Below, piece after piece: positions 1-64,000 of a stretch of 64,000 nt of DNA. A program made the position numbers and the translations under genes. Below the pieces are notes generated by a model, which searched no databases, was not told where the DNA came from, and saw nothing but the letters and a program-made list of their open reading frames with translations. Position 1 is the first letter of the stretch. Each line of letters begins with the position of its first letter. This stretch comes from Tyzzerella sp. An114 (GTDB taxonomy: Bacteria; Bacillota; Clostridia; Lachnospirales; Anaerotignaceae). The DNA is taken from contig NZ_NFLT01000003.1 of the NCBI RefSeq assembly GCF_002161055.1, forward strand, positions 62,001 through 126,000. Direction: 5' to 3'.

Positions 1-1221
1 ACTGTCTGCAAAAAGTGTCGCCACAAACATAAGATATATTGGAAGTTTTGCACCACATGACATAAATGGTGTTACCATCATTGTTATTTTTCTGTCTTTT
101 TCACTTTCAAGAGTTCTTGAAGCTGTGAGGGCAGGCACTGAACAACCAAAGCCCATTAAAAGTGGTATAAATGATTTTCCAGAAAGTCCGAATTTTCTGA
201 AAATTCTGTCCATAACGAAAGCTACACGAGCCATATATCCACTGTCCTCTAAAAATGACATGAGAACGAAAAGCACAAGCACAAGTGGTATAAATCCAAA
301 TACTGCACCTATACCGCCCATTATACCGTCAATTACAAGTTGATTTAACCATTCTGAAACGCCTGCTGATGCAAGAACACCTGCAACAGCTTCTGTTGCA
401 GCTCCCCAAGCTGTCTCAACAACTCCTGCAAGCCATACTCCCGGACTTGGAAGACCTTCAATGAAAAGGAAGTTTTCACTGAATGTACAAGCAAAAAGAA
501 GATACATTATTACAGCAAATATAGGAAGGGCAAGAACTCTATTTGTAACTATTTTGTCAATTTTATCTGACTTTGTCAGGTTCTTTTTGTCAGGTTTAAA
601 TACTGATTTGTCAACTACTTTATCTATATATTCATAACGCATATCGGCAGCCATAATATCGGCTTCCTCATCATTTTTGCTTTCCTCAATTTTTTTTATT
701 TTGTCATATATTTCATGTTTTATTGGTGCTAAAGATTTTTCTGCTGTATCTCTTGTAACTTCCATAAGTCTGTCAATACCTTTTCCAGAACGAGCTACAA
801 TAGGAACAACAGGAACTCCAAGCATTTCTGAAAGTTTTGATGTATTTATGTCAATGCCCATTGTCTCAACTTCGTCCATCATGTTTAAGGCAACAACCAT
901 AGGTGTTCCTGTCTGGGCAATCTGCATTGTTAAATAGAGATTTCTCTCAATGCTTGTAGCGTCAACAATGTTTATTACTATATCCGGCTTTGAATTTACT
1001 ATGTAGTCACGGGCTATGGTTTCTTCGGCAGAGTAGGGTGAAAGTGAATATGTTCCTGGAAGGTCAAGTATATTTATATTATCATTTTTTTTGTATCTTC
1101 CTTCCTTTTTCTCAACTGTAACACCAGGCCAGTTTCCTACATGCTGTTTTGCTCCTGTAAGTTCATTGAAAAGTGTTGTTTTTCCGCAGTTTGGATTACC
1201 TGCTAATGCTGCTGTAATCAA
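1..1221 (-). CDS. feoB: Ferrous iron transporter FeoB (3' part beyond window edge)
   Basis: FeoB imports Fe2+ across the cytoplasmic membrane and has an N-terminal GTPase domain. The visible 407 codons contain the P-loop GNPNCGKT near residues 8-15, the G3 motif DLPG, the G4-like NMMD, a helical linker, and the first transmembrane segments with the family motif GCSVPALTASRT. The start is TTG at 1221, seven bases after GGGAGG, and it sits directly before the P-loop as in other FeoB proteins. The C-terminal transport domain lies outside the window. It is the third gene of feoA-feoA-feoB, 58 bases after the second feoA, and an operator-like inverted repeat lies in that gap. The family call is secure; only the left end is missing. 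Confidence 0.97.
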   Translation of the reverse strand, partial: MITAALAGNPNCGKTTLFNELTGAKQHVGNWPGVTVEKKEGRYKKNDNINILDLPGTYSLSPYSAEETIARDYIVNSKPDIVINIVDATSIERNLYLTMQIAQTGTPMVVALNMMDEVETMGIDINTSKLSEMLGVPVVPIVARSGKGIDRLMEVTRDTAEKSLAPIKHEIYDKIKKIEESKNDEEADIMAADMRYEYIDKVVDKSVFKPDKKNLTKSDKIDKIVTNRVLALPIFAVIMYLLFACTFSENFLFIEGLPSPGVWLAGVVETAWGAATEAVAGVLASAGVSEWLNQLVIDGIMGGIGAVFGFIPLVLVLFVLMSFLEDSGYMARVAFVMDRIFRKFGLSGKSFIPLLMGFGCSVPALTASRTLESEKDRKITMMVTPFMSCGAKLPIYLMFVATLFADS

Positions 1222-1240
1222 ATTTAATACCTCCCTTTTT

Positions 1241-1256
1241 GTTAGTTTATACTAAC
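1241..1256. promoter_or_regulatory. DtxR-family-type inverted repeat between feoA and feoB
   Basis: GTTAGTTTATACTAAC is an inverted repeat with five-base arms (GTTAG/CTAAC) and a six-base spacer. The TTAG-N6-CTAA core matches the classical DtxR/IdeR operator core. The same architecture occurs at the feo promoter (1782-1797) and downstream of the ZIP gene promoter (15302-15317). Placed 20 bases upstream of the feoB start, it could control an internal promoter or simply be an intercistronic hairpin. Assignment to a metalloregulator is inference. Confidence 0.5.
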
Positions 1257-1279
1257 TTAAAAACAAAAAAATAATATTT

Positions 1280-1498
1280 TTATTCCATAACAATTTTTGC
1301 GGCCTCATCTTTTCTTAAGGTAAGGTCATAGCCTCTAAGTTTTATCTCGATAGGGTCTCCTAAAGGTGCTGTCTTTACTTTTGTAAGTACAGTTCCTCTT
1401 GTTATGCCCATATCTATGAGTCTTTTTTTCATAGCATATTCTGCATTAATAGAAACAACTTTTTTGCTTTCGCCGTCTTTTAAATCCAATAAATACAT
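1280..1498 (-). CDS. feoA: FeoA domain protein (second copy)
   Basis: A 72-residue protein with the SH3-like FeoA fold. Seen features are the N-terminal LLDLKDGESKKVVSI segment, the MKKRLIDMGITRGT motif and the LGDPIEIKLRGYDLTLR core. FeoA proteins are small cytoplasmic partners of FeoB in Fe2+ uptake. I chose the ATG at 1498 because AAGGGG stands about eight bases upstream; a longer frame would overlap the previous gene. It lies between another feoA and feoB, as in many Clostridia that carry tandem feoA copies. Confidence 0.93.
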   Translation of the reverse strand: MYLLDLKDGESKKVVSINAEYAMKKRLIDMGITRGTVLTKVKTAPLGDPIEIKLRGYDLTLRKDEAAKIVME

Positions 1499-1514
1499 AA
1501 ATCTAACCCCTTTT

Positions 1515-1730
1515 TTATTCAACAATAATACCCATAGCTAAACCACGGTTTAATGCTATTTTTACACCTTTTATATTAACTATAAGTCCACTTGAAGTGT
1601 TTTTTATTACTTCCGCTTTTTCACCGGTGGAGAAGCCGATTTCCATAAGATGTTTTTTTGTTTCTTCATTACATCTTAAATTTTTGATAATCAATGTTTC
1701 ACCTGTTCTTGCCATAGAAAGTGGCATCAT
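1515..1730 (-). CDS. feoA: FeoA domain protein (first copy)
   Basis: A 71-residue FeoA-type protein and the promoter-proximal gene of the feo operon. It shows the segments GETLIIKNLRCNEETKKHLMEIGF and GLIVNIKGVKIALNRGLAMGI, the standard FeoA pattern of a beta barrel with a central helix. It differs clearly from the second copy, so this is an old duplication rather than a recent tandem repeat. The start ATG follows AGGGGAG by five bases; a second ATG follows immediately. Its likely role is to assist FeoB in iron uptake. Confidence 0.92.
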   Translation of the reverse strand: MMPLSMARTGETLIIKNLRCNEETKKHLMEIGFSTGEKAEVIKNTSSGLIVNIKGVKIALNRGLAMGIIVE

Positions 1731-1776
1731 AAATTCTCCCCTTTCGAATATTTCACTAGCTAATGATTTTTACAGC

Positions 1777-1802
1777 TATATGTTAGCTCAATATAACATA
1801 TA
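1777..1802. promoter_or_regulatory. Inverted repeat over the feo promoter, DtxR-type core
   Basis: TATATGTTA and TAACATATA form a perfect nine-base inverted repeat with an eight-base spacer. Inside it, GTTAG-N6-ATAAC matches the GTTAG-N6-CTAAC pattern seen at 1241 and 15302 except for one base. It covers the -10 hexamer and the -10/-35 spacer of the feo promoter, so a bound repressor would block RNA polymerase. Which regulator binds is inference. Confidence 0.6.
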
Positions 1803-1808
1803 TGTCAA
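1780..1808 (-). promoter_or_regulatory. Promoter of the feoA-feoA-feoB operon
   Basis: On the minus strand, -35 TTGACA (1808-1803) and -10 TAACAT (1785-1780) are separated by 17 bases. Transcription would start about 40 bases before the first feoA start codon. The elements are embedded in the 1777-1802 inverted repeat and sit immediately downstream of the Fur-like palindrome. Confidence 0.7.
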
Positions 1809-1815
1809 TAAAGTT

Positions 1816-1834
1816 ATTGATAAACTTTATCAAT
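1816..1834. promoter_or_regulatory. Fur-like palindrome upstream of feo
   Basis: ATTGATAAACTTTATCAAT is a perfect 19-base palindrome around one central base. Its TGATAAA-C-TTTATCA core differs from the 7-1-7 Fur box TGATAAT-N-ATTATCA by one base in each arm. It ends eight bases upstream of the feo -35 element. A Fur-family protein is the obvious candidate, but this is inferred from the site alone. Confidence 0.55.
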
Positions 1835-1944
1835 AGGAGAAAATTTTGGTAAAAGTATAATAAAAAATACAATAATATTTTTATATTTAAAACATACTTT
1901 GATTATCTTTATTAAATTTTTGAAAATCTATATTTTAAAAATTT

Positions 1945-1974
1945 AATAAAAAACAGCCCTTATAAAAAGGGCTG
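1945..1974 (-). terminator. Rho-independent terminator of the small secreted-protein pair
   Basis: On the minus strand an eight-base stem CAGCCCTT/AAGGGCTG with a five-base loop is followed by a T-rich run. It lies just after the stop codon at 1996. Confidence 0.85.
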
Positions 1975-1995
1975 AGTTAATTTTATTTATGTTAT

Positions 1996-2424
1996 TTATT
2001 CTGTTTTAAATTCTTCTGAGCGGTATTTGCCAATGAAATTTTTTGTACCTGGTACTATATGTGCATCATAAAATTCAAGAGTTCCTGAAAATTCATCATT
2101 GTTTATTTCTAATTTATCATTTTCAACAACAACAGCTTGTAAAGTATTAAAGTCTTCATATATTTTAAAGTAATAATATCTATTTTCACCTTTTACAAAT
2201 TTTTCGGTTTCATTGTCAAAAAATTCGTAAATGCTTTCTTGGGTGTCTTTTATTAATTCATCACCCATTACTATAATATTTTCATCATAGTAATGAAGTT
2301 CTTCTTCATCAGACTGCTGTGTTTGATTGTCAATATTGGTGTTGTCTTTTTGACAGCCATAAATTGAAAATCCGGATATTATAATAATTAGAAATAGAAT
2401 TAAATGATATTTTTTAGTTTTCAT
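1996..2424 (-). CDS. Small lipoprotein of unknown function
   Basis: A 142-residue protein that I do not recognise. It starts with a lysine-rich N terminus and a hydrophobic stretch (about residues 7-20), then a lipobox-like IYGC with the acylated cysteine near residue 24, so it is likely anchored to the outer face of the membrane. A Q/N/D/E-rich linker follows, then an acidic, tyrosine-rich domain. I placed the start at the internal ATG at 2424, preceded by GGAGTGG; an upstream in-frame ATG at 2448 lacks this. It follows the secreted protein gene 2452-2787 by 27 bases, probably in one transcript. Confidence 0.7.
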   Translation of the reverse strand: MKTKKYHLILFLIIIISGFSIYGCQKDNTNIDNQTQQSDEEELHYYDENIIVMGDELIKDTQESIYEFFDNETEKFVKGENRYYYFKIYEDFNTLQAVVVENDKLEINNDEFSGTLEFYDAHIVPGTKNFIGKYRSEEFKTE

Positions 2425-2451
2425 AAACACCACTCCATAAATATACAATAT

Positions 2452-2787
2452 TTAAAAATCATTCACATATCCAGTAAGAACACCTTTATATATAGCATCC
2501 CATCTACCATCAGCAAGTGGTTCTGGATTATCTAAATATAGTGTACCTCTCATAGTGACATCTCTATAATCTGGATGAGTTTCAGTATGGTATATTTCTT
2601 TTAAAATATCCTCAAATGCTGCATAATATTTATGTACTGTAACCTCATAGCTTACAACATATCTTGGTGAAATTGTTTGGATTTTTTCCATTGTTGTAGT
2701 TTCATTTGACACAGAAGCAAAGACACTTACTGGTGTTAATAATGTTGAACCAATAATAATTAAACTTAATAATTTTTTAAATTTCAT
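2452..2787 (-). CDS. Small secreted protein of unknown function
   Basis: A 111-residue protein with a clear signal peptide: MKFKK, a hydrophobic core, and a probable cut after SVFA near residue 25. The mature part (about 86 residues) is rich in tyrosine and histidine, including a VHKYYAAFEDILKEIYH stretch, and has no family motif I know. A perfect AAGGAGG stands eight bases before the ATG, and a good promoter lies about 70 bases upstream. It is probably co-transcribed with the downstream lipoprotein, which suggests a small cell-surface or secreted pair. Confidence 0.7.
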   Translation of the reverse strand: MKFKKLLSLIIIGSTLLTPVSVFASVSNETTTMEKIQTISPRYVVSYEVTVHKYYAAFEDILKEIYHTETHPDYRDVTMRGTLYLDNPEPLADGRWDAIYKGVLTGYVNDF

Positions 2788-2853
2788 AAATATAACCTCC
2801 TTATTATATAAATATTTAGAGTCATATTATGTAAAAAATATTATGTTGTAATT

Positions 2854-2882
2854 ATTATATAATAAATATTTGGGAATGTAAA
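2854..2882 (-). promoter_or_regulatory. Promoter for the secreted-protein/lipoprotein pair
   Basis: On the minus strand, -35 TTTACA (2882-2877) and a consensus -10 TATAAT (2859-2854) are separated by 17 bases. It points towards the gene starting at 2787. Confidence 0.6.
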
Positions 2883-2959
2883 TATAAAAATAGAAAAAAA
2901 TAGTAAAAATGATAAAATTTGATTTTTATGGCTATAATATATTTTATTTTTATATTCTA

Positions 2960-2987
2960 TTGACTTTATTTTTTTATGTGATAAAAT
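2960..2987 (+). promoter_or_regulatory. Promoter of the T-box leader and pheST
   Basis: -35 TTGACT (2960-2965) and -10 TAAAAT (2982-2987) are separated by 16 bases. The predicted start near 2994 leaves room for the complete T-box leader. The stretch from 2883 to 2959 is AT-rich and shows nothing else. Confidence 0.6.
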
Positions 2988-2993
2988 TGTTAA

Positions 2994-3263
2994 TGTTAAT
3001 TTATATTGTAAAGGCTTTGAAGACGTAAAGTAGAGTGTAAATAACCATTAGAGAGTGTATGCCACCGGCTGAAAGCATATGCGGCAATTTTTACGTTTGA
3101 AATTTCCCGTCCCAGCTGTTTCTCTGAATTTTTTAATAAAATAGTAGGGGAAAACGTGTTATGTACGTTACACATACAAAAGTGCCTGTGTTTTTACAGG
3201 AATTTGGGTGGTACCACGGATATTTTACCTTCGTCCCTTATTTTGGGAACGAAGGTTTTTTTG
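2994..3263 (+). promoter_or_regulatory. T-box riboswitch leader of pheST
   Basis: The antiterminator carries the T-box signature GGGTGGTACCACGG at 3206-3219, which pairs with the acceptor end of uncharged tRNA. A terminator follows: CCTTCGTCCC pairs with GGGAACGAAGG (3229-3256), then a T run. Stem I is closed by AGACGTAAA (3021-3029) with TTTACGTTT (3090-3098). I could not fix the specifier codon with certainty. Phenylalanine is inferred from the downstream pheST. Uncharged tRNA-Phe would raise expression by preventing termination. Confidence 0.93.
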
Positions 3264-3305
3264 TTTATTGGGGTACAATTTTTAAAATGAAAGGAGAAGT
3301 TTTTT

Positions 3306-4325
3306 ATGAAAGACCAGCTTAAGGCTATTCAGGAGAAAGCTCTTTCTGCTCTTGAGGAAGTAAAAGAGCTTAAAGAACTTGATGATTTAAAAGTAAAATT
3401 TTTAGGTAAGAAAGGCGAACTTACTGCTATTTTAAAAGGTATGGGAAAACTTACAGCAGAGGAAAGACCTGTTATAGGTCAGCTTGCCAATGAAGTAAGA
3501 GGACTTATTGAAGAAAAAATTGATGAGGCTAAAAAGACTCTCTCTGAGAAAGCTCAGGAGGCTAAACTTAAAGCTGAGACTATTGACGTTACAATGCCTG
3601 GAAAACAGTGTTCTTGTGGTCATAAACACCCTATGAGTATTGTTATTGATGAGATAACAGATATATTTATGGGTATGGGTTATGAGATTGCAGAAGGTCC
3701 TGAAGTTGAAAAAGATTACTATAACTTTGAGGCTTTAAATATTCCTGCAAATCACCCTGCTAAAGACGAACAGGACACATTCTATGTAAATGGTGATATA
3801 CTTCTTAGAACTCAGACTTCACCTGTTCAGGTTCGTGTTATGGAAAAAGGAAAACTTCCTGTAAGAGTTGTTTGTCCTGGTGCTGTTTATCGTGCTGACG
3901 AGGTTGACGCTACTCACTCACCAATATTCCACCAGTTAGAAGGTCTTGTTATTGATAAAGGAATAACAATGGGTGACCTTAAAGGTGCTTTGGCTGTATT
4001 TGCAAAAGAGCTTTTTGGTGAAGATACAAAAGTTAGATTTAGACCACACCATTTCCCATTCACAGAGCCAAGTGCTGAAATGGATGTAACTTGCTTTGCT
4101 TGTGGAGGAAAAGGCTGTCGTGTATGTAAGGGAGAAGGATATATTGAGCTTTTAGGCTGTGGTATGGTTCACCCTAAAGTACTTAAAATGTCTGGAATTG
4201 ACCCTGAAGAATATAGTGGATTTGCTTTCGGTATGGGTCTTGAGCGTGTTGCTATGCAGAGATACGGAATTACAGACTTAAGACTTCTTTTTGAAAATGA
4301 TGTAAAATTCCTTAAACAGTTCTAA
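3306..4325 (+). CDS. pheS: Phenylalanyl-tRNA synthetase alpha subunit
   Basis: This is the 339-residue catalytic alpha subunit of the alpha2beta2 class II PheRS, which attaches phenylalanine to tRNA-Phe. The N-terminal coiled-coil region (about residues 1-90) is followed by the class II core, with [20 protein letters not shown], the motif 2 area [17 protein letters not shown], a CXXC/CXXC insertion ([12 protein letters not shown]), and motif 3 [13 protein letters not shown] near the C terminus. The length is typical. The segment [11 protein letters not shown] before the core carries two cysteines, not usual in textbook PheS. It is controlled by the upstream T-box and followed 32 bases later by pheT. 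Confidence 0.98.
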
Positions 4326-4357
4326 TAAACGAAACACAGGAAAGGAGAGATTAAAAA

Positions 4358-6760
4358 ATGGACGTACCTATGTCTTGGTTAAGAGACTACGTTGATGTAG
4401 ATTGTAGTACAAAAGAATTTATGGATAGAATAACACTTTCAGGCTCAAAAGTTGAGGGTCTTGAAGTGTTGGGAAATATAGAAAAAGTTGTTGTGGGACA
4501 GGTTAAAGAGATTGAAAAACACCCTGACGCTGATAAACTTGTTGTTACACAGATTGATATTGGAAAAGATGAACTTTTACAGATTGTAACAGGTGCAAAA
4601 AATCTTACAGTTGGTGATTATGTTCCTGTTGCTCTTGACGGTTCACTTCTTGCTGACGGTACAAAAATTAAAAAAGGCAAATTAAGAGGTGTTGCATCAA
4701 ATGGTATGCTCTGTTCTGTTGAGGAACTTGGCTGTGATGAACACGATTTCCCAGAAGCTCCTGAAAACGGTATTTATGTTTTCCCAGAGCCACAGGCTGA
4801 AAATCTTGGAAAAGAAGTTAAAGAGATTATGGATTTAGAAGATGAAGTTGTAGAGTTTGAAATAACATCAAACAGACCAGATTGTTTCAGCGTTCTTGGT
4901 ATAGCTAGAGAAACTGCTGCAACTTTAGGAAAAGAATTCAAATATCCTGAAATTAAAGTTGAGGCTAAAGCTGGCGGAAATGTTTCTGATATGATTTCTG
5001 TTGATATTGAAAATCCAGAGCTTTGTCCTCGTTACGTTGCAAGAGCTATCAAAAATGTAAAAATAGGACCTTCTCCACGTTGGATGAGAAAGAGACTTCG
5101 TTCTGCTGGGATTAGACCTATAAACAATATCGTTGACATCACAAACTATGTTATGGTTGAAATGGGTCAGCCAATGCACGCTTTTGATATTGATACAATA
5201 AGCGATAGAAAAATTATTGTAAGAAATGCAAAAGAGGGAGAGAAAATAACTACTCTTGACGGTGTTGAAAGAAATCTTGACCCTTCAATGCTTGTTATAT
5301 CAGACCCTAAAAAAGCTGTTGCCATTGCCGGTGTTATGGGTGGCGAAAACTCAATGATTACAGGTGAGGCTGAGGCTGTTTTATTTGAGTCAGCTTGTTT
5401 TGACGGTCCTAATGTAAGAATTACAGCTAAAAAAGTAGGTCTTAGAACTGATGCATCAAGTAAATTTGAAAAAGGTATTGACCCTAATCTTGCCCTTGAA
5501 GCTGTAAATAGAGCTGTTCAGCTTGTTGAAATGCTTGGAGCTGGTGAAGTTATTGAAGGCGTTGTTGATTGTTATCCAAATAAGAGAGAAACTTGGAAAC
5601 TTAACTATTCTCCAGAATGGATTAATGGTCTTTTAGGAACTGATGTATCTGCTGATGAAATGGCTGATATATTTGAAAAAATAGAAATTAAAGTTGACAG
5701 AGAAAATTGTGTGGCTGAAATTCCTACATTCCGTCCTGACCTTGAAGCACAGGCTGACCTTGCTGAGGAAGTTGCTCGTTTCTATGGATATGACAAAATC
5801 GTTCCAACACTTGCAGCAGGTACTCCAACAGTAGGAAAGAAAACATATGCTCAGACTATAACATCAATGGTTAAAGATGTTATGGTTGCTAATGGTATGT
5901 GCGAGTCAATGAACTTTACATTTGAAAGCCCTAAAGTTTTTGATAAATTAAGCATACCTGCTGACAGTGAACTTAGAAAAGCTGTTGTAATTTCAAATCC
6001 TCTCGGTGAGGACTTTAGTATAATGAGAACAGTTACTTTAAATGGTATACTTAACTCTCTTTCTACAAACTACAACAGAAGAAATGAAGAAGCTGCTCTC
6101 TTTGAGATTGGAAAAGTTTATATTCCACACAGCGTGCCTGTTACAGAACTTCCAGATGAACCTTCTAAACTTACAATCGGTATGTATGGAAAAACTGATT
6201 TCTATGCTCTTAAAGGTATAATTGAACATCTTTTTGAGGTTCTTGGAATGAAAGACATTGTTGAATATTCACCTGTAAGTGATATTCCTTTCATGCATCC
6301 GGGAAGAACTGCTGATGTAAGTATAAATGGTGTAAGTTTTGGATACTTTGGTGAACTTCATCCAAAAACAGCTTCAAACTATAATATAGGAGCAAGAACA
6401 TATATTGCTGTTATTGATATGTGGACACTTATTGACAATTCAAACCTTGTAAATATTTATAAACCACTTCCAAAATTCCCAGCAGTAACTCGTGATATTG
6501 CTATGCTTGTTAAAGATGAAGTTATTGTTAAGGATATTGAAAGTGTAATCAAGAAAAAAGGCGGAAAACTTCTTGAGAGTATGAACCTTTTCGATGTTTA
6601 TAAAGGAAGTCAGATTGCTGACGGATATAAATCTGTTGCTTACTCAATAACATTCAGAGCAGCTGATAGAACTCTTGTTGATGATGATGTAAATGCTGTT
6701 ATGAATAAAATACTTGATGGACTTAAAAATGAGCTTGGAGCAGAGCTTAGAGATAAATAA
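4358..6760 (+). CDS. pheT: Phenylalanyl-tRNA synthetase beta subunit
   Basis: The 800-residue beta subunit of PheRS, normal in length. Recognisable parts are the N-terminal MDVPMSWLRDYVD, the tRNA-binding OB domain (HPDADKLVVTQIDIG, about residues 47-61), the B3/B4 editing domain (SNRPDCFSVLGIARE), the B5 domain (RPDLEAQADLAEEVARFYGYDKI), and the C-terminal anticodon-binding FDX-ACB domain (FPAVTRDIAMLV). It needs PheS for activity and shares the T-box-controlled transcript. AAAGGAGAG stands ten bases before the ATG. A terminator follows. Confidence 0.98.
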   Translation: MDVPMSWLRDYVDVDCSTKEFMDRITLSGSKVEGLEVLGNIEKVVVGQVKEIEKHPDADKLVVTQIDIGKDELLQIVTGAKNLTVGDYVPVALDGSLLADGTKIKKGKLRGVASNGMLCSVEELGCDEHDFPEAPENGIYVFPEPQAENLGKEVKEIMDLEDEVVEFEITSNRPDCFSVLGIARETAATLGKEFKYPEIKVEAKAGGNVSDMISVDIENPELCPRYVARAIKNVKIGPSPRWMRKRLRSAGIRPINNIVDITNYVMVEMGQPMHAFDIDTISDRKIIVRNAKEGEKITTLDGVERNLDPSMLVISDPKKAVAIAGVMGGENSMITGEAEAVLFESACFDGPNVRITAKKVGLRTDASSKFEKGIDPNLALEAVNRAVQLVEMLGAGEVIEGVVDCYPNKRETWKLNYSPEWINGLLGTDVSADEMADIFEKIEIKVDRENCVAEIPTFRPDLEAQADLAEEVARFYGYDKIVPTLAAGTPTVGKKTYAQTITSMVKDVMVANGMCESMNFTFESPKVFDKLSIPADSELRKAVVISNPLGEDFSIMRTVTLNGILNSLSTNYNRRNEEAALFEIGKVYIPHSVPVTELPDEPSKLTIGMYGKTDFYALKGIIEHLFEVLGMKDIVEYSPVSDIPFMHPGRTADVSINGVSFGYFGELHPKTASNYNIGARTYIAVIDMWTLIDNSNLVNIYKPLPKFPAVTRDIAMLVKDEVIVKDIESVIKKKGGKLLESMNLFDVYKGSQIADGYKSVAYSITFRAADRTLVDDDVNAVMNKILDGLKNELGAELRDK

Positions 6761-6782
6761 TTAATTTTAATACCATAAAAAG

Positions 6783-6812
6783 GGCAGATATTTTTTATCT
6801 GCCTTTTATTTT
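6783..6812 (+). terminator. Terminator after pheT
   Basis: An eight-base stem GGCAGATA/TATCTGCC with a five-base T loop is followed by a T-rich tract. Confidence 0.9.
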
Positions 6813-6861
6813 TGTCAAAAAAGTAGTATTATATTTTTATTATAGAAAAAGAGGTGGTTTT

Positions 6862-8565
6862 TTGAAAAAATTATTTAAAGGTATTACATCATTGATACTG
6901 TCTTTTATTCTTATAACTCCTGTGAATGTTTCTGCTTATAATGTTCCTGATACAGTGAGAATTGGACTTGAATACAAATATAAAAATGTATCCACAGTTC
7001 CTATATCAGAAACAAGTATATCTGTTGGATTAAATAACAATATGGAAGCTGACTTTTCGAGTTCAAATGGAGGTTTTAGTGTAAGTGTTTCATCTGACTA
7101 TTTTGTAAATGTAGATGAAAGTTTTAAATATTATGAAGATGCTTTAGATGAAGCTTCAGAATATATACGAAAAGGATATACTGCTTTTCCTACATATAAA
7201 GGCGAAAAACAATGGGAAATTTATATAGGTGGTTTTTCACAGTATGACACAGCAAATACAATTGCTGAGAAAGTAGGGGGAACTGTTTCATCTCCTGACA
7301 GTGATAAAATGGTTTTAAAAGATGGAAGTGCAACTGTGCTTGTTTTTGATGATATTAAACCACAGATAAAATCAAAAACAAGAGACTTTACTCTGTTGAG
7401 TGATAGAAGTTATAGAGGTGTAATAGAGCTTGGAAGATATTTAGGTGGAAATATTACAGCTGTCAATGTTGTTCCTCTTGAAGAATATCTTTATAGTGTT
7501 GTTGCATCTGAAATGCCTTCAAGTTATAATGAGGAGGCTTTAAAAGCTCAGGCTGTGGCTGCAAGAAGTTATACAATGACAAGAATGACAGCCCATTCAT
7601 CAACAGGCTATGAACTTTGTGATAGTACCCATTGTCAGGTTTATAAAGGATATGGAGGAGAGTCTGCTAGAACAAATAAAGCTGTTGACGACACAAAGGG
7701 AATTATGGCATACTATGGCGGAAGCCCTATAAATGCTGTTTTCCATGCTAGCAGTGGCGGACATACTGATAATTCTGAAAATGTATGGGTTAATTATGTT
7801 CCTTATCTTAGAGGTGTTCCGGAGTTAAATGAAATTGATATGAATACATGGAAAAGAACATACACCACATCAGAAATACAGTCCATAGTTTCGGCTAATG
7901 GTGACTATGTTGGTGAAGTTACTGATATTGTTATAAGTAATATTTCTGATACAGGTCATATTCTTGAAATTCAGATTGTAGGAACAGCTGGAGTTAAGAC
8001 TATATCAAAAGAGGCAATACGTTCATATTTTTCATCTAATGGAGGAAGTCTTGAAAGCCGTGTGTTTACTATAAATGGAAAAGGAAGCCACCCTTCAGGT
8101 GAAAATGGAAGTTATGTTCCTCCAACTGATGTAAATCCACCTGTTACAGAAACAAGTGTTGATAAATTTGCTGTTCTTGGTAGAGATAATAAATCATCAA
8201 TTACTTATATTGAAGATGTGTATATATCAGCAGCTAGCGGAAATACTGATAAAGAAAAAAATATGATTATTGTTCAGGGTGAAGGCGGAAACTCAAAAAT
8301 GTACTATACAAAAGATAGCGGTTATACTGGTGCTGAAAATAGTACATATACAGCTTCATCTCCTTCAGGCGTAGGAAGTACAATGGTTATAACAAATAGT
8401 ACACCTATAAGTACTGCTGACGGCAGTGGAAAGTTTGTTTTTGAAGGCTGGGGCTGGGGACATGGTGCCGGCATGAGCCAGAAAGGTGCTAATGGTATGG
8501 GTCAAATGGGTTATACCTATGACCAGATACTTAAATATTATTATACAGGAATAGAAGTTAAATAA
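6862..8565 (+). CDS. SpoIID/LytB-domain exported protein
   Basis: A 567-residue exported protein. After a signal peptide (cut near residue 26) comes a SPOR-like segment (about residues 90-165), then the SpoIID domain with [56 protein letters not shown] and FHASSGGHT. The C terminus [19 protein letters not shown] is the family signature. SpoIID proteins are lytic transglycosylases acting on peptidoglycan, in SpoIID itself during engulfment. Domain order and length differ from Bacillus SpoIID, so this could be a LytB-type vegetative or spore-related paralogue. The start is TTG, seven bases after GAGGTGG. queA follows 14 bases later. Confidence 0.88.
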
Positions 8566-8579
8566 AGATTGGAGAAAAA

Positions 8580-9617
8580 ATGAAGACAAGCGATTTTTAT
8601 TACGATTTACCAGAGGAGCTTATAGCTCAGGAACCTTTAAAAGATAGGTCATCATCAAGATTATTGGTTCTTGATAATGAAACTGGTGAAATTGAACACA
8701 GAATATTTAAAGATATTACAGAGTATCTTCAAGAGGGAGATTGTCTTGTAATAAATGACACAAAGGTTTTACCTGCTCGTCTTATTGGTGAGAGAGTGGG
8801 AACAGGAGCAAGAATTGAAATATTACTTCTTGTCAGAAAAAATATTGATACTTGGGAAGTCCTTGTAAAACCAGGTAAAAAAGCTAGACCAGGAGACAAA
8901 GTTTCTTTTGGTGGTGGAAAACTTGTAGCTGAAATACTTGAAACAATAGAGGGCGGAAATAGGATTATAAAATTCCATTATGATGGAGTTTTTGAAAATA
9001 TACTTGAGGAGCTTGGGGAAATGCCTTTACCTCCTTATATAACTCATAAACTTGAGGACAAAAACCGTTACCAGACTGTATACGCAGAACATGACGGCTC
9101 AGCTGCTGCTCCAACAGCCGGACTTCACTTTACACCGGAATTGTTGGAAAAAATAAAAAATATGGGTGTTAAAATTGCCCATGTTACATTACACGTTGGT
9201 CTTGGAACATTTAGACCTGTTAAAGTTGATGATGTTACAAACCATGAAATGCACTCTGAGTATTATGTAGTTGAAAAATCACAGGCAGATATAATAAATG
9301 ACACAAAGAAAAATGGTGGACGTGTTATAGCTGTTGGAACAACGAGTACAAGAACTCTTGAGTCTGTTACAGATGAAAACGGTGTTGTCCATGAGGGAAA
9401 CGGTTGGACAAAGATATTTATATATCCAGGATACAAATTTAAGGCTATTGACTGTCTTATAACAAACTTCCATCTTCCAGAGTCCACTCTCGTTATGCTT
9501 GTTTCTGCTTTAGCTGGAAAAGAAAATATATTTAAGGCTTATGAAATTGCTGTTAAAGAAAAATATAGATTTTTTAGTTTTGGTGACGCTATGTTTATAA
9601 AGGTCGGGAAAAAATAA
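8580..9617 (+). CDS. queA: S-adenosylmethionine:tRNA ribosyltransferase-isomerase
   Basis: QueA transfers and isomerises the ribose of S-adenosylmethionine onto 7-aminomethyl-7-deazaguanine in tRNA, making epoxyqueuosine in the wobble position. The 345-residue length is typical. Signatures include [15 protein letters not shown] at the N terminus, [24 protein letters not shown], the [15 protein letters not shown] motif and [14 protein letters not shown]. The ATG follows TTGGAGA. No tgt or other queuosine gene lies next to it here. Confidence 0.97.
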
Positions 9618-9633
9618 TTTTTATAATTTTCAT

Positions 9634-9661
9634 TAAAGGTGCAGATTTTTTCTGCACCTTT
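9634..9661 (+). terminator. Hairpin after queA
   Basis: An eleven-base stem AAAGGTGCAGA/TCTGCACCTTT surrounds a six-base T loop. The T run after it is short, so termination may be partial and some read-through into the HAD gene is possible. Confidence 0.65.
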
Positions 9662-9689
9662 AAATAACCCCTTAAAAAGGAGTGATTTT

Positions 9690-10523
9690 ATGTATAAAAT
9701 GGCTGTTATTGATATAGACGGTACGCTTGCAGGAAATTTTGGTACTATATCAAAAGAAAATATAATGGCTATAAAGGAAGCTAGAAAAAAAGGGTATATT
9801 GTAACTTTATGTACAGGAAGAAACATAACAAAAACAATACCTGTTGCAAAAAAGACAGACACACAAGTTCCTTTTGCCTGTATAGATGGTACATTACTTT
9901 ATAATTTGAAACAAAAAAAGATAACAAATGACCTTGCTATAACTCTTGATGAAAAAAATTTTATAATAGAAGCGGCTAAAGATGAACCTCTTATGATAGA
10001 AATTTCTGACGGTTATATGTATCATAAATATTTTAAAAGTAAAGAGTATTACAAATATGATGTTTTTAATGAACACAATTTAAAAGGTTTTATAAAAAGC
10101 TACATTGGAGGAATACGTTTTTATCATGATTTCAATAAAATATTAAATCTCAAAGAACCTCTTTATCAGGTTGTATTGGGAGGGGAAAAAGAAACTGTTC
10201 AGAAAGTTTGTGATAAAATACGTAAAAATGGTATGGAAGACATTGAAATACGTGATAATCTTTGGGATAACTATGCTTTTATACATAGAAAAGGCATAAG
10301 AAAAGAGAGAGGTGTTTTGGAGCTTTGCAATTATTTTAATGTATCAATAGATGAGGTTATAGCCATAGGTGATGACATGAATGACATTGATATGTTAAAA
10401 TCAGCCGGTTTAGGTGTAGCTATGGGAAATGCAAAGGATATTGTAAAAGAAAATGCTGATGAGATTGCTCCTACAAATGTTGAAAATGGTGTTGCCTATA
10501 TATTAAATAAATATTTTGTCTGA
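9690..10523 (+). CDS. Cof-type HAD-superfamily hydrolase
   Basis: A 277-residue HAD hydrolase of the Cof/YidA type, probably a sugar- or nucleotide-phosphate phosphatase in the cytoplasm. Motif I is DIDGTL near residue 7, motif II lies in TLCTGRN, and motifs III/IV lie in AIGDDMNDIDML with the following GLGVAMGNA. A large cap domain is inserted between motifs II and III. I took the ATG at 9690, preceded by AAAGGAG; an open frame extends upstream through the hairpin and is not coding. The substrate cannot be told from sequence. It is followed closely by rarA. Confidence 0.9.
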   Translation: MYKMAVIDIDGTLAGNFGTISKENIMAIKEARKKGYIVTLCTGRNITKTIPVAKKTDTQVPFACIDGTLLYNLKQKKITNDLAITLDEKNFIIEAAKDEPLMIEISDGYMYHKYFKSKEYYKYDVFNEHNLKGFIKSYIGGIRFYHDFNKILNLKEPLYQVVLGGEKETVQKVCDKIRKNGMEDIEIRDNLWDNYAFIHRKGIRKERGVLELCNYFNVSIDEVIAIGDDMNDIDMLKSAGLGVAMGNAKDIVKENADEIAPTNVENGVAYILNKYFV

Positions 10524-10538
10524 TTGGAGGGATTTGTA

Positions 10539-11855
10539 TTGGATTTATTTGAATACAACAGACAAAAAAGTATGGAGAAGGAGTCTCCTTTAGCTTCAAG
10601 ATTGAGACCTAGAACTCTTGAGGAATTTTGTGGTCAAGAGCATATTGTGGGAAAAGGTTGTCTTTTGTATAGAGCTATAAAAGCTGACAGAATAAGTTCT
10701 GTAATATTTTATGGTCCACCAGGGACAGGAAAAACTACTTTGGCAAAAATAATTGCAAACACAACAAAAAGTATATTTACACAGCTTAATGCTACAACGT
10801 CAGGAACAAAAGACATTAAAGATGTTGTTGACAGGGCTAAATATGACATGGGAGCAACAGGACAAAGGACAATACTTTTTATTGATGAGATACACCGTTT
10901 CAATAAATCTCAACAGGACTCATTGCTTCCTCATGTAGAAGATGGAACAATTATACTTATAGGTGCAACAACTGAAAATCCATATTTTGAAGTTAATAAA
11001 GCTTTAGTATCTCGTTCCATTATATTTGAGCTTAAACCTCTTACAAAAAATGATATAAAGACAATAATAAAAAGGGCGTTGTATGACAAAGAAAGAGGAA
11101 TGGGGATTTATAACTGTGATATAACAGAGGAAGCCTTGGATTTTATGGCTGATGTATCAAATGGAGATGCAAGAACAGCTTTAAATGCCCTTGAATTGGC
11201 TGTACTTACAACAGAAAAAAATGATGATGATAAAATTCATATAGATATTAATATTGCACAGGAGTGCATACAGAAAAGGGCATTAAATTATGACAAAGAC
11301 GGTGACAATCACTATGATACAGTATCAGCTTTTATTAAAAGTATGAGAGGTTCTGACCCTGACGCAGCTATATATTATTTGGCTAAAATGATATATGCAG
11401 GAGAAGACCCTAAATTTATTGCAAGACGTATTGTTATATGTGCCTCGGAAGATGTGGGAAATGCTGACCCTCATGCTTTACAGGTGGCTGTATCGGCGGC
11501 ACAGGCTGTAAATTTTATAGGTATGCCGGAAAGTCGTATAATACTTGCTCAAGCTGTAACTTATATTGCCTGTGCACCAAAAAGCAATGCTTCATATTTG
11601 GCAATAGATAAGGCTTTGGAAGATGTTAAAAATGTAAGTATAAAAACTGTTCCACCTCATTTAAAAGATTGTCATTACAGCGGTTCTTCTGAATTAGGTC
11701 ATATAGGATATAAATATGCCCATGATTATCCGGGACACTATGTAAAACAGCAGTATTTACCTGATGAGCTTTTAGACAAAGTGTATTATGAGCCAACTGA
11801 AAATGGTATTGAAAGAAAGATAAAAGAGTCTTTAAAAAGACTTAGAGGAATTTGA
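10539..11855 (+). CDS. rarA: Replication-associated recombination protein RarA (MgsA)
   Basis: RarA is an AAA+ ATPase acting at stalled replication forks. The 438 residues show the N-terminal LASRLRPRTLEEFCGQEH, Walker A GPPGTGKTT, Walker B ILFIDEIHRFNKSQQD, sensor 1 IGATTENP, and the MgsA C-terminal region with ARRIVICASEDVGNADP and the CAPKSNASY segment. The start is TTG at 10539, because TTGGAGGG lies seven bases upstream. The C-terminal region also resembles the stand-alone protein at 32660-33268. It directly follows the HAD gene. Confidence 0.95.
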   Translation: MDLFEYNRQKSMEKESPLASRLRPRTLEEFCGQEHIVGKGCLLYRAIKADRISSVIFYGPPGTGKTTLAKIIANTTKSIFTQLNATTSGTKDIKDVVDRAKYDMGATGQRTILFIDEIHRFNKSQQDSLLPHVEDGTIILIGATTENPYFEVNKALVSRSIIFELKPLTKNDIKTIIKRALYDKERGMGIYNCDITEEALDFMADVSNGDARTALNALELAVLTTEKNDDDKIHIDINIAQECIQKRALNYDKDGDNHYDTVSAFIKSMRGSDPDAAIYYLAKMIYAGEDPKFIARRIVICASEDVGNADPHALQVAVSAAQAVNFIGMPESRIILAQAVTYIACAPKSNASYLAIDKALEDVKNVSIKTVPPHLKDCHYSGSSELGHIGYKYAHDYPGHYVKQQYLPDELLDKVYYEPTENGIERKIKESLKRLRGI

Positions 11856-11892
11856 AATACATAAACGGATTTATCCGTTTATGTATTTTTTT
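11855..11892 (+). terminator. Terminator after rarA
   Basis: A long near-perfect stem, ATACATAAACGGAT paired with ATCCGTTTATGTAT, is followed by a T run. Confidence 0.9.
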
Positions 11893-11924
11893 GAGTAAAA
11901 ATATAATGTAGGTCGTATATTGTA

Positions 11925-11953
11925 TTGAATATAAAAAATATATCTGTTAAAAT
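11925..11953 (+). promoter_or_regulatory. Promoter of the padR-MATE operon
   Basis: -35 TTGAAT (11925-11930) and -10 TAAAAT (11948-11953) are separated by 17 bases. The padR start codon lies 30 bases downstream, leaving a short leader. Confidence 0.6.
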
Positions 11954-11982
11954 ATATCGGAATAGATATAGGAGGTGTTTTT

Positions 11983-12390
11983 TTGAAGTTTCCTTTTATA
12001 AAAATGAATATATTACAATATATGTGTTCATATGGAGAGTTGACAGGATACAGTTTTATGAGATATTGCCGTGAGAAGGGTATAAAGGTTTCCAGTGGTA
12101 CAATATATCCTCATTTAAAGGAGTTGGAGGAGCTTGGTATAATATCTTTTAGACAGGACGGAAAAAGAAAGGTTTATACTATAACTGAAAAAGGTCAAGA
12201 ATTTATAGAAAAACTATCTACTAATGATACTCCTCAAATGCTTTATAGTTCTGTTACAAGATTTTATAATGTATTGACTATGACTATATGGAATGATATT
12301 GAAAGTTTAAAGGAATTAAAAAAATCTGTAAAGATTTTTGAAAATACTCTTGATGAGTATATAGATATAATTGAAAACAAGGAGGAATAA
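11983..12390 (+). CDS. PadR-family transcriptional regulator
   Basis: A 135-residue winged-helix regulator. The N-terminal domain has the family pattern MNILQYMCSYGELTGYSFM, then VSSGTIYPHLKELEELGIISFRQDGKRKVYTITEKGQEFI (about residues 38-77). A C-terminal helical dimerisation segment follows. PadR proteins usually repress a neighbouring efflux or stress gene and release DNA on ligand binding. Here the next gene, two bases on, is a MATE transporter, so autoregulation of this pair is the natural inference. The start is TTG after GGAGGTG. Confidence 0.88.
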   Translation: MKFPFIKMNILQYMCSYGELTGYSFMRYCREKGIKVSSGTIYPHLKELEELGIISFRQDGKRKVYTITEKGQEFIEKLSTNDTPQMLYSSVTRFYNVLTMTIWNDIESLKELKKSVKIFENTLDEYIDIIENKEE

Positions 12391-12392
12391 AA

Positions 12393-13766
12393 ATGGATAA
12401 ACAATCCGTTGATTTGGGAAAGGACAGTGTTGGTAAACTTTTATTAAAACTGTCTGTTCCTGCAATTACAGCACAGATTATAAATGCGCTGTATAATATA
12501 GTTGACCGTATGTATATAGGGCATATACCTGAAAATGGTGACCTTGCTCTTACAGGTTTGGGGCTTTGTTTCCCTGTAATAATTATCATTATGGCTTTTG
12601 CCTCTCTTATGGCACAGGGAGCTGCTCCAATAGCTGCCATACATATGGGTAAAAACGATAATGATACAGCTGAAAACATAATGGGAAATAGCTTTATAAT
12701 GCTTATAATAGCGGCTATTGTTATAACAGTAGTTTTTCAAATTTTTAGAGAACCTATATTATATGCTATGGGAGCCAGTAACAACACAATAGTTTATGCA
12801 TCACAGTATCTTAGAATATATCTTTGGGGAACATTGCCTGTACTTTTAACTCTTGGTATGAATATGTTTGTAAATACTCAAGGATTTTCTAAGGTTGGTA
12901 TGAAAACTGTTTTGATTGGTGCTATATCAAATATAATACTTGACCCTATATTTATTTATGGTTTTGATATGGGAGTAGAAGGTGCAGCCTATGCCACAAT
13001 TATTTCTCAAACAATATCTGCTGTTTGGGTTATGGCATTTCTTTTTGGAAAACAGACTAAATTGCGTCTTAAAAAGAAAAATTTCAGACTTAAAAAATCA
13101 ATACTCATTCCTGCATTATCATTGGGGCTTTCTCCTTTTGTGATGACAGGAACAGAAAGTCTTATAAATATAGTTTTAAACACATCTTTACAGAGAACAG
13201 GTGGAGATATTGCTGTTGGTGCTATGACAATAATATCTAGTGTAATGCAGTTTGTATTCCTTCCTTTACAGGGACTTGGACAGGGTGCACAGCCTATTGT
13301 AAGTTATAATTTTGGTGCTAAAAACTATTCAAGAGTTAAAGAAACATTTAAACTTTTTATAAAGACAGCTATATGTATGACAGCTGTTGTTTGGGTTGTA
13401 ACTGTATTTGGTTCTCCTTTAATATCAAAGGTATTTACAAAGAGTGAAGAACTTATAGCTTTTACAGTTCCAGCTATGAGAACATATTTCTTTATGGTTG
13501 TTGCTATGGGTGTACAGACATCTTGCCAGCAAACATTCCTTGCAACAGGTCAAGCTAAAGTTTCTCTTTTCCTTGCACTTTTGAGAAAAATTATATTGCT
13601 TGCACCTTTAGCTATAACTTTTTCTTATATATGGGGTTCAAAAGGTGTTTTCTTCGCAGAGCCAGTTTCAGACTTAACAGCTGCAACAGTTACATTTATA
13701 ATGTTTATGAGAAATAGACGTTATATTTTTGAGGGATTAGACAAAAAAAGAATAAATATTGAATAA
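12393..13766 (+). CDS. MATE-family multidrug/Na+ antiporter
   Basis: A 457-residue integral membrane protein of the MATE efflux family with about 12 transmembrane segments. It starts SVDLGKDSVGKLLLKLSVPAITAQIINALYNIVDRMYIGH, a typical MATE N terminus. The two-fold repeat is seen again at LSLGLSPFVMTGTESLINIVLNTSLQ and QGLGQGAQPIVSYNFGA. MATE proteins export cationic drugs or metabolites using ion gradients. Co-transcription with padR suggests inducible efflux of an unknown compound. AAGGAGG precedes the ATG. Confidence 0.93.
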   Translation: MDKQSVDLGKDSVGKLLLKLSVPAITAQIINALYNIVDRMYIGHIPENGDLALTGLGLCFPVIIIIMAFASLMAQGAAPIAAIHMGKNDNDTAENIMGNSFIMLIIAAIVITVVFQIFREPILYAMGASNNTIVYASQYLRIYLWGTLPVLLTLGMNMFVNTQGFSKVGMKTVLIGAISNIILDPIFIYGFDMGVEGAAYATIISQTISAVWVMAFLFGKQTKLRLKKKNFRLKKSILIPALSLGLSPFVMTGTESLINIVLNTSLQRTGGDIAVGAMTIISSVMQFVFLPLQGLGQGAQPIVSYNFGAKNYSRVKETFKLFIKTAICMTAVVWVVTVFGSPLISKVFTKSEELIAFTVPAMRTYFFMVVAMGVQTSCQQTFLATGQAKVSLFLALLRKIILLAPLAITFSYIWGSKGVFFAEPVSDLTAATVTFIMFMRNRRYIFEGLDKKRINIE

Positions 13767-13780
13767 TAATAATAAATAAT

Positions 13781-13813
13781 AAAGGGGCAGAATATATTCT
13801 GCCCTTTATTTTA
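13781..13813. terminator. Bidirectional terminator between MATE and spoVAB
   Basis: The near-perfect palindrome around GGGCAGAATATATTCTGCCC is flanked by A-rich and T-rich arms. It can serve both the plus-strand MATE gene and the minus-strand spoVA genes. Confidence 0.88.
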
Positions 13814-13814
13814 T

Positions 13815-14240
13815 TTAAAAAAGAGATATAAAAACTCCTGCCATTTTACCCAATGCCATGGCTAATATAAAAGCCCATATTCCTTTTAATATTCTTAAAC
13901 GCCTTCTAAATACAGGCATTACATTTAAAACCTCAGCAAGGGCTATTGCCAAAACTCCAACAAATATTCCTGTTAAAAATGAAAATATGGGAAGTAAAAT
14001 TTTAAAATTTCCTATATTAATATTTACGAATGTTAATATTGTACCTAAAATTCCCCCTATAACAATAATATCTTCATATAGAGGTATTCTACTTACTGTT
14101 TTAGTTTTTTGTGCCATTCTTGGAACAATTCCTATCATTGCTATAAAAGCAAATACACCACCCGATATTACAACTCCTGATGAAAGTCCGAAAAATGCCA
14201 TTATAATGTTTTTTAAAATATTATTAAAAATACTATTCAG
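13815..14240 (-). CDS. spoVAB: Stage V sporulation protein AB
   Basis: About 141 residues, mostly transmembrane (four or so segments), matching SpoVAB: GLSSGVVISGGVFAFIAMIGIVPRMAQKT, then the YEDIIVIGGILGT segment and the C-terminal WAFILAMALGKMAGVFISLF. The SpoVA proteins form the inner-membrane channel for dipicolinic acid in spores. An upstream TTG at 14261 opens the same frame, but AAGGAGG lies inside that extension. I therefore place the start at CTG 14240, which gives an eight-base overlap with spoVAA. The start is uncertain; the identity is good. Confidence 0.88.
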   Translation of the reverse strand: MNSIFNNILKNIIMAFFGLSSGVVISGGVFAFIAMIGIVPRMAQKTKTVSRIPLYEDIIVIGGILGTILTFVNINIGNFKILLPIFSFLTGIFVGVLAIALAEVLNVMPVFRRRLRILKGIWAFILAMALGKMAGVFISLF

Positions 14241-14850
14241 TTTTTCTCTCCTCCTTTTCAAGAGTTGCTATTATACTATCTGTGGTCTCTTTCTCATAGG
14301 TTGTCATTTGAACTTCTATTGGTGTTGGGTCTTTTGTGATGTATTTTTTTGAAAAATGATTAAAGAATACTATTATACCAACTCCCAATCCTATTCCGTA
14401 GGGTACAGTTATAATAGGATTATTTTCTTTGTACTCTCCTGAAAGCATATAGCTGAAATTTCCAAAAATTTTAGGTATCTCTGCATCAGCATGAAAACTC
14501 ATTATTGCAGTTATAGAACCAGCAAAAAGTACAGCTGATACAAATAATATTTTTATTGTCTCAATAAATCCACCGGCTTTTCTTGACTTTATTTGATATT
14601 CAATTAAAGTATCTATTTCCCCTAAATTTGAAACTGTTGCATTTGGATATTTTAAATTTATAGCTTTTACAATATCCATTACTGATATAACTTTTTCACA
14701 GTCTTTTTCAGAGTTTATTGTGGTGACAATTATATTTTCTATATCTTTTGAAACTCCTCCTGATACAAAAATTTCACCTATGTCCTTTAAATATATTGCT
14801 TTTTTACCTATTATAAGTATTTTCCTTTTAGGTTTTATATAAATATCCAT
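14233..14850 (-). CDS. spoVAA: Stage V sporulation protein AA
   Basis: About 205 residues. The N-terminal soluble domain MDIYIKPKRKILIIGKKAIYLKDIGEIF is the SpoVAA signature. Two transmembrane segments follow (near FIETIKILFVSAVLFAGSITAIMSF and VPYGIGLGVGIIVFF), with the family motif KDPTPIEVQMTTYEKET. It acts in the spore membrane with the other SpoVA proteins in dipicolinate movement. The ATG at 14850 follows AGGTG; a GTG three codons upstream is less likely. Unlike in Bacillus, spoVAC-AD-AE are not adjacent; they lie at 36559-38400. Confidence 0.92.
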   Translation of the reverse strand: MDIYIKPKRKILIIGKKAIYLKDIGEIFVSGGVSKDIENIIVTTINSEKDCEKVISVMDIVKAINLKYPNATVSNLGEIDTLIEYQIKSRKAGGFIETIKILFVSAVLFAGSITAIMSFHADAEIPKIFGNFSYMLSGEYKENNPIITVPYGIGLGVGIIVFFNHFSKKYITKDPTPIEVQMTTYEKETTDSIIATLEKEERKTE

Positions 14851-14928
14851 TAAATACACCTGCCTTTTATGGTATTTTCCTTAAAAAATTACAGTTTTAT
14901 TCACTTTTGAAATAAAAATATATATTCG

Positions 14929-14957
14929 TTGACTGTATAAACACACTGTGCTAACAT
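14929..14957 (+). promoter_or_regulatory. Promoter of the 80-residue membrane protein gene
   Basis: -35 TTGACT (14929-14934) and -10 TAACAT (14952-14957) are separated by 17 bases, about 37 bases before the start codon. Confidence 0.6.
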
Positions 14958-14994
14958 TAAAAATACATAATCATAAAAAAAGAGGGATACTTAT

Positions 14995-15237
14995 ATGGAC
15001 AGCAAAAAACTTAAAATATTTGAGATTATTATAATTGCCGTTGCTCTTTTGGGTAGGGGATATATAGGTTTTGTAGCTTGGATAATATGGGCTTTGGAAA
15101 TAATTGTTGTTAAATGGATTGATATTAAAAAATCTGATGACCCTGAAGCTCTAAGTAATGTAAAAAAAGAAATTCCACTGTACATAGGTATATTTTTATT
15201 TTTCATAGCTGTAAAATTTTTTGTTGGAACATTTTAA
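14995..15237 (+). CDS. Small two-helix membrane protein, unknown
   Basis: An 80-residue protein with two or three hydrophobic segments (IFEIIIIAVALLGRGYIGFVAWIIWALEIIVV and IPLYIGIFLFFIAVKFFVGTF) joined by a charged loop (DIKKSDDPEALSNVKKE). I do not recognise a family. It has its own promoter, a GAGGG ribosome site and its own terminator, so it is a monocistronic expressed gene. It stands between spoVAA (divergent) and the ZIP transporter. Confidence 0.72.
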   Translation: MDSKKLKIFEIIIIAVALLGRGYIGFVAWIIWALEIIVVKWIDIKKSDDPEALSNVKKEIPLYIGIFLFFIAVKFFVGTF

Positions 15238-15258
15238 GACGGTTTTACCGTCTTTTTT
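15236..15258 (+). terminator. Terminator after the small membrane protein
   Basis: The stem AAGACGGT/ACCGTCTT with a three-base loop is followed directly by a T run. Confidence 0.85.
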
Positions 15259-15260
15259 TG

Positions 15261-15289
15261 TTGACAATATTTATACAGTATGTTATATT
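15261..15289 (+). promoter_or_regulatory. Promoter of the ZIP transporter gene
   Basis: Consensus -35 TTGACA (15261-15266) and -10 TATATT (15284-15289) are separated by 17 bases. Transcription would begin around 15296, just before the operator-like repeat. Confidence 0.72.
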
Positions 15290-15301
15290 TATAATATAAA
15301 A

Positions 15302-15317
15302 GTTAGATTAAGCTAAC
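15302..15317. promoter_or_regulatory. DtxR/MntR-type operator at the ZIP promoter
   Basis: GTTAGATTAAGCTAAC has five-base inverted arms around six bases, extended to AAAAGTTAG/CTAACTTTT at 15298-15321. The TTAG-N6-CTAA core is that of DtxR-family operators and matches the two repeats of the feo operon. It sits just downstream of the predicted transcription start, a good place for repression. The bound regulator is inferred; no DtxR-family gene is in the window. Confidence 0.62.
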
Positions 15318-15341
15318 TTTTTTTAAAAGGAGGTATATAAT

Positions 15342-16145
15342 ATGATGAATTCTTTGATTTGGGCTATAAAAGGAACTGGTTTTACATTTTTTATGACAGC
15401 CCTTGGTTCAGCAATGGTTTTTATATTTAGAAAAAATTTGAGCATGAATATAAATAGAATATTTTTAGGGTTTGCGGCAGGTGTTATGATAGCGGCTTCT
15501 GTATGGTCACTTATAATTCCTTCCATAGAAATGTCTGAAAATTTGGGATATATAGGTTGGGTTCCTGCCACAGGCGGTTTTATATTGGGAGTATTATTTC
15601 TTTTAGCACTTGATAATATTTTGCCTCATATACACCCTGATTTGGCAGGAGGAAAAGACACTATTGAAGGTGTATCATCATCTTTTAAGAGAAATACACT
15701 TCTTATGTCAGCTGTAACATTACATAATATACCTGAGGGAATGGCTGTTGGTCTTGCTTTTGCATTAGGTGCACAGCAAGGAGGAGAAGGGGCTTTTGCT
15801 CCTGCAATAGCTTTAGCTTTGGGAATGGGAATACAAAACTTTCCTGAAGGAGCTGCAATATCATTACCTTTAAGACAGGAAGGTATGTCAACATCAAAAT
15901 CATTTTTTATGGGAGCTATGTCTGGTTTTGTAGAACCTGTATTTGGAGTATTAACTGTTATAATAGCGGGAAGTGTTACACCTGTTATGCCATGGCTTTT
16001 AAGTTTTGCGGCAGGAGCTATGATGTATGTTGTTGTTGAAGAACTTATACCTGAGGCTCATTTGGGAGAACATTCAAATACAGGAACAATGGGAGTTATG
16101 ATAGGTTTTATTATAATGATGATTTTGGATGTAGCTTTGGGATAA
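15342..16145 (+). CDS. ZIP-family metal ion transporter
   Basis: A 267-residue ZIP (ZupT-like) transporter importing divalent metals such as zinc, iron or manganese. Eight transmembrane segments are apparent. The metal-site motifs are present: LHNIPEGMAVGLAFALG in helix IV and GIQNFPEGAAISLPLR in helix V, plus a histidine-containing loop (DNILPHIHPDLAGG). The C-terminal part has VVEELIPEAH. AAAGGAGG precedes the start. The operator shared with feo suggests repression by metal sufficiency and hints at iron or manganese as a substrate; that is inference. Confidence 0.92.
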   Translation: MMNSLIWAIKGTGFTFFMTALGSAMVFIFRKNLSMNINRIFLGFAAGVMIAASVWSLIIPSIEMSENLGYIGWVPATGGFILGVLFLLALDNILPHIHPDLAGGKDTIEGVSSSFKRNTLLMSAVTLHNIPEGMAVGLAFALGAQQGGEGAFAPAIALALGMGIQNFPEGAAISLPLRQEGMSTSKSFFMGAMSGFVEPVFGVLTVIIAGSVTPVMPWLLSFAAGAMMYVVVEELIPEAHLGEHSNTGTMGVMIGFIIMMILDVALG

Positions 16146-16160
16146 TTTTTTAATTAATAA

Positions 16161-16188
16161 AAAGATACTCTTTTGAGTATCTTTTTTT
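16161..16188 (+). terminator. Terminator after the ZIP gene
   Basis: The ten-base stem AAAGATACTC/GAGTATCTTT with a TTTT loop is followed by a T run. The 245 bases from here to the next gene are AT-rich; I found no convincing feature beyond a weak TTGCAA/TATTAT promoter pair at 16242-16269. Confidence 0.9.
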
Positions 16189-16433
16189 ATTGTAAATAAT
16201 TTTCTGTATAAAAGTAATTTTTGTATATTTTAAAATATAAGTTGCAAATATAATTTTTTAGTATATTATATTTAGGTAGGTCTTTTTGTTGAATACTATC
16301 GTAAAATGACTTTTTTTGAAATATATTATTAAATAATGTTACATAAGTTTTAAAATTTTGTTTTTATGAAACTTTTTATATGTTTTTTACATCTAATAAA
16401 AATATGAAGCTTAATTGAAAGATGGTGTTATTA

Positions 16434-17189
16434 TTGAAATTTAAATTGCTTGGTGCTGCTACTTTTGTTATAGTTGCAGTTCTGATTTTTAATATATTTG
16501 GAAAAAATGAAAATAATAAGGGAAGTAAACAGGCTGTATCAGAGGGCATTTTTATGTTGGAAACTATGGAGAATGCTGATGCTGATGTTGTTAAAGCTGA
16601 AATTGATGAGTTTCAAAATGAACTTTTTGCTCCACCTGCATCAGAAGATTTTTCAAACCTTACATATGGTCAGAGATTTGCTTCATCAGTTATAATAGGA
16701 GACTCAATAGCAGAAGGTCTCATTGATTATGGTATACTTTCTAGCTCAAATGTTATTGCACAAAAGGGCATGGTTGTGTCTAAGGCACAGACAGAGGTTA
16801 GCAATGCCATATCTAGAAATCCTCAAAATATTTTTATTTCTCTTGGTATGAATGATTTGGAATATTATAGGGGAAATACTGATAAATTTATAGGTTTTTA
16901 TAAAGAGAGGATAGAAGAAATAAAATCTAATTCTCCTAATACAAAAATATTTGTAAATAATATTATGCCTGTGCAGGAAAAAGCTATTGAAAAAAATGAA
17001 TATCTTTTACATATAGATGATTATAATGAAGGACTCAAAGCCATGTGTGATGAGATTGGAGCTGTATTTATAGATAATAGCGGTCTTATTGAGGGTATGG
17101 AAGATATATATCAAAATGACGGTATACATTTAAAATATGATTTTTACCCTTTATGGCTCGATAATATGGCAAAATATGCGGGAATTTAA
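16434..17189 (+). CDS. Membrane-anchored SGNH/GDSL hydrolase
   Basis: About 251 residues with an N-terminal signal anchor (LLGAATFVIVAVLIFNIFG) and an extracellular SGNH domain. Block I is VIIGDSIAEG with the nucleophile serine, block III is SLGMNDLEYY, and block V is NDGIHLKYDFY with the Asp-His pair. These enzymes hydrolyse or transfer acyl esters, often O-acetyl groups of surface glycans. TTG at 16434 is preferred because GATGGTG lies upstream; ATG at 16422 is the alternative. It heads an operon with DUF4358, MBOAT and DHHW genes, which points to surface-polymer O-acetylation. Confidence 0.85.
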   Translation: MKFKLLGAATFVIVAVLIFNIFGKNENNKGSKQAVSEGIFMLETMENADADVVKAEIDEFQNELFAPPASEDFSNLTYGQRFASSVIIGDSIAEGLIDYGILSSSNVIAQKGMVVSKAQTEVSNAISRNPQNIFISLGMNDLEYYRGNTDKFIGFYKERIEEIKSNSPNTKIFVNNIMPVQEKAIEKNEYLLHIDDYNEGLKAMCDEIGAVFIDNSGLIEGMEDIYQNDGIHLKYDFYPLWLDNMAKYAGI

Positions 17190-17212
17190 TTTTTTTTGGA
17201 AAGGTTTTTATT

Positions 17213-17686
17213 ATGAAATGGTTTGTTGTTAAATGTGTACTTGTTGTATGGCTTTTTGTTATGATTTCAGGCTTTATTTCTTCTTCCAAGGTTGAAAATG
17301 TAAATTTTGATACATTGGTTCAAAATGTTAAAAGTGCAGGAGATACAGAAGGAATGACAGAAGTTGACAGCCTTAAAATAAAAGAGTTTTATGGCATAAA
17401 CAGAGATGATTATGAAGGCGTTATGCTCCTTAAGGGAGAAGACACAATGGACGTTAGAGAAATTTTAATTGTAAAAGCTTTATCTAAAGAGCAAGCAAAT
17501 TCTCTTGAGACAGCTGTAAATGATAGAAAAGAAAAGCAATTAAAAAGTTTTGAAGGCTATGGAGTTGAACAGACAAAGCTTTTGAATGATAGTGTTATAT
17601 CAGTTGAAGGTGTTTATGTGCTGTTTGCTGTGTCTCCTGATAGCCAGAATTTTTATGACGCTTTTTATAATACAATAAAGAAATAA
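17213..17686 (+). CDS. DUF4358-type exported protein
   Basis: A 157-residue protein with an N-terminal hydrophobic segment (residues 4-22) and an exported domain matching what I remember of DUF4358: DSLKIKEFYGINRDDYEGVMLLKGEDTMDVREILIVKA, then LSKEQANSLETAVNDRKEKQLKSFEGYG. DUF4358 genes commonly neighbour MBOAT and DHHW acetylation genes in Clostridia; the biochemical role is not established. It lies between the SGNH hydrolase (23 bases upstream) and the MBOAT gene (17 bases downstream), so it is probably an accessory of the same system. Confidence 0.8.
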   Translation: MKWFVVKCVLVVWLFVMISGFISSSKVENVNFDTLVQNVKSAGDTEGMTEVDSLKIKEFYGINRDDYEGVMLLKGEDTMDVREILIVKALSKEQANSLETAVNDRKEKQLKSFEGYGVEQTKLLNDSVISVEGVYVLFAVSPDSQNFYDAFYNTIKK

Positions 17687-17703
17687 AAGGGGCAGTATTT
17701 TAA

Positions 17704-19104
17704 ATGGTATTCAGTAGTATTATATTTATATTTTTATTTCTTCCAGTTCTCTTAGGGGTATATTACATTGTTCCCCAAAAATTTAGAAATATTATAATGC
17801 TTATATTCAGCCTTGTGTTTTATGCATGGGGTGAACCTGTATACATAATTCTTATGATATACAGTATAGTGTTTAACTATTTTATGGGATTAAATATAGG
17901 AGCACTTAAAGAAAAAGGAAGAAGAGCAAAAAGAACTTTTATTTTTACAGTTATTGTAAATTTATTTATACTTGGATTTTTTAAATATTATGACTTTTTT
18001 ATAGACAATATAAATTCAATTACAGGTTTAAATATTTCAGGTCATGACCTTCCTTTACCAATAGGACTTTCATTTTATACATTTCAAGCACTTTCATATA
18101 TAGCTGATGTGTATAAAGGAAAAGTTGCAAGTCAAAAAAATATAGTGTCCTTTGGTGTTTATATAGCCATGTTTCCACAGCTTGTAGCAGGTCCTATTGT
18201 TCAGTATAGTGACATTGATTATCAGCTTAAAAATAGAAAAGAGTCCTTTGAAAATTTTGGAACAGGTTCTTTTTATTTTTTATGGGGATTATTTAAAAAA
18301 GTGTTATTGGCAAATAGAATGGGTGTTATATTTGAAAGTATTATTCCATTAAGTCAGATGTCATCATTGACAGCTTGGATTGGAGCTTTGGCTTATACAT
18401 TCCAGATTTATTTTGACTTTAGTGGTTACTCTGATATGGCAATTGGTCTTGGATATATGTTTGGTTTTAAACTTAAGCCGAATTTTAGATATCCTTATTT
18501 GTCACAGAGTGTTACAGAGTTTTGGAGAAGATGGCATATATCTTTAGGTAGCTGGTTTAGAGAGTATGTTTATATTCCATTAGGTGGTAACAGAAAGGGT
18601 GTTTATAAACATATAAGAAATACTTTTGCTGTATGGCTTTTGACAGGTCTTTGGCATGGTGCCAGTTGGAATTTTGTTGTATGGGGTTTATATTATGGTG
18701 TAATACTTATAATAGAAAAATATTTTTTAAAAAATATTATTGATGTATTGCCTAGTATTGTTTTAAGAATATATACTATGATTGTTGTAATTATAGGTTG
18801 GGTATTCTTTTTCAGTAAAGACCTTACATCAGCCATAGACTATATTAGAGTTATGTTTGGATTTGATAATATAGCCCTTTGGGATACAACAGGGATATAT
18901 TATATAATTACAGGAGGAATTTCTCTTATTATATGTGCCATATGTTCTACACCTCTTTTATATGCAATTGTGCAAAAATGTATTGAGAGAAGAAAAAATA
19001 AATGTGCTTTTTATATATGCTTTTTACATATAATAATATTTGTTGTTGCAGTGGCATATCTTGTTGGAGATACATATAATCCTTTCTTATACTTTAGATT
19101 TTAA
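17704..19104 (+). CDS. MBOAT O-acyltransferase (AlgI/DltB type)
   Basis: A 466-residue polytopic membrane acyltransferase. The family signatures are FFKYYDFF, LPLPIGLSFYTFQALSYIADVYKG, EFWRRWHISLGSWFREYVYIPLGG, and TGLWHGASWNFVVWG with the catalytic histidine near residue 318. MBOAT proteins of the AlgI group pass acetyl groups from a cytoplasmic donor across the membrane to an extracellular partner. The next gene is a DHHW/AlgJ-like protein, the expected partner. The acceptor polymer (peptidoglycan, teichoic acid or exopolysaccharide) is not revealed here. Confidence 0.95.
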   Translation: MVFSSIIFIFLFLPVLLGVYYIVPQKFRNIIMLIFSLVFYAWGEPVYIILMIYSIVFNYFMGLNIGALKEKGRRAKRTFIFTVIVNLFILGFFKYYDFFIDNINSITGLNISGHDLPLPIGLSFYTFQALSYIADVYKGKVASQKNIVSFGVYIAMFPQLVAGPIVQYSDIDYQLKNRKESFENFGTGSFYFLWGLFKKVLLANRMGVIFESIIPLSQMSSLTAWIGALAYTFQIYFDFSGYSDMAIGLGYMFGFKLKPNFRYPYLSQSVTEFWRRWHISLGSWFREYVYIPLGGNRKGVYKHIRNTFAVWLLTGLWHGASWNFVVWGLYYGVILIIEKYFLKNIIDVLPSIVLRIYTMIVVIIGWVFFFSKDLTSAIDYIRVMFGFDNIALWDTTGIYYIITGGISLIICAICSTPLLYAIVQKCIERRKNKCAFYICFLHIIIFVVAVAYLVGDTYNPFLYFRF

Positions 19105-19115
19105 GGTGATATTTT

Positions 19116-20258
19116 ATGAATAGAAGAATACAAAAAAAAAGACAGCTTAAAACAGGTGTTTTTATGGGTATTATTTTTATTGTTGCTGTCTTTTTTATTA
19201 CAATATTAAATTTTGTTGCTCCTGATAGAGAGTTTTCCAATAGAGAAAATAGACTTTTACAGTTAACACCTTCTATATCTGGTGAGACTATTGCTGATGG
19301 AACATTTATGAAAAAATTTGAAAGCTATTTATCAGACCAGTTTGCTTTTAGAGATTTTTACATGAGAATACGTTCATTTTCAGAGCTTACTTTGGGAAGT
19401 AGAGAGTCTAATGGTGTATATTATGGCAGTAATGGTTATTTATTTGAAAAGACAGCTTCTTTTGGAGTACATGATAATGAAAATAGAGAAGCTGTAAGTA
19501 ATTTTGCTAAAAAACATGAAGGCATAAATATGTATATGATGATTGTTCCAAATAGTGTATGGGTTATGAGTGAAAAGCTACCTAAATTTGCACCTGTTGA
19601 AAATCAAAGAGAACAGATTGAACAGTGGGCAAATTCTGTTACTGATGTAAATTTTATTGATATATGTGATAAAATGCGTGGTCATCAAGATGAGTATATA
19701 TATTACAGAACAGACCACCATTGGACAACACTTGGGGCAAAATATGCTTTTGAGTCCTTTGCAGAGGTTGCAGAAATAGAGTATTCTCTTGATAATTATA
19801 AAGAATATACTGTTAAAACAGATTTTTCAGGTACTCTTGAGTCAAAAAGCGGATATATGGTAGAAGATGACACTATAAATGTTTATATTCCTTCACAGAT
19901 AGAGAAGGTTATAGTTACAGATAGTGACACAGGAAAAGTTTCACCTTCATTATATGATAGTACAAAACTTTCGAGTAGTGAGCCTTACGCTGTGTTTTTA
20001 GGAGGAAACAGCGGAATGAAAGAGATAGAAACAATGTCAGACAGTGGAAGAAATATTCTTATTTTTAAAGATTCCTATGCAAATTGTTTTATTCCTTTCT
20101 TGACACCATATTTTTCAAATATATATGTTGTTGACCCAAGATATTATTATGGTGATGTTGAAAAAATAATGACAGATAAAAATATTACAGATGTTCTTTT
20201 CCTTTATAATGCAAATACATTGTTTGAGGATAGTTCATTGTATCAGGTTATTTCTTAA
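19116..20258 (+). CDS. DHHW-family (AlgJ/AlgX-like) acetyltransfer protein
   Basis: A 380-residue protein with an N-terminal membrane anchor (about residues 13-33) and an extracellular SGNH-like domain. The DHHW motif lies at residues 200-203 in YYRTDHHWTTLG, and the likely nucleophile serine lies in IFKDSYANCFIPFL near residue 325. This resembles the Asp-His...Ser catalytic set of AlgX/AlgJ, which O-acetylate alginate. AAGGTGAT precedes the start, 11 bases after the MBOAT gene. It is the last gene of the four-gene locus and is followed by a hairpin. Confidence 0.9.
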   Translation: MNRRIQKKRQLKTGVFMGIIFIVAVFFITILNFVAPDREFSNRENRLLQLTPSISGETIADGTFMKKFESYLSDQFAFRDFYMRIRSFSELTLGSRESNGVYYGSNGYLFEKTASFGVHDNENREAVSNFAKKHEGINMYMMIVPNSVWVMSEKLPKFAPVENQREQIEQWANSVTDVNFIDICDKMRGHQDEYIYYRTDHHWTTLGAKYAFESFAEVAEIEYSLDNYKEYTVKTDFSGTLESKSGYMVEDDTINVYIPSQIEKVIVTDSDTGKVSPSLYDSTKLSSSEPYAVFLGGNSGMKEIETMSDSGRNILIFKDSYANCFIPFLTPYFSNIYVVDPRYYYGDVEKIMTDKNITDVLFLYNANTLFEDSSLYQVIS

Positions 20259-20265
20259 ATTTTAT

Positions 20266-20300
20266 GAAGGAGATGATATATCATTTCCTTCTTTTATTTT
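20266..20300 (+). terminator. Terminator after the O-acetylation locus
   Basis: A long stem (GAAGGA...TCCTTC enclosing ATGATATATCAT) is followed by TTTTATTTT. Confidence 0.85.
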
Positions 20301-20351
20301 GCCATAATGTGTAATATAATATAATTATAAATGTTTCGGGAGGAATTTGTG

Positions 20352-20960
20352 ATGGATAAAAATATTAAAAAACTTACAGATAATAAGTTTTTAAATCTTT
20401 TTCAGATTGACGCTGTTGACAGAAATGGTAAAAATTTTAATTATTACTTTGCCTCAAGAGGTGATGGTGACACTATGAAATATGTCACAAAAGAAAATCA
20501 CCCTGAAGGTATTATGATATATGCAGTTTTAAAAGATGACCCTTCAAAAATCGTGCTTGTAAAACAGTATAGATACCCTATAAATGACTTTATATATGAA
20601 ATGCCAGCTGGTCTTGTGGATGCTGGTGAGACTGGTGCTTTTTGTGCTGTAAGAGAGTTTAAAGAGGAAACAGGTATGACTCTTAGCCTTATAAATAATG
20701 GCGAAAGTCCTATGAGTAGACCTTTCTACACAAGTGTAGGTCTTACTGATGAGTCTGTAAGCATATATTATGGATATGCAGAGGGTGAACCTTCACAGGA
20801 GTGGCTTGAAGCAACAGAGACTATAAACACAAAAATTGTTGACAGAAAAGAGGCTTTGAGAATTCTTAAAGAAGAAAAAGTTGCTATGAAATGTGCTCTC
20901 CTTCTTATGCAGTTTATAAACAGTAGTGACGATAATCCTTTTGGTTTTTTGGATTTTTAA
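20352..20960 (+). CDS. Nudix hydrolase, ADP-ribose pyrophosphatase-like
   Basis: A 202-residue Nudix protein. The Nudix box is GLVDAGETGAFCAVREFKEETGM, matching GX5EX7REUXEEXGU. The preceding KIVLVKQYRYPINDFIYEMPAG is typical of ADP-ribose pyrophosphatases (NudF type), which split ADP-ribose to AMP and ribose-5-phosphate. The ATG at 20352 follows GGGAGG by eight bases; an in-frame ATG seven codons upstream precedes that site and is rejected. It has no partner that fixes its substrate. Confidence 0.9.
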   Translation: MDKNIKKLTDNKFLNLFQIDAVDRNGKNFNYYFASRGDGDTMKYVTKENHPEGIMIYAVLKDDPSKIVLVKQYRYPINDFIYEMPAGLVDAGETGAFCAVREFKEETGMTLSLINNGESPMSRPFYTSVGLTDESVSIYYGYAEGEPSQEWLEATETINTKIVDRKEALRILKEEKVAMKCALLLMQFINSSDDNPFGFLDF

Positions 20961-21008
20961 TAAAAATCTTTTAGATATAAAGCTAAAATAAAGAGAGGAG
21001 TGTTTCTA

Positions 21009-21878
21009 ATGAAAGACTATGTACTTGAAAACGAAAAAATCAGAATAAGAGTGAGTTCAAAGGGCGGGGAACTTAAATCACTTAAAACAAAAGACAAAAA
21101 AAGCTATCTTTGGAATAGTGACCCTAAATATTGGGGATATTCATCACCAGTACTCTTTCCTTTCGTTGGACGTATGAGAGATAATACTTATACATATAAC
21201 GGAAAGGAATATAATGTTTTGCAGCATGGTTTTGCGAGAACATCAGAATTTGAACTCCATGACAGCACAGATAAGACCGTTTCATTTATTTTTACAGAGA
21301 ATGAGGAAACACTTGAAAGATATCCTTTCAAATTTAATCTTATATGTGGTTATAAAATTGAGGACAATAAAGTTATTGTTTCATGGACTGTAAAAAATAC
21401 TAATGATTGTGATATGCCTTTCTTTATAGGTGCTCACCCTGCTTTTATGTGTCCAAGCAGAGAAAATTCAACAGGTTGTTTCTTAAAATTTGATGGTGTT
21501 GATGAAATATCATGTAGAGATTTTAGACCTAGCGGATATGTTGATGAGACATTTACTGTAAGAAAACTTGATGAAGGTACTCTTGAGATAAATGACGATT
21601 TACTTGGCGGAAACACTCTTGTACTTGAAAATAGTCAGGTTAAGAGTATATCCCTTCTCACACCGGAAAAAGTACCTTATATAAAAGTTGATTTTGATGC
21701 TCCTGTTGTTGGAATATGGTCAAAAGAGAACTCTGATAATACTTTTGTATGTATTGAGCCTTGGTATGGAAGATGTGACAGTGCTATGGCAGACAGAGAA
21801 ATAACAAATAAACAGTGGGTTAATATTTTAAAACCAGGAGAGAAATTTAAAACTTCATACACAATAGAAGTTTTTTAA
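21009..21878 (+). CDS. Aldose 1-epimerase family protein (LacX-like)
   Basis: A 289-residue galactose-mutarotase-fold protein. The sequence starts with YVLENEKIRIRVSSKGGELKSLK, includes the family segment PVLFPFVGRMRDNTYTYNGKEYNVLQHGFAR, the IGAHPAFMCP histidine motif, and a C-terminal CIEPWYGRCD. Relatives such as LacX act on sugars or hexose phosphates in the cytoplasm; the exact substrate is unknown. The start ATG at 21009 is preceded by GAGAGGAG. It follows the Nudix gene by about 48 bases. Confidence 0.85.
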   Translation: MKDYVLENEKIRIRVSSKGGELKSLKTKDKKSYLWNSDPKYWGYSSPVLFPFVGRMRDNTYTYNGKEYNVLQHGFARTSEFELHDSTDKTVSFIFTENEETLERYPFKFNLICGYKIEDNKVIVSWTVKNTNDCDMPFFIGAHPAFMCPSRENSTGCFLKFDGVDEISCRDFRPSGYVDETFTVRKLDEGTLEINDDLLGGNTLVLENSQVKSISLLTPEKVPYIKVDFDAPVVGIWSKENSDNTFVCIEPWYGRCDSAMADREITNKQWVNILKPGEKFKTSYTIEVF

Positions 21879-21925
21879 AAAAATTTAGTTGATTAATTTA
21901 ATTTTCTAAAATAAAATAGTTATAT

Positions 21926-21962
21926 CAAAAAGGCTGAAAATTTTTAAATTTTCAGCTTTTTT
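21926..21962 (+). terminator. Terminator after the epimerase-like gene
   Basis: The stem GCTGAAAATTT/AAATTTTCAGC with a short AT loop is followed by a T run. Confidence 0.88.
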
Positions 21963-22000
21963 AAAGTAAATAAATTATTTGTTTGAAAGGTAGGTAAAAA

Positions 22001-23074
22001 ATGAAAAAACTTTTAATGATATTTATGGCTTTGTCTCTTTCTGTGGGAGCAATTTCAGGTTGTAGTAATAGTAGTAATAACAAAAATAATGATAATTCAA
22101 GTGCTGTTACAAAAAAAGATGAAGTTTTTATAAATGAAAAATATTCTGCAACAGGAATGAAAACAATAGGTGGAAATGATTTTTCTCCTGAAACAGATAA
22201 GACAGCTATTGCAGAGCCTTCTTTTGGTTTTGGTATAAAGCACCCTGATGAGATTTATAGTCTTATAGAGAGTCAAAAAATGGGTGGATATGCCATAGAG
22301 CCATATTCTCTTGGTCTTGGATATTTCATAAGTGAAAGTGATGTTTTCTATCTTTCTGGTGTTTGGAGATACGAAAAGAATGCACCAGGTATGGACGAAA
22401 ATTTTGAAATGTGGAAAGCTCTTTATACAAATGTAGAAGTTATTACAGAAACTGATGATAATATATATTATTGGGGATATAACAACGATATTTCAGCTTT
22501 GACACTTACTGATGAACAGAAAAAAGACATTGAGACAGCAATAGGACTTCTTGATGAACTTAAAAATAATGTATGTATATTTACTCCTGAAATTGTTGAT
22601 ATTACAGAGGTTCAAGGAGACCTTTCATCTTTTGAGGTAAAAGACATGGAGGGAAACACTGTTACACAGGATATATTTGCAGATTATGACATAACAATGG
22701 TTAATATATGGGCTACATGGTGTGGACCTTGTCTTTCTGAACTTACTGAGATAGGCGAACTTTACAAAGAATTACCTGAAAAGACAAATATAATTTCAAT
22801 TTGTACTGATGGTGCCAGTGAAACTGATTTTGCAAAAGAGATTTTAAAAGAAAGTGGTTGTGATTTTACAACAATAATTCCTTCTGCTGATATGGAAAAC
22901 AATTTCTTAAGAAATATATCATCAATACCTTATACTATATTTGTAAATTCAAAGGGTGAAATTGTAGGTAAAGCACAGGTTGGTGTTCCTGCTCCAGAAG
23001 GGCAGATAAAAGATGCCTATAAAGATATTATTATGGATAGACTTGAAAGTTTAAGTGGTGGTCAGAGTGAGTAA
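22001..23074 (+). CDS. Thioredoxin-fold (TlpA-like) lipoprotein
   Basis: A 357-residue lipoprotein. Signal peptide and lipobox AISGC place the acylated cysteine at residue 21. An S/N-rich linker and an unknown domain of about 170 residues follow, then a TlpA/ResA-like thioredoxin domain with NIWATWCGPCLSELTEIGEL (about residues 235-254), whose CGPC is the redox site, and the cis-proline region SSIPYTIFVN. It is an extracytoplasmic thiol-disulfide oxidoreductase. The two following genes encode a CXXC microprotein and a membrane ferredoxin, so electrons may pass through this set. Confidence 0.92.
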   Translation: MKKLLMIFMALSLSVGAISGCSNSSNNKNNDNSSAVTKKDEVFINEKYSATGMKTIGGNDFSPETDKTAIAEPSFGFGIKHPDEIYSLIESQKMGGYAIEPYSLGLGYFISESDVFYLSGVWRYEKNAPGMDENFEMWKALYTNVEVITETDDNIYYWGYNNDISALTLTDEQKKDIETAIGLLDELKNNVCIFTPEIVDITEVQGDLSSFEVKDMEGNTVTQDIFADYDITMVNIWATWCGPCLSELTEIGELYKELPEKTNIISICTDGASETDFAKEILKESGCDFTTIIPSADMENNFLRNISSIPYTIFVNSKGEIVGKAQVGVPAPEGQIKDAYKDIIMDRLESLSGGQSE

Positions 23075-23201
23075 ATATATTAAATATATAATTTTGGTTT
23101 TATCAATTTTATTTATATATGTAGGTATACAGAGAGGAGAGGAAGCTCTTGTATTTCAAAAGGCAGTAAAAATATGTCTTGAATGTATAGGAGTTGGTTA
23201 A
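23067..23201 (+). CDS. CD1871A-family CXXC microprotein
   Basis: A 44-residue protein too short for usual gene calling. It starts with GTG at 23067, overlapping the end of the thioredoxin gene by eight bases. It has one transmembrane helix (YIKYIILVLSILFIYVGIQ), a basic/acidic RGEEALVFQKA stretch and a C-terminal ICLECIGVG with the CXXC pair. This matches the small CD1871A-type proteins found between TlpA-like and 4Fe-4S membrane proteins in Clostridia. Its function is not established; position and cysteines suggest a membrane redox relay. The tight overlap implies translational coupling. Confidence 0.87.
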   Translation: MSKYIKYIILVLSILFIYVGIQRGEEALVFQKAVKICLECIGVG

Positions 23202-23204
23202 AAA

Positions 23205-24053
23205 ATGGCAGTTAATAAAAAAAGACATATATTTCAAACTTTAGCCACACTATTTACAAATGGATATGTTACAGGATTTATGGCAGGTAAAATATATGAC
23301 GGTAAACTTAAAACATTCTGTGTTCCTGGTTTAAACTGTTATTCATGCCCCGGTGCTTTAGGTTCCTGTCCCATAGGTGCAATGCAGTCTGTTATAGGTG
23401 GAAGAAAACACAGTTTTTCATACTATACAGCCGGCATAATAATGCTTTTTGGAGTTATACTTGGAAGATTTGTTTGTGGGGTTTTATGTCCTTTCGGTTT
23501 TATACAGGATTTGCTACATAAAATACCTTCCAAAAAGTTTAAAGTCCCTTATAATATACATAAAATACTTGTAAAATTTAAGTATATTATAGCTTTTTTG
23601 ATGGTAATAATACTACCAGCTATATTGACAAATAAATTCGGTATTGCATCGCCATATTTCTGTAAATGGATTTGTCCTGTTGGAACTCTTGAAGGTGGTT
23701 TGCCTTTAATATCTACAAATGAGACTTTGAGAAATGGACTTGGCTTTCTCTTTGGTTGGAAGGCATTTATACTTATTGTGGTCATATTCCTTTCAATAGT
23801 TATGTATAGACCGTTTTGTAAATATCTTTGTCCTTTAGGTGCTTTTTATTCTGTATTTAACCGTTACAGTTTTTATACAATGTCTATTGATGAAGATAAA
23901 TGTATAAAATGTGGTGTATGTGAAAAAGTATGTGGTATGCAGGTCAAAGTTATGGAAAATATAAATAGCCTTGAATGTATAAGATGTGGAGATTGTAAAG
24001 CTTCATGTCCTCATAAGGCTATAAAATCAGGTTTTCAGTTTAAAATAAAGTGA
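23205..24053 (+). CDS. NapH/MauN-like 4Fe-4S membrane protein
   Basis: A 282-residue polytopic membrane ferredoxin. Transmembrane segments alternate with conserved cysteine motifs FVCGVLCPFGF, KWICPVGTLEG and FCKYLCPLGAF. The C terminus holds two 4Fe-4S motifs, CIKCGVCEKVC and CIRCGDCKASCP. Related proteins (NapH, CcoG-like, YccM) move electrons across or along the membrane. It begins three bases after the CXXC microprotein, with GGAG inside that gene. With the TlpA-like lipoprotein, this forms a likely electron export chain to extracytoplasmic thiols. Confidence 0.92.
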   Translation: MAVNKKRHIFQTLATLFTNGYVTGFMAGKIYDGKLKTFCVPGLNCYSCPGALGSCPIGAMQSVIGGRKHSFSYYTAGIIMLFGVILGRFVCGVLCPFGFIQDLLHKIPSKKFKVPYNIHKILVKFKYIIAFLMVIILPAILTNKFGIASPYFCKWICPVGTLEGGLPLISTNETLRNGLGFLFGWKAFILIVVIFLSIVMYRPFCKYLCPLGAFYSVFNRYSFYTMSIDEDKCIKCGVCEKVCGMQVKVMENINSLECIRCGDCKASCPHKAIKSGFQFKIK

Positions 24054-24078
24054 TATAAAGTTATAAATATATAAAAAT

Positions 24079-24105
24079 AGGGGGAAAATATTCCTCCTTT
24101 TTTTT
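24079..24105 (+). terminator. Terminator after the redox cassette
   Basis: The stem GGGGGAA/TTCCTCC with one G-T pair and an AT loop is followed by an eight-base T run. Confidence 0.8.
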
Positions 24106-24172
24106 AATTTTTAAATATTGATATAAATTAAAATAGTGTGTATCATTAAGTAATAGTGGGGAGGTTTTTATA

Positions 24173-24607
24173 ATGAAGATTTCAACAAAAGGCCGATATG
24201 CCTTAAGACTTATGCTTGATATAGCTATAAATGATAGTGGAGAACCTGTAAGACTTAAAGATATTGCAAAGCGTCAAGAGATTTCTGTAAAATATCTTGA
24301 GAGTATAGCTTCTATACTTTCAAAAGCTGGATTTATAAAAAGTATAAGAGGAGCTCAGGGAGGATACAGACTTACAAAAAGTACAGATAATTACACTGTG
24401 GGAAGTATTTTAAGACTTACAGAAGGTAGTATGTCTCCTGTTGATTGTCTTGATGAAGATATGGGATATTGTGACCGTGCAAGTGATTGCACAACATTAA
24501 AACTTTGGAGAGAGCTTGACAATGCCATAAAAAGTGTTATTGATAAATACACTCTTAGAGATTTGGTTGATTGGGAAAAAGAAAAGGGATACGATTATTT
24601 TATATGA
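24173..24607 (+). CDS. Rrf2-family transcriptional regulator (IscR-like)
   Basis: A 144-residue Rrf2 regulator. The N-terminal winged helix is MKISTKGRYALRLMLDIA...RLKDIAKRQEISVKYLESIASILSKAGFIKSIRGAQGGYRL. Three cysteines (in SPVDCLDEDMGYCDRASDCTTL, about residues 92-107) match the spacing of the iron-sulfur cluster ligands of IscR-type proteins. Such regulators sense Fe-S status or cysteine supply. No isc/suf operon follows; the gene is monocistronic between terminators. Its location next to the redox cassette may be coincidental. Confidence 0.92.
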   Translation: MKISTKGRYALRLMLDIAINDSGEPVRLKDIAKRQEISVKYLESIASILSKAGFIKSIRGAQGGYRLTKSTDNYTVGSILRLTEGSMSPVDCLDEDMGYCDRASDCTTLKLWRELDNAIKSVIDKYTLRDLVDWEKEKGYDYFI

Positions 24608-24640
24608 AAGAAGTTATTTGCTTCTTTCATATTTATTATA
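24603..24640 (+). terminator. Terminator after the Rrf2 gene
   Basis: The stem TATGAAAGAAG/CTTCTTTCATA overlaps the stop codon and is followed by a T-rich tract. Confidence 0.8.
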
Positions 24641-24645
24641 GAAAT

Positions 24646-24682
24646 AAAAAAAGAATTTCTAAATTTATTAGAAATTCTTTTT
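24646..24682 (-). terminator. Terminator of tRNA-Leu
   Basis: The stem AAGAATTTCTAA/TTAGAAATTCTT has a short loop, with T runs on both strands. On the minus strand it lies just after the tRNA 3' end. Confidence 0.85.
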
Positions 24683-24687
24683 AAAAC

Positions 24688-24770
24688 TGCCGGTGGCCGG
24701 ACTCGAACCGGCACGGATATTCTCCGCTTGATTTTGAGTCAAGTGCGTCTGCCAATTCCGCCACACCGGC
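24688..24770 (-). tRNA. tRNA-Leu (anticodon CAA)
   Basis: An 83-base tRNA. The acceptor stem GCCGGTG pairs with CACCGGC, with discriminator A. The anticodon loop is CTCAAAA, giving anticodon CAA (24736-24734), which reads UUG. A long variable arm and the TTCGAGTC T-loop are present, as expected for leucine tRNA. The 3' CCA is not encoded. It is transcribed from the minus strand, against the flanking genes. Confidence 0.97.
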
Positions 24771-24849
24771 AAAATTTAACTGCTTATATATAATAGCACA
24801 GTAATTTTGAAATTGCAACATATTTTTTTTAATAAAACAAATTAAAAAT

Positions 24850-24875
24850 GGAACAATTTTCTTTATTTTAACGTC
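24850..24875 (+). promoter_or_regulatory. ECF-type promoter of the sigma factor operon
   Basis: GGAAC (24850-24854) and CGTC (24872-24875) are separated by 17 bases, the arrangement typical of promoters read by ECF sigma factors. The predicted start is about 38 bases before the sigma gene. Autoregulation by the encoded sigma factor is the likely reading. I did not see a second such site elsewhere in the window. Confidence 0.65.
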
Positions 24876-24919
24876 ACATTTTAAGTGATGTATTATGATT
24901 AGACAGGGGGTTTTTAAAG

Positions 24920-25540
24920 ATGTCTGATGAGAGAACAGATATCCTTATAAAATCGGCTTTAAAAGGAGATATGGCTTCTTTTGAGGAGCTTATACTTTCC
25001 TATGAAAAGAAGGTTTATAATGTGGCTTTGAGGGTTTTGAAAAATCCTGAGGACGCAAAGGATATATCTCAAGAGGTTTTTATAAAGATATATAAAAATC
25101 TTGATAAATTTGATGGAAAATCATCTTTTTCTACATGGGTTTATAGAATTACAACTAATGCTTGTATTGATGAACTTAGAAAGAAAAAAGGTAAAGAAAC
25201 TTTTTCTATGGATAGCGAAATTGAGGAGGATGAAGGAAGTTTTAAAAGAGAGTTTGCTGACAATTCTCCTTCTCCTGAGGAGGCTGTTATATCTAAAGAG
25301 ACAGGAAATGAGATTATAAAATCCGTTGAAAAACTTTCTGATGAGCATAGAACAATAATTGTACTTAGAGATATTCACGGTCTTAGCTATACAGAAATTG
25401 CAGATATGACAGGATTGTCTATTGGAACTGTGAAGTCACGAATTTCAAGGGCTAGATTACATCTTAAAAATATTATTATTGGAAATAGGGAACAAAAATT
25501 TAATAATATCGTCAATATAAATGAAAGGAGGGCAAGATAA
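24920..25540 (+). CDS. ECF-subfamily RNA polymerase sigma factor
   Basis: A 206-residue extracytoplasmic-function sigma factor, SigW-like. Region 2 spans YNVALRVLKNPEDAKDISQEVFIKIYKNLDKFDGKSSFSTWVYRITTNACIDELRK (about residues 33-90). An acidic linker follows. Region 4 is EKLSDEHRTIIVLRDIHGLSYTEIADMTGLSIGTVKSRISRAR (about 137-180), the helix-turn-helix that reads the -35 element. The stop codon touches the start of the anti-sigma gene. An ECF-type promoter precedes it, indicating autoregulation in response to envelope stress of unknown kind. Confidence 0.95.
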   Translation: MSDERTDILIKSALKGDMASFEELILSYEKKVYNVALRVLKNPEDAKDISQEVFIKIYKNLDKFDGKSSFSTWVYRITTNACIDELRKKKGKETFSMDSEIEEDEGSFKREFADNSPSPEEAVISKETGNEIIKSVEKLSDEHRTIIVLRDIHGLSYTEIADMTGLSIGTVKSRISRARLHLKNIIIGNREQKFNNIVNINERRAR

Positions 25541-26731
25541 ATGGATTGTAGAGATGCTTTTTGTTTGATGAATATGTTTATTGATGGGGAAATTTCAGAA
25601 AACGAAAAAATAGAGCTTCTTGAGCATATTGAAAAATGTGAAAATTGTAAAAAAGAATTTGAAGAACTTCAAGAAACTGTAAAAGAGCTTAGAGAGACTC
25701 CATTGGAAGAACTTCCTAAAAATTATCATAATGAACTTATGCAGAAACTTGAAAATGAGATAAATCCCAAAGTAATTCCTATACGTAAAAATAAAAAATA
25801 TAAAACTGTATATAAATTTATAGGGTTTGCAGCAGTATTTGCCCTTTTCATTGTTGGAGGAACTAAAGCAGGGCTTCTTAATATGAAAGATGGTAAATAT
25901 GAAAATATGCCTTCCTCTGTTTTAGAAAATGAGGATGTTAATATTAATGAAAATACAGAACAAAATAGTACTGATTTAGTTTTGAAAGATAATGATGAAA
26001 AATCATCAAAAAATATAGAAGAAAATGATGTTGAAGAAAAATCAAATGAACCTATTGATGAAACATCAGAAGAAACAGTTACACCTAATAATGAAAATAT
26101 TACACCAAAAGAAAAAAGTAGTGATGTTAAAAATAATGATACAAACGGAATTATAGATAATACAAATAGTTCAAATACTGATAAAAATTTAAGTGAAAAT
26201 AATGAAAATGTTTCATCAGAGACAGCAGAAGTTTCAGGATATTCAGGAGGAAATATAGGAAAATCAAATACTCCGGATATGCTTATGTCAGAAGGTCTTG
26301 ATTTGAGAAATATTCCTTCTAATGGTCTTATGACTGTAAATAGTCCAAATTCATATACTGTTTATTCTGCTGATATAAATACAAATAATGAGAGTTATAA
26401 TACTATTGTTGATTTGGCAAAAACATATAATGGAACAATTTCTCAGGAAGAAAATAAAACTACTGTTGTAATGTCCACAAATGATTATAAAAATTTTGTT
26501 GAAGCTTTAAAATCAAAAAATATCTGTACTGTATCTGAAAGTTCAAAGGATTATTCTAAAGAATATAATAATCTTTCAAATGAACTTTCAAATATAAATG
26601 AAGACATTAAAAATACAAATGATGAAAACAGTAAAAAAGAACTTGAAAAACAGATTAAAAGTATTGAAAATCAAATAAGTGCTATTGATGAGAATTTAAA
26701 TCGCTGTGAAATATATATTTATAAAAATTAA
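25541..26731 (+). CDS. Membrane anti-sigma factor with zf-HC2 and DUF4349-like domains
   Basis: A 396-residue anti-sigma factor. The cytoplasmic N terminus is a zinc-binding anti-sigma domain with H29, C33 and C36 (HIEKCENC). One transmembrane helix lies at about residues 90-107. Outside is a long N/E/S/T-rich low-complexity linker (about 115-245), then a DUF4349-like domain (about 280-396) ending in a coiled coil (SNELSNINEDIKNTNDENSKKELEKQIKSIENQI). It should hold the sigma factor until an external signal arrives. The ATG directly follows the sigma stop codon, with AAAGGAGG inside the sigma gene. Confidence 0.9.
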   Translation: MDCRDAFCLMNMFIDGEISENEKIELLEHIEKCENCKKEFEELQETVKELRETPLEELPKNYHNELMQKLENEINPKVIPIRKNKKYKTVYKFIGFAAVFALFIVGGTKAGLLNMKDGKYENMPSSVLENEDVNINENTEQNSTDLVLKDNDEKSSKNIEENDVEEKSNEPIDETSEETVTPNNENITPKEKSSDVKNNDTNGIIDNTNSSNTDKNLSENNENVSSETAEVSGYSGGNIGKSNTPDMLMSEGLDLRNIPSNGLMTVNSPNSYTVYSADINTNNESYNTIVDLAKTYNGTISQEENKTTVVMSTNDYKNFVEALKSKNICTVSESSKDYSKEYNNLSNELSNINEDIKNTNDENSKKELEKQIKSIENQISAIDENLNRCEIYIYKN

Positions 26732-26761
26732 ACAGCGTAAAATATAAAAGGGGGACTTATT

Positions 26762-27505
26762 ATGAAAAAACTTTTAAGAAAAACTTTGGGCATTGTTTTG
26801 GCAGGAGTTATGACCTTTGGAGCTTTAGGAGTTATAGCTTTTGCTGGGGATATTGTTCCAAACACAATTACTGTTTCTGGTACTGGAGTTGTTAAAGTAA
26901 AACCTGATACTGCGGATATTTCTTTCTCTGTTGAGACAAAGGGAAAGACAAACAGTGAGGCTCAGGCTGAAAATGCAAAGGTTACTGATAGTGTTAAAAA
27001 AGCTCTCAAAAATTTTGGTATAAACGAGGAAAATATAATAACATCAGGCTATTCAGTATACCCAGATTACTATTATGACAGCGATACAAAAGAAGATAAA
27101 ATTACAGGATATACAGCTTCAAACAGATTTACTGTTACAACAAAACAGATTGATAAAGCCGGAGAAATTATGGAAATTGCTATAAATGCTGGTGCAACAA
27201 GAACTAATGGTGTAAACTTCTATGTTGAAGATACTAATAAGTATTATGGTGATGCTCTTAAATCAGCTGTTGTCAATGCTTCAAAAAGTGCTAAGTCCAT
27301 TGGAGAAGCTCTTGGTGTTTCAATATCTAACCCTGTAAGCGTTACAGAAATACCTAGCTCAAATTCTTATGAGGTTTATGGAAAAAATATGGCTATGGCT
27401 GATATGGCTGTTGAAGAAAGTATGGGAGGTTCTGCACCTTCAACAACTATCACTTATGATGATATTGAAATAAAAGCAAATGTAACTGTTGTATATGGAT
27501 ACTGA
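26762..27505 (+). CDS. SIMPL-domain (DUF541) exported protein
   Basis: A 247-residue protein with a signal peptide (cut near AFA, residue 28) and a SIMPL/DUF541 domain: PNTITVSGTGVVKVKPDTADISFSVETKGKTNSEAQAENAK, then NIITSGYSVYPDYYYDSD and a C-terminal ITYDDIEIKANVTVVYGY. Members sit in the periplasm or cell wall space and are linked to envelope or oxidative stress; the molecular role is unclear. As the third gene of the ECF sigma operon, 30 bases after the anti-sigma gene, it is a plausible target or sensor component. Confidence 0.9.
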   Translation: MKKLLRKTLGIVLAGVMTFGALGVIAFAGDIVPNTITVSGTGVVKVKPDTADISFSVETKGKTNSEAQAENAKVTDSVKKALKNFGINEENIITSGYSVYPDYYYDSDTKEDKITGYTASNRFTVTTKQIDKAGEIMEIAINAGATRTNGVNFYVEDTNKYYGDALKSAVVNASKSAKSIGEALGVSISNPVSVTEIPSSNSYEVYGKNMAMADMAVEESMGGSAPSTTITYDDIEIKANVTVVYGY

Positions 27506-27517
27506 TATAATTTTTTA

Positions 27518-27549
27518 AAAAAAGAGTAGTATTTTACTACTCTTTTTTA
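27518..27549 (+). terminator. Terminator of the ECF sigma operon
   Basis: The stem AAAAAGAGTAGTA/TACTACTCTTTTT with a TTT loop is followed by a T-rich tract. Confidence 0.9.
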
Positions 27550-27641
27550 TTTAATATTACAAAAATGATTACAAATATAATAAAATATTGAAAATAATCC
27601 CTTTTTATGTTATTATTTTTATGGTTAAAGGGGGAGTGTAT

Positions 27642-28163
27642 TTGATAAATTTTAAATTTGTTTTTATTATAACAATGGGATTGTTTTTACAAAGTGATGT
27701 AAATATATTTGCAAATAACATTACACAAATTGAAAACTATGAAAATAATAATAGTATTAAAAATAGTATACCTTATAAAGTGTATCCTGGACAAAATTAT
27801 GTTTTATATGATGATATGCTTTTTGAGATGAATGATGCTCCTTTGTTCAAATATAATACTGTAATTATACCAATAGAGAGCTTTATAAAAACAATTGATG
27901 AAGGATATAGTATAAAATGTATTGATGAAAAAAAGAGTATTTATAGAATTTATTATCCTGATAATGGTTTTTCAGATATATGTTTAAATGATAGTATAAT
28001 AAAATGTGGTTCTGAGATAATTAGTATTAAAAATAAACCAGAAATTATTAATGGAACATTGTATATTCCATATAGTGATGAATATTTTCATAAAATATTA
28101 GGTATTTCAAAAGAAAATGTAATTATGTCAGATAATATGCTTGAAATAGAATTGTATTTTTAA
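27642..28163 (+). CDS. Exported protein, copper amine oxidase N-terminal-like domain
   Basis: About 173 residues with a signal peptide (FVFIITMGLFLQSDVNIFA). The mature part shows the pattern of the copper amine oxidase N-terminal/stalk domain common in clostridial surface proteins: VLYDDMLFEMNDAPLFKYNTVIIPIESFIKTIDEGYSIKC, then NGTLYIPYSDEYFHKILG. No catalytic domain is attached, so it may be a small surface or binding protein. The start TTG at 27642 follows AAAGGGGGAG; an ATG 18 codons upstream lacks a ribosome site. The function is unknown. Confidence 0.68.
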   Translation: MINFKFVFIITMGLFLQSDVNIFANNITQIENYENNNSIKNSIPYKVYPGQNYVLYDDMLFEMNDAPLFKYNTVIIPIESFIKTIDEGYSIKCIDEKKSIYRIYYPDNGFSDICLNDSIIKCGSEIISIKNKPEIINGTLYIPYSDEYFHKILGISKENVIMSDNMLEIELYF

Positions 28164-28271
28164 AGTCTTTTAATTATAAATTAATTGTAACAAATAAATT
28201 TATAAATCATAGAATACTATTAGATAATGAGTTTTTGTACATGCATTATAAAAATATTATGGGGGTATTCT

Positions 28272-28478
28272 ATGATTAAAATTAATGTAAAATATAAAAA
28301 TCCATATTTTTGGATAGGTCTTTTAGGAGTTATATTTACAGCCATAGATGCAGACATTGAGATGTTCACGAATTGGCAAATTGTTATAGATAGTATAAAA
28401 AATGTTTTTAGTAATCCATATATGATTTTAAATATTATTATGGCCATTATAGGAGTTATAAATGACCCAACAAAATAA
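28272..28478 (+). CDS. Orphan phiLC3-type holin-like protein
   Basis: A 68-residue protein: MIKINVKYKNPYFWIGLLGVIFTAI, a short polar loop, then IVIDSIKNVFSNPYMILNIIMAIIGVINDPTK. Two hydrophobic segments, the KNP-FW start and the final NDPT motif match phage holins of the phiLC3 type, which make membrane holes for lysins. No lysin or other phage gene is near. It has its own terminator. It could be a phage relic or a domesticated holin. The ATG at 28272 is preceded by GGGGG; an upstream in-frame start has no ribosome site. Confidence 0.78.
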   Translation: MIKINVKYKNPYFWIGLLGVIFTAIDADIEMFTNWQIVIDSIKNVFSNPYMILNIIMAIIGVINDPTK

Positions 28479-28479
28479 T

Positions 28480-28512
28480 TAAAAAAGCAGCTATTTTATA
28501 TAGCTGCTTTTT
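28480..28512 (+). terminator. Terminator after the holin-like gene
   Basis: The stem AAAAAGCAGCTA/TAGCTGCTTTTT with a TTTTA loop is followed by T residues. Confidence 0.9.
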
Positions 28513-28667
28513 TATATATTTAAAATTTTAAAATATATATAAAACCTTTATTTTTAAAGCTTTTTTTGTATAAAAATGTGTGTCTAACATTGTGTGGTAA
28601 AAATATTACTATGTCTTATATCTATATTGTTTTACTCATTTTTCCTATTAGCTAGGCAATTCTTTAT

Positions 28668-28696
28668 TTGAAATTTTTATCAATAGATTTTAATAT
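28668..28696 (+). promoter_or_regulatory. Promoter of the PTS locus
   Basis: -35 TTGAAA (28668-28673) and -10 TAATAT (28691-28696) are separated by 17 bases, about 52 bases before the EIIC start codon. Confidence 0.58.
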
Positions 28697-28710
28697 ATAG
28701 CTATCAGTAG

Positions 28711-28722
28711 ATGACCGGTCAT
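28711..28722. promoter_or_regulatory. Perfect palindrome downstream of the PTS promoter
   Basis: ATGACCGGTCAT is a perfect 12-base palindrome, G+C-rich against an AT-rich background. It lies about 8-20 bases after the predicted transcription start of the PTS operon and before its ribosome site. This is a good position for an operator. The binding protein is unknown; the downstream PRD regulator is one candidate. Confidence 0.4.
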
Positions 28723-28747
28723 TGAAAATAGTATTAGGAGGGTACAA

Positions 28748-30022
28748 ATGAACACATCAAAATTACAAACATCTTTATCAAAATGGCTTATGCCGATAGC
28801 CAATAAGGTAGAGCAGCAAAAACATCTTCAGGCTATTAAAGACGGTATGATAGCAATTATCCCAATAATAATTTTAGGTTCAATATGTATATTGCCTATA
28901 GCTATTGCAAACCTTCTTGGTAGTGGTCCGGTGTATGATTTCATAACAAACAATATGAGTATTCTTACATATCCGGATAAATTTACAAATGGTTTATTAT
29001 CACTTTATGCTGCTTTCTTTATTGCAGATTCTTTGGGAAAAAGATATGGACTTAACACAGCACAGCTCGGAATTACAGCAGTAATAGTTCATGCAATATT
29101 AAGTGGTGTAATAATTGAAGGCGGTATCGGAAATCAGTATTTCGGTGCTGAAGGTCTTTTCACAAGTATAGTTTCTTCTATATTGACTGTTGAAGTAACT
29201 AGATTTATGATTAACAAAAAATTAGTAATAAAACTTCCAGATAGTGTTCCAGTTATGGTAGGAGAGAGTTTTAGTAGTCTTCTCCCATTAATAGTAAACG
29301 CTATTATAGCAACAATAATAGTTGCAATTACAGAAAAAGTAGCAGGAAAAGTATTTCCAGAGTTTATAATGAGTATACTTGCACCAGCTATAAAATCAAT
29401 GGATACATTACCAGCAGTTATGATAGTAATGCTTCTTACACAGCTTTTATGGTTCTTTGGACTTCATGGTCCAGCCATAACATCAGCAGTTTGGGCTCCT
29501 TTTGCAATACAGTATGCCGCTGAAAATATTGCAGCCTATACAGCAGGTCAGCCTGTAACACACTTCTTTACATTTGGACTTTATTATAACATGTTACAGG
29601 TTACAGGTTCTGGATTAACAATAGGTCTTGTAATACTTATGATTAAATCAAAAGCAAAAAGTTTAAGTGCAGTTGGAAAAGTTGGTATTATACCTTCATG
29701 TTTTGGAATTAATGAGCCTATAATATTTGGTGCTCCTATTATTCTTAATCCATTTATGTTTATACCTTTTGTATTTGGACCACTTGTAGTAACAATAATT
29801 ACATATTTTGCTATGACAAGCGGACTTGTTGGAATGCCAATAGCAAACCCACCAAGTTTCCTTCCACCAGGAGTTGGAGCTTTCATAATGACTCTTGATT
29901 GGAAATCAGTTGCACTTGTATTTGTAAACATTATTATTATGACAGTAATATATTATCCATTCTTCAAAGCTATGGAAGCAGATGAGTTGAAAAAAGAACA
30001 GGAATATGAATCAGCCATGTGA
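28748..30022 (+). CDS. PTS EIIC component, lactose/cellobiose family
   Basis: A 424-residue membrane permease of the PTS Lac family. The start KWLMPIANKVEQQKHLQAIKDGMIAIIPIIILGSICILP is typical of cellobiose EIIC. Other signatures are LLWFFGLHGPAITSAVWAPF, SGLTIGLVILMI and PSCFGINEPIIFGAPIILNPFMFIPF, the latter being the conserved substrate-site NEP region. It carries sugar through the membrane while EIIB phosphorylates it. EIIB and EIIA are separate genes downstream. The GH4 enzyme in the same locus suggests an alpha-linked disaccharide, unusual for this family. Confidence 0.95.
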   Translation: MNTSKLQTSLSKWLMPIANKVEQQKHLQAIKDGMIAIIPIIILGSICILPIAIANLLGSGPVYDFITNNMSILTYPDKFTNGLLSLYAAFFIADSLGKRYGLNTAQLGITAVIVHAILSGVIIEGGIGNQYFGAEGLFTSIVSSILTVEVTRFMINKKLVIKLPDSVPVMVGESFSSLLPLIVNAIIATIIVAITEKVAGKVFPEFIMSILAPAIKSMDTLPAVMIVMLLTQLLWFFGLHGPAITSAVWAPFAIQYAAENIAAYTAGQPVTHFFTFGLYYNMLQVTGSGLTIGLVILMIKSKAKSLSAVGKVGIIPSCFGINEPIIFGAPIILNPFMFIPFVFGPLVVTIITYFAMTSGLVGMPIANPPSFLPPGVGAFIMTLDWKSVALVFVNIIIMTVIYYPFFKAMEADELKKEQEYESAM

Positions 30023-30039
30023 TAAACAGGAGAATGCCT

Positions 30040-31974
30040 ATGTTTACTAAGAGACAATTAAAAATATTAGATTTGGTAGTTAAAAATTCAAACGGTGTTA
30101 CCGGAACGGCTATTGCTGATATTTTGAATGTATCTTCACGCACAGTAAGAAATGATATATCATCTATAAACAGTATGTTTAAGGATAAAAAGGTCAAAAT
30201 AAATTCTTCAAATAAAAAGGGATATTTTGTTGACTCTGACCATGTAGAATATATAAAAAACATAATAAATCTTCTCGAAAATAAAAATAATGACTATGTT
30301 GAAAGCGATGAAAGAATACTTAAAATTATGGGAAAGGTTTTCTTTCATGGAAAACAAAGCTTTTATGATATATCTGATGAACTTTATTTGTCAGAACAAA
30401 TGGTTTATAAAGAGTGTAACAAATTAAGAAAATTTTTAAATGAGAACTATGGTTATAATTATATAAAAATTTCAGGAGACTCTATACAAAATGAGTCTTC
30501 TGAAGAAATTATAAGACAGCTTTTTTTCAAAATGCTTAAAGACTCTGTATCGTCAAATAAAATGACATATAAAAAAGAACTTGAATATCTTCTGTGTGAA
30601 AATTTTATAGATGAGGATTTTGAAAATCTTTATAAAAAAATAAAAAGTTTTTTTGAAGTGCATAAAATAAGTGTTGATGATAAATCAATGGATATGATAG
30701 CAGGTTCAATATATATATGTGTTGCAAGAAATAATTGTGGCTTTACAGTAAGTGAAAAAAGTCCTATGAGAAGTTCATCAATAGCTGACTTGTTAATAGA
30801 CAAACTGGAAAACACTGGCTTTAATCTTACAGAAAACGATAAAGGTTGTCTTTATGATTTCCTCTGGTGTATAAAAATGCCAGATAGCATACTTGATTGT
30901 GAAGGGATTTCAAATACAGCTTTCAGTATAGTAAATGAATTCTGTACCAATGTAATGGAGAAATACAGTTTTGACCTTAAAGAGTCTAAAGATGTAATAA
31001 ATTATCTTTCTGTACATATTGAATATATGTTAAGAAGGCTTGATATGGGTTATGAGCTTAACAATCCTATGATAGATGATATAAAAAAGAAATATCCTCT
31101 TGCTTATGAAATTGCTATGCTTATTGTCCACACAATATATAAATATAAGAAAAAATATCCTGCTGATGATGAGATTTCTTATGTTGCAGTATACATAGAG
31201 TATTATCTTCAAATGAGTAATACAAAACTAAAAACAGTAATAATAAATGATAACAGTATGGGTGTTAATAATATAATAAGGAACTGGCTTGCAACTAATT
31301 TTTCAAATCAAATAGAAATTGTTGGTAATATACATATGCATTATCTTGAAAAGTATATGAAAGATAATGAAATTGACCTTATTGTATCACTTAGAGAAAT
31401 ACCTCAAAATATAACAACACCTTCTTATGTTATAGAAAACATTCCTTATAAAACAGATTACGACCTTTTAAATTCTCTTATACATAAAATTAAAATAAAT
31501 CATAGATATGAGAATATAACAAGGAGAATGTTCGATAAAAAGTTTATAAAATTCTACAATAATAATGAAAGTTTTGAAGACGTAATAAAAGATATGTCTT
31601 TAACTCTTGAAAAGAATAAAAGAATTGAAAGTGCTAAAAAGTTTAGTGACGATGTCATAGAACGTGAAAAAATCTATCCAACAGCTGTTGGAAGATATTT
31701 TGCAATACCTCACCCATTGGCTACATTTGCAAAACAAACTACTGTAAGTGTGGCCATGCTTGATAAACCTGTAATATGTGATGGCAGAGAAATGAAGATT
31801 ATATTTTTACTTGCAATAGAAAATAAAATTGATGATGATGTAAGTACGCTTTTTCAATTCTTTAAACAAATAGCATTAGATAAGAAGCTTTTTAAAAGCC
31901 TTCTCGATGTAAAAAACAAAGATGAATTTATGGAGAAAATGATATATATTTCAAAAAATATACAACTTCAATAA
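30040..31974 (+). CDS. PRD-containing PTS regulator (MtlR/LicR type)
   Basis: A 644-residue activator-type regulator. N-terminal helix-turn-helix (TGTAIADILNVSSRTVRNDI), a second helical DNA-binding part, two PRD regions, a remnant EIIB-like domain and a C-terminal EIIA (PTS_IIA_2) domain. PRD2 holds a histidine near residue 319; the EIIA domain has the phosphorylatable histidine in AIPHP near residue 551. Several usual sites are lost: PRD1 shows AGSIYICVAR and PRD2 ends VAVYIEYYLQ without histidine, and the EIIB-like loop reads INDNSMG where a cysteine is expected. The ATG at 30040 has AGGAGA at the right distance. Confidence 0.9.
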   Translation: MFTKRQLKILDLVVKNSNGVTGTAIADILNVSSRTVRNDISSINSMFKDKKVKINSSNKKGYFVDSDHVEYIKNIINLLENKNNDYVESDERILKIMGKVFFHGKQSFYDISDELYLSEQMVYKECNKLRKFLNENYGYNYIKISGDSIQNESSEEIIRQLFFKMLKDSVSSNKMTYKKELEYLLCENFIDEDFENLYKKIKSFFEVHKISVDDKSMDMIAGSIYICVARNNCGFTVSEKSPMRSSSIADLLIDKLENTGFNLTENDKGCLYDFLWCIKMPDSILDCEGISNTAFSIVNEFCTNVMEKYSFDLKESKDVINYLSVHIEYMLRRLDMGYELNNPMIDDIKKKYPLAYEIAMLIVHTIYKYKKKYPADDEISYVAVYIEYYLQMSNTKLKTVIINDNSMGVNNIIRNWLATNFSNQIEIVGNIHMHYLEKYMKDNEIDLIVSLREIPQNITTPSYVIENIPYKTDYDLLNSLIHKIKINHRYENITRRMFDKKFIKFYNNNESFEDVIKDMSLTLEKNKRIESAKKFSDDVIEREKIYPTAVGRYFAIPHPLATFAKQTTVSVAMLDKPVICDGREMKIIFLLAIENKIDDDVSTLFQFFKQIALDKKLFKSLLDVKNKDEFMEKMIYISKNIQLQ

Positions 31975-32005
31975 AAGATATATAAATTAAAGGGAGATGT
32001 CTAAT

Positions 32006-32299
32006 ATGAAAATTTTATTAGTTTGTAATGCAGGTATGTCAAGTTCTATATTAGTTAAAAAAATTAAAGAGGCAGGAGAAAAAAGAGGTCTTGACCTTAC
32101 TGTTGAAGCTAAGTCAAGCAACGGTGTTATGGCTGAGGTTGGAAAATGGGATGTATGTCTTGTAGGACCACAGATTATATATGCTGTTGAAACTATAAAA
32201 GCTACTCTTGGAATTCCTGTTCAGGCTGTTGAACCAAGAGTTTATGCTATGGCTGACGGTGACAAAGCTCTTGACCAAGCATTAAAAATGGCTCAGTAA
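32006..32299 (+). CDS. PTS EIIB component, lactose/cellobiose family
   Basis: A 97-residue soluble EIIB. MKILLVCNAGMSSSILVKKI has the phosphorylatable cysteine at residue 7. WDVCLVGPQIIYAVETIKA and GIPVQAVEPRVYAMADGDKAL complete the cellobiose-type fold. It takes phosphate from EIIA and passes it to the sugar in EIIC. The start ATG at 32006 follows AGGGAG; a start three codons upstream lies within that site. Confidence 0.95.
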   Translation: MKILLVCNAGMSSSILVKKIKEAGEKRGLDLTVEAKSSNGVMAEVGKWDVCLVGPQIIYAVETIKATLGIPVQAVEPRVYAMADGDKALDQALKMAQ

Positions 32300-32336
32300 T
32301 TTTAAAATCTGAGATAAAGAAAGTAGGTAAAAAGGT

Positions 32337-32657
32337 ATGGTGGATATTGAAAAAGTTTCCATGACAGCAATGGAAATAATAACATATGCAGGACTTGCAA
32401 AGTCAAATTACCTTATGGCATTAAAAGACTATAAGGCAGGAAAAAAAGATGAGGCTTTCAAAAAAATAGAGGAAGGTTCTGCCGAGTTTGCAAAAGCTCA
32501 TGAAGTACATAGTAAAGTATTAACTGATGAAATGGAAAAACTTGAACCACAAGTATGTTTGTTGCTTGTTCATGCAGAAGACCAGCTTATGGGAGCTGAA
32601 AGCATAAGATTACTTGTTGAAGAATTAATAGAATTATATGGAGAAAGGGAGAAATAA
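32337..32657 (+). CDS. PTS EIIA component, lactose/cellobiose family
   Basis: A 106-residue helical EIIA. The active-site histidine is H79 in CLLLVHAEDQLMGAESIRLLVEELIELY, the typical C-terminal helix. The N-terminal part is METYAGLAK-like (MEIITYAGLAKSNYLMAL). It accepts phosphate from HPr and forms a trimer in relatives. It sits 37 bases after EIIB and two bases before the RarA-C-like gene, in one operon. Confidence 0.95.
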   Translation: MVDIEKVSMTAMEIITYAGLAKSNYLMALKDYKAGKKDEAFKKIEEGSAEFAKAHEVHSKVLTDEMEKLEPQVCLLLVHAEDQLMGAESIRLLVEELIELYGEREK

Positions 32658-32659
32658 AA

Positions 32660-33268
32660 ATGGAAGTAAAATATAGTTTTTGGTCAGAAGTTAAAACAAG
32701 AAATGGATTTGCAGCAGATGAAATTATATCATCTTTACAGAAATCAATAAGAAGAAACATGGTTGAGGAAGCTTGTACATTCGCTTATGAATTATACATA
32801 TCATCACCACAGCTCTTAGAAAAAATGTGGAGAAGACTTCTTACAATATCTGTTGAAGACATTGGATTTGGAAATCTTGATGCAGCAGTACAGATTAATA
32901 CATTAAATGAAATGAGAAAGAATTTCCCATATGATGACGGAGACCAGCCAATGTATTTCATTCATGCAATTCGTGTTCTCTGTGCTAGTGATAAAGATAG
33001 GTCAAGTGATTACCTTAAAAATATAATTATAAAAGGGTTTGCAATGGGCAAAAAACCTGAAATACTTGACGTTGCTCTCGACAAACATACAAAGAGAGGA
33101 AAACTCATGGGTAGAGGTTCAAAACACTTCTTTGAAGAAGGAACAAAAGTTATACCACAGATTGAAGTTGACAACGATTATAGAGAAAGATACGGAAAAA
33201 TTCTTGAAGTATATAAACCAGAAGATGCTGTTGAAGGTGCATTCCAGTATAGTCAGGACCAGTATTAA
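32660..33268 (+). CDS. Stand-alone RarA/MgsA C-terminal-like protein
   Basis: A 202-residue cytoplasmic protein without P-loop. Its middle resembles the C-terminal region of RarA: LQKSIRRNMVEEACTFAYEL and MWRRLLTISVEDIGFGNLDAAVQI parallel KSMRGSDPDAAIYYLAKM and ARRIVICASEDVGNADPHALQV of the rarA product in this same window (10539-11855). Later come HAIRVLCASDKDRSSDYLK and a KLMGRGSKHFFEEG basic segment. Genes like this are often just called AAA family, though the ATPase part is absent. It lies two bases after the PTS EIIA gene and clearly belongs to the operon, but no role in sugar uptake is known to me. Confidence 0.7.
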   Translation: MEVKYSFWSEVKTRNGFAADEIISSLQKSIRRNMVEEACTFAYELYISSPQLLEKMWRRLLTISVEDIGFGNLDAAVQINTLNEMRKNFPYDDGDQPMYFIHAIRVLCASDKDRSSDYLKNIIIKGFAMGKKPEILDVALDKHTKRGKLMGRGSKHFFEEGTKVIPQIEVDNDYRERYGKILEVYKPEDAVEGAFQYSQDQY

Positions 33269-33355
33269 TTAATTGTTATATATAATATAGAAAATCTTTA
33301 CTTTAAGTTTAAGACTATAATTTAATAATATTAAATGAACTGCTTTTACATCTAA

Positions 33356-35346
<1,991 letters not shown>

Positions 35347-35368
35347 TAAAGTGTATCCCTAATTTTTT

Positions 35369-35416
35369 AAAATACCCTTGACTTGTATATATTTTACAGG
35401 ACAAGGGTATTTTTAA
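35369..35416 (+). terminator. Terminator of the PTS locus
   Basis: The eleven-base stem AAATACCCTTG/CAAGGGTATTT encloses a 21-base loop and is followed by T residues. Confidence 0.8.
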
Positions 35417-35447
35417 CAAATTTTTAAAATATGATAGTGTTATATAA

Positions 35448-35477
35448 TTGATTTATATAGTATAATTCTGTTATAAA
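35448..35477 (+). promoter_or_regulatory. Probable promoter of the ADP-ribosylglycohydrolase gene
   Basis: -35 TTGATT (35448-35453) and -10 TATAAA (35472-35477) are separated by 18 bases, 26 bases before the start codon. Confidence 0.45.
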
Positions 35478-35503
35478 TTAAATTTGAAGTGGGGGGAACA
35501 GAA

Positions 35504-36469
35504 ATGTATGATAGAATACTTAGCGGTATAATGGGTTTATGTATAGGTGATGCTGTTGGTGTTCCTGTGGAGTTTAAGAACAGAAAACTTTTAAAAAATG
35601 ACCCTGTAACAGATATGCGCTCTTATGGAACCCACAGTCAACCAAAAGGCACATGGTCTGATGACACTACAATGACTTTATGCCTTGCTGATAGTATTGG
35701 AGATATAGGTACTATTGATTTAAAAGACATTATGGATAGATTTGTACTTTGGGTAGAAAAAGGGGAATACACTGCTTATGATGAAGTTTTTGATATAGGA
35801 GTTGCCACAAGAAATGCAATTTTTAGATATTTAGATGGAAGCTCTCCTATTAATTGTGGTGGTAAAAATGAATATGATAATGGAAATGGAAGTCTTATGA
35901 GAATTCTTCCTTTGGCATTTTACATATATAAGAAATATGGAAATGACTTTTTTAAAAACGAATGGGCAGTAAAAGAAATTCACAATGTTTCTTCTTTAAC
36001 TCATAATCACCCTAGAAGTAAAATTTCATGTGGCATATATATTTCTGTGGCTGTAAGTTTGATAAGTAATAAAAGTATTGATAATATTCAAAATGCTATT
36101 AATAATGCTTTTGAATGGTATGAAAATAATGGTCATTTTTCAGATGAACTTGTTCATTTTAAAAGGCTGCATGATTTAGAAAGTTTTAAAAATCTATCTG
36201 AAGATAATATATCTAGTAGTGGTTATACAGTACATACTTTAGAAGCTTCATTATGGTGTCTTATGAACAGTAACAGTTATGAGGAAGCTGTTTTAAAGGC
36301 TGTAAATTTGGGAGATGATACAGACACAACAGGTGCTGTCACAGGAGGACTTGCAGGAATATTATATGGATATGATACTTTTCCAAAGGATTGGGTTGAA
36401 AGTATTCCAAAAAGTCAATGGATTAAAAATATATGTGTTAAATTTAATAATAGCATTATGTATGTTTGA
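35504..36469 (+). CDS. ADP-ribosylglycohydrolase family protein
   Basis: A 321-residue all-helical ARH-fold hydrolase. Motifs include SGIMGLCIGDAVGVPVEF, the metal-binding GTWSDDTTMTLCLADS and NLGDDTDTTGAVTGGLAG, which ligate the dinuclear magnesium site. Relatives remove ADP-ribose from proteins (such as DraG) or hydrolyse related N-glycosidic bonds. No ADP-ribosyltransferase or nitrogenase gene is near, so the substrate is open. The ATG at 35504 has GGGGGG just upstream; a GTG inside that run is rejected. Its codon use is as AT-rich as its neighbours. Confidence 0.92.
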   Translation: MYDRILSGIMGLCIGDAVGVPVEFKNRKLLKNDPVTDMRSYGTHSQPKGTWSDDTTMTLCLADSIGDIGTIDLKDIMDRFVLWVEKGEYTAYDEVFDIGVATRNAIFRYLDGSSPINCGGKNEYDNGNGSLMRILPLAFYIYKKYGNDFFKNEWAVKEIHNVSSLTHNHPRSKISCGIYISVAVSLISNKSIDNIQNAINNAFEWYENNGHFSDELVHFKRLHDLESFKNLSEDNISSSGYTVHTLEASLWCLMNSNSYEEAVLKAVNLGDDTDTTGAVTGGLAGILYGYDTFPKDWVESIPKSQWIKNICVKFNNSIMYV

Positions 36470-36474
36470 TATTT

Positions 36475-36508
36475 AAAACACACCTTTTTAGGTGTGTTTT
36501 ATTTTTTT
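36475..36508 (+). terminator. Terminator before spoVAC
   Basis: The stem AAAACACACC/GGTGTGTTTT with a T-rich loop is followed by a long T run. Confidence 0.88.
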
Positions 36509-36558
36509 GAATAAAATCATTTTAAAAACAAAATATTAATTGAAAGGAGGTTTTATAT

Positions 36559-37020
36559 ATGATAAACAGTGAAAAAGAAAAACAAAAATATAATGATATG
36601 GTTGCCAATATGGCTCCTAAAAGTCCCATATTTACAAATTGTTTAAAGGCTTTTGTGTCAGGTGGTCTTATATGTGTATTGGGACAGGCAATAAATAATA
36701 CAGCAAAATTTTATGGTTTAAACGCTGATAATGCTTCTCTTGTAACATCAATAATATTGATATTTATATCAGCACTACTTACAGGATTAGGTGTTTATGG
36801 AAAACTGGGAAAGTTTTGTGGAGCTGGAACAATAGTACCTATAACAGGTTTTGCAAACTCTGTTGTATCTCCTGCAATAGAATTTAAAAAAGAAGGTATG
36901 ATTTTTGGTTTAGGCTCAAAAATGTTTGTTATTGCAGGTCCTGTAATTATATATGGGGTTCTTGCGTCAATGGTAGTTGGAATTTTTTATTATTTATTTG
37001 GGCAGGTGAATTTATTATGA
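36559..37020 (+). CDS. spoVAC: Stage V sporulation protein AC
   Basis: A 153-residue membrane protein with four transmembrane segments. The signatures are MVANMAPKSPIFTNCLKAFVSGGLICVLGQAI, GVYGKLGKFCGAGTIVPITGFANSVVSPAIEFKKEGMIFGLG and SKMFVIAGPVIIYG. SpoVAC acts in the spore inner membrane in dipicolinate transport and has been described as a mechanosensitive channel. AAAGGAGG precedes the ATG. Its stop overlaps spoVAD. The upstream 50 bases are AT-rich and no convincing forespore sigma promoter could be fixed by eye. Confidence 0.97.
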   Translation: MINSEKEKQKYNDMVANMAPKSPIFTNCLKAFVSGGLICVLGQAINNTAKFYGLNADNASLVTSIILIFISALLTGLGVYGKLGKFCGAGTIVPITGFANSVVSPAIEFKKEGMIFGLGSKMFVIAGPVIIYGVLASMVVGIFYYLFGQVNLL

Positions 37021-38039
37021 TGCATTTGACTAAACAGATTGGAAAACAGACAATAAAATTTCAAAATCCCCCTATAATAACAGCAACATCATCAATGGCA
37101 GGACCAAAGGAGGGAGAAGGTCCTCTTAAAGATTATTTTGATATTATATGTGATGATATATTGAATGGTTGTGAAAGCTGGGAGAAAGCTGAAAGTCAAT
37201 ATGTACATGATAATATTAAAAATTTATGTGAAAAAACAAAAACAAAGTTTGAAGATGTTGATTATATAATATCAGGAGACCTTTTAAATCAAGATACAGC
37301 TACAATATTTGGTATACGTGATTTTGGTATACCTTATATGGGTGTTTTCGGTGCTTGTTCAACAATGGGAGAGTCTATTGGTCTAGGCTCTATACTTGTA
37401 GACGGAGGTTTTGCTAAAAAAGTAATAGCTTCAGCATCAAGTCATTTCTGTTCTGCTGAAAAGCAATTTAGATTTCCTTTGGATTTGGGAACACAGAGAC
37501 CGCCAACATCAACATGGACTGTAACAGGAGATGGTGCTGTTATAATAGAAAAAGAGGGAAAAGGCCCTAAAGTAACATTTTTGACAACAGGGAAAATTAT
37601 TGATATGGGAGTGAAAGATGCTAATAATATGGGTGCTGTAATGGCTCCTGCGGCAGTTGAAACAATGACAGCTCATTTTAGAGATACAGGAAGAAGTCCT
37701 GATTATTATGATGTTATTGCAACAGGTGATTTAGGATATTTGGGAAAAGATATTGTATTGGAACTTATGGCGTATAGAGGCTACAATATTAAAAATAATT
37801 ATACAGATTGTGGAATTGAAATATTTGACAGAGAAAAACAAGACACCCATTGTGGTGGAAGTGGATGTGCCTGTTCAGCAGTAACATTTTGTGGTTATTA
37901 CTATAAAAAACTTATTAATAAAGAAATAAATAAAATGCTTTTTATACCAACAGGTGCTCTTATGAGTACAACATCATCACAGCAAGGGGAGAGTATACCA
38001 GCAATAGCCCATGCTGTGGCAATAGAGAATATGGAGTGA
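37017..38039 (+). CDS. spoVAD: Stage V sporulation protein AD
   Basis: A 340-residue thiolase-fold protein that binds dipicolinic acid in the forespore. Recognised stretches are PPIITATSSMAGPKEGEGPLKDYFD, YIISGDLLNQDTATIFGIRDFGIPYMGVFGACSTMGESI, AIASSHFCSAEKQFRFPL-like (here ASASSHFCSAEKQFRFPL), QRPPTSTWTVTGDGA and the C-terminal IPTGALMSTTSSQQGESIPAIAHAV. The ATG overlaps the spoVAC stop by four bases, indicating coupled translation, and spoVAE follows after seven bases. Confidence 0.97.
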   Translation: MMHLTKQIGKQTIKFQNPPIITATSSMAGPKEGEGPLKDYFDIICDDILNGCESWEKAESQYVHDNIKNLCEKTKTKFEDVDYIISGDLLNQDTATIFGIRDFGIPYMGVFGACSTMGESIGLGSILVDGGFAKKVIASASSHFCSAEKQFRFPLDLGTQRPPTSTWTVTGDGAVIIEKEGKGPKVTFLTTGKIIDMGVKDANNMGAVMAPAAVETMTAHFRDTGRSPDYYDVIATGDLGYLGKDIVLELMAYRGYNIKNNYTDCGIEIFDREKQDTHCGGSGCACSAVTFCGYYYKKLINKEINKMLFIPTGALMSTTSSQQGESIPAIAHAVAIENME

Positions 38040-38046
38040 TTTATTT

Positions 38047-38400
38047 ATGGAATATTTAAAAGCTTTTATTGTTGGAGGAATTATATGTGTTATAGGTCAA
38101 ATTTTGATTGATAGAACAAAACTTATGTCAGGAAGAATACTTGTAATGTTTGTAATTTTAGGTTGTATATTGGGAGGACTTGGAATTTATGAATATATTG
38201 CAGATTTTGGAGGAGCAGGGGCAACTGTGCCTTTAACAGGTTTTGGATATAATCTTTCAAAAGGTGTTATTAAGGAAATTGACCAAAATGGTTTTCTTGG
38301 AATATTTACAGGAGGGCTTAAAGCCTCAGCGGGAGGAATAAGTGCGGCTTTACTTTTTGCATTCTTAGCATCTTTAGTTTTTGAGCCTAAAGAAAAATAA
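38047..38400 (+). CDS. spoVAE: Stage V sporulation protein AE
   Basis: A 117-residue membrane protein equivalent to SpoVAEb. MEYLKAFIVGGIICVIGQILIDRTKLMSGRILVMFVILG and YEYIADFGGAGATVPLTGFGYNLSKGV parallel SpoVAC, reflecting the common origin of these two membrane subunits. The third transmembrane segment ends the protein. It is the last gene of spoVAC-AD-AE here; spoVAF and spoVAEa are not present. Confidence 0.96.
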   Translation: MEYLKAFIVGGIICVIGQILIDRTKLMSGRILVMFVILGCILGGLGIYEYIADFGGAGATVPLTGFGYNLSKGVIKEIDQNGFLGIFTGGLKASAGGISAALLFAFLASLVFEPKEK

Positions 38401-38413
38401 TATTATTTAGTTG

Positions 38414-38442
38414 TTGACAATCATTCTTATTTATGATATAGT
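38414..38442 (+). promoter_or_regulatory. Promoter of the rubrerythrin gene
   Basis: Consensus -35 TTGACA (38414-38419) and -10 TATAGT (38437-38442) are separated by 17 bases. Confidence 0.75.
38415..38429. promoter_or_regulatory. PerR/Fur-like box at the rubrerythrin promoter
   Basis: TGACAATCATTCTTA agrees with the 7-1-7 PerR/Fur pattern TTATAATNATTATAA at 10 of 14 defined positions and overlaps the -35 element. Outer arms TTGTTGA (38411-38417) and TCAACAA (38447-38453) also form an inverted repeat around the promoter. Peroxide-dependent repression of rubrerythrin by PerR is known in Clostridium; applying it here is inference. Confidence 0.4.
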
Positions 38443-38490
38443 AATATCAACAAATAAATAAAAACTATATTATATAAAGGAGGATTTACA

Positions 38491-39030
38491 ATGAAAGAAT
38501 TAAAAGGCACAAAAACAGAGGCTAACCTTATGGCAGCATTTGCTGGGGAATCACAGGCAAGAAATAAATATACTTATTATGCTTCAAAAGCAAGAAAAGA
38601 AGGATATGTTCAGATTGCTCAGCTTTTTGAAGAAACTGCAAACAATGAAAAAGAACACGCTAAAATATGGTTTAAACTCCTTCATGATGGTATAGGAACT
38701 ACTCTTGAAAATCTTGAAGATGCAGCAGCTGGCGAAAATTACGAGTGGACAGATATGTATGCTACTTTTGCAAAAGAAGCTAAAGAAGAAGGCTTTGACA
38801 AGATTGCTTATCTTTTTGAGGCAGTTGGAGAAATCGAGAAAGAGCATGAAGCAAGATATAGAAAATTAGCTGGAAATATTGAAGAAGGTATTGTATTCTC
38901 AAGAGAAGGAGATACAATTTGGCAGTGCTCAAACTGTGGACATATTCATATAGGTAAAAAAGCTCCTGAAGTTTGTCCTGTATGTGACCACCCACAGGCT
39001 TACTTCCTCATTAAATCAGAAAACTATTAA
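38491..39030 (+). CDS. rbr: Rubrerythrin
   Basis: A 179-residue rubrerythrin. The four-helix diiron domain contains [37 protein letters not shown] and [12 protein letters not shown], supplying the Glu/His ligands. The C-terminal rubredoxin-like domain has [10 protein letters not shown] and [11 protein letters not shown], whose four cysteines bind one iron. It reduces hydrogen peroxide in the cytoplasm of anaerobes. AAAGGAGG precedes the ATG. A strong promoter with a PerR-like box suggests oxidative induction. Confidence 0.97.
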
Positions 39031-39042
39031 TTATAAATATTT

Positions 39043-39076
39043 AAGGTGCGGTTAAATCCGCACCTTTTTGTTTTTA
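39043..39076 (+). terminator. Terminator after rubrerythrin
   Basis: The stem AAGGTGCGG/CCGCACCTT with an AT loop is followed by a T-rich tract. Confidence 0.92.
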
Positions 39077-39152
39077 AAAATATGGTGAAAAATATTTAAA
39101 GAGATAGTATAATATATGATAATATTAAAATAAAAAGGTGGAAATATAATAT

Positions 39153-40244
39153 ATGGATAAAAAAACAGTAGTTGTAGGTATGTCTGGCGGTGTTGATAGT
39201 TCTGTTGCTGCATATTTACTTAAAGAACAAGGCTATAACGTTATTGGTGTAACAATGCAGATATGGCAGGATGAAAACAGATGTGACATAGAAGAAAACG
39301 GTGGATGTTGTGGACTTTCTGCTGTTGATGATGCAAGAAGAATTGCTTTTAAACTTGATATACCTTATTATGTAATGAATTTTAAGAGAGAGTTTAAAGA
39401 AAATGTTATAGATTATTTTGTTGACGAGTATAAAAGAGGTCACACTCCAAATCCTTGTATAGCTTGTAACAGATATGTTAAATGGGAGTCTCTTTTAAGA
39501 CGTTCAAAGGAGATTGGAGCAGACTATATTGCAACAGGTCATTATGCAAGAATTGAAAAACACCCTGTTACTGGAAGATATGCATTAAAACTTTCTGCAA
39601 CTTCACAAAAAGACCAAACATATGCCCTTTATAATCTCACTCAAGAACAGCTTAAATCAACTCTTATGCCTGTTGGGGAATACACAAAAGATGAAATAAG
39701 AGAGATTGCATCAAAAATAGATAATTTTGTGTCTAAGAAAAAAGATAGTCAGGAGATATGTTTCATACCTGATAATGATTACGGAAACTTTATTGAAAAA
39801 GAATATGGTTTCAAAGCTAAAAAAGGAAATTTTGTTGACACAGATGGAAATATACTTGGAAAACATAGAGGCATAATATATTATACAGTAGGTCAGAGAA
39901 AAGGACTTGGTGTATCTTTTGGAAAACCTATGTATGTATATGAAATAAGACCAGAGACAAACGAAGTTGTTCTCTGTGAAAATGACGCTCTTTTCCATAA
40001 AAGACTTTATGCTGATAATATAAATCTTATGGCAGTTCCTGAAATCAAAGGAGATATGCGTTTTATGGCAAAAATAAGATATAGCCATAAAAAAGCACCT
40101 TGTACAGTTAGAATGATAGATGAAAATGTTATGGAATGTGTATTTGATGAGCCACAAAGAGCCATAACTCCGGGACAGGCTGTTGTTTTATATGATGGTG
40201 ATTATGTTGCTGGTGGTGGTACAATAATTTCTTCAAAAGAATAA
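39153..40244 (+). CDS. mnmA: tRNA-specific 2-thiouridylase
   Basis: A 363-residue enzyme that thiolates U34 of tRNA-Lys, -Glu and -Gln. The PP-loop SGGVDSSVAAYLL starts at residue 11. The catalytic cysteines are C102 (TPNPCIACNRYVKW) and C203 (SQEICFIPDNDY). The central TGHYARI and the C-terminal beta-barrel domain with YYTVGQRKGLGV and ITPGQAVVLYDGD are all in place. The first cysteine matches the E. coli numbering exactly. It is a single-gene unit between terminators. Confidence 0.97.
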   Translation: MDKKTVVVGMSGGVDSSVAAYLLKEQGYNVIGVTMQIWQDENRCDIEENGGCCGLSAVDDARRIAFKLDIPYYVMNFKREFKENVIDYFVDEYKRGHTPNPCIACNRYVKWESLLRRSKEIGADYIATGHYARIEKHPVTGRYALKLSATSQKDQTYALYNLTQEQLKSTLMPVGEYTKDEIREIASKIDNFVSKKKDSQEICFIPDNDYGNFIEKEYGFKAKKGNFVDTDGNILGKHRGIIYYTVGQRKGLGVSFGKPMYVYEIRPETNEVVLCENDALFHKRLYADNINLMAVPEIKGDMRFMAKIRYSHKKAPCTVRMIDENVMECVFDEPQRAITPGQAVVLYDGDYVAGGGTIISSKE

Positions 40245-40272
40245 ATATTGTTGATAAAATTTATTATAGGTG

Positions 40273-40296
40273 ATACAATATTATTGTATTTTTTAT
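40273..40296 (+). terminator. Weak hairpin after mnmA
   Basis: A six-base AU-only stem ATACAA/TTGTAT is followed by a T run. It is weak alone, and a stronger hairpin follows about 30 bases later. Confidence 0.45.
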
Positions 40297-40317
40297 TAAA
40301 CAATAATTTGATTGTTT

Positions 40318-40346
40318 TAACACTTGCATTTTTGCAAGTGTTTTTA
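40318..40346 (+). terminator. Terminator after mnmA
   Basis: The stem AACACTTGCA/TGCAAGTGTT with a TTTT loop is followed by a T run. From here to 40509 the sequence is very AT-rich and shows no gene. Confidence 0.85.
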
Positions 40347-40509
40347 TTTGTCTTAAATATAATATATGTTATGGAATTTTATATATAAAATCAAATACTT
40401 AATTTTAAATATGATATATAATATTTTAAAAGTAAATATTATAATTGTATAAATTTTATATTTAATAATTGTATATTAATCCAAAAATATAATAAAGTTA
40501 TAAAATCCA

Positions 40510-40538
40510 TTGACATTTTAACGTAGCAGATATATATT
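40510..40538 (+). promoter_or_regulatory. Promoter of the TRAP transporter operon
   Basis: -35 TTGACA (40510-40515) and -10 TATATT (40533-40538) are separated by 17 bases. An AACGTAG half-site lies in the spacer (40520-40526). Confidence 0.7.
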
Positions 40539-40549
40539 ATAGATACATC

Positions 40550-40571
40550 CTACGTTGAATGTTTAACGTAG
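40550..40571. promoter_or_regulatory. Operator-like inverted repeat before dctP
   Basis: CTACGTT (40550-40556) and AACGTAG (40565-40571) form a perfect seven-base inverted repeat with eight bases between. A third copy, AACGTAG, is inside the promoter at 40520-40526. The repeat starts about six bases after the predicted transcription start. The GntR-family gene at the end of this cluster (47374) is the likeliest binder; this is inference. Confidence 0.55.
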
Positions 40572-40609
40572 ACTGAAACGATTTATAAATTAATTTAGGA
40601 GGTATAGTG

Positions 40610-41635
40610 ATGAAGAAAAAAATTATGTCAATATTGGTAATTGCAACATTGGCAATATCTGCATTTACAGGATGCGGAAGCAGTTCTTCAAATGAAACAA
40701 GTAGCAATTCAGAGTATCAAAAGATTGAGCTTATAATGGCTGTAAACGGAACAGATATTCAGATTGATACTCTTGTAGGAGAGAAATTTGCAGAGCTTGT
40801 TAGTGAAGCATCAGGAGGAAATGTTGAGATTGTAGTATTTCCAAATGACCAGCTTGCTGGAGGAAATGCGACAAAGGGTATAGAAATGATTTCGGATGGT
40901 TCTGTTGACCTTGCAGCTTATGCAAGTAGTGTTATGTCTGTACTTGATGAAAACCTTCTTATAGGTACTATACCTTGGTCTTATAACAATTATGAGGAAG
41001 CAAAATATGCCATAGATAATGGCGGTGGAGATTATTACGCAAAACTTCTTGAAAATCACAATATTACATATTTAGGTTCATTCCATAATGGATTTAGACA
41101 GCTTACAAACAGTAAACATGCTGTAAAAACTCCTGAAGATGTTAAGGGACTTAAAATAAGAGTTCCAGGAGGAGAAGTTTACAGAGGAGTATTTAATGCT
41201 TTTGGTGCTGACCCAGTAGCTATGAGCTGGAGTGAAGTTTTCACAGCTATACAGCAGGGAACACTTGACGGACAGGAAAATGGTGTAAGTATCACAAACA
41301 CAGCTAAAATGTATGAAGTGCAAGATTATATGACAATGTGGAATTATACATACGAAAATGACCTTCTTGTAGCAAATACAACAGTTTGGAACGCTCTTGA
41401 ACCAAAGACACAGGAACTTCTTCAAGAAAAAGCTCTTGAGGCTTGTGAATGGGGTAGAAATCACCTTGAGGAAGAAGAAGAAATGACTCTTGATAAATTT
41501 GAAGAACTTGGAATGCAGGTTACAAGACTTTCTGATGAAGAACTTGTTCCTTTCAAAGAAACAGTTGCAGATTTAAGAAAAGAGCTCATGGCTAAATATG
41601 GAGAGGAAGCTTGTGAGGCGTTCAAGATTAAATAA
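40610..41635 (+). CDS. TRAP transporter solute-binding lipoprotein DctP
   Basis: A 341-residue binding protein anchored as a lipoprotein (AISAFTGCGSSSS, cysteine near residue 21). The DctP-family core is present: IQIDTLVGEKFAELVSEASGGNVEIVVFPNDQLAG, then YEEAKYAIDNG and DVKGLKIRVPGGEVYRGVFNAFGADPVAMSWSEVFTAIQQGTLDGQEN, with the conserved arginine (KIRVP) that binds the carboxylate of acidic ligands. It delivers substrate to DctQM. The ATG at 40610 follows TAGGAGG. The ligand is unknown; most DctP proteins bind organic acids or sugar acids. Confidence 0.95.
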   Translation: MKKKIMSILVIATLAISAFTGCGSSSSNETSSNSEYQKIELIMAVNGTDIQIDTLVGEKFAELVSEASGGNVEIVVFPNDQLAGGNATKGIEMISDGSVDLAAYASSVMSVLDENLLIGTIPWSYNNYEEAKYAIDNGGGDYYAKLLENHNITYLGSFHNGFRQLTNSKHAVKTPEDVKGLKIRVPGGEVYRGVFNAFGADPVAMSWSEVFTAIQQGTLDGQENGVSITNTAKMYEVQDYMTMWNYTYENDLLVANTTVWNALEPKTQELLQEKALEACEWGRNHLEEEEEMTLDKFEELGMQVTRLSDEELVPFKETVADLRKELMAKYGEEACEAFKIK

Positions 41636-41661
41636 ATAAAAAAGAAGGGGTGTGTAGTACA

Positions 41662-42150
41662 TTGAAAAAGATTTTAGATAATATCGAAGAAGTTTTATGT
41701 GCTATTTGTTTGAGCATTATGACAATAATAACATTTATAAATGTTATTGCAAGATACGTTTTAAGTGCTTCTTTATCATTTACAGATGAGATTACAACAT
41801 ATTTATTTGTACTTTTAAGTCTTCTTGGTTCTGCAATCGCTGCAAAAAGAGGAGCTCACTTAGGACTTACAGTTATTCTTGACGTTGTAAATCCTTTTGT
41901 ACAAAAAGTTTTAAAAATAATAGGATATGTATTTGCTGTTATATTCAGTGGTACAGTTTGTTATTACGGAATATTTATGGTACAGAGACAGTTTGCAAGA
42001 GGTCAGGTTACAGCCGGTATGCAGTGGCCTGAATGGATATTCGGAGCATTTGTACCTATTGGAGCATTTTTCCTTACAGTAAGATTTATTCAGGTTTTAA
42101 TTAAAGAAATAAAGAGTAACGGGGAAGAAGATAAGAAGGAGGTATTATAA
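41662..42150 (+). CDS. TRAP transporter small permease DctQ
   Basis: About 162 residues with four transmembrane segments. EEVLCAICLSIMTIITFINVIARYVLSASLSFTDEITTYLFVLLSLLGSAIAAKRGAHLG is the characteristic DctQ stretch, with the FTDE and GAHLG motifs. It joins the DctM permease in sodium-driven uptake. TTG at 41662 is the likely start, nine bases after AAGGGGTG; a GTG at 41650 lies inside that site. It overlaps neither neighbour, lying 26 bases after dctP and 3 before dctM. Confidence 0.93.
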   Translation: MKKILDNIEEVLCAICLSIMTIITFINVIARYVLSASLSFTDEITTYLFVLLSLLGSAIAAKRGAHLGLTVILDVVNPFVQKVLKIIGYVFAVIFSGTVCYYGIFMVQRQFARGQVTAGMQWPEWIFGAFVPIGAFFLTVRFIQVLIKEIKSNGEEDKKEVL

Positions 42151-42153
42151 TTT

Positions 42154-43437
42154 ATGGTTTCTGCATTTTTGTTCATATCCTTTGCGGTACTGCTCTTAAT
42201 AGGAACTCCTATTGCAATATGTCTTGGTATTTCCAGTATGGGTGCTATGATTATTCAGGGAACTGGTAGACCAATAAGTATTATACTTGGTGCTTTACCA
42301 CAGCTTGTTTCAGCATCAACAAGTAAATTCGTTCTCTTGGCAATACCTTTCTTTATACTTGGCGGTAATATAATGGAAAAAGCCGGAATATCACAAAAAC
42401 TTATAGACCTTGCTCAGGCTTGTGTTGGTCATCTTAAAGGTGGCGTTGCTATGGTTTGTGTTATCGTTGCTTGTTTCTTCGCTGCTATATCAGGTTCAGG
42501 TCCTGCAACAGTTGCAGCTTTAGGACTTATACTTATACCAGCTATGGTTAAGGTAGGATATTCTCCAGCATTCTCAGCAGCTCTTATGTCAGCAGCAGGA
42601 GCTATCGGAGTTATCATCCCTCCTTCAATAACATTCGTTGTTTATGGTTCAATATCAGATACATCAATCGGTACACTCTTTATTGCAGGTGTTCTTCCTG
42701 GTCTTTTAATGGGTCTTGCCCTTGTAATAACAGCTTTATATGTTGGAGGAAAGAGTGACCTTAAATTACTTCCTAAAGCATCAGGAAAACAGAGATGGAA
42801 AGCATTTAAAGATGCATTTTGGGGACTTTTAATGCCAGTAATAATACTTGGTGGTATATATGGTGGTATATTCACACCAACAGAAGCAGCTGCAGTTTCA
42901 GCAGTATATGGATTATTTGTAGGTGTATTTATATATAAAACAGTTAAAATAAAAGAATTTTATGATATCCTTGTTGATTCGGCATCAACAACTGCAACAG
43001 TTATGCTCATAACAGCTGCTGCCAGTGTTTTTGCATATATACTTACAAGAGCGAGAATTGACGTGGCGATAAATGAAGCGTTAATAAATGTAACCGGCGG
43101 AAGTACAATATTATTCTTCATAATAGTAAATGTAATACTTCTTATCGCAGGCTGTTTCCTTGATTCAACATCAGCGCTTTATATATTTGTTCCGCTCTTC
43201 GTTCCGGTTGCACAGAGTCTTGGAATAGACCTTGTTCACCTTGGAGTTGTAATGATAGTAAACCTTGCTATCGGCCTTGTAACTCCTCCTGTTGGAGTTA
43301 ACCTTTATGTTGCCTGCGGTATAGCTAAGTGTAGCTTGAAGGAGATTTCTGTCGCTGTTGTTCCCCTTATTATAGCATCACTGATAGTGCTCCTTCTCGT
43401 TACATACATCCCAGCAATATCATTAATATTTGTGTAA
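42154..43437 (+). CDS. TRAP transporter large permease DctM
   Basis: A 427-residue polytopic permease with about 12 segments. Typical DctM elements are LLIGTPIAICLGISSMGAMI, KFVLLAIPFFILGGNIMEKAGIS, AISGSGPATVAALGLILIPAMVKVGYSPAFSAALMSAAGAIGVIIPPSI and GLVTPPVGVNLYVACGIA. It is the ion-coupled channel of the TRAP system in the cytoplasmic membrane. GGAGG lies eleven bases before the ATG. The 3' third uses noticeably more G+C-rich codons than the surroundings, possibly a conserved-gene effect. Confidence 0.95.
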   Translation: MVSAFLFISFAVLLLIGTPIAICLGISSMGAMIIQGTGRPISIILGALPQLVSASTSKFVLLAIPFFILGGNIMEKAGISQKLIDLAQACVGHLKGGVAMVCVIVACFFAAISGSGPATVAALGLILIPAMVKVGYSPAFSAALMSAAGAIGVIIPPSITFVVYGSISDTSIGTLFIAGVLPGLLMGLALVITALYVGGKSDLKLLPKASGKQRWKAFKDAFWGLLMPVIILGGIYGGIFTPTEAAAVSAVYGLFVGVFIYKTVKIKEFYDILVDSASTTATVMLITAAASVFAYILTRARIDVAINEALINVTGGSTILFFIIVNVILLIAGCFLDSTSALYIFVPLFVPVAQSLGIDLVHLGVVMIVNLAIGLVTPPVGVNLYVACGIAKCSLKEISVAVVPLIIASLIVLLLVTYIPAISLIFV

Positions 43438-43477
43438 AAATTTATTGTTAATTATATATTTAATGAGGTGAATTTAT

Positions 43478-44311
43478 ATGAAAAACATTAGTGTAAACGA
43501 ATTGAAAAACATTGCAACAGATTTAAGAAAAAAAGCAGTAACAATGATTTATGAAGCTCAGTCAGGTCATCCGGGCGGTTCATTATCAGCAGCAGATTTC
43601 GTTACAGCTTGTTATTTTAGAGAAATGAACATTGACCCTAAAAATCCTAAATGGGAAGACAGAGACAGATTTGTTTTATCAAAAGGTCATGTTTGCCCAA
43701 TACAGTATGCAGCTCTTGCAACATTAGGATATTTCCCACTTGATGTTCTTCATACTCTTAGACAGGAAGGCTCAATATTACAGGGACATCCTGATATGAA
43801 AAAATGCCCTGGTATTGATATTTCAACAGGTTCTTTAGGACAGGGACTTGCTTGTGCAGTAGGTATGGCAATATGTGCTAAAACTGATGAAAAAGATTAC
43901 AGAACATTTGTAGTTGTTGGAGACGGTGAAGCTCAGGAAGGTGAAATTTGGGAAGCTGCTCAGACAGCAAACAAATATAAACTTGATAACCTTATAGTTT
44001 TTGTTGACAATAACAATCTTCAGATTGACGGAACTTGTGATGAAGTTATGCCAAATATCGACCTTGGAAAGAAATTTGAAGCTTTCGGCTTTGAAAATTA
44101 TGAAATTGATGGAAATGATATGCAGCAGATAGTTGATACTCTTGACAAAATAAGAGAAGCTAAAAACGGAAAACCAAAATGTATATTTGCCCACACAATC
44201 AAAGGTAAAGGCGTTTCATACATGGAAAATGTTTGTTCATGGCATGGTGTTGCACCAAACAAAGATGAGTATGAACAGGCAATGAAAGAGCTTGACGCAC
44301 AGATGATTTAA
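43478..44311 (+). CDS. Transketolase, N-terminal subunit
   Basis: A 277-residue thiamine-diphosphate-binding half of a split transketolase. SGHPGGSLSAADFVTACYF, SKGHVCPIQYAALA, GHPDMKKCPGIDISTGSLGQGLACAVGMAI and GDGEAQEGEIWEAAQTANKYKLDNLIVFVDNNNLQIDG include the ThDP motif GDGE...N. The partner gene follows 33 bases later. Split transketolases are common in Firmicutes and archaea. It sits directly after the TRAP transporter, so it likely serves breakdown of the imported sugar or polyol. Confidence 0.95.
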   Translation: MKNISVNELKNIATDLRKKAVTMIYEAQSGHPGGSLSAADFVTACYFREMNIDPKNPKWEDRDRFVLSKGHVCPIQYAALATLGYFPLDVLHTLRQEGSILQGHPDMKKCPGIDISTGSLGQGLACAVGMAICAKTDEKDYRTFVVVGDGEAQEGEIWEAAQTANKYKLDNLIVFVDNNNLQIDGTCDEVMPNIDLGKKFEAFGFENYEIDGNDMQQIVDTLDKIREAKNGKPKCIFAHTIKGKGVSYMENVCSWHGVAPNKDEYEQAMKELDAQMI

Positions 44312-44344
44312 TCATTTTTTGATATAGAATAGGAGGATATGAAT

Positions 44345-45277
44345 ATGAGCGAAATAAAAAAAGCTACTAGAGACGGTTTTGGCGAGGAAATAGTTACATT
44401 AGGAAAAAGAAATAAAGATATATTTGTAGTTGATATTGATATCGGAAAATCTTGTAAAACAACAAACTTTGCAAAAGAACTTCCAAAACAGCATATTAAT
44501 GTAGGTATTGCAGAGCAAAATGGTGCAGGTGTTGCAGCTGGTATGGCAACTTGTGGAAAAATTCCTTTTGTAGTAACTTATGCAGTATTTGGTTCATTAA
44601 GAATGTGTGAAATGATAAGACAGGAAATTTGTTATCCTAATCTTAATGTAAAAATAGCTTGTTCTCATGGTGGTGTTACACCTGCAAATGACGGTGCAAG
44701 TCATCAGAGTATTGAGGACATGGGTGTTTTAAGAACAATCCCTAACATGACAGTTATTATGCCAGCTGACTATGTTGCAGCTAAAAAACTTACAGCAGCA
44801 GCTGCTGAAATGTATGGACCATGCTACCTCAGATTTACAAGAGATGCTATACCTGTAATTTATGATGAAGATGCTGAATTTATTATTGGAAAAGCAAACA
44901 CATTAAAAGAAGGAAAAGACATTGCTATTATAGCAAATGGTGACACTGTTGTTATAGCTTTAAAAGCTGCTGAAGAACTTGCAAAAGAAGGTATTGCAGC
45001 AACAGTTATTGATATGCATACAATCAAACCTCTTGATACAGATATAGTAAATAAATGTATTGACGAAATTGGAAAGATTATAACAATTGAAGACCACAAT
45101 ATATTAAATGGTCTTGGAAGTGCAGTAAGTGAAGTTGTAGCAGAAAGAGGAAAAGGTATTGTAAGACGTATCGGTATCCAGGATCAGTTTGGACAGTCTG
45201 CACCATATGAAAGACTTCTTGCAATGAATGGTGTAACAGTTGAGGATGTTGTAAAAACAGCTAAAGAACTTATTTAA
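44345..45277 (+). CDS. Transketolase, C-terminal subunit
   Basis: A 310-residue second half of transketolase with the pyrimidine-binding and C-terminal domains. The sequence has DIDIGKSCKTTNFAKELPKQHINVGIAEQNGAGVAAGMA (catalytic glutamate in GIAEQN), CSHGGVTPANDGASHQSIEDMGVLRTIPNMTVIMPAD and TIEDHNILNGLGSAVSEVVAE. The ATG at 44345 lies eight bases after GGAGG; the ATG six bases earlier is too close. It forms an alpha2beta2-type enzyme with the preceding gene. Confidence 0.95.
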   Translation: MSEIKKATRDGFGEEIVTLGKRNKDIFVVDIDIGKSCKTTNFAKELPKQHINVGIAEQNGAGVAAGMATCGKIPFVVTYAVFGSLRMCEMIRQEICYPNLNVKIACSHGGVTPANDGASHQSIEDMGVLRTIPNMTVIMPADYVAAKKLTAAAAEMYGPCYLRFTRDAIPVIYDEDAEFIIGKANTLKEGKDIAIIANGDTVVIALKAAEELAKEGIAATVIDMHTIKPLDTDIVNKCIDEIGKIITIEDHNILNGLGSAVSEVVAERGKGIVRRIGIQDQFGQSAPYERLLAMNGVTVEDVVKTAKELI

Positions 45278-45284
45278 TGACAAA

Positions 45285-45327
45285 ATACATCCTATGTAAT
45301 GCAGTTTATATAAAATATAATATGTAG
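45285..45327. promoter_or_regulatory. Possible second operator before the SDR gene
   Basis: ATACATCCTATGTAATG (45285-45301) resembles ATACATCCTACGTTGAATG at the dctP promoter (40543-40561). A TATGTAG half-site follows at 45321-45327. The arms match the 40550 repeat at five of seven bases each but with a wider spacing. It may mark a second binding site for the cluster regulator ahead of the SDR gene. The evidence is resemblance only. Confidence 0.3.
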
Positions 45328-45369
45328 AATGTATAATATAATATATATGTTTAAGGAGGAAATATAATT

Positions 45370-46128
45370 ATGTTAGATTTTAATGGACAGGTAATCATTG
45401 TAACAGGTAGTGGCTCACCAAAAGGAATTGGTAAAACAATAGCAAAAACATTTGCAAAACAGGGTGGAACAGTTATTATCGCTGATATGAACACAGAAGG
45501 TGTAAAAAATACAGTTGCTGAAATCGAGAGTGAAGGCGGAAAAGCTTTTGGTATCGAACTTAATGTAACAGATAAAGAGTCTGTTGATAACATGGTTAAA
45601 ACAGTTATGGACAAATATGGAAGAATTGACGTTCTTGTAAACAATGCAGGTATTTCACAGAAAGTAACTGTTGAAGACATGACACTTGATGATATGAAGA
45701 GAATATTCAATGTAAATATGTTTGGATTATTCCTTTGTACACAGGCTTGTATGAAACCTATGAGAGAAGCAAAATATGGTAGAATTGTAAACCTTTCATC
45801 TGTATCAGGTAAGAGAGGTGGCGGAGTATTTGGTGGAGCACATTACTCAGCATCAAAAGCTGCTGTACTTGCATTCTCAAAGAACCTTTCAAGAGAAATC
45901 TCAGCTGACGGTGTTACAATAAACAGCGTTTGTCCTGGATTAATTAACACAGAAATTTGGAAATCAATGGCAAAAGAGGATGCAGATAAAGTTATCGATG
46001 GTATCCCAATGGGACGTCCTGGAGAAACACAGGAAGTTGCAAACGCAATTGTATTCCTTGCATCAAAAGAAGCAAGCTATATAACAGGTGAAGAAATCGA
46101 CATCAACGGTGGTTCACACATGGATTAA
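45370..46128 (+). CDS. Short-chain dehydrogenase/reductase
   Basis: A 252-residue classical SDR. The nucleotide-binding loop TGSGSPKGIGKTIAKTF is longer than the usual TGxxxGIG, with an inserted residue pair. VLVNNAGIS, the catalytic Ser in NLSSVSGKR and YSASKAAVLAFSKNLSREI (YxxxK) are present. An aspartate in IIADMNTEG at the end of beta-2 favours NAD(H). With a sugar transporter and transketolase around it, it probably oxidises an imported polyol or reduces a keto sugar. The start ATG is preceded by AAGGAGG. Confidence 0.92.
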   Translation: MLDFNGQVIIVTGSGSPKGIGKTIAKTFAKQGGTVIIADMNTEGVKNTVAEIESEGGKAFGIELNVTDKESVDNMVKTVMDKYGRIDVLVNNAGISQKVTVEDMTLDDMKRIFNVNMFGLFLCTQACMKPMREAKYGRIVNLSSVSGKRGGGVFGGAHYSASKAAVLAFSKNLSREISADGVTINSVCPGLINTEIWKSMAKEDADKVIDGIPMGRPGETQEVANAIVFLASKEASYITGEEIDINGGSHMD

Positions 46129-46173
46129 TCCTTATAAACAAAAATTAAACCTTAATTTTATATAAACCTCAAA

Positions 46174-46267
46174 ATCCTGCAAATATTTTAAATACCATTA
46201 AATAACCCTTTACCTATTCTGAGAAATTCATATAAAAAGCCTCAAATATTTGCAGGATATATTTTTT
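46174..46267 (+). repeat. Long inverted repeat ending in a T run, just before pfk
   Basis: ATCCTGCAAATATTT (46174-46188) and AAATATTTGCAGGAT (46244-46258) are perfect 15-base inverted arms with a 55-base loop. A T run (46262-46267) follows, and the pfk ribosome site starts only a few bases later. It looks like a terminator with a large loop or an attenuator that controls read-through into pfk. Confidence 0.7.
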
Positions 46268-46281
46268 ATGGAGGAAATGTA

Positions 46282-47247
46282 ATGAAAACCATAGGAATAT
46301 TGACAAGTGGCGGAGATGCACCAGGAATGAATTCCGCTATAAGGTCGGCGGCAAGGACAGCAATCAACAATGGTATGCGTGTTATAGGTATAAATAGAGG
46401 ATACAATGGTTTGCTTAAGGGTGATGTTGTTGAAATAAATAGCAACTTTGTATCTGATATTATACAAAAAGGAGGAACAGTACTTTATACAGCTAGATGT
46501 AAAGAATTTTTTCAGCCGGAAGGTATAAAGAAAGCTGTTGAAAAAGCAAAAGAAATTGGAATTGAAGGACTTATTGTAATAGGAGGAGACGGTTCTTTTA
46601 ATGGAGCTATAAAACTTTGTAATGAAGGTCTTCCAACAGTAGGTATACCGGGAACAATTGATAATGATATAAAATGTACTGATTATACAATTGGCTTTGA
46701 CACAGCTTGTAATATTGCTGTTGAAGCCATAGATAGACTTAGGGACACTGCCAGAAGTCATGAAAAATGTAGTATAATAGAAGTAATGGGGAGAGAAGCA
46801 GGTTTTCTCGCTCTTGATGTAGGTCTTGCAGTTGGTGCGGCTGATGTTCTTGTTCCGGAGATGAAATTTGATGTGGAAAAGGATGTTTGTGAAAATATAA
46901 TAGCAAGAAAAAAACAGGGAAAAACTCATCATATAATAGTTGTATCAGAAGGTTGTAACATTGATGTTAAAACTATTGCTGATATAATTGAGAAAAAAAC
47001 AGGAATTGAGTCAAGAATAACTGTTTTAGGTCATATACAAAGGGGCGGTTCTCCAACAATGCTTGACAGAGTTTATGCAGCAAAAATGGGACATTATGCT
47101 GTTGAGCTTTTAATGAATGGTAAATGTAACAGAGTTGTAGCTATACAAAGAGATAAGGTAGTTGATTTTGATATAAAAGAAGCTCTTTCAATGAAAAAAA
47201 CAATAGATTTTGACGCATTGAAGCTATGTAAATCAATATCAAAATAA
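46282..47247 (+). CDS. ATP-dependent 6-phosphofructokinase-type kinase
   Basis: A 321-residue PfkA-type kinase. Motifs are ILTSGGDAPGMNSAIR, IVIGGDGSFNGA (GGDGS indicating ATP rather than pyrophosphate use), VGIPGTIDNDI with the catalytic aspartate, MGREAGFLA and HIQRGGSPTMLDR. It would phosphorylate fructose-6-phosphate, or possibly sedoheptulose-7-phosphate as reported for some clostridial enzymes. Its place behind a transketolase in a catabolic cluster makes the second activity worth considering. GGAGG precedes the ATG, directly after the 46174 hairpin. Confidence 0.94.
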   Translation: MKTIGILTSGGDAPGMNSAIRSAARTAINNGMRVIGINRGYNGLLKGDVVEINSNFVSDIIQKGGTVLYTARCKEFFQPEGIKKAVEKAKEIGIEGLIVIGGDGSFNGAIKLCNEGLPTVGIPGTIDNDIKCTDYTIGFDTACNIAVEAIDRLRDTARSHEKCSIIEVMGREAGFLALDVGLAVGAADVLVPEMKFDVEKDVCENIIARKKQGKTHHIIVVSEGCNIDVKTIADIIEKKTGIESRITVLGHIQRGGSPTMLDRVYAAKMGHYAVELLMNGKCNRVVAIQRDKVVDFDIKEALSMKKTIDFDALKLCKSISK

Positions 47248-47373
47248 CCAATATTTATAAAGTTTGTTGTATGACTTATTTTTTGTATTGAGAACATGGT
47301 AAAATAATATTATAATATTATTATAATATTATTAAACAAAAACGTCATGTTAAAAAGGTAGGTTGGATTGTTT

Positions 47374-48093
47374 ATGACAAGAAAAGAAAAAGATGTACTT
47401 TTAAAACCTATTAACAAAGAATCAGTTGTGCAGCAAGTTATAGACAGGTTAACAGAAGCTATGCTTTCAGGTGCTTTAAAACCAGGAGATAAAATACCAA
47501 CTGAAGTTGAAATGTCAGAGACTTTTGGCGTTGGAAGAAATTCTATACGTGAAGCTATAAAAATTCTTGTTTATCTTGGAGTTTTGGAAATAAAACGAGC
47601 TGATGGTACATTTGTTAGAAGTGGTTTTACAGAGTCAATGATAGACCCTATGATATATGGCATAATATTAGGCGATGATGATTCTTATGTAGAGCTTAAA
47701 GAACTTAGAGAAGTTATGGAACAAGATATTATGCGGTCAGCCGTTGTAAAGAGTACTGAAAAAGATATTGAATTTTTAAAATCTAAATATAATGAGCTTG
47801 AAGAAGTTCTTATTACTGATGATGTTGACATAGACAAAGTTTTTAAATTAGATAACGAATTTCATGATGCCATATCAGATATGGTTCATAACTCTCTTAT
47901 TAAAAAAATAAATTCTGTTGTAAGAACTCTCACTTACAGTTTAAGACTTCAGACGGTAACATCAATGATTAAAAACGGTCACAAAGAAGAACTTTTAAAA
48001 GCCCATAAAAATATTTATGAGATATTAGAAAATAAAGATTATGAAAAAATTGAAGAAATACTTCATAATAGTTATTTCTATGATAAGATATAA
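47374..48093 (+). CDS. GntR-family regulator with FCD domain
   Basis: A 239-residue FadR-subfamily regulator. The winged helix is VVQQVIDRLTEAMLSGALKPGDKIPTEVEMSETFGVGRNSIREAIKILVYLGVLEIKRADGTFV (about residues 15-80). The C-terminal FCD helical domain has ELKELREVMEQDIMRSAV, DNEFHDAISDM and the final AHKNIYEILENKDYEKIEEIL, with the Asp/His residues that bind a metal and an organic acid effector. It closes the TRAP/transketolase cluster and probably represses it until the substrate appears. The ATG at 47374 follows GGTTGG. Confidence 0.93.
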   Translation: MTRKEKDVLLKPINKESVVQQVIDRLTEAMLSGALKPGDKIPTEVEMSETFGVGRNSIREAIKILVYLGVLEIKRADGTFVRSGFTESMIDPMIYGIILGDDDSYVELKELREVMEQDIMRSAVVKSTEKDIEFLKSKYNELEEVLITDDVDIDKVFKLDNEFHDAISDMVHNSLIKKINSVVRTLTYSLRLQTVTSMIKNGHKEELLKAHKNIYEILENKDYEKIEEILHNSYFYDKI

Positions 48094-48115
48094 TAAACTT
48101 CATGTTAATAATGTT

Positions 48116-48150
48116 AAAAAAGCAAATTCTTTTTTGAATTTGCTTTTTTG
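48116..48150 (+). terminator. Terminator after the GntR gene
   Basis: The stem AAAAAGCAAATTC/GAATTTGCTTTTT with a T loop is followed by T residues. Confidence 0.9.
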
Positions 48151-48153
48151 TGT

Positions 48154-48183
48154 TTGTACTTAAAATATATATTATGGTATAAT
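48154..48183 (+). promoter_or_regulatory. Promoter of the PHP phosphoesterase gene
   Basis: -35 TTGTAC (48154-48159) and consensus -10 TATAAT (48178-48183) are separated by 18 bases. Confidence 0.6.
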
Positions 48184-48223
48184 TTTTATGCAAAAAATAA
48201 TATTATAGAAGGAAATGATGATT

Positions 48224-48940
48224 TTGAAATATATTGTTGATATACACACCCATACTGTATCAAGTGGTCACGCTTACAGTACCCTTGATGAAAATGCCAG
48301 ATATGCAAAATCAATAGGCATGGAACTTATAGCCATGACAGACCATGCACCAAGTATGCTTGGAGCTCCTCAAAAATTCCATTTTAATAATCTTAAAATT
48401 TTACCTAAAAAACTTCATGATGTTGAAATATTAAAAGGTGCAGAGCTTAATATTATTGACTATGATGGAAATATTGACCTTGAAGAATATTCACTTAAAA
48501 AACTTGATATTGCAATAGCAAGCCTTCATATACCTTGCATAAAACCGGGAAATATGGAGGAGAATACAAACGCATATATTAAAGCCTGTGAAAATAAATA
48601 TATTGATATTTTAGGACATCCAGGAGACCCAAGATATCCTTTTTGTGTAAAAGATGTTGTTGATGCTTGTGAGAGAACAGGAACACTTATAGAGATAAAT
48701 AACGCTTCTTTAAGACCTGACGGTTCAAGAAAGGGAAGTGATATTATTATGAAAGAAATAGCTCTTATGTGTAAGAAAAAATCTATGCCAATAGTTATGG
48801 GTACAGACTCACATTTTTATCTTGAAATAGGTGACTTTTCACTTTGTGAAAAATTCCTTAATGAAATAGATTTCCCAGAGGAACTTATACTTAATACTTC
48901 TGTTGAAAAATTCAAAAATTCATTCAGAAAATTAAAATAA
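48224..48940 (+). CDS. PHP-domain phosphoesterase (YcdX-like)
   Basis: A 238-residue PHP-domain protein, likely a phosphatase using a metal cluster. Histidine motifs are VDIHTHTVSSGHAYST, AMTDHAPSM, GAELNI, ASLHIPCI, LGHPGDPRY and GTDSHFYLEIGDF, in the order of the YcdX/YcsE type family. The start TTG at 48224 gives the normal N terminus and stands ten bases after AAGGA; two nearby ATG codons (48215, 48218) are too close to the site. The natural substrate is unknown. Confidence 0.9.
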   Translation: MKYIVDIHTHTVSSGHAYSTLDENARYAKSIGMELIAMTDHAPSMLGAPQKFHFNNLKILPKKLHDVEILKGAELNIIDYDGNIDLEEYSLKKLDIAIASLHIPCIKPGNMEENTNAYIKACENKYIDILGHPGDPRYPFCVKDVVDACERTGTLIEINNASLRPDGSRKGSDIIMKEIALMCKKKSMPIVMGTDSHFYLEIGDFSLCEKFLNEIDFPEELILNTSVEKFKNSFRKLK

Positions 48941-49017
48941 TTTTATTTCGATACTTCTTTACTTTAACACTTTATAATGTTAATATATAAATATCAATAG
49001 AGTGTAAGGTGGTAAAT

Positions 49018-49332
49018 ATGAATAGCAAAATAAAAAATGAACTTACAGATAAACTGTTTGAATGTATATTAAGTATGAATACATTGGATGAATGTTATCG
49101 TCTTTTTGAGGACCTCTGTACTGTCCATGAAATTCAGGCAATAGCCCAGAGAATGGAAGTTGCTCAAATGCTCGACGCAAAAAAAACATATATAGAGATT
49201 GCAGAGAAAACAGGTGCTTCAACTGCCACAATAAGTAGAGTAAACAGAGCATTAAATTATGGTACTGATGGCTATCGTCTTGCCATAGAGAGAGTTAAAA
49301 AACAGAAAGAAAATAACAACGAACAGTTATAA
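49018..49332 (+). CDS. YerC/YecD family TrpR-related DNA-binding protein
   Basis: A 104-residue helical protein with the TrpR-like helix-turn-helix: LYRLFEDLCTVHEIQAIAQRMEVAQMLDAKKTYIEIAEKTGASTATISRVNRALNYG is the core (here ECYRLFEDL at its start). Family members of the YerC type lie near pcrA and ligA in many Firmicutes, as here (pcrA follows 93 bases on). A regulatory role is expected, the target is not known. AAGGTGG precedes the ATG at 49018. Confidence 0.93.
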   Translation: MNSKIKNELTDKLFECILSMNTLDECYRLFEDLCTVHEIQAIAQRMEVAQMLDAKKTYIEIAEKTGASTATISRVNRALNYGTDGYRLAIERVKKQKENNNEQL

Positions 49333-49425
49333 TTTAAAAACGAAATAGAATAAGAATAATAAGGAAGTATTGATATGAATCAAACTTCCTATTTATTTGT
49401 AAAAAATTTTAATGGGAGATAAAAT

Positions 49426-51675
49426 ATGATAGGTTTTGATAGATTAAATCCAATGCAGCAGAAAGCTGTTTTAAAAACAGAAGGTCCTGTTCTTGTTCTT
49501 GCTGGTGCTGGTTCAGGTAAAACAGGTGCTTTGACTGTAAGAATTGCTCATCTTATAGAAAATGGTGTTAAACCTTGGAATATACTTGCTATAACATTTA
49601 CAAATAAAGCGGCAAAAGAAATGCGTGAACGTGTAAATGGTCTTATAGGTGATAAGGATCAAGATATATGGGTTAGTACATTCCATTCAACTTGTGTAAG
49701 AATTTTGAGACGAGATATTGACAAAATAGATTACAGCAGAGATTTTTCAATATATGACACAGATGACCAAGAAAAAATGATGAAAGAAGTTTTTAAACGT
49801 CTTAACTTTAGCATTATGGATAAGACATTTAGCATAAAAATGGCTCTTGCTGAGATAAGCAAACAGAAAGAGGAGCTTGTTTCTTGGGAAGATTACGAGA
49901 AAAAAACTGATAAAGATATAAGAAAAGTTCGTTTTGCAAAGGCTTATAGAATATATCAGAAACTTTTAAAAGAGAATAACGCCCTTGACTTTGACGACCT
50001 TATATATAAAACTGTACAATTATTTAGAACAAATCCTGATGTTCTTGAATATTATCAGGATAAATTTAAGTATATAATGGTTGATGAGTATCAGGATACA
50101 AACACTTCACAGTATGAGCTTGTTAGAATGTTGTCTGAAAAATATAAAAATATATGTGTTGTAGGTGATGACGACCAGAGTATATATGGTTGGAGAGGTG
50201 CAAACATAAGAAATATACTTGAGTTTGAAAAAGATTTCCAAAATACAGAAGTTATAAAACTTGAACAGAATTATCGTTCAACAAAAACTATACTTGACGC
50301 TGCAAACTCTGTTATACACAACAACACAAAGAGAAAAGATAAAACTCTTTGGACTGAAAATGACAAGGGAAGTATAATTCATGTTAAAAAAGCTGACAAT
50401 GAGTATGATGAAGCAAGATTTGTTGCTGATAAAATAAATGAGCTTGCTGTTAAAGGCGAGAGAAAATATAAAGATTTTGCAGTTTTATATCGTGCTAATG
50501 CCCAGTCAAGAGCTTTGGAAGATTGTTTTGTTAAAAAGAGTATACCATATAGACTTTTTGGCGGTGTACGTTTCTATGAGAGAAAAGAGATTAAAGATAT
50601 ACTCTCATATTTAAAAGTTATAGCAAATCCTGCTGACACAATAGCATTAAAGAGAATTATAAATGTACCTAAAAGAGGACTTGGAGAAGCTTCTATTGAT
50701 AAAGTTGAAGTTTTTGCCTCTGAAAATAATATAAGTCTTTATGAAGCTATGTCTCATATTGATGAAATAACAGACCTTAAAACGAGAGCTAAGAAATTTA
50801 AAGAATTTTATGAAGTTATGAAATCAATTGAGGAGGACGCTGAAAACTTATCAGTTCCAGAGCTTATAGACTCTGTTATAACAAAAACAGGATACGTTCA
50901 AATTCTTGAAGATGAAGGAACAGATGAGGCTTTAGCTAGAATTGAAAATATAGATGAATTTGTCTCAAAGGCTTCAGAGTATGAAAAAAATGCTGATGAA
51001 CCTTCTTTAAGAGGATTTTTGGAAGATATAGCCCTTGTTGCTGATATAGATAATTATAATGAAGATGACGATTGTGTTTCTTTAATGACAATGCATAGTG
51101 CAAAAGGTCTTGAATTTCCTTATGTGTTTATAGTAGGTATGGAAGAAGGAATGTTCCCTAGCTATCGTGTAATGATGTATGGAACAAATGACGATATGGA
51201 GGAGGAAAGACGTCTTTGTTATGTAGGTATAACAAGAGCTAAAGAAGAACTTTTCCTTGTTCATGCAAAAAGTAGAATGCAACATGGAATAACACAGTAT
51301 AATGCTATTTCAAGATTTTTAAAAGAAATACCTATGGAACTTGTTGAAATGCCTATAAAAGCTCAGTCTTCAGAGGTTAGTGATTATATAAGAAAATCAG
51401 AAATGAAAATAAAACCTACATTTACAAGACCAACACCTTATGGAGGCTTATCTGGTATACAAAAGAAACCTGTTTCAAATTCTATGCCTTCACCTAAAAA
51501 TGTTACTCTTGAATATGAAGTGGGAGATAAAGTAAGAGCTCCTAAATATGGCATAGGAACAGTTAAAAGTATAACTCCTGGTGGTGCTGATTTTGAAGTT
51601 GAAGTAAGTTTTGGAGATAAGGGAGTTAAAAAATTTATGGCTGGTCTTTCAAAACTTAAAAAAGTGTCTGAATAA
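49426..51675 (+). CDS. pcrA: ATP-dependent DNA helicase PcrA (UvrD/Rep family)
   Basis: A 749-residue SF1A helicase. The Q-motif region LNPMQQKAV is followed by Walker A AGAGSGKT (residues 26-33), motif Ia AITFTNKAAKEMRERV, Walker B MVDEYQDTN, motif III VVGDDDQSIYGWRGA, motif IV EQNYRST, motif V LMTMHSAKGLEFPYVF and motif VI YVGITRAKEELF. The C terminus EVGDKVRAPKYGIGTVKSI is the Tudor-like RNA-polymerase-binding domain of PcrA. It unwinds DNA in repair and removes obstacles. ligA follows 27 bases on, as in many Firmicutes. Confidence 0.97.
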   Translation: MIGFDRLNPMQQKAVLKTEGPVLVLAGAGSGKTGALTVRIAHLIENGVKPWNILAITFTNKAAKEMRERVNGLIGDKDQDIWVSTFHSTCVRILRRDIDKIDYSRDFSIYDTDDQEKMMKEVFKRLNFSIMDKTFSIKMALAEISKQKEELVSWEDYEKKTDKDIRKVRFAKAYRIYQKLLKENNALDFDDLIYKTVQLFRTNPDVLEYYQDKFKYIMVDEYQDTNTSQYELVRMLSEKYKNICVVGDDDQSIYGWRGANIRNILEFEKDFQNTEVIKLEQNYRSTKTILDAANSVIHNNTKRKDKTLWTENDKGSIIHVKKADNEYDEARFVADKINELAVKGERKYKDFAVLYRANAQSRALEDCFVKKSIPYRLFGGVRFYERKEIKDILSYLKVIANPADTIALKRIINVPKRGLGEASIDKVEVFASENNISLYEAMSHIDEITDLKTRAKKFKEFYEVMKSIEEDAENLSVPELIDSVITKTGYVQILEDEGTDEALARIENIDEFVSKASEYEKNADEPSLRGFLEDIALVADIDNYNEDDDCVSLMTMHSAKGLEFPYVFIVGMEEGMFPSYRVMMYGTNDDMEEERRLCYVGITRAKEELFLVHAKSRMQHGITQYNAISRFLKEIPMELVEMPIKAQSSEVSDYIRKSEMKIKPTFTRPTPYGGLSGIQKKPVSNSMPSPKNVTLEYEVGDKVRAPKYGIGTVKSITPGGADFEVEVSFGDKGVKKFMAGLSKLKKVSE

Positions 51676-51702
51676 TGACAAATAAAAAAGGAGAGCTCTT
51701 TT

Positions 51703-53655
51703 ATGGAAAGAATGAAAGAACTTATAAATATATTGAATAATGCTTCACGTTCATATTATCAGAAAAACGAAAGCCTTGTGTCTGACTTTGAATATGATAA
51801 ACTTTATGATGAACTTATGAAAATTGAAAAAGATACAGGCGTTATTCTTGCAAACAGTCCTACTCAAAATGTGGGATACACTGTTTTAAGTAATCTTACA
51901 AAGGTTAAACATGATGAAAAAATATTATCTCTCGATAAGACAAAAGAGCCTGAAAAATTAAAATCATGGCTTGAAAATCAAGAGGGTGTTTTGTCATGGA
52001 AACTTGACGGTTTGACCATTGTATTAAAATATAATAATGGTGAACTTGTTCAAGCTATAACAAGGGGAAATGGTGAAGTTGGAGAAGATATAACCCACAA
52101 TGCAAAGGTTTTTAAAAATATACCTCTTAAAATATCATATAAAGATGAGCTTATTGTAAGAGGTGAGGGCATTATATCTTATTCAGATTTCGAGAGAATA
52201 AATGAAGAACTTGATGAAAATGAAAGCTATAAAAACCCTAGAAATCTTTGTAGTGGAACAGTAAGACAGCTTAATAGTGAAATAACATCTAAAAGAAATG
52301 TTATGTTTTATGCTTTCACTGTATTTAAGGCTTTTGGAGTTGATTTTGATGATAAGAAATCAAATCAACTTTTATGGCTTAAAACTTTGGGATTTGATGT
52401 AGTTTATAATAAAATTGTAAACAGTGATAATATAATTGATAGTGTTTATGAGTTTGAAAACAAAATACCTGAAAATGATTTCGCATCAGATGGACTTGTT
52501 TTGACATATAACAGTATATCTTATAGTAGCTCTCTTGGAACTACTGCAAAATTCCCTAAAGACTCAATAGCTTTTAAATGGAAAGATGAAACAGCCGAAA
52601 CGATTTTAAGAGAAATAGAATGGAATACATCAAGAACAGGACTTATAAATCCTATTGCTGTTTTTGACTCTGTTGAATTGGAAGGAACAACAGTAAACCG
52701 TGCCAGTGTTCACAATGTAAGTATTTTGGAGGATTTAAAACTTGGTATAGGTGATACAATAAAAGTTTATAAGGCAAATATGATAATACCACAGATTGCA
52801 GAGAATATCACTAAAAGTGGTAATTGTGAAATACCTAAAAATTGCCCTGTATGTAACGGAGAGACGGAAATAAGAAGTATACGTGACGGAAAAGCTTTAT
52901 ACTGTACAAATCCAAACTGTTCCGCCCAAAGAATACGCTCTTTATCCCATTTCGTTTCAAGGGACGCTATGAATATTGAGGGGCTTTCAGAGGAAACTAT
53001 CAAAAAGTTTGTTGAAAAGGGCTTTATATCTGATTACACAGATATATATTCTCTTTATAAATATGCTGATGATATTAAAAATATGGAAGGTTTTGGAGAG
53101 AAATCTTATAATAATCTTATAGAGTCCATAGAAAAATCAAAAAATACCGAACTTCCTAATTTTATATATGCCCTGGGCATAAATCATGTAGGACTTAGCA
53201 ATGCTAAGCTTTTATGCAAAAACATAAATTATGATATAAATAAAATTTTTGAAGTTTCTCAAGATGAACTTATAAATATAGATGGTTTTGGGGATATAAT
53301 AGCTCATAGCATAGTTTCATATTTTGCTGATAATAAAAATAGAGAGCTTTTAAATAAAATATTAAAAATAGTAAGTTTTAATACTGTTGAAATATCTGAA
53401 GAAACTGAAAACAGCAATATAAATGGCAAAACATTTGTAATAACAGGTGACCTTAATAATTTTACAAATAGAAAAGAACTTCAAAATAAAATTGAAAGTC
53501 TTGGAGGAAAAGTTACAGGTAGTGTCACAAAAAAAACTAACTATTTGATAAACAACGATATACTTTCAGAGTCATCAAAAAATAAAAAAGCAAAAGAATT
53601 GGGAATACCTATAATAACAGAAGAAGATTTTATAAAAGAATTTTTAAATCAATAA
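51703..53655 (+). CDS. ligA: NAD-dependent DNA ligase
   Basis: A 650-residue LigA. The adenylated lysine is K100 in LSWKLDGLTIVLKY (KXDG). The Ia domain with YYQKNESLVSDFEYDKLYDEL binds NAD. ITRGNGEVGEDITHN, an OB fold, the four-cysteine zinc finger (CPVCNG...YCTNPNCSAQ), helix-hairpin-helix repeats and a C-terminal BRCT domain (NGKTFVITGDLNNFTNRKELQNKIESLGGKV) follow in order. It seals nicks in replication and repair. The sequence is somewhat divergent around the active lysine (SWKLDG rather than EPKLDG), but all catalytic motifs are there. Confidence 0.96.
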   Translation: MERMKELINILNNASRSYYQKNESLVSDFEYDKLYDELMKIEKDTGVILANSPTQNVGYTVLSNLTKVKHDEKILSLDKTKEPEKLKSWLENQEGVLSWKLDGLTIVLKYNNGELVQAITRGNGEVGEDITHNAKVFKNIPLKISYKDELIVRGEGIISYSDFERINEELDENESYKNPRNLCSGTVRQLNSEITSKRNVMFYAFTVFKAFGVDFDDKKSNQLLWLKTLGFDVVYNKIVNSDNIIDSVYEFENKIPENDFASDGLVLTYNSISYSSSLGTTAKFPKDSIAFKWKDETAETILREIEWNTSRTGLINPIAVFDSVELEGTTVNRASVHNVSILEDLKLGIGDTIKVYKANMIIPQIAENITKSGNCEIPKNCPVCNGETEIRSIRDGKALYCTNPNCSAQRIRSLSHFVSRDAMNIEGLSEETIKKFVEKGFISDYTDIYSLYKYADDIKNMEGFGEKSYNNLIESIEKSKNTELPNFIYALGINHVGLSNAKLLCKNINYDINKIFEVSQDELINIDGFGDIIAHSIVSYFADNKNRELLNKILKIVSFNTVEISEETENSNINGKTFVITGDLNNFTNRKELQNKIESLGGKVTGSVTKKTNYLINNDILSESSKNKKAKELGIPIITEEDFIKEFLNQ

Positions 53656-53682
53656 ATAAACTGAAATACCTAAAAATACATC

Positions 53683-53725
53683 AAAGACCTTGTGACATAA
53701 TAGTTTCAAGGTCTTTCATTTTTAT
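53683..53725 (+). terminator. Terminator after ligA
   Basis: The ten-base stem AAAGACCTTG/CAAGGTCTTT with a 14-base loop is followed by a T-rich tract. Confidence 0.85.
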
Positions 53726-53778
53726 TATTACTATTGTATAATAATTATTCAGATAAAATATTTTTTGGAGGAATTAAA

Positions 53779-55068
53779 TTGAATTATGAAGATGCCGTTT
53801 TTTATATAGAAAACGGAAGCGTAAGCACAGAAAAACCGGGACTTAAAAGAATGGAACAACTTCTTGAAAAGTTGGGAAATCCTCATAAAAATCTAAATAT
53901 AATACATATTGCAGGAACAAACGGAAAAGGTTCTTCCTGTTCTATGATTAGTAATATACTAATAGAGGAAGGATATAAAGTAGGTTTATATACATCTCCT
54001 CATCTTGATAAATACAATGAAAGATTTATCATAAACAATGAATGTATTTCAGATGAAAAATTTGTATATTATACATTGAAGATAAAATCTGTATGTGATG
54101 AAATGACAAAATGTGAATATGGCAGACCAACAGTATTTGAGATACTTACAGCTTTAGGATTTTGTTATTTCAATGATGAGAATGTTGATTTTGTTGTTTT
54201 GGAAGTGGGACTTGGAGGAAGATTTGACGCTACAAACATTGTTGAAAAACCTGTTGTGTGTGGCATAGCCTCAATAAGTTTTGACCATACAGCTTATCTT
54301 GGCAATACACTTTCAGAGATAGCCTTTGAAAAAAGTGGTATAATAAAGAAAGATTGCCCTGTTGTTTTGTATTCTCAAAGTGATGAAGTTTATAATGTTG
54401 TAAAAAATATTGCTTTTGATAGAAATGCTCCTTTTTATTATACTGAGGATATAGGTATAAATATAAAAAGTGAAAATATTGAAGGTACTGTTTTTTCAGT
54501 TAAAAATAAATATTGTGACTATGAAAATATAAAATTAAATCTTCTTGGAGAATATCAGCCTTATAATTGTGTTTTTGTTCTCACAATGTGTAAAGCATTA
54601 AAAGACAGAGGAATAAAATTGTCTTATGAAAATATAATAAAGGGACTAGAAAATACAAAATGGAATGGAAGAATGGAGATATGTTCTGAAAATCCATTGA
54701 TTATAATAGATGGTGCTCATAATGCCGGGGGAATAGATATGCTTTCAAAGTCCATAAAAAGATATTTTGAAAATAAAAATATAACCCTTGTTTTAGGTGT
54801 TTTGGGAGATAAAGAATATAAAAAAATGATAGAACTTATTATGCCTGTTGTTCATAAAGTTGTAATAACAGAACCTGAAAGTATAAGAAAACTTAATATT
54901 GAAAAACTTAGTGAAACTTTATCTGGTTATAATAAGTCTGTATTTAAAGAGAAAAGTATTAAAAAAGCTGTTGAACTTGCTAAAAGCATAACAGAAGAAA
55001 ATGGAGTCATAATATGTTCCGGTTCTCTTTATATGGTTGGAGAAATAAGAAAAATTTTAAAATTATAA
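53779..55068 (+). CDS. folC: Folylpolyglutamate synthase/dihydrofolate synthase
   Basis: A 429-residue Mur-ligase-related enzyme that adds glutamate to folates. The ATP-binding HIAGTNGKGSSCSMI lies near residue 47, followed by GLYTSPHLDKYNERF, VLEVGLGGRFDATN, the lysine-carbamate region and the C-terminal IIDGAHNAGG and GVLGDKEYKKM. It starts with TTG at 53779, seven bases after GGAGG; the open frame extends upstream but without a ribosome site. A small gene and the TPR protein follow. Confidence 0.95.
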   Translation: MNYEDAVFYIENGSVSTEKPGLKRMEQLLEKLGNPHKNLNIIHIAGTNGKGSSCSMISNILIEEGYKVGLYTSPHLDKYNERFIINNECISDEKFVYYTLKIKSVCDEMTKCEYGRPTVFEILTALGFCYFNDENVDFVVLEVGLGGRFDATNIVEKPVVCGIASISFDHTAYLGNTLSEIAFEKSGIIKKDCPVVLYSQSDEVYNVVKNIAFDRNAPFYYTEDIGINIKSENIEGTVFSVKNKYCDYENIKLNLLGEYQPYNCVFVLTMCKALKDRGIKLSYENIIKGLENTKWNGRMEICSENPLIIIDGAHNAGGIDMLSKSIKRYFENKNITLVLGVLGDKEYKKMIELIMPVVHKVVITEPESIRKLNIEKLSETLSGYNKSVFKEKSIKKAVELAKSITEENGVIICSGSLYMVGEIRKILKL

Positions 55069-55105
55069 TAGTATAATACTCTTATTTTTATGGGAGGTTT
55101 AATAT

Positions 55106-55252
55106 ATGATTGATTTCAAAAGTGAACTTGAAAAATATCAGCCTATGATGGAAATGGAAAACATAGAAAATTCCATACATACCGAAGAATTTCAGGATAT
55201 TCTTGATATGCTTTCTTATATATCAAAACAGAATGATTTAAAAAGTAAGTGA
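55106..55252 (+). CDS. Small acidic protein of unknown function
   Basis: A 48-residue protein, too short for usual gene calling: it has a GGGAGG site nine bases before the ATG, starts MIDFKSELEKYQPMMEMEN and ends DMLSYISKQNDLKSK. It is acidic and predicted helical, with no cysteine or membrane segment. It stands between folC and the TPR protein with 37 and 23 bases on each side, all same strand, so it is probably translated. I know no family for it. Confidence 0.6.
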   Translation: MIDFKSELEKYQPMMEMENIENSIHTEEFQDILDMLSYISKQNDLKSK

Positions 55253-55275
55253 TAAAGTAAGGAGAGATATATTTT

Positions 55276-56661
55276 ATGAAATGTCCAAACTGCGGGAAAT
55301 CTTTCAGCTTTGGAAATATCTGTCCTCATTGTAATGCCGATATATATTTATATAATAAAACAATAAATGCTTCAATTAAACTTTATAATAAAGGACTTGA
55401 TATGGCAAAGAAAGGAGATATGGCTTCTGCTGAAAAATTTCTTGAACATAGTGTAATGTTTAATAAATATAATGTAACTGCAAGAAATCTTTTGGGACTT
55501 GTATATTTTGAGAGAGGCAGAATTGGAAATGCTTTAAAAGAATGGATTGTAAGTTCATCAATTAAAAAAGAAAACAATCCAGCAAAAACATATATAGACA
55601 AAGTTTATAAAAATCCTCGTGAAATGGATAAAATGAATGATGCAGTACATATGTATAATCAAGCTATTATATATGCAAAACAGGATACAATTGACCTTGC
55701 TATAATACAGCTTAAAAAGGCTGTAAGTGTCAATCCTAAACTTATAGAGGCATATAATTTGCTTGTTCTTTGTTACATAAAAATAAAGAAATATAGTCTG
55801 GCAAGAAAATATTTAAACAGACTTTTAAAAAGAGAAAGAAAAAATGAAAAAGCACTAAAATATTTAGTTGAGTTAAATATTTTGAGTCCTTCAAAGTCTA
55901 AGAAATCACAAATTGATTATTATGATGATGAAATTGAAAATGTCAGTTCAAGAAAAAAAGCTAAAAATTCTCTGCCCTATAAAGAGTATAAAAAAAGATT
56001 TATAAAGAAAGGTGAGATTATAGCTTTTATTACAGGAGCTTTTTGTTCGGCTGCTGTTGTAATGGCTCTTTTGTTGCCTTCAATGATTGATACAAGAGAC
56101 AACGAGATTATAAATCTTAAAAATCAAATAGAACAGATTACATCAACAGAAACAGATGAAAAAACTTTGGAAATAGAAAATCTTAAAGCAGAAAATGAAA
56201 ATTTGAAAAAACAACTTGAGAAAAATCAAAATATTTTATATACTCAAGAAAATACAGCGTTGGTGAAGGAAGCCTTAAATCTTGAGGCTGAAAATAATTA
56301 TGAAGAATGTGCTGTAAAAATTTTGGAAATTAAACCTGAGTATCTTGCAGAAAAAGAAAAATTACAGTATGATACACTTGTGGAGAGTGTTTATCCAAAA
56401 GCTTCTCAGAGTTTTTATAATAAAGGAAAATCTGATTTTTTGAGTAATAATTATAATGAAGCAAAAATAAACCTTGAAAATTGTCTTAAATTTGCAAACG
56501 GTGAAAATTTTGTTGATGATGCAATATATTATCTTGGAAAAATAGCCGAGAATAATGGAGATATTGACACAGCTAAAAGTTATTATCAAAGAATTATATC
56601 AGAATTTCCACAATCAAACCAATATAAAAATGCTGAAACCAGCCTCGGTAATATAGAGTAA
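55276..56661 (+). CDS. Zinc-ribbon/TPR membrane protein
   Basis: A 461-residue modular protein. An N-terminal zinc ribbon (CPNCGKSFSFGNICPHCNAD, residues 3-22) is followed by tetratricopeptide repeats (about 33-200), a basic stretch, one transmembrane helix (about 249-272), a coiled coil (about 277-320) and a second TPR set (about 325-461) with YNKGKSDFLSNNYNEAKINLENCLKF and SYYQRIISEFPQS. The cytoplasmic ribbon plus TPR and the outer TPR suggest a scaffold spanning the membrane. No enzyme domain is seen. A 48-residue gene precedes it and a 134-residue one follows; the function is unknown. Confidence 0.85.
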   Translation: MKCPNCGKSFSFGNICPHCNADIYLYNKTINASIKLYNKGLDMAKKGDMASAEKFLEHSVMFNKYNVTARNLLGLVYFERGRIGNALKEWIVSSSIKKENNPAKTYIDKVYKNPREMDKMNDAVHMYNQAIIYAKQDTIDLAIIQLKKAVSVNPKLIEAYNLLVLCYIKIKKYSLARKYLNRLLKRERKNEKALKYLVELNILSPSKSKKSQIDYYDDEIENVSSRKKAKNSLPYKEYKKRFIKKGEIIAFITGAFCSAAVVMALLLPSMIDTRDNEIINLKNQIEQITSTETDEKTLEIENLKAENENLKKQLEKNQNILYTQENTALVKEALNLEAENNYEECAVKILEIKPEYLAEKEKLQYDTLVESVYPKASQSFYNKGKSDFLSNNYNEAKINLENCLKFANGENFVDDAIYYLGKIAENNGDIDTAKSYYQRIISEFPQSNQYKNAETSLGNIE

Positions 56662-56686
56662 TTTAATTTGTATAGGGGGAACTTTT

Positions 56687-57091
56687 ATGAAAAATATTTT
56701 ATCTGAAAGCACAAAGGTTGCATCATATCTTTTGTGGGAGAAAACAAGACATAATTCAGCTCTTGACCTCTGGTACTGTTGTGAGAATATAGCATTATAT
56801 CTTGAACAGAATGACATTATATCTATAATAAAACTTGAGGAAATTATCAAGAAAAATAAATCTGCCTATGAATACATAAATTTTGTGAGAAATATATCTT
56901 TTAGAATTTATCTTGTATCAAGGGACAGAAGTTCTCTTGAAAATTGGTATGTTGCTGAAAGTCTTTTAAATGATTATGAGTGGTGTCGAGCTATTGTAAA
57001 TATGGCTTATGTTTATAGAGCTACAAGAGAAGGAAAAATTGAAACAACTGTTAGAAGTGAATGGATAAGACGAGAACTTGAAAAAAAATAA
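56687..57091 (+). CDS. Uncharacterised 134-residue protein
   Basis: A soluble, helical, tryptophan- and tyrosine-rich protein (YLLWEKTRHNSALDLWYCCENIALYLEQND; SLENWYVAESLLNDYEWCRAIVNMAYVYRATREGK). There is no signal or membrane segment and no family motif I recognise. GGGGGAAC precedes the ATG, 25 bases after the TPR gene, and a terminator follows, so it is the last gene of the folC-TPR group. It may partner the TPR protein, by position only. Confidence 0.7.
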   Translation: MKNILSESTKVASYLLWEKTRHNSALDLWYCCENIALYLEQNDIISIIKLEEIIKKNKSAYEYINFVRNISFRIYLVSRDRSSLENWYVAESLLNDYEWCRAIVNMAYVYRATREGKIETTVRSEWIRRELEKK

Positions 57092-57096
57092 AGTTT

Positions 57097-57126
57097 AAGG
57101 TACAGATTTTCTGTACCTTTTTGTTT
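57097..57126 (+). terminator. Terminator after the TPR gene group
   Basis: The stem AAGGTACAGA/TCTGTACCTT with a short T loop is followed by a T-rich tract. Confidence 0.88.
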
Positions 57127-57220
57127 TTTGAAAAAATTAAAAAATGCTATTGATTTTTTATATTAAATGTGCTTTAATATTTATTAGCGATTTTTGCATA
57201 AATATTAAGGGGGATTTAAG

Positions 57221-58708
57221 ATGAAAAAATTAATTTCAGGGGTTATTGCACTTGCAATGGCTTTAACATCTGCTATGCCTGTGTTTGCTTGTACAGGTAC
57301 ATATGTTGGAAAATATATGTCAGAAGACGGAAGTAGAATGGTTGCAAGAACAGAAGATATAGGAGGAGGACACACTAAGAGATTTGAGGTTATTCCTGCT
57401 ACTACTTATAAAAACGGTGAATACTTTGTTGATGAACAGACAGGTTTTAAATATCCACAGCCAAAAGAAGCGTATAAATATACAGCTGTACCAGATTCAG
57501 AAGTTGAAGATGATGGTATATATGCAGAAATAGGATTTAATGAACATGGTGTTGCTGTTGATGCAACTGTATCAGCCAGTGCAAATGAGGCTGCTCTTGC
57601 TGCTGACCCGCTTGTATCTGATGGTCTTCGTGAGGCTAATATACCTACAATAGTTCTTCCTCGTGTTAAAACTGCAAGAGAAGGCGTTGAGCTTATTGCT
57701 TCAATAGTTGAAACACAGGGTTCTGCTGAGGGTAATGTTCTTATGATTGCTGATAAAAATGAAGCTTGGTATGTTGAGATATATACAGGACATCACTATG
57801 CAGCTATAAAAATGCCTGACAATGTTGTTTCTGTATTCCCTAACTGCTTTATGCTTGATTATGTAGACCTTTCAGACACAGAAAATGTTATAGCATCTGA
57901 TGACCTTATAGATTTTGCAAAAGAGAACGGTTTTTATAAAGAATATAATGGAAAATTCCACGCTGCTCTCTCTTATGGTGAAGAACTTGAAACAGGTAAC
58001 AGAGACAGACTTTGGGGAGGAATAAACTTCCTTGCTCCAGAACTTAATATACCTTATGATGCAGAAGTGTTCCCACTTTTCTTTAAACCTTCTGAAAAAA
58101 TATCTCTCAAAGATGTTATGGAATTACAGAGATACAGATATGAGGGAACAGAACGTGACCCTGAAACTGCAACAGATGAAGTTCGTGTTATAGGAACAGA
58201 GAGACAGGCTGAATGTCATATACTTCAGTTTAAAGATGAATACCCAACAGATTTAGGCGGTTTAATGTGGCTTGCAATGGGAAATGCTGAACATTCTGTA
58301 TATCTTCCTACATACGGAAATATAACAGACACAAATGAAGAATATAAAGTTAAAACAGCTGATTATGATAGCAATTCTGCATATTGGAAATTTAGAGGTC
58401 TTTCAACTCTTGCTGAACTTAACAGAGAAAAATATGGTCAGAGTGTAAGAGATTTCTGGAGCAAATATGAAGATGAACTTATTGCAAAACAGGAAGAAAC
58501 AGACAAAGTTTTAATTGATTTATATGAAGAAAATCAGATAACAACAGCTGAAAAATATGCAACAGAACTTGGAATGAGTATTGCTGATGATGCTATGGAA
58601 AAAGCTGATACAATATATAACGAGCTTATGGCTTATGTTGCAACAGAGGCAGGAAGAGCTAATAAAAATCCTTTCACACCTTCAATTGCAGAGGAAAGTG
58701 CAGAATAA
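57221..58708 (+). CDS. Exported C69-family dipeptidase
   Basis: A 495-residue peptidase of family C69, an Ntn hydrolase. The signal peptide ends VFA, leaving C24 as the N-terminal nucleophile (CTGTYVGKYMSEDGSRMVARTED), the usual arrangement in which signal cleavage exposes the catalytic cysteine. Further signatures are GFNEHGVAVDATVS, DKNEAWYVEIYTGHHYAAIKMPDN and the VIGTERQAECHILQF segment. It would cleave dipeptides outside the cell, supplying amino acids. GGGGG precedes the ATG. It is a single-gene unit. Confidence 0.93.
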   Translation: MKKLISGVIALAMALTSAMPVFACTGTYVGKYMSEDGSRMVARTEDIGGGHTKRFEVIPATTYKNGEYFVDEQTGFKYPQPKEAYKYTAVPDSEVEDDGIYAEIGFNEHGVAVDATVSASANEAALAADPLVSDGLREANIPTIVLPRVKTAREGVELIASIVETQGSAEGNVLMIADKNEAWYVEIYTGHHYAAIKMPDNVVSVFPNCFMLDYVDLSDTENVIASDDLIDFAKENGFYKEYNGKFHAALSYGEELETGNRDRLWGGINFLAPELNIPYDAEVFPLFFKPSEKISLKDVMELQRYRYEGTERDPETATDEVRVIGTERQAECHILQFKDEYPTDLGGLMWLAMGNAEHSVYLPTYGNITDTNEEYKVKTADYDSNSAYWKFRGLSTLAELNREKYGQSVRDFWSKYEDELIAKQEETDKVLIDLYEENQITTAEKYATELGMSIADDAMEKADTIYNELMAYVATEAGRANKNPFTPSIAEESAE

Positions 58709-58722
58709 TTAGTATAAAATAA

Positions 58723-58758
58723 TAAAAGGTATCTGTAAATTTACAGATACCTTTTTTA
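58723..58758. terminator. Bidirectional terminator between C69 peptidase and the 64-residue gene
   Basis: The stem AAGGTATCTGTAAA/TTTACAGATACCTT is flanked by A and T runs on both sides, serving the converging genes. Confidence 0.92.
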
Positions 58759-58759
58759 T

Positions 58760-58954
58760 TTAATAAGGACTGTTCCAAAAAATACCCTTTCCGTTGGAAA
58801 CTATTTTTGCATCAGCTACATATATTTCACTTTCATTCCACACTCTGCCTTCATTATCAATGAATAAAGGATAACCCATTTCCATATGAAATCTTATAGC
58901 ATCATTATCTTCTTCAGTGAGTCCTATCATTGTATCATAGTTGAATTCTTCCAT
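58760..58954 (-). CDS. Small uncharacterised protein (64 residues)
   Basis: A short acidic cytoplasmic protein on the minus strand, convergent with the C69 peptidase gene. A perfect AAGGAGG stands nine bases before the ATG. The sequence has an N-terminal helix (DTMIGLTEEDNDAIRFHMEMG) and a C-terminal half rich in beta pattern (PLFIDNEGRVWNESEIYVADAKIVSN) ending GIFWNSPY. I recognise no family. Its length, ribosome site and terminator make it a likely real gene. Confidence 0.65.
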   Translation of the reverse strand: MEEFNYDTMIGLTEEDNDAIRFHMEMGYPLFIDNEGRVWNESEIYVADAKIVSNGKGIFWNSPY

Positions 58955-59031
58955 AAAATTAAAACCTCCTTTTAGAATAATTATATTTTATATAAATAAT
59001 GTTGTCAAAAAATAAAAATTCATATTATTTA

Positions 59032-59061
59032 TTGAAATAAAAATATATATTATAGTATAAT
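59032..59061 (+). promoter_or_regulatory. Promoter of xpt
   Basis: -35 TTGAAA (59032-59037) and consensus -10 TATAAT (59056-59061) are separated by 18 bases. The roughly 45-base leader is too short to hold a purine riboswitch. Confidence 0.62.
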
Positions 59062-59112
59062 ACCATTTAACAATAAAATAATATATTAAAATTTATAGAG
59101 GGGTACGTTTAT

Positions 59113-59691
59113 ATGCAGTTATTAAAAGATAGAATTTTAAAAGACGGTGTTGTAAAAAAAGGAAACGTATTAAAGGTTGATAGTTTTCTCAATCACAAAA
59201 TGGACATAGAACTTTTTGAAGAAATAGGAAAAGAGTTCAAGAGAAGATTTGCTGACTGCAATATTAATAAAATACTTACAATAGAAGCTTCTGGAATAGG
59301 TATTGCTTGTATTGTTGCTCAGTATTTTGATAATGCACCAGTTGTCTTTGCAAAGAAAACTCAAAGCATAAATATTGATGGAGAAGTTTACAGTACAAAA
59401 ATTCAGTCTTTTACACACAATAAAATTTATGATGTAATAGTATCAAAGAAATTTTTAAACAAAGATGATAGAGTACTTATAATAGATGATTTCCTTGCAA
59501 ATGGTTGTGCTCTTGAAGGTCTTGTTGAACTTGTAAAAAGTTCAGGGGCAACTATTGAAGGTATAGGAATAGTTATAGAAAAAGGTTTCCAGAGAGGTGG
59601 AGACATTATACGTGAAAAAGGTTTACGTCTTGAGTCTCTTGCTATTGTGGATTCTATGGATGATGAAAAAGGTATAGTATACTTTAGATAA
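59113..59691 (+). CDS. xpt: Xanthine phosphoribosyltransferase
   Basis: A 192-residue type I phosphoribosyltransferase. The start MQLLKDRILKDGVVKKGNVLKVDSFLNHKMD and the PRPP loop VLIIDDFLANGCALEG (about residues 118-133) match Xpt, which makes XMP from xanthine and PRPP. IEASGIGIACIVAQYF and VVFAKKTQSINIDGEVY also fit. Bacillus xpt has a purine riboswitch; none is visible here. GAGGGG precedes the ATG. Confidence 0.95.
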   Translation: MQLLKDRILKDGVVKKGNVLKVDSFLNHKMDIELFEEIGKEFKRRFADCNINKILTIEASGIGIACIVAQYFDNAPVVFAKKTQSINIDGEVYSTKIQSFTHNKIYDVIVSKKFLNKDDRVLIIDDFLANGCALEGLVELVKSSGATIEGIGIVIEKGFQRGGDIIREKGLRLESLAIVDSMDDEKGIVYFR

Positions 59692-59717
59692 AATTTGATC
59701 AAATAAAATAATGGGAT

Positions 59718-59757
59718 TTAAGCCTGTTGTCCTATTTTGTGACAGCAGGCTTTTTAT
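59718..59757 (+). terminator. Terminator after xpt
   Basis: The stem AGCCTGTTGTC/GACAGCAGGCT with one G-T pair is followed by a T run. Confidence 0.88.
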
Positions 59758-59840
59758 ATAGTAACTGATTAATATATAAAATATATATAATATACAGAAA
59801 ATAATAAAAAAGTATTATTTATTTAAAACATTCATATAAA

Positions 59841-59972
59841 TGGAACAATTATAAGTCTCTTTCAAATGTATTTTGTGATATTCCACAACTTGACAACAGA
59901 GCTATAAACTATACTTTTAAAAAATATCTTAAAAACTCTGTTGACTTGACAAATTTATATTTTGGCACATAA
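59841..59972 (+). pseudogene. Possible gene remnant (C-terminal fragment)
   Basis: One plus-strand frame reads 43 codons to a TAA with a protein-like composition, starting WNNYKSLSNVFCDIPQLDN and ending LKNSVDLTNLYFGT. There is no start codon or ribosome site, and a stop lies about 12 codons upstream. In a window where intergenic DNA is very AT-rich, this stretch is unusually mixed in composition. It may be the tail of a decayed gene between xpt and proS. I could not name a family. The rest of the 59758-60019 gap shows nothing else but the terminator. Confidence 0.35.
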
Positions 59973-60008
59973 AAAAGAAGCTGCAAAATGCAGCTTCTTT
60001 TATTTTTG
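59970..60008. terminator. Bidirectional terminator at the proS 3' end
   Basis: The perfect stem AAAGAAGCTGC/GCAGCTTCTTT has A and T runs on both sides. It ends minus-strand proS and could also have ended the remnant gene. Confidence 0.92.
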
Positions 60009-60019
60009 AAGAATATTTA

Positions 60020-61456
60020 TTAATATGCTCTACCCCAGTAAACCATATGTTTTGCTTTCTTTCCACAGCATACACAAGTATCTGAAAGTTCTTCCTGTTC
60101 AAAAGGAATACATCTTGATGTTGCAGCTGTTTTTTCTTTTATAGCATCCTCACAAACCTGGTCTCCACACCACATAGCTTTTATAAATCCTGGAGTTTCG
60201 TTTATTGTCTTTTCAAACTCTTCCATGTTCTTTGCAACATATGTTTTGCTGTCGCGGGAAGCTCTTGCTTTTTCAAGAAGGTTTTTCTGAATATCATCAA
60301 TAAGCTCTTTAACTTTTGTTTCAAGTTCGTCCATAGAAATAACAGTCTTTTCTCCTGTGTCACGTCTAGCAAGTACAACCTGATTGTTTTCAATATCTTT
60401 AGGACCTACTTCAAGTCTTACAGGAACACCTTTCATTTCATATTCAGAGAATTTCCAACCTGGAGAACGGTCTGTATCATCAACTTTAACTCTTGCAATA
60501 TTTGCAAGTCTTTCTTTAAGTTCATAGGCTTTATCAAGAACACCTGGTTTCTGCTGTGCAACAGGAACAATTACAACCTGTATAGGAGCTACTGCTGGAG
60601 GGAGAACAAGACCACTGTTGTCACCATGTACCATTATTATTGCACCTATAAGACGTGTTGTCATACCCCATGATGTCTGATGAACATACTGGAGTTTGTT
60701 TTCTTTGTCTGTGTACTGAATATCAAAAGCATGAGCAAAACCATCACCAAAGTTATGGCTTGTACCTGACTGTAAAGCTTTTCCGTCATGCATAAGGCTT
60801 TCTATTGTGTATGTAGCCTTTGCACCTGCAAAACGCTCTTTTGCTGTTTTTTCACCTTTTACAACAGGTATTGCAAGAATATCGTTACAGAAGTCAGAAT
60901 ATACATTAAGCATTTTAATTGTTTCTTCCTGTGCTTCCTCAGCTGTTGCATGAGCTGTGTGTCCTTCCTGCCATAAGAATTCCATTGTTCTTAAAAATGG
61001 TCTTGTTGTTTTTTCCCATCTTACAACAGAACACCACTGATTGTAGAGTTTAGGAAGGTCTCTATGAGACTGTATTATATTTGAATAGTGTTCACAGAAA
61101 AGTGTTTCAGATGTAGGACGAACACAAAGTCTTTCTGTAAGCTTGTTTTCACCACCGTGAGTTACCCAAGCAACCTCAGGAGCAAAACCTTCAACGTGGT
61201 CTTTCTCTTTCTGAAGAAGGCTTTCAGGAATGAACATAGGCATATATACATTTTCATGTCCTGTCTCTTTAAATCTTCTGTCAAGCTCTTTCTGTATAAG
61301 TTCCCATATAGCATAGCCGTAAGGTTTTATAACCATACAACCTCTAACACTTGAATAGTCTACAAGTTCAGCTTTTTTAACAACGTCTGTATACCACTGT
61401 GGAAAATCAACTTCCATATCTGTTATGGAAGAAACAAATTTTTTGTCTTTTGCCAT
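60020..61456 (-). CDS. proS: Prolyl-tRNA synthetase, archaeal/eukaryote-like type
   Basis: A 478-residue class II ProRS of the short, archaeal type without the bacterial editing insertion. Motifs are [18 protein letters not shown], the TRP motif region [11 protein letters not shown] with [38 protein letters not shown], and [24 protein letters not shown]. The C-terminal zinc-binding domain has paired cysteines ([22 protein letters not shown]) and ends in the typical GRAY. The ATG at 61456 follows GAGAGGAG; six upstream codons are excluded. A T-box leader controls it. Confidence 0.97.
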
Positions 61457-61477
61457 TTTAAAAACTCCTCTCAAAAA

Positions 61478-61736
61478 TTTTAAACATAAAAAAAGCCTTC
61501 ATCCCAACAAAAAAGGGACCAAGGTAAATTTTCGGCGGTGCCACCCTAATTGATATTTTTTAAAATATAAAAAAATATCCTCTCAAAACCTTTTAACGGG
61601 GGATACCGTCGCACTTTTATTCCTGCGAAACTCAGGGAGCAGGTTCGAAATACTATCATAAAGGCTTTCATCAACCGCCTTCTTTCTGTAATGAAACATA
61701 AATCTACTATTTCCCGTCACAGTTTTTACAATATAC
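61478..61736 (-). promoter_or_regulatory. T-box riboswitch leader of proS
   Basis: On the minus strand the T-box AGGGTGGCACCGCCG lies at 61547-61533 in plus coordinates. It is followed by a terminator (CCTTGGTCCC with GGGATGAAGG, 61524-61497) and a T run (61494-61488). The upstream stem I region has GTATCCCCCGTT, in which CCC could be the proline specifier. Uncharged tRNA-Pro should favour the antiterminator and raise proS expression. The specifier position is inferred. Confidence 0.93.
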
Positions 61737-61742
61737 AAAAGT

Positions 61743-61771
61743 ATAATAAACCAGATTTTATACTGTGTCAA
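61743..61771 (-). promoter_or_regulatory. Promoter of the proS T-box transcript
   Basis: On the minus strand, consensus -35 TTGACA (61771-61766) and -10 TATTAT (61748-61743) are separated by 17 bases. Confidence 0.78.
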
Positions 61772-61860
61772 GATAGTAAAATTAAATTTAAAAATAGGTT
61801 TATTTATTATATAATTAAAATATAAATTTTTAGTGATTTTATTATATGGAGGTGTTTTAT

Positions 61861-62073
61861 ATGAAAAATACAGGTATTTGTCCAAAATGTAATGGTAATG
61901 ATATTTTAAAAGTTCCGGGAAAATCGGGGGCTTATGGTTCGGGAAATAATATTCAAGTAGGCTTAACTATTTTTTCAGCAGTATTAGTTGATAGATATGT
62001 TTGTTGCTCCTGTGGATATTCTGAAGAATGGATTAATAAAGAAGATATTGAAACATTAAAAGATAGATTTTAA
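61861..62073 (+). CDS. Small zinc-ribbon protein
   Basis: A 70-residue protein with two cysteine pairs, CPKC (residues 7-10) and CCSC (about 49-52), forming a probable zinc ribbon. The middle has a glycine-rich KVPGKSGAYGSGNNIQVGL loop and the end is GYSEEWINKEDIETL. Similar short proteins occur in many Firmicutes without assigned function. GGAGGTG precedes the ATG at 61861; an ATG five codons earlier lies before the site. It is divergent from proS. Confidence 0.8.
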   Translation: MKNTGICPKCNGNDILKVPGKSGAYGSGNNIQVGLTIFSAVLVDRYVCCSCGYSEEWINKEDIETLKDRF

Positions 62074-62178
62074 AATAATTAAAATGTATTTATATATATT
62101 GTTTATTATTATAATTATATGATAGGATATACAATAGAAATAATTTGATATAATTTGACATAAAAAGGAATGAGCATT

Positions 62179-63297
62179 TTGAAAGATTACAGATTGGAAA
62201 AACTTGCAGATATACTTGTAAATTATTCAACAGAAGTAAAGAAGGGTGATAAAGTAGCTGTCTCTGGTGAGGAGGTCTCTTTACCTTTTATAAAAGCTGT
62301 TGCAAAGGCTGCTATAAAAAAAGGTGGAATTGTAAAATATTTTGTTGATATTCCTGAGATTGATGAATGTATAATAAAAGAGGGAAATGATGAACAATTA
62401 AAAGAGCCTAACTTTAGATTTGGTGAGTGTGCCAAAAGTGATGTTTGGATAAGTGCATGGGGTAGTGATAATTTAAAAACTTTTGTTTCTGCGTCTGGAG
62501 AACGACTTAAAAAAAGACGTCTTGGAAATATTGAAAACAGAAAAATATATAATAAACGTTCAGCAACAGGAGAATTACGTTGGTGTGGAACACAGTTTCC
62601 GGCAAATGGTGATGCTCAATGTGCTAATATGAGCCTTGATGAATATGAGGATTTTGTATATAAGGCAGGATTTATATATGAAGATGACCCAATTTCTAAA
62701 TGGAGAGAGATTGAGAGTTTTCAAGAAAAATGGGTAAAATATCTTGATACAAAAAAAGAGCTTCATATTATAAGCGTTGATACAGATATAAAAGTTAATA
62801 TTTCAGGTAGGAAATGGATAAACTGTTGTGGAAAAGAGAATTTCCCAGATGGTGAAATATTCACTTCACCTGTTGAGAATGATATAAACGGTTATATAAC
62901 ATTCTCATATCCTGCTATATTAAACGGTGATGAATTTGAAAATGTTAAATTTACTGTTAAAAATGGAAAGATAGAGAATATTGACTGTAAAAATAGAGAA
63001 AGCCTTGATAAACTTATTTCTTATATAGATACAGATGAAGGCTCAAGATTTTTTGGAGAGGTTGCTATTGGTACAAATTACAGTATAGATAGATATACAA
63101 AGAATATACTCTTTGATGAAAAAATGGGCGGTACTATGCATATGGCTGTTGGTGCTGCTATGGAGGAAGCCGGAGGAAAAAATGACTCCGCTATACATTG
63201 GGATATGATTAACGATATGACAAAATGCGGAGAAATTTACGCAGACGGTCAGCTTTTTTATAAAAATGGTCATTTTTTGGATGAAGTCTTAAAATAA
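62179..63297 (+). CDS. M29-family metallo-aminopeptidase
   Basis: A 372-residue aminopeptidase of the M29 (AmpS/PepS, thermophilic aminopeptidase) family. It begins KDYRLEKLADILVNYSTEVKKGDKVAVSG. The metal site segments are FFGEVAIGTNYSIDRYTKNILFDEKMGGTMHMAVGAAM and SAIHWDMINDM near the C terminus. These cytoplasmic enzymes release N-terminal amino acids from peptides. The likely start is TTG at 62179, eight to nine bases after AAAGGA; ATG at 62170 is too close to that site. It is unrelated in function to its neighbours. Confidence 0.92.
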   Translation: MKDYRLEKLADILVNYSTEVKKGDKVAVSGEEVSLPFIKAVAKAAIKKGGIVKYFVDIPEIDECIIKEGNDEQLKEPNFRFGECAKSDVWISAWGSDNLKTFVSASGERLKKRRLGNIENRKIYNKRSATGELRWCGTQFPANGDAQCANMSLDEYEDFVYKAGFIYEDDPISKWREIESFQEKWVKYLDTKKELHIISVDTDIKVNISGRKWINCCGKENFPDGEIFTSPVENDINGYITFSYPAILNGDEFENVKFTVKNGKIENIDCKNRESLDKLISYIDTDEGSRFFGEVAIGTNYSIDRYTKNILFDEKMGGTMHMAVGAAMEEAGGKNDSAIHWDMINDMTKCGEIYADGQLFYKNGHFLDEVLK

Positions 63298-63404
63298 TTT
63301 GATTTTAAGGAAAATTTATGTTATTGTTATAAAATAGGTTTTTTATGTAAAGACTAAAATACCTTTTAGGTATAAAAATAGAAATTTCAGAAGGAGCGAT
63401 ATTA

Positions 63405-64000
63405 ATGGAATATGTTACAGGAAGCTGTCAGCCAAAAGATATGGAAATATCCGATTTAATGCTTTTGGAAGACGGTGCTGAAGCAAAAACTCATGGTATG
63501 GTTTATTCTATAAAAGACATGGGTGATTTTGGTTTTGTTACTTTAAGAAAGAGAAACGGACTTGTTCAGTGTGTTTATGAGAAAGGTAATTCTCACTTTG
63601 AACTTTCCGATATAATGACAGAAGCGTCAATACAGGTTACAGGAAATGTTAAAAGAGATGACAGAGCTCCAAATGGCTTTGAAATCCACCTTGTAGACTT
63701 AAAAGTTCTCTCAACGCCTAAGGAACAGACTCCTGTAAATCTTTCAAAAAGAAAACTTGGAATGTCTCTTGAAACAAAAGTTTCAATGCGTCCTATAACT
63801 TTAAGAAACAACAGAGAAAGAGCTGTTTTCAAACTTCAGGAAGGTGTTGTAAGAGGATTTAGAGAATACTTTGAAAAAGAAGGATATACAGAAATCCGTT
63901 CACCTAAAATCGTTGCAAGTGGTGCTGAAGGTGGAGCTAATATATTTAAACTTGATTATTTTGGGAAAAAAGCATATCTTGCACAGAGCCCTCAGTTCTA
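63405..64000 (+). CDS. aspS: Aspartyl-tRNA synthetase, archaeal-type (3' part beyond window)
   Basis: The visible 198 codons of a class IIb synthetase. An N-terminal OB fold anticodon-binding domain (GMVYSIKDMGDFGFVTLRKRNGLVQCVYEKG) is followed by the linker and core start VSMRPITLRNNRERAVFKLQEGVVRGFREYFEKEGYTEIRSPKIVASGAEGGANIFKLDYFGKKAYLAQSPQF. The GGANIFKLDYF and LAQSPQF motifs are those of archaeal-type, often non-discriminating AspRS, which also charges tRNA-Asn. The bacterial-type insertion cannot be judged because the gene is cut at the window end. AGAAGGAG precedes the ATG. Confidence 0.93.
   Translation, partial: MEYVTGSCQPKDMEISDLMLLEDGAEAKTHGMVYSIKDMGDFGFVTLRKRNGLVQCVYEKGNSHFELSDIMTEASIQVTGNVKRDDRAPNGFEIHLVDLKVLSTPKEQTPVNLSKRKLGMSLETKVSMRPITLRNNRERAVFKLQEGVVRGFREYFEKEGYTEIRSPKIVASGAEGGANIFKLDYFGKKAYLAQSPQF

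Follow-up and report, generated by a model that had tools for sequence, protein, structure and literature searches.

Results

Gene content of the operon

The window, by which we mean the whole 64,000-nucleotide stretch of Tyzzerella sp. An114 DNA that was analyzed, carries a sugar PTS operon on its forward strand. The following features are relevant here, and all of the hairpin and promoter-like entries are consensus matches only.

10524..11855, + strand, full-length RarA of the same genome, included for comparison
28480..28514, + strand, terminator-like hairpin 5′ of the EIIC gene
28748..30022, + strand, EIIC of a PTS, lactose/cellobiose type; closest solved structure 3qnq (Pfam, NCBIfam, PDB)
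29122-29150 and 31677-31692, weaker intragenic terminator-like hairpins
30019..31974, + strand, PRD-type transcriptional regulator with an EIIA_2 domain (Pfam, NCBIfam)
31997..32299, + strand, EIIB of a PTS, lactose/cellobiose type, EIIB_Lac (Pfam, NCBIfam)
32337..32657, + strand, EIIA of a PTS, lactose/cellobiose type, EIIA_Lac (Pfam)
32660..33268, + strand, stand-alone MgsA_C-like (RarA C-terminal-domain-like) protein, 202 aa (open reading frame, profile, predicted structure)
32738..32755, + strand, codons of residues 27-32, Q-K-S-I-R-R; in stand-alone groups Q27, K28 and R31 are invariant and R32 is kept at 0.99-1.00
33080..33091, + strand, codons of residues 141-144, D-x-H-T; in stand-alone groups D141, H143 and T144 are kept at 0.93-1.00
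33345..33373, + strand, promoter-like site (11/12) in the interval between the MgsA_C-like and GH4 genes
33404..34735, + strand, GH4 glycosidase, maltose-6′-phosphate glucosidase type; closest solved structure 1u8x (E value of 3.4e-199)
34732..35346, + strand, YczE/YitT-type membrane protein (Pfam, NCBIfam)
36474..36501, + strand, terminator-like hairpin 3′ of the operon region

The MgsA_C-like gene is preceded by a GGGAG-type ribosome-binding site and, as the earlier note on this DNA had described, encodes 202 residues and starts two bases after the EIIA gene, which ends at 32657. The sugar PTS context claimed in that note was likewise confirmed, with EIIC, PRD, EIIB_Lac and EIIA_Lac genes upstream and the GH4 gene downstream. 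Its statement that Walker motifs are absent also held: a pattern search found both Walker A and Walker B in the full RarA of the same genome and neither in the 202-aa protein. No PTS family was among the Pfam or NCBIfam matches of this protein. The rarA gene is not linked to the PTS operon and starts with a TTG at 10524; the position previously taken as its start, 10539, is a second TTG. It should be noted that the region holds 65 promoter-like sites compared with 50 (sd 6.6) in shuffled sequences, so a single such site means little. An ADP-ribosylglycohydrolase-family gene (35489-36469) lies between the PTS region and spoVAC/AD/AE-like genes, the latter recognized by eye; no relative of it was found in the 22 related PTS loci described below.

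Relationship to the C-terminal domain of RarA

A BLASTP comparison of the 202-aa protein with the RarA of its own genome was not significant (E value of 0.24), an NCBIfam scan gave no match, and the match to the Pfam family MgsA_C (PF12002) stayed below the cut-off of 27 (17.1 bits, E value of 0.0052). When nine relatives were scored against the same cut-off, the second copy at locus L007 and the copies at L024, L025, L026, L031, L032 and L130 passed (31.5-41.0), L201 scored 27.0, and L085 failed (19.4). Phmmer matched the 202-aa protein to the RarA C-terminal structure 2r9g with an E value of 1.8e-9, and a profile of 101 stand-alone sequences retrieved six PDB sequences, all of RarA type, with E values of 4.9e-20 to 1.5e-13. 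The predicted model (pLDDT 93.2, pTM 0.80) superimposed on 2r9g over 117 residues (15-135) with a Z score of 17.0 and an rmsd of 1.4 Å, and Foldseek searches of the PDB yielded 18 matches at an E value of ≤0.001 and 20 at <0.1, all of them RarA-type domains. The likeness to the RarA C-terminal region that the earlier note had read from a motif was therefore recovered by both profile comparison (4.9e-20) and predicted structure (Z score of 17.0), two of the checks proposed there. Motif resemblance alone would be insufficient, but because of the phmmer, profile and fold matches we firmly regard the 202-aa protein as a true homologue of the RarA/MgsA C-terminal domain that lacks the ATPase.

The RarA C-terminal fold is an oligomerization-type helical domain that makes subunit contacts. 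Its helical core, represented by the RarA/MgsA/WRNIP1 domain (PF12002; 2r9g, 3pvs, 8g28, 3bge, 3ctd), is common to residues 15-135 of the 202-aa protein, which, in contrast to RarA, has no AAA+ domain; in the best VIA rows, the aligned range stops at residue 135 or before. The clamp-loader collars (RFC, T4 gp44, E. coli DnaX) show a similar helical arrangement with Z scores of about 7 to 10.5, but they share only 7-13% identity over ~90 residues, and a Z score below ~13 in helical bundles may reflect nothing more than a common arrangement, since such bundles reach these values by chance. Beyond RarA and these collars, no convincing fold relative appeared among the matches listed, which does not by itself indicate a new fold.

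Signature residues and phylogeny

We aligned 9 PTS-type sequences, 92 other stand-alone sequences (91 from viral contigs and 1 from Hymenobacter) and 38 RarA sequences. Residues S24, K28, R31, R59, E66, D67, K112 and D141 (at least 0.95), as well as G16 (0.87-1.00) and G151 (at least 0.78), were kept in all groups; with the exception of G16, these are the positions that RarA can be said to share with the stand-alone family. A second set, consisting of T13, Q27 (0.18 in RarA), R32, E44, R114, D117, T144 and G147, was conserved to at least 0.93 among the stand-alone groups but is absent or rare in RarA, and it forms the family's own signature. The Q-K-S-I-R-R segment combines both sets, since K28 and R31 are common to RarA and the position of R32 is occupied there by G. 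Similarly, the position of T144 is Y in 0.95 of the RarA sequences. In terms of replacements from RarA to the stand-alone family, D13 became T, G32 became R, N114 became R and Y144 became T. The 202-aa protein has the marks of the stand-alone family, namely, a length of ~200 aa, no ATPase, and Q27, K28, R31, R32, R114, D141, H143, T144 and G147.

We built a quick maximum-likelihood tree from 79 rows, using roughly every other viral row and 10 RarA rows out of 38, with SH-aLRT values as the only support measure. It split the 10 RarA rows from the 69 stand-alone rows with a support of 100. The 18 bacterial operon copies formed one clade (100) nested in a group of 63 rows (96), and viral rows were also found outside this group; 33 of the 76 inner branches were unresolved. 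Because the bacterial clade is nested among viral rows when RarA serves as the outgroup, the tree favours a movement from phage to cell, in which the bacterial operon clade would have been taken from phages. The stem leading to the bacterial clade is long, at 1.14 changes per column. We also considered whether the gene is a RarA fragment or the product of a fusion break and rejected this, given that the gene stands alone in the relatives read and its clade is separate from RarA.

Genomic settings in bacteria

An exact-pattern scan of 84,980 genomes, itself incomplete, yielded 23 relatives, comprising 22 Bacillota copies at 71-89% identity and one Hymenobacter copy at 36% that sits among phage-type genes (a prophage, as judged by eye). 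PTS genes adjoin the gene in all 22 close Bacillota relatives; the linkage for which the earlier note had suggested a survey is thus conserved. An EIIC gene was detected in 21 of these loci, a PRD regulator in 21, EIIB in 20, EIIA in 20 and GH4 in 18, with short contigs among the misses. The MgsA_C-like gene directly follows EIIA in 20 of the 22 loci and, where EIIA is missing (two loci), lies beside the PRD gene. The position of the GH4 gene varies, being before EIIB in many loci and after the MgsA_C-like gene in others. The reading frame is open in the 22 close relatives, which belong to several genera (one frame is ended by the contig end), and the loci of two Holdemanella species carry tandem full-length copies. 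RarA was not among the 22 PTS loci, which were tested for the window's genes only. A role of the protein as a substitute for a PTS phosphocarrier was rejected because EIIA and EIIB are already present beside the gene in 20 of the 22 loci.

In Faecalibacillus, an RpiR-like/EIIC unit holds a second copy. The corresponding second layout, in which a divergent RpiR regulator is followed by the MgsA_C-like gene and EIIC, was present in 24 of the 24 loci examined, which came from an Enterococcus faecium plasmid, a Cetobacterium plasmid, 19 of the 29 matching genomes of the G775 family and 3 of 3 in the G928 family. No homologues of EIIA, EIIB, PRD or GH4 were found in any of these 24 loci. The E. faecium and Cetobacterium copies were among 18 plasmid records matched in a plasmid search, and likeness to the E. 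faecium copy suggests that the carriers in the G775 and G928 families are probably Enterococcaceae-like. Individual loci show irregularities. In E. faecium DO plasmid 3 (L025, 7239-11684), an IS110-family element splits the MgsA_C-like gene from EIIC and the regulator appears as two open reading frames; in L268, the MgsA_C-like gene and EIIC are ~350 bases apart; and in L236 (7918-9146), EIIC is present as two overlapping open reading frames, an apparent frame break or an assembly error.

Other bacterial settings involve different transporters. Genome G047 carries a nucleoside operon with genes for a LacI regulator, the MgsA_C-like protein, PNP, a Bmp-type binding protein, ABC components (by eye), DeoC and a PfkB kinase. 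In L031 and L032, the gene's neighbors are ABC solute-binding and permease genes, a kind that often carries sugars; the latter locus (MT838878.1), a faecal record of 4.8 kb labeled ‘Bacteriophage sp.’, looks bacterial rather than phage. Two distant relatives were found on plasmids, one in Bradyrhizobium near a TIR-domain gene (L027) and one in a haloarchaeon near nucleotide-sugar genes (L028). Judging from the latter sequence, which has 26% identity and a long branch, the stand-alone family may reach Archaea. By eye or annotation, no replication gene adjoins the MgsA_C-like gene in L007, L025, L026, L031, L032, L201, L235 and L236.

Phage members and their neighbors

A tblastn search with the 202-aa protein matched 67 phage records, of which some weak ones may be RarA; 56 belonged to Microbacterium phages, in which the copies are usually annotated as AAA-ATPase. 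The genes so labeled in phage records L029 and L030 encode 239 and 206 aa of RarA-tail type, and the label was probably carried over from RarA. Three viral scans, one of them restricted to the best 80 of 232 matches, gave 159 loci, several of which represent the same contig twice. An open reading frame of the stand-alone family (167-322 aa) was present in 158 of them; in the remaining one, the gene is a fragment at the end of the locus. When the faecal relative L032 was used for a viral scan, no match was obtained. Most of the members found come from phages, where a glycosyltransferase often accompanies them, which the earlier note could not have seen.

Two neighbors recur at the phage loci: a glycosyltransferase matching TAGT (PF20691) and phrog_842, often with the stand-alone gene downstream of it, and a ParB-like gene. 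In BLAST clusters of 127 non-identical loci, the TAGT-type gene occurred in 88 and the ParB-like gene in 72. With iterated profiles, the loci having TAGT within 4.5 kb numbered 82 of 103 at 90% non-redundancy and 42 of 56 at 60%, and those having ParB 81 of 103 and 42 of 56, respectively. Neither was detected in 22 of the 158 viral loci, some of which have short flanks. In phage Jayden, genes for a ParB-like protein, a glycosyltransferase and a UDP-glucose dehydrogenase lie just upstream of the copy; no annotated glycosyltransferase is near the copy of Arthrobacter phage Kitkat. In the reverse direction, a scan with the TAGT-type enzyme recovered 78 loci; the MgsA_C-like gene was present in 74 of them, always downstream and on the same strand, ParB in 73 and all three genes in 69. 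Judged by name, 46 of these 78 contigs had not appeared in the earlier scans, and the MgsA_C-like gene is carried by 42 of the 46. As the seeds were taken from MgsA_C-like loci, this result applies to that TAGT subfamily alone. A control viral scan seeded with terminase gave 2 loci only and was set aside. Ten window proteins were scanned (nine in 28227-36469, plus RarA), and neither TAGT nor ParB was among them.

Glycosylation of hydroxymethyl-bases is the obvious role of a TAGT. In PMC13216743, DNA-glucosyltransferases of any of three types are reported in 111 of 5388 RefSeq phages, and the T-even TAGT is described there as adding glucose onto already glucosylated hmC. In contrast to that T-even system, 40 chosen phage contigs of our set (32-193 kb; the longer ones, some of which may be fragments) contained no homologue of thymidylate synthase/hydroxymethylase in a search whose positive control was detected. 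For TET/JBP, the count was also 0 of the 40, but the control gave no match either, so that this result carries no information. Glycosylation of hydroxymethyl-pyrimidines in DNA by the phage gene set found no support in these phages, and because the hydroxymethylase homologue is missing from the 40 contigs, the shared sugar theme in phages rests on the glycosyltransferase alone. Structure searches additionally gave weak matches (E values of 3.0e-3 and 2.1e-2) to two giant-virus proteins that bear the name ‘putative glycosyltransferase’, the names being the sole basis.

The 202-aa protein matches phrog_16866 (unknown function) and phrog_33349 (‘ATPase’) with E values of 2.1e-11 and 8e-10, and all four viral members tested match both. 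In contrast to these phage families, it is bacterial and lies in a PTS operon, and as it has no Walker motif, the ‘ATPase’ label is misleading for it.

Frequency in genomes

In a sample of the phylum, the stand-alone gene was present in 2 of 398 genomes; the other 7 of 9 matches were RarA, with frames of 424-451 aa. The order and family samples gave 2 of 295 and 2 of 58 genomes, the order of G047 1 of 4 and the class of G139 2 of 398. The gene was commoner in the G775 (29/105) and G928 (3/18) families. Except in these two families, it is rare, and in the family and order samples it is patchy. Of 61 genomes sampled from the phylum, 58 have RarA itself, and the source genome is one of them.

Discussion

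To our knowledge, the MgsA_C domain has so far been known only from the C-terminal end of an ATPase that is widespread and acts at replication forks. Our results describe an apparently undescribed, large stand-alone family of this domain, mostly in phages and beside sugar-transferring enzymes. The fold itself is already known, and the phage copies fall within PHROG families that are of unknown function or labeled ATPase. The open-licence literature searched yielded no description of the stand-alone family, its operon linkage or the ParB/TAGT set; a prior mention is possible.

The bacterial settings have in common a sugar or nucleoside uptake system, followed by mostly phosphorylated sugars, and most phage settings have a glycosyltransferase in common. 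The sugar products of PTS, GH4, nucleoside phosphorylase, DeoC and ribokinase are mostly phosphorylated. Most economically, the protein would be read as one whose ligand or substrate is a (phospho)sugar moiety, and a RarA-type fold from DNA repair would then probably have a second job in sugar chemistry. Our candidate function, which we put forward tentatively as somewhat short of an even chance, is that of a soluble protein of phage origin, which would bind the imported sugar, in most cases a phosphorylated one, or convert it. The bacterial clade would have been acquired from phages, and the protein would act on the imported substrate after uptake. K28, R31, R32, R59, K112 and R114, together with E66, D67, D117, D141 and H143, would form a putative phosphate- and sugar-binding site. 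The substrate would be a phosphorylated sugar or glycoside, and the protein would catalyze an isomerase-, mutase- or hydrolase-like step or serve as an obligatory carrier.

Several observations argue for this sugar-ligand function. The genomic context tracks a class of substrate and not one transporter, since PTS, RpiR/EIIC, nucleoside and ABC loci are all represented; the position beside EIIA is kept (20/22) although gene order varies; and in phages, a TAGT-type glycosyltransferase tends to accompany the gene. Moreover, the invariant charged residues, several of which (R32, E44, R114, D117) set the stand-alone family apart, resemble a ligand site more than a scaffold. Other observations speak against it. 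All 20 Foldseek matches with an E value of <0.1 are of RarA type, with no known enzyme of this fold among them; many of the invariant residues are also conserved in RarA and may thus be structural; the bacterial contexts share no single sugar; and in phages, 22 of the 158 viral loci lack both TAGT and ParB, Kitkat lacks an annotated glycosyltransferase nearby, and the hydroxymethylase homologue is absent from the 40 contigs.

The main rival is a protein-binding adaptor or regulator that would bind EIIA, EIIB, EIIC or the PRD/RpiR regulator and tune uptake or induction. We consider this possible but distinctly the less likely account: the oligomerization-type fold of RarA, which resembles the clamp-loader collars, would suit it, as would the 24 second-layout loci where the gene stands beside EIIC and RpiR without the other PTS/GH4 genes tested for, but the nucleoside locus and the two ABC loci have no adjoining PTS gene, so that an EII partner would not be general. 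In addition, the PTS and nucleoside operons have dedicated regulators of their own (PRD, RpiR, LacI), which leaves less need for another transcription regulator, and in the alignment the invariant residues are largely charged. The recurrent ParB/TAGT/MgsA_C-like set in phages raises a further explanation, namely, that the protein is a partner of the TAGT-type enzyme in the modification of glycans or DNA (on DNA or protein) and that the bacterial clade has drifted, for instance, toward a permease chaperone. The long stem before this clade would agree with such drift, but conservation of the core signature on both sides of that stem argues that the function was retained, and the hydroxymethylase result also weighs against it; we judge it unlikely.

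The earlier note had left two interpretations side by side, a reuse of the fold for a metabolic or regulatory role and a coupling of sugar uptake to DNA replication. The former is well supported by the linkages in 22 of 22 PTS and 24 of 24 RpiR/EIIC loci and by the ABC and nucleoside loci. The latter, in which the protein would join or poison RarA tetramers, or bind clamp or SSB, when sugar arrives, found no support. The fold is indeed that of the RarA C-terminal domain, and RarA is nearly always available in the sampled genomes of the phylum, the source genome included, but the stand-alone clade is separate from RarA, its invariant residues differ and RarA-typical residues are replaced, the BLASTP match to the genome's own RarA is insignificant, and no replication gene adjoins in the bacterial loci read. 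We regard such a link as improbable. A functionless passenger or decaying phage remnant is more improbable still. Its patchiness in the family and order samples would fit this, but the 22 close relatives, spread over several genera, are 71-89% identical and have an open frame, and the linkage kept in all second-layout loci and the tandem full-length Holdemanella copies also stand against it.

The sugar-ligand function can be extended to the origin of the fold, and here our expectation is low, at roughly one chance in a handful. At its root, the RarA tail fold would be a phosphosugar- or nucleoside-sugar-binding or catalytic domain, which phages would keep as a glycosyltransferase partner and bacteria would have domesticated as a sugar-catabolism enzyme without structural precedent; RarA may retain part of the pocket. 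If true, this would point to an unsuspected ligand for RarA, a near-universal fork-repair ATPase. In PMC8735627, the molecular function of the RarA-type fork ATPase is still called obscure. More than 100 distinct phage stand-alone copies, most of them beside glycosyltransferases, together with the bacterial clade, provide an independent handle on the ligands of this fold. Collectively, our results mark an unannotated and repeatedly kept gene of bacterial sugar uptake in various gut bacteria, and a recurrent phage three-gene set (ParB/TAGT/MgsA_C-like).
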